Source: an uncultured Kineosporia sp.
GTDB lineage: Bacteria > Actinomycetota > Actinomycetes > Actinomycetales > Kineosporiaceae
Assembly (NCBI GenBank): GCA_937859855.1
Contig: CALMAR010000425.1
Coordinates: 1-7,058, forward strand
Direction: 5' to 3'
Length of the DNA: 7,058 bases
The notes below the pieces were generated by a model. The model was not told the origin of the DNA. It did no database searches and saw only the letters and a program-made list of their open reading frames with translations. The position numbers and the translations under genes are program-made. Shown here piece after piece: positions 1 through 7,058 of this stretch (positions are counted from its first letter, which is position 1; each line of letters begins with the position of its first letter).

Positions 1-678
1 ATCCCATCCACTTTCGAGCTGCACGGGGTGGATGTGGTGGAACGTCCGGGCACCCTGCCAGCGCGCGCCGGATGGTCGGCCAGCCTGGACCGGGTTCCGG
101 CGCAGTCCTGGAGTGACGCCTTGGTGGTCTGCTGGGAGGTGCTCGACGTCGTCACGGTTCCGGTTCTGGAGATGTCCGGCCTGGGTGAGCTGCGCGAGGT
201 CTTGGTGGACGCCGCGGGCCGGGAGAAGCTGGGCTCCGCAGTTGAGCCCGATGATCAGGCCTGGTGCCGGGATTGGTGGCCGGTCCGTGACCTGAGCGAA
301 GGCGATCGGGTCGAGCCGGGCGGCCTGCGCGACAACTTCTGGTCGGTCCTGACGGGCCGGGCCAGGGTGGCGGGAGCGCGCTGCCTGCTCGCGGTCGACT
401 ACGGGCACCGGCGCGAAACCCGGCCCCTATCCGGCAGTCTGACCGGTTACCGGCAGGGCCGGGCCGTGCCACCCCGGCCGGATGGGACGATGGACATCAC
501 CGCGCACGTGGCGATGGACGCCGTCGCCGCCGCTGGGATCCGGGCCGGCGCTGTGTCGTCCCGGCTGACCAGCCAGGGCGACGCCCTGAGCGAGCTGGGG
601 GTGAGCTCACCGGAACTGCTCGATCCCGGCGGTTTGGGCGGCTTCGACTGGCTGCTGCAGCGGACCGGACCCGCCTGA
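1..678 (+). CDS. MidA-family (COG1565, Methyltransf_28) SAM-dependent methyltransferase, 5'-truncated by window edge
   Basis: The frame is open from base 1 to the TGA at 676-678, giving about 225 visible residues; the SAM-binding N-terminal third lies outside the window. An in-frame GTG at 28 exists, but the reading frame and family similarity continue upstream of it, so I treat the gene as partial. Family features seen: a WE.LD segment (codons 133-147) where MidA proteins carry NE.lD.lP, the LLAVDYGH motif (about 385-408), the TGYR..R.VPP segment and the D.TAHVA.DAV motif near the C-terminus (about 490-525). The eukaryotic member NDUFAF7 is a protein-arginine methyltransferase acting on the complex I subunit NDUFS2; the bacterial substrate is generally unknown. 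Odd points: Trp replaces the usual Asn of the NE motif and Thr replaces the Pro after it. The gene sits 15 bp ahead of a sirtuin on the same strand, so the two are probably cotranscribed. Family assignment is confident; activity and substrate are inference. Confidence 0.85.
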   Translation: MPSTFELHGVDVVERPGTLPARAGWSASLDRVPAQSWSDALVVCWEVLDVVTVPVLEMSGLGELREVLVDAAGREKLGSAVEPDDQAWCRDWWPVRDLSEGDRVEPGGLRDNFWSVLTGRARVAGARCLLAVDYGHRRETRPLSGSLTGYRQGRAVPPRPDGTMDITAHVAMDAVAAAGIRAGAVSSRLTSQGDALSELGVSSPELLDPGGLGGFDWLLQRTGPA

Positions 679-686
679 GCGACACT

Positions 687-690
687 GGAG
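687..690 (+). promoter_or_regulatory. Probable ribosome binding site for the sirtuin gene
   Basis: GGAG ends 3 nt before the ATG at 694. The spacing is shorter than usual, so this is only moderate support for the start, but no better site is present in the 15-bp gap. Confidence 0.35.
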
Positions 691-693
691 CAC

Positions 694-1611
694 ATGCACC
701 AGGAGTTCGAGCGGCTGGCCGACCTGGTCGGGGACGGTGAGGTAGTGGTGCTCAGCGGCGCCGGGCTCTCGACCGATTCGGGGATCCCGGACTACCGCGG
801 CCCGTCCGGTGCGGCCCGGCGGCACGCACCGATGACCTACCAGGTCTTCACCCGGGATCCGCTGGCCCGGCAACGATATTGGGCCCGCAGCTATCTCGGC
901 TGGCGGCAGATCCGTACCGCCCGGCCCAATCCCGGTCACCGCGCGGTCGCCGGGCTCGAGCGGGCCGGGCTGCTCGGCGGCGTGATCACCCAGAACGTGG
1001 ACGGCCTGCACCAGGCGGCCGGAACCCCGGACGCGGTCGAACTGCATGGCGCGCTCAGCCGGGTCATCTGCCTGGACTGTGGCGCGCTCTCCGCCCGGAG
1101 CCGGCTGGATCAGCGGCTGCGCGAGGTCAACGCCGAGTTCGACGCCCGGGCCATGCGTTTCGATCCGGAGGTCAACCCGGATGGCGACGTCGATCTACCC
1201 GGCCACGAGCTGATGAGTTTCGTGACGGTCGGCTGCGAACTGTGTGGCGGCGTGATCAAGCCGGACGTGGTGTTCTTCGGCGAGACCGTCCCGCGGTATC
1301 GGGTAGATCTGAGCTTCCGGTTGGTGGACGACGCTGCCTGTCTCCTCGTTCTGGGCTCATCGCTGACCGTGATGTCTGGCTTCCGGTTCGTGCTGCGCTG
1401 TGCTCAACGGGGCACCCCGGTCGCCATCGTCAATCAGGGTCCGACCCGTGGCGACAAGCACGCCACGGTCCGGCTGGACGCACCGCTGAGCGAGGTGCTC
1501 CCCCGGCTGGCCGGGACCCTCGCGGAGACGGTGACCGCGCCAGCGAGCCGGGACCGGCCCAGTGAGCTCCCTGTCCGGGTGGGAGATGGGACAGCTGGCG
1601 GGCTGACGTAG
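694..1611 (+). CDS. Sir2-family NAD-dependent protein deacylase (sirtuin, SIRT4-like class II by motif)
   Basis: This is a complete 305-residue sirtuin that should remove acyl groups from lysine using NAD+, releasing nicotinamide and O-acyl-ADP-ribose. Seen in order: the NAD-binding motif [15 protein letters not shown] (residues 22-36), the TQNVDGLH motif (99-106), the catalytic His in ELHG (His118), two zinc Cys pairs (Cys126/Cys129 and Cys181/Cys184), and the GSSLTV ribose/NAD segment (221-226). A longer zinc-module insert (about 130-180) lies between the Cys pairs. The [13 protein letters not shown] form of the first motif is typical of class II (SIRT4-like) sirtuins, so the preferred acyl group need not be acetyl. 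The last 25 or so residues look like an unstructured tail. The ATG at 694 is chosen because the conserved Rossmann strand follows about 15 residues later and GGAG lies just upstream (687-690, short 3-nt spacing). No signal peptide or membrane segment, so it is cytosolic. It follows the MidA methyltransferase by 15 bp. Confidence 0.93.
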
Positions 1612-1957
1612 CGGCGTACTCCTGCCCCCCGCGGCCGAGCCCGCTGCGACACCGCGCGAACCCCGCCGTCGCAAAAGCCTGCGCCGCCGCCGCGGACTTC
1701 AGCGCCTCCAGCGCCTCCAGCGCCGTGATCAGCGCCGTGATCAGATCGATCCGCGCCGCATCCAGATTGGTCTCGCCGACAGCAGGGGCGGCATCGCGAC
1801 ATAGGTCCGCGGGCCGGTGGAGCAGTCCGGAGACAGGAGTTTCGGCGGCCCTCATTGGCCGGATCAGAGCCGCCAGCGCCGAAGCGAACTTCGGCAGGAA
1901 CCGGGCCAGGCTGAACCAGTCTCGCCAAAGTCGCTGCAATGCAATGACTTTGACCTG
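1612..1957 (-). pseudogene. Probable DUF222 (HNH endonuclease-associated) N-terminal relic
   Basis: This 348-bp gap between two convergent genes holds no intact gene. On the minus strand, the frame read from about 1957 down to 1612 shows strong G/C third-position bias and a stretch (about 1760-1620) of the form ARIDLI-TAL-EAL-KSAAAAQA-FATAGFA, followed by a shortened RSGLGRGGQ segment. From memory of the family, DUF222 proteins have an R-I-D-L-I/L-x-A-L-E-x-L-K-x-A-x-A-A-x-Q-A-R helix, followed by a GVP...RRGRG(V/I)AAQVALARR segment, so the likeness is specific but short. Nothing after that segment survives: no rest of DUF222 and no HNH motif. The frame has no stop before running antisense into the sirtuin. 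Possible starts (TTG 1939, ATG 1855) lack a convincing Shine-Dalgarno. I read it as a truncated remnant; it could also be a chance open frame in GC-rich DNA. Confidence 0.4.
1701..1742. repeat. Two adjacent short tandem duplications (9 bp x2 and 12 bp x2)
   Basis: AGCGCCTCC occurs twice in tandem (1701-1709, 1710-1718), followed directly by AGCGCCGTGATC twice in tandem (1719-1730, 1731-1742). Both unit lengths are multiples of three. In the minus-strand frame of the DUF222-like relic they read as EAL-EAL and ITAL-ITAL, that is, duplications inside the helix. They look like replication-slippage products. Confidence 0.85.
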
Positions 1958-1959
1958 GC

Positions 1960-3537
1960 TCAGGGCTCTTCTGCTGCCGCCGGTGAGGGCTGTTCCATCC
2001 AGCGTTCCGGGCCGGCCGCACCACGTGCGCCCTCTGCCCGTTCCGCCTGATCGGACAACAACTGTGCGGCGTCGTGCGCGTCCAGATGCGGCACCACGGG
2101 ATGCACCGGCCCCGGGGTCGAGTGCAGCACGAAAGAGGCCACGTTCAGCCTGCGCTGCAGCGGGCCCTGGGCCAGCGCCAGGCTCTGGGTGCGAGCGTGC
2201 GGGACGACGTCCAGCAGCCTGCGCACCCGGCCCCGGCGGATCAGCAGCGCCTGCGTGGTCACCCATACGCCGGTCCGCCGCCACCCCACTGGATCCACCC
2301 ATCGCGCCCGGCGCGGCGCCACCAGGTAACCCTCGTCCGGGCCCGAGCCGGTCAGCCCGGCCTCCACGACCCGCCACGGATCGTGAGGCGCCTGCACTCC
2401 CAGGTCCGGCAGCACCAGGCGGAGGATCCGGATCGCCTCCGGCCGGGTGGCCACCGGCATCAGCCGATACGCCGTCTCGGACCGTTGCTGCCGGCTGCCT
2501 CCGGCGACGTGCCCGGCGATGTTGACCTCGACTGTCCACCAGCCGGCCAGCCGCCACAGCACCGGCTGGGTCAGCCGGACCGCCTGTACCCGCCCCGGCG
2601 GGACGGTCTGCGCGCGATGCTCCAGCAGCCCGTAGCGCAACCGCAGCCCGTCCGGGGAAGTCGCGATCCGGAAGGTGAAACCGCCGTTGAAGCGGCCCCA
2701 GACCAGCCCGATCACCCCGAGCAGAGCCGGGACGGTGGCCAGGAACGGGCCGGCGCTGCGGGCCATGCCCGAGATCACCGCCAGCGCGGCCAGCACGATC
2801 ACCAGCGTGATCACCGGAGTGGACAGCAGCAGTGAGAGCAGCAGCCGCGGCACCGGCACTTCGGCGATCTGCTGCTCCGGCGCTTCGGGGGCCTCCTCGC
2901 CGTCGTCGTACCGCACCCCGGCCGCCCGGGCCAGCAGGTGATTGCGCAGGCTCTGGGCGTCGGTCTCGGTCAGGAACTCCAGCCTCACCCCGGAGTTCCG
3001 CCCACCGGCCACTTCAAGGGTGAGCCGGGCCAGCCCAGCCAGCCGGGCCACGAAGGGCTGGGCCACCTCGATGGTCTGCACCCGGTCCAGCCGGGCGCTG
3101 CGATGCTGGCGAAACAGGATGCCCTGGTTCAGTTCCAGGGCCTCCGGCCCGATCCGGAACCGGGTGACCCGCCACCAGGCATAGGCCAGGCCGCCTCCGG
3201 CCACCAGCACCAGCAGCACCGCGCCGGTGATCAGGGCGATCACCCGGCCGGTGGGTCCGGCCCCGCGCAGGTCCCGCCACCACGAGTCGCCCGCCAGCCC
3301 ATTGCTGGCGTTGTGCCCGAAGAAGATCAGGATGACGATCAGGAACCGCCACGACCGGACCACCGGCGTGAGCGGATGCATCCGATGCCACTGCCCGTCG
3401 GCCAGCCGGATGGATGCGGCCGGCGGAGTCAGCGGATCCGAAGCGACCGGAGGATCCGAAGGGACCTCCGGAACCTGGGGTGCTGGGGGCTGACTGGTCA
3501 CACCCGGGTCACAGACCAGCCAGCCGGGCCTGGCCAC
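1960..3537 (-). CDS. Three-bPH2-domain membrane protein (YdbT-like)
   Basis: This is a 525-residue membrane protein of the bacterial pleckstrin-homology (bPH2/DUF304, PF03703) family. In order: a Pro-rich N-terminus (15-42), the W-x-x-x-H-P-L-T-P entry motif (50-58), hydrophobic segments at about 62-74 and 98-121, a first PH-like domain (about 122-205), two more hydrophobic segments (about 230-257 and 263-281), a second PH domain (about 282-375) and a third (about 410-498), then an acidic/Ala-rich tail. This is the YdbT architecture. In Bacillus subtilis the ydbS-ydbT pair belongs to the cell-envelope-stress SigW regulon and contributes to resistance to an antimicrobial peptide; the molecular activity is unknown. 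The start is uncertain. The GTG at 3537 overlaps the upstream gene by 29 bp, while a GTG at 3501 would begin 7 nt after its stop; neither has a clear Shine-Dalgarno. The conserved part starts near residue 50, so the choice does not affect the domains. Confidence 0.85.
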
Positions 3538-4033
3538 GGGAGGCCAGTCGGTCTCGCAGCCGGGCGGCCTCCTCCTCGAGCACCCCGGGGATGACCGCGT
3601 CGGTGGACGCCGAGGCGGTGTGCAGCTGCACCTGGGCGATGTGGAACGCGCGCTCCAGCGGACCGGCCTGCACGTCGACGAACTGCATCCGCCCGTAGGG
3701 CACCACCACCATCGAGCGGAACATCAGCCCCTTGCGGATCAGCAGATCGTCCGAGCGCTCGGCATAACCGTAGGCCGCGACCTGTCGGCCGATCGTGATC
3801 CAGCCGAAAACCGCTGCCCCGAGCGGAATCAGCAGGGCCAGGTAGAGCGCAGGCAGACCGGTGACGACGCCGAGCACAACGATCAGGACCGCGAGGACGG
3901 CGAGCAGCCCGAGCATCAGCACCCGGCGCAAGGAGGCCAGCGCCACCGCCACCGGCGTCCAGGTGATCCCGGCCGGGCTGAATACATCCGCACCCGGGCG
4001 CAGCCCCCGGCCGGAGCGCGGTACCGACGTCAT
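3509..4033 (-). CDS. Single-bPH2-domain membrane protein (YdbS-like)
   Basis: This is a 174-residue protein with two adjacent membrane helices (about 35-57 and 60-80) followed by one bPH2 domain (about 82-165). The diagnostic stretch runs from residue 111 to 140: [11 protein letters not shown], a GPLERAF turn, then a Q-V-x-L-H-T-A-S strand, as in the DUF304/YdbS family. The ATG at 4033 is chosen because it gives the short, Arg-rich N-terminus usual in this family; the frame stays open far upstream, but that stretch is antisense to the NuoD-like gene. Its stop lies within or just before the start of the larger bPH2 gene, so the two are almost certainly cotranslated from one mRNA in the order YdbS-YdbT and probably form one membrane complex. 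Transcription should start in the 51-bp divergent gap shared with the NuoD-like gene. No Shine-Dalgarno is evident before the ATG. Confidence 0.87.
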
Positions 4034-4084
4034 GCCGGCAGCATCGCACAAGGGCCCGCCCCGGATCAGTGGCAGACTCCCACC
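4034..4084. promoter_or_regulatory. Divergent intergenic region shared by the bPH2 operon and the NuoD-like gene
   Basis: Only 51 bp separate the ATG of the minus-strand YdbS-like gene from the GTG of the plus-strand NuoD-like gene, so both promoters must sit here or inside the neighbouring coding sequence. Neither start has a recognisable Shine-Dalgarno, which fits leaderless transcripts, common in Actinomycetota. A weak -10-like hexamer (CAGACT, 4073-4078) lies 6 nt before the GTG, but I see no matching -35. The region call rests on layout; the exact elements are not resolved. Confidence 0.4.
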
Positions 4085-5275
4085 GTGACCGCCACTCAGC
4101 CTGGCCCGGCTCAGGACGGCCCGGCCGCGTTCACGGTGGGTATGGGTGCCGGGGCGCTGGCGACGTCCGACATGGTGCTGAACATCGGCCCCCAGCACCC
4201 GGCCACCCACGGTGTGCTCCGGTTGCGGGTCGTCGTGGACGGCGAGCGGGTGGTCAGCGCCGAGCCGATCGTGGGCTACATGCACCGCGGGGCGGAGAAA
4301 CTGTTCGAGGTCCGGGACTACCGGCAGATCATCGTGCTGGCCAACCGGCACGACTGGCTGTCCGCCTTCGCCAACGAACTCGGGGTGGTGCTGGCCGCCG
4401 AGGAACTGCTGGGGATGGAGGTTCCGGTCCGCGCGGTCTGGGCCCGGACCCTGCTGGCCGAGCTCAACCGGGTGCTGAACCACCTGATGTTCTCCGGGTC
4501 GTATCCGCTGGAACTGGGCGCGATCACGCCGGTGTTCTACGCCTTCACCGAGCGGGAAGAGCTTCAGGCGGTGATGGAGGAGGTGTCGGGCGGGCGGATG
4601 CACTTCATGTTCAACCGGGTCGGCGGGCTGAAGGAGGACCTGCCCGCCGGATGGCTGAACCGGGTACTGGCCGCCACCGCATCGGTGCGAAAGCGATTGC
4701 CCCGCTTGGAATCCATGCTGATCGGCAATGAGATCCTGCGGGCCCGGACCCGGGACGTCGGCGTGCTGGACAAGGCCACCGCGGCCGCGTTCGGGGTGAG
4801 CGGGCCGATCGCCCGGGCCAGCGGGCTGGACCTGGACCTGCGCCGGGACGAGCCCTACCTGGCTTACGGAGAACTGTTCGCCGCCGGCGGCCCCGGCCGG
4901 GTGGTGAGCCGCTCCGAGGGCGACTGCCTGGCCCGCTTCGAGGTGCTGCTGGAGCAGATCCACGTCAGCCTCGACCTGATCGAGGTGTGCGCAGACCGGC
5001 TGCGCTCCCTTCCGGCCGGCCCGATCAACGTGCGGCTGCCCAAGGTGCTTCGCGTACCCGAGGGGCACATCTATCGCTGGACCGAGAACCCGCTGGGCAT
5101 CAACGGTTACTACCTGGTCTCCAAGGGCGACAAGGTGCCCTGGCGGCTGAAACTGCGCTCGGCGTCGTTCAACAACGTTCAGGTGCTCAGCCGGTTGCTG
5201 CCTGGCTGCCTGATCTCCGACCTGGTCGCCGTGCTCGGCTCGACCTTCTTCGTGGTCGGCGACGTCGACAAGTAG
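4085..5275 (+). CDS. nuoD: Stand-alone NuoD-like protein (49-kDa/NDUFS2 family), divergent paralogue
   Basis: This is a 396-residue homologue of complex I subunit NuoD, which helps form the quinone pocket in the peripheral arm. Conserved features: [15 protein letters not shown] (33-47, with the quinone-site His at 42), the HRG.EKL motif (67-73, Arg68 aligning with NDUFS2 Arg85), the NRVLNHLM helix (128-135), the SGGRMH and GG.KEDLP segments (168-187), and the C-terminal P.G..GYYLVS.G...P.R.K.R..SF region (336-362). It lacks the paired CxxC nickel ligands of [NiFe] hydrogenases. Aligned by eye to bovine NDUFS2, Tyr108 of the pocket is Trp91 and Asp160 is Glu143, and the canonical GSLDIV.GEVDR end is [12 protein letters not shown]. 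At 396 residues it is shorter than typical actinobacterial NuoD, and no other nuo gene flanks it. The GTG at 4085 is chosen because upstream sequence is antisense to the bPH2 gene; an ATG at 4142 is an alternative. Automatic annotation as NADH-quinone oxidoreductase subunit D is likely, but a complex I role is doubtful. Confidence 0.88.
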
Positions 5276-5290
5276 TTCCGGTGCGACTGC

Positions 5291-5821
5291 TCAGCTGGCC
5301 AGCGACTCGGTGAAGAAGGCCGAGCCGGATTGCAGCTCGGCCAGATCCAGAGGCTGGGTGGGCAGTGCCTCGGCCCGGGCCTTCTGCTGCTCGTACATCT
5401 TGGCCGCAGCCAGTTCGAACTTGATCCGGGCCGAGTGCTCGGCGAATCTCAGCTCCCAGATCTGCGTGCTCAGCGCACGCAGGTTCTCCTCCAGCCCGGC
5501 GATCGTGTTGGCGGACTCCATCCGCTGCACGCGCAGCCGCTCACGCAAGGTTCTGGCCTGCCCCCGGTAATGACGGGCTCGCAGGTGATACAGCAAGGCC
5601 GCCGCCACCCCAGCGATCGCGGCGCAGGCGGCGGCCAGCGGATCGTGCTGGACGATCGACCCGATCCCCAGCACCAGGCCGCTGAGCACGAACCAGTAGG
5701 GCATCAGCACATCCACCGCTCGCCGGGCGGTCCGCCGCCACGATCGCGGCGGCTGCGCCGTTCGGGCTACCGATGCACCAGCCGTGACGTCACTGCGTGT
5801 ACGCCGTCCCAGGATTCGCAC
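5291..5821 (-). CDS. Small two-TM coiled-coil protein of unknown function
   Basis: I do not recognise this 176-residue protein. It has an Arg-rich N-terminus (1-35), two closely spaced hydrophobic segments (about 40-57 and 61-80), and a long charged helix (about 84-150) with heptad-like spacing of Leu/Ile/Met and many Arg, Glu, Gln and Ala, suggesting a coiled coil on the cytoplasmic side. A short Leu/Ala-containing tail follows. The positive-inside rule, with Arg clusters on both ends, predicts a helical hairpin with both termini in the cytoplasm. The GTG at 5821 is the outermost start and has no clear Shine-Dalgarno; a start at GTG 35 or 37 would keep both helices. It lies 77 bp downstream of the GAF-MCP gene on the same strand and may be cotranscribed. 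Its stop is only 15 bp from that of the convergent NuoD-like gene. A helical partner or membrane anchor for the soluble receptor is possible but speculative. Confidence 0.7.
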   Translation of the reverse strand: MRILGRRTRSDVTAGASVARTAQPPRSWRRTARRAVDVLMPYWFVLSGLVLGIGSIVQHDPLAAACAAIAGVAAALLYHLRARHYRGQARTLRERLRVQRMESANTIAGLEENLRALSTQIWELRFAEHSARIKFELAAAKMYEQQKARAEALPTQPLDLAELQSGSAFFTESLAS

Positions 5822-5843
5822 GCGGACACGCTATGAGATCAAG

Positions 5844-5858
5844 ACCCGCATATCGGGT
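5844..5858. repeat. Short inverted repeat ACCCG-N5-CGGGT
   Basis: A perfect 5-bp inverted repeat (arms 5844-5848 and 5854-5858) with an AT-rich CATAT centre lies in the 77-bp gap between the GAF-MCP stop and the start of the two-TM protein gene. It could be a weak hairpin, an operator half-site pair or chance. There is no U-run that would make it an intrinsic terminator. Confidence 0.3.
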
Positions 5859-5898
5859 AAGCCACGCGCGGGAAATGCCTACTGCCGGTGAGCAGACC

Positions 5899-7017
5899 TC
5901 AGTGCCGGGCGAACTGGGAGGCCATAGCGGCCTGGGTCTCGATCACCGCGCCGATCCGGGCCTGGACCGAATCCATCCGGCCGATGATCTCGCTGGTGGC
6001 GTGGATACCGGACGCCACCGACGTGGTGTTGGCCTGGATGGCCGCGATCTGCTCGGCCACCTGCCCGGTGGCGTGCGCGGTCTCGCGGGCCAGCTCCTTC
6101 ACCTCGCTGGCCACCACGGCGAAACCCTTGCCGACGTCCCCGGCCCGGGCCGCTTCGATGGTGGCATTCAGGGCCAGCAGGTTGGTCTGGTCGGCGATGC
6201 TGGAAATGATCTTGATGACATCGCCGATGGCCGCCGAGGCCTGGCCCAGGTTGTCCACCTCGCCGGTCATCGTCCCAGCCCGGGCGACCGCCTCGTTGGC
6301 CACCTGCTGGGCATCCTGGGTGGCCGCCCGCAACTGGGACACGGTCTCCAGCAGCCCTCGCGAGTTGTCCGCCTCCATCTCCGCCCGCTGCAGGGATTCG
6401 ATCCGCTGGGACACCAGTTGCTGCACGTTGCGCAGCGCCGACACCCGGGAGTCCGACAGCTTCAGCGTCCGGGTGGCCAGGAAGTCCATGGTGGCGATCA
6501 CCCGGCCGCCAATGATGATCGGAAAGCACATCGCCGACCGGATCCCGGAGCGGGGCGCCGCGGCGGCCCGCGCGCAGTCGGGCAGGTCGGCCAGGTTGGG
6601 CACGAACACCAGGTCGCGAGACTTCCAGGCCCGCCCGGACAGGCCTGCTCCCTCGGAATACGAGGCGGCCAGCGTCACCCGGCGGAATTCCTCGCCGGGA
6701 GAACCGGATTCGAGCCCGAACCGGAGCACGTGGTGGTCCTCGTCCATCTTCCAGTAGCAGCCGTAGACCCAGCCGAAGGCCTTCCGCACCATCTCCAGCG
6801 CGATCCGCACCGCGGAATCCACATCCTGAGCCTGCGAGATTCCGCCGACCACCGTGGTCACCGCCAGCCGGTCATCGGCGATCTCGCTCAGCTGGGCCTG
6901 GGCGATCACCCGGGCCACGGCCAGGTCGGCCACCTTGGCCAGCGCCGAGATCTTGGCCGCCCGGCCGGGATCTAAACCCAGCCGGTTCCCGCGGTAGTAC
7001 TCCAGCGCGGCGATCAC
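5899..7017 (-). CDS. Soluble GAF-domain methyl-accepting chemotaxis-type signal transducer
   Basis: This 372-residue protein has a helical N-terminus (1-50), a GAF sensory domain (about 50-205) and a short chemoreceptor signalling domain (about 206-372). The hairpin tip that contacts CheA and CheW is clear: [20 protein letters not shown] (274-293), followed by [15 protein letters not shown] (296-310). The two helical arms are only about 80-87 residues long. I see no HAMP domain, no membrane helix and no C-terminal CheR/CheB tether, so it is a cytosolic, short-arm receptor. The GAF domain probably senses a small molecule or redox state; Cys87, Cys148 and Cys164 are present, but no heme or chromophore motif is recognised. 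The GTG at 7017 is preceded at 7-nt spacing by GGAGAG, which supports it. However, the frame stays open to the window edge with coding-like, Pro-rich sequence, so a start outside the window cannot be excluded. No che genes are in the window. Confidence 0.87.
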
Positions 7018-7024
7018 GCCGTCG

Positions 7025-7030
7025 CTCTCC
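7025..7030 (-). promoter_or_regulatory. Probable ribosome binding site for the GAF-MCP gene
   Basis: On the minus strand GGAGAG lies 7 nt before the GTG at 7017, the best Shine-Dalgarno in the window. It is the main reason to place the start inside the window rather than further upstream. Confidence 0.4.
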
Positions 7031-7058
7031 GGGGGCGGAGGGAACAGGGCGGGGGTGA

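Follow-up and report, generated by a model that had tools for sequence, protein, structure and literature searches.

The stretch of DNA analysed (the window; 7,058 nucleotides from an uncultured Kineosporia sp.) begins inside a midA gene, of which the 3' part (1..678, plus strand) is present in a frame open from window base 1 to the stop codon at 676-678. The encoded fragment, recognised by its profile match and a DITAHV motif, belongs to the SAM-dependent methyltransferase family PF02636 (43.7 bits, curated cut-off 23.3) and deviates from the ANExLDNLP motif; because the window holds the C-terminal 225 aa alone, the 5' end of the gene and the SAM-binding N-terminus lie outside it. Further along the plus strand, a nuoD-like ORF (4085..5275) runs from a GTG start at 4085 to a stop codon at 5273-5275 and encodes a protein of 396 aa that scores 229 bits against PF00346 and 368 bits against TIGR01962, the canonical NuoD equivalog, i.e. 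below the curated cut-off of 459.35. The location of a MidA methyltransferase and a NuoD-like protein on one strand, as proposed in a sequence-only reading of this DNA, is thus borne out by the frames and the Pfam profiles. Between the two genes, profile matches identify a Sir2-family NAD-dependent deacetylase (694..1611, plus strand) and, on the minus strand, a long bPH_2 protein (1960..3537) and a short one (3509..4033). Both Sir2 and the bPH pair were rejected as conserved partners: the former lies outside the conserved unit, with no tblastn match at E ≤ 1e-5 in the relatives' loci searched, and the latter, with its long member near midA-nuoD in some relatives, is present in 18 of 80 loci.

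The NuoD-like protein carries Arg68 (codon CGC, 4286..4288, plus strand) within GYMHRGAEK, the putative MidA target, which the same reading had equated, by counting along the bovine mature sequence, with Arg85 of NDUFS2, the substrate of NDUFAF7, an enzyme that we take to be a member of PF02636. The equation holds in alignment: residue 27 aligns with residue 44 of bovine chain 5o31_D (430 residues), which places Arg68 at bovine residue 85. Arg68 also aligns with residue 121 in Yarrowia (6gcs_C) and 64 in Thermus (2fug_4), both of which are sites named in the literature; the stretch is gapless in the alignments displayed, and its register in the bovine, Yarrowia and Thermus chains is known by offset. 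Arginine at this position is common among NuoD proteins generally. At the position of the canonical quinone-site Tyr (Thermus Tyr87), the window protein has Trp91 (codon 4355..4357, plus strand) instead.

Linkage of the two genes was surveyed in 298 Actinomycetota genomes and in 80 ortholog loci on fetched genome contigs; orthologs of the window NuoD are denoted group A, and B1 and B2 are other groups of NuoD from EFG-less complexes. MidA adjoins 75 of the 80 NuoD orthologs; at the other five (L005, L010, L030, L058 and L073), where wider MidA queries likewise yielded no MidA, the contigs stop 1.3-5.0 kb upstream of the nuoD gene. Group A NuoD was found in 23 of the 298 genomes, with MidA at most 7 kb away on the same contig in every case (23/23, including G217, where MidA was missed by the Pfam search and detected by tblastn). 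Among the B2 genomes, 21 of 34 have midA at the end of a nuoABCDHIJKLMN-midA operon, 7.6-9.1 kb downstream of nuoD and on the same strand, and in G026 both nuoC and nuoD lie beside midA, neither being detected in the nuo2 cluster of that genome. The pairing of midA and nuoD is beyond chance, and the conserved neighbourhood and co-occurrence on which the sequence-only reading had in part staked its proposal are both clearly found.

In most of the 80 loci the pair is enclosed by a fol/pan block (panC-DUF2520 ... folP-folE-ftsH), and the two genes might be neighbours merely through the long conservation of this chromosome segment. However, we regard this as very unlikely, and synteny as the sole cause is rejected because the pair persists where fol/pan genes were not found (L100-L105): none turned up near the five stand-alone B1 genes, nor on the contigs of G012 (7.7 kb) and G026 (4.2 kb). 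The pair also recurs at nuo2 operon ends, and in group A midA and nuoD lie on the same or on opposite strands, so that other contexts already largely refute this explanation.

No other nuo genes were found beside the pair in any of 22 group A stretches (11-19 kb) or in 79 of the 80 loci, which, together with Trp in place of the quinone Tyr, would be compatible with a stand-alone protein that acts outside complex I; indeed, a stand-alone NuoD paralogue is what the sequence-only reading had envisaged. That description does not survive, the gene being apart on the map only. In all 23 group A relatives' genomes fetched, there is a second nuo cluster (nuo2) without nuoD, and a search of 30 such regions, 23 of them group A, yielded no NuoD match in any. 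In Nonomuraea gerenzanensis (NZ_LT559118), the nuoC match is separated from the nuoH match by 125 bases, with no nuoD between, and short stretches from Streptomyces werraensis, S. albus, Janibacter indicus, Knoellia subterranea and Actinopolymorpha pittospori agree on a D-less nuo2. Three of the 23 clusters are otherwise incomplete. As fetched, that of G061 (L213) has nuoH in pieces, and J-N were not found; in G001, a Kineosporia closely related to the source of the window (L215), I-N were not found in about 6 kb past nuoH; and in G166 (L216), B and C are 5 kb apart, and I-N were not found in the last 2.8 kb. Some nuoC-nuoH gaps are gene-sized (1.0-2.5 kb) and contain no NuoD match; as candidates for an F420 or NADH module, the ORFs tested in nuo2 gaps were rejected, being a carboxypeptidase-regulatory-like protein, DUF2252 (twice) and one without assignment. 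G217 has only a D-less nuo2 and the displaced nuoD-midA pair, with no match to canonical NuoD or NuoB, and G195 has a nuo2-type NuoB, yet no Arg-type NuoD was found there.

In the NuoD tree, the window protein is placed within the clade of EFG-less NuoDs and separately from canonical NuoD, in a 51-row set (99% SH-aLRT) consisting of group A, five stand-alone B1 and 23 operonic B1 proteins. The NuoD and NuoB trees broadly agree, displaced NuoDs and D-less NuoBs grouping alike in the main. Moreover, Trp at the quinone Tyr position is present in all group A rows (23/23, window included) and in the B1 and B2 NuoDs read, and is thus also common to EFG-less NuoDs within full operons. Given the D-less clusters, the agreement of the trees and the reciprocal residues described below, a role outside complex I is scarcely tenable. 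Judging by the clusters seen in relatives, the window nuoD would very likely encode the NuoD that the second nuo cluster of such genomes lacks.

The residue at the Arg68 site is telling because genomes of this kind carry Thr at that position in their other NuoD: Arg is found in 23 of 23 group A displaced NuoD rows (the window and 22 relatives) and Thr in the canonical NuoD of all 26 genomes read. NuoB shows the reciprocal pattern. The D-less NuoB has Thr opposite the NuoD arginine in 30 of 30 relatives (three checked by eye), as do the operonic NuoB proteins read (all 33 B1 and 32 B2, three by eye), whereas canonical NuoB has Arg in both Actinomycete proteins read and, as judged from DNA patterns, in every group A genome except G217 (22 of 23). 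Pattern-based counts of Thr-type NuoB (28 of 34 B2 and 29 of 38 B1 genomes) are too low because DNA patterns miss variants. Thus, the canonical complex combines NuoD-Thr with NuoB-Arg, and nuo2 combines NuoD-Arg with NuoB-Thr. The same intersubunit switch at cluster N2 is reported between species, with the former combination in Thermus and the latter in Yarrowia (PMC8042128), whereas here the two states coexist within a single cell, each in a complex of its own. This distribution bears on the suggestion, already published for Streptomyces coelicolor (PMC9239103), that the subunits of the two clusters, which share one cell, form hybrid complexes, with the displaced NuoD swapping with the canonical one. 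Such hybrids would have two arginines at N2 or none (canonical NuoD-Thr with nuo2 NuoB-Thr), and the displaced NuoD is missing the segment that holds LIHHFKL in canonical NuoD, which makes an exchange highly improbable.

MidA tracks the arginine itself: it was detected in 82 of the 119 genomes that encode an Arg-type NuoD vs. 2 of the 179 that do not (raw counts, related genomes unweighted), and in the two exceptions (G078 and G169) the sole NuoD match is Thr-type. The Arg-type set was assembled by hand from DNA pattern matches and direct sequence reads; matches in G204, G165, G044, G042 and G294 and four second matches, deemed chance by sequence, were excluded, as was the GF[VI]HRGLEK class (25 genomes, none with MidA), the inclusion of which changes the counts to 82/144 vs. 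2/154. Thirty MidA-negative genomes were a non-random choice, taken for their high score to A2. MidA queries with shadow-frame extensions produced stray labels (e.g. L174, L188 and L323), which were excluded from the counts. In G203, an apparent nuoN-midA fusion (an 862-aa open frame) was rejected, its front being a shadow frame without NuoN similarity.

It is conceivable, although we consider it unlikely, that MidA serves nuo2 assembly by acting on a different residue or subunit, or that it has a chaperone role and leaves Arg68 unmethylated. The link between MidA and NuoD is one of gene position and co-occurrence, and MidA is not always needed because 23 genomes with an Arg-bearing operonic nuo2 NuoD have no MidA match and in 10 more MidA is non-adjacent. 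Group A MidA is also divergent (33-77 bits to PF02636, the G217 copy being below Pfam detection), and Ala replaces the initial Gly of the SAM motif in 14 of the 71 MidA rows that could be read (11 from group A). However, the GxG of that motif is retained in 57 of the 71 rows from relatives, MidA follows the arginine across genomes, and the mitochondrial family enzyme methylates exactly this residue (PMC3829151).

Taken together, these observations suggest that the window NuoD is probably the relocated D subunit of nuo2, with MidA as the methylase for its maturation. Here, nuo2 would be a second respiratory complex I, known from soil bacteria and seemingly incomplete, without the NADH module EFG, its remaining subunits being encoded elsewhere in the genome; nuoD appears to have left the operon and come to lie beside midA. 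The displaced NuoD would assemble with nuo2, and MidA would most likely dimethylate Arg68, as NDUFAF7 does Arg85. From NuoD, Arg68 could then extend as far as cluster N2 in the nuo2 NuoB, which has Thr instead of the canonical Arg, and this contact may help to stabilise the NuoD-NuoB interface while the complex is assembled. The NDUFAF7-NDUFS2 pair shares with this arrangement the enzyme family, the NuoD/49 kDa substrate family and a target arginine in HRGxE; it differs in that the complex here is bacterial and EFG-less, nuoD is displaced to the side of the methylase gene, and methylation is predicted. The proposal of such an enzyme-substrate pair therefore stands as likely with respect to neighbourhood and co-occurrence, shorn of the stand-alone substrate. 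Nor was the function of bacterial MidA as blank as that proposal supposed. Complex I of Paracoccus denitrificans is canonical, and its Nqo4 is likewise a bacterial NuoD with the equivalent arginine. That arginine is symmetrically dimethylated (PMC3750175). What is new here is the nuo2 partner, the relocation of nuoD and the contrast within one cell, bacterial methylation of the residue being already known from Paracoccus. A literature search that covered titles and abstract openings, with most subscription journals outside its scope, found nothing on MidA beside bacterial nuoD or on a nuo2 D subunit.

More tentatively, many Actinomycetes may have two complex I enzymes per cell with opposite solutions at N2, namely an NADH enzyme with the NuoB Arg and a ferredoxin-type nuo2 with a NuoD Arg that has to be methylated by its own dedicated MidA. 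As nuoD has split from its operon and moved next to the methylase gene, the synthesis and methylation of NuoD may form a checkpoint under separate control that determines whether nuo2 is assembled. The mechanism of the N2 arginine and its methyl groups is described as yet unconfirmed in PMC8042128; one cell with a NuoB-Arg complex and a complex with a methylatable NuoD-Arg would offer a natural control for both, in harmless bacteria that are genetically tractable, and the mitochondrial-type NuoD modification would become testable there.

Among known systems, the nuo2 cluster of S. coelicolor (SCO4599-SCO4608) is of the same D-less, EFG-less kind; PMC9239103 calls its function unclear and gives C and L, in addition to nuoD and nuoEFG, as absent. 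In our data, by comparison, C is detectable in two other Streptomyces stretches and L in other D-less regions, and for the missing D subunit, along with its likely maturation enzyme, candidates are proposed here from other genomes. The nuoABCDHIJKLMN operon of Desulfitobacterium hafniense has the same EFG-less gene set (PMC11238625) but retains nuoD within the operon; a search of that paper's text found no instance of 'methyl'. Finally, the electron input to nuo2 may perhaps be ferredoxin from KorAB: upstream of nuo2, KorA is present in 15 of the 30 D-less regions and KorB in 13, and neither was found in the 103 other regions searched.

Within the window, Pfam and ORF reading identified a MidA gene fragment cut by the window edge. 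It is followed after 15 bases by a Sir2 deacetylase gene (694-1611), then by two bPH_2 genes on the opposite strand between midA and nuoD (1960-4033), the NuoD-like gene (4085-5275), a small gene without a Pfam match, and a chemoreceptor-like gene encoding a GAF domain and an MCP signalling domain on one protein (5899-7017). The NuoD-like protein scores 368 against the NuoD equivalog model TIGR01962, under the cut-off of 459.35. Its Arg68 (codon 4286-4288, in GYMHRGAEK) is matched, by the residue ranges of the alignments, to NDUFS2 Arg85, Yarrowia R121 and Thermus Thr64, which bears out the earlier assignment of this residue as the counterpart of NDUFS2 Arg85. The Sir2 gene had no match in the related loci fetched and adjoins none of 80 NuoD ortholog loci; the bPH_2 pair is present in 18 of the 80.

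The pairing of midA and nuoD is real. From at least 585 orthologs of the NuoD-like protein, the 80 best on genome contigs were taken; MidA adjoins 75 of them, and for the other five the contigs stop 1.3-5.0 kb upstream of the nuoD gene. Across 298 sampled Actinomycetota genomes, 83 of which matched the Pfam MidA family, strong matches to a profile built on the NuoD-like protein (A2) split into group A, i.e. the orthologs of the window's NuoD (>700 bits, 23 genomes), group B1 (469-545 bits, 38 genomes) and group B2 (408-446 bits, 34 genomes). In all 23 group A genomes, MidA lies within 7 kb of nuoD on the same contig, in the same or opposite orientation (in G217, tblastn alone revealed it); a conserved neighbourhood was one of the checks named by the sequence-only reading. 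MidA is present in 33 of the 34 B2 genomes; the remaining one, G129, has its nuoD on a 4.8 kb contig. Wherever NuoD stands alone, MidA was found in the same genome (29/29: 23 group A, five B1 and G012).

Synteny is not the sole cause of this pairing because several gene contexts differ from the fol/pan block within which the group A pair lies. In B2, 33 of 34 NuoDs are inside a nuoABCDHIJKLMN operon, and in 21 of 34 MidA comes directly after the last recognised nuo gene, on the strand of nuoD and 7.6-9.1 kb downstream of it. All five B1 genomes with stand-alone NuoD encode MidA (at most 10 kb away in four, on another contig in one), and no fol/pan genes were found around these NuoDs. In G012, nuoD alone adjoins midA and the nuo2 cluster (the second complex I cluster, without the NADH module EFG) lacks D; in G026, nuoC-nuoD adjoin midA and the cluster lacks C and D. 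No other nuo genes were detected near the group A nuoD in 22/22 stretches and 79/80 loci, the one exception being Flexivirga caeni (L024), where genes for proteins resembling NuoM and NuoN (18764-20857) lie some 7.6 kb away from the displaced nuoD.

NuoB and NuoD were searched in the genomes with displaced NuoD. In group A, 22 of the 23 genomes combine a canonical NuoD and a NuoB with arginine at the site opposite the NuoD arginine (Arg-type) with a second NuoB that has threonine there (Thr-type); G217 has no canonical complex, its sole NuoB being in a D-less cluster and its sole NuoD the displaced one. For 30 genomes (23 group A, the five B1 genomes with stand-alone NuoD, G012 and G026), the sequence surrounding the second NuoB was retrieved, and in all 30 no NuoD match was found in the nuo2 cluster; the only NuoD match in these regions is a canonical gene 12 kb off (L218). 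The earlier view of the protein as a stand-alone paralogue is not supported, given that a nuo2 cluster without D is present in 23/23 group A relatives, three of these clusters being incomplete. Most D-less regions carry ABC-HIJKLMN entire, or as far as the stretch reaches, and the nuoC and nuoH matches lie 65-230 bases apart in ten regions, with gaps of as much as 2.5 kb elsewhere. The incomplete clusters, all in group A genomes that retain NuoD and MidA, are those of G061 (L213, 9930-10837; nuoH in pieces in two frames, no J-N), G001 (L215; no I-N in about 6 kb past nuoH) and G166 (L216; 5 kb separate B and C, and the final 2.8 kb hold no I-N). A step straight from nuoC to nuoH, with no NuoD match, recurs in short stretches of Streptomyces werraensis, S. 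albus, Janibacter indicus, Knoellia subterranea and Actinopolymorpha pittospori. The Nonomuraea gerenzanensis cluster (NZ_LT559118) runs korB-korA, nuoA, nuoB, nuoC, nuoH, nuoI-N, and midA and nuoD lie roughly 0.7 Mb from it. This 11.85 Mb sequence (NZ_LT559118.1; L116, L323), which has the size of a chromosome and carries nuo and fol genes, is listed as a plasmid in the plasmid collection.

A NuoD tree of 150 rows groups the window with A at 100% SH-aLRT; it falls among the EFG-less NuoDs, separate from the canonical ones. In the NuoB tree (101 rows), the D-less NuoBs of group A cluster with those of 23 operonic B1 genomes (96%), the same 23 as in the NuoD tree; the five stand-alone B1 genomes come next (99%) and G012 pairs with G026 (100%), again matching the NuoD tree. 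The trees disagree over where the G012-G026 pair and ten further B1 genomes branch. Both are quick trees with open forks, and group A and the five B1 genomes may descend from one relocation or from more than one.

In Yarrowia, according to PMC8042128, the arginine is on NDUFS2 and NDUFS7 has Thr; in Thermus the two are swapped, with Thr in Nqo4 and Arg in Nqo6, and the two arginines occupy the same space by N2. E. coli has Arg in NuoD and Thr in NuoB. Arg is present at the proposed MidA site in all 23 group A NuoD rows, window included, and Thr in 30/30 D-less NuoBs; canonical NuoD reads GYLHTGIEK in 26/26 genomes (20 from the sample and six reached via loci, one of which, G001, is also in the sample), and Arg stands in both of the canonical NuoBs from Actinomycetes that were read as protein. 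Because Arg and Thr are reciprocal between the nuo2 and canonical pairs, each NuoD is predicted to fit only the NuoB of its own complex. For nuo2, the function of which it calls unclear, PMC9239103 suggests hybrids with the canonical complex I; the residue switch argues against such complexes.

MidA was found in 82 of the 119 genomes with an Arg-type NuoD vs. 2 of the 179 without (hand-made sets, raw counts ignoring kinship), and in 2 of the 72 with HTG and no Arg-type NuoD. Exceptions to the overall picture are G078 and G169, which have MidA but whose only NuoD match is Thr-type, G061, with its incomplete nuo2 cluster, and G195, which has a nuo2-type NuoB (C40:35355, GTLTDKMAP) and no Arg-type NuoD found. 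Operonic nuo2 with the arginine occurs with MidA absent in 23 genomes and not adjacent in 10. Among 30 chosen MidA-negative genomes, the motif is HTG in 4, HRG in 8 and HRC, with Cys instead of Gly after the arginine, in 18 (L302, L305, L307-L322). In control genomes, Pfam MidA matched in Caulobacter, Synechococcus and Haloferax and had no match in E. coli or Thermus; PMC3750175 reports this NuoD arginine as unmodified in E. coli and dimethylated in Paracoccus. Of 71 readable MidA rows, 14 (11 from group A and 3 from B2) carry Ala in place of the first Gly in the SAM motif (e.g. DMAAGRGEL), and the window's MidA departs from the usual ANExLDNLP motif.

The chemistry, arginine dimethylation of NuoD, is already known; the literature searched, which covered few of the subscription journals, yielded no description of the proposed D subunit of nuo2, of its move to a site beside midA or of the two opposite arginine arrangements within a single cell. 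NDUFAF7 methylates NDUFS2 during assembly, which requires the methylation (PMC3829151). By analogy, methylation of NuoD by MidA during nuo2 assembly is likely: MidA would methylate Arg68, NuoD would then join the nuo2 NuoB, and the arginine would stand by N2.

The nuo2 complex lacks the NADH module. KorA (2-oxoacid:ferredoxin oxidoreductase) adjoins 15 of the 30 D-less clusters and KorB 13 (e.g. L211, 550-3619; L203, 15509-18500; L323, 4569-7443); KorA scores over its NCBIfam cut-off, and the best matches of KorB are 2-oxoacid oxidoreductase beta models, below their cut-offs. Given KorAB beside half of the D-less clusters, ferredoxin is a plausible electron donor, with KorAB as a candidate source. 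The acceptor site may differ as well, since Trp replaces the quinone-site Tyr (window 4355-4357) in the EFG-less NuoDs of groups A, B1 and B2 that were read, the Tyr being kept in the canonical NuoDs read.
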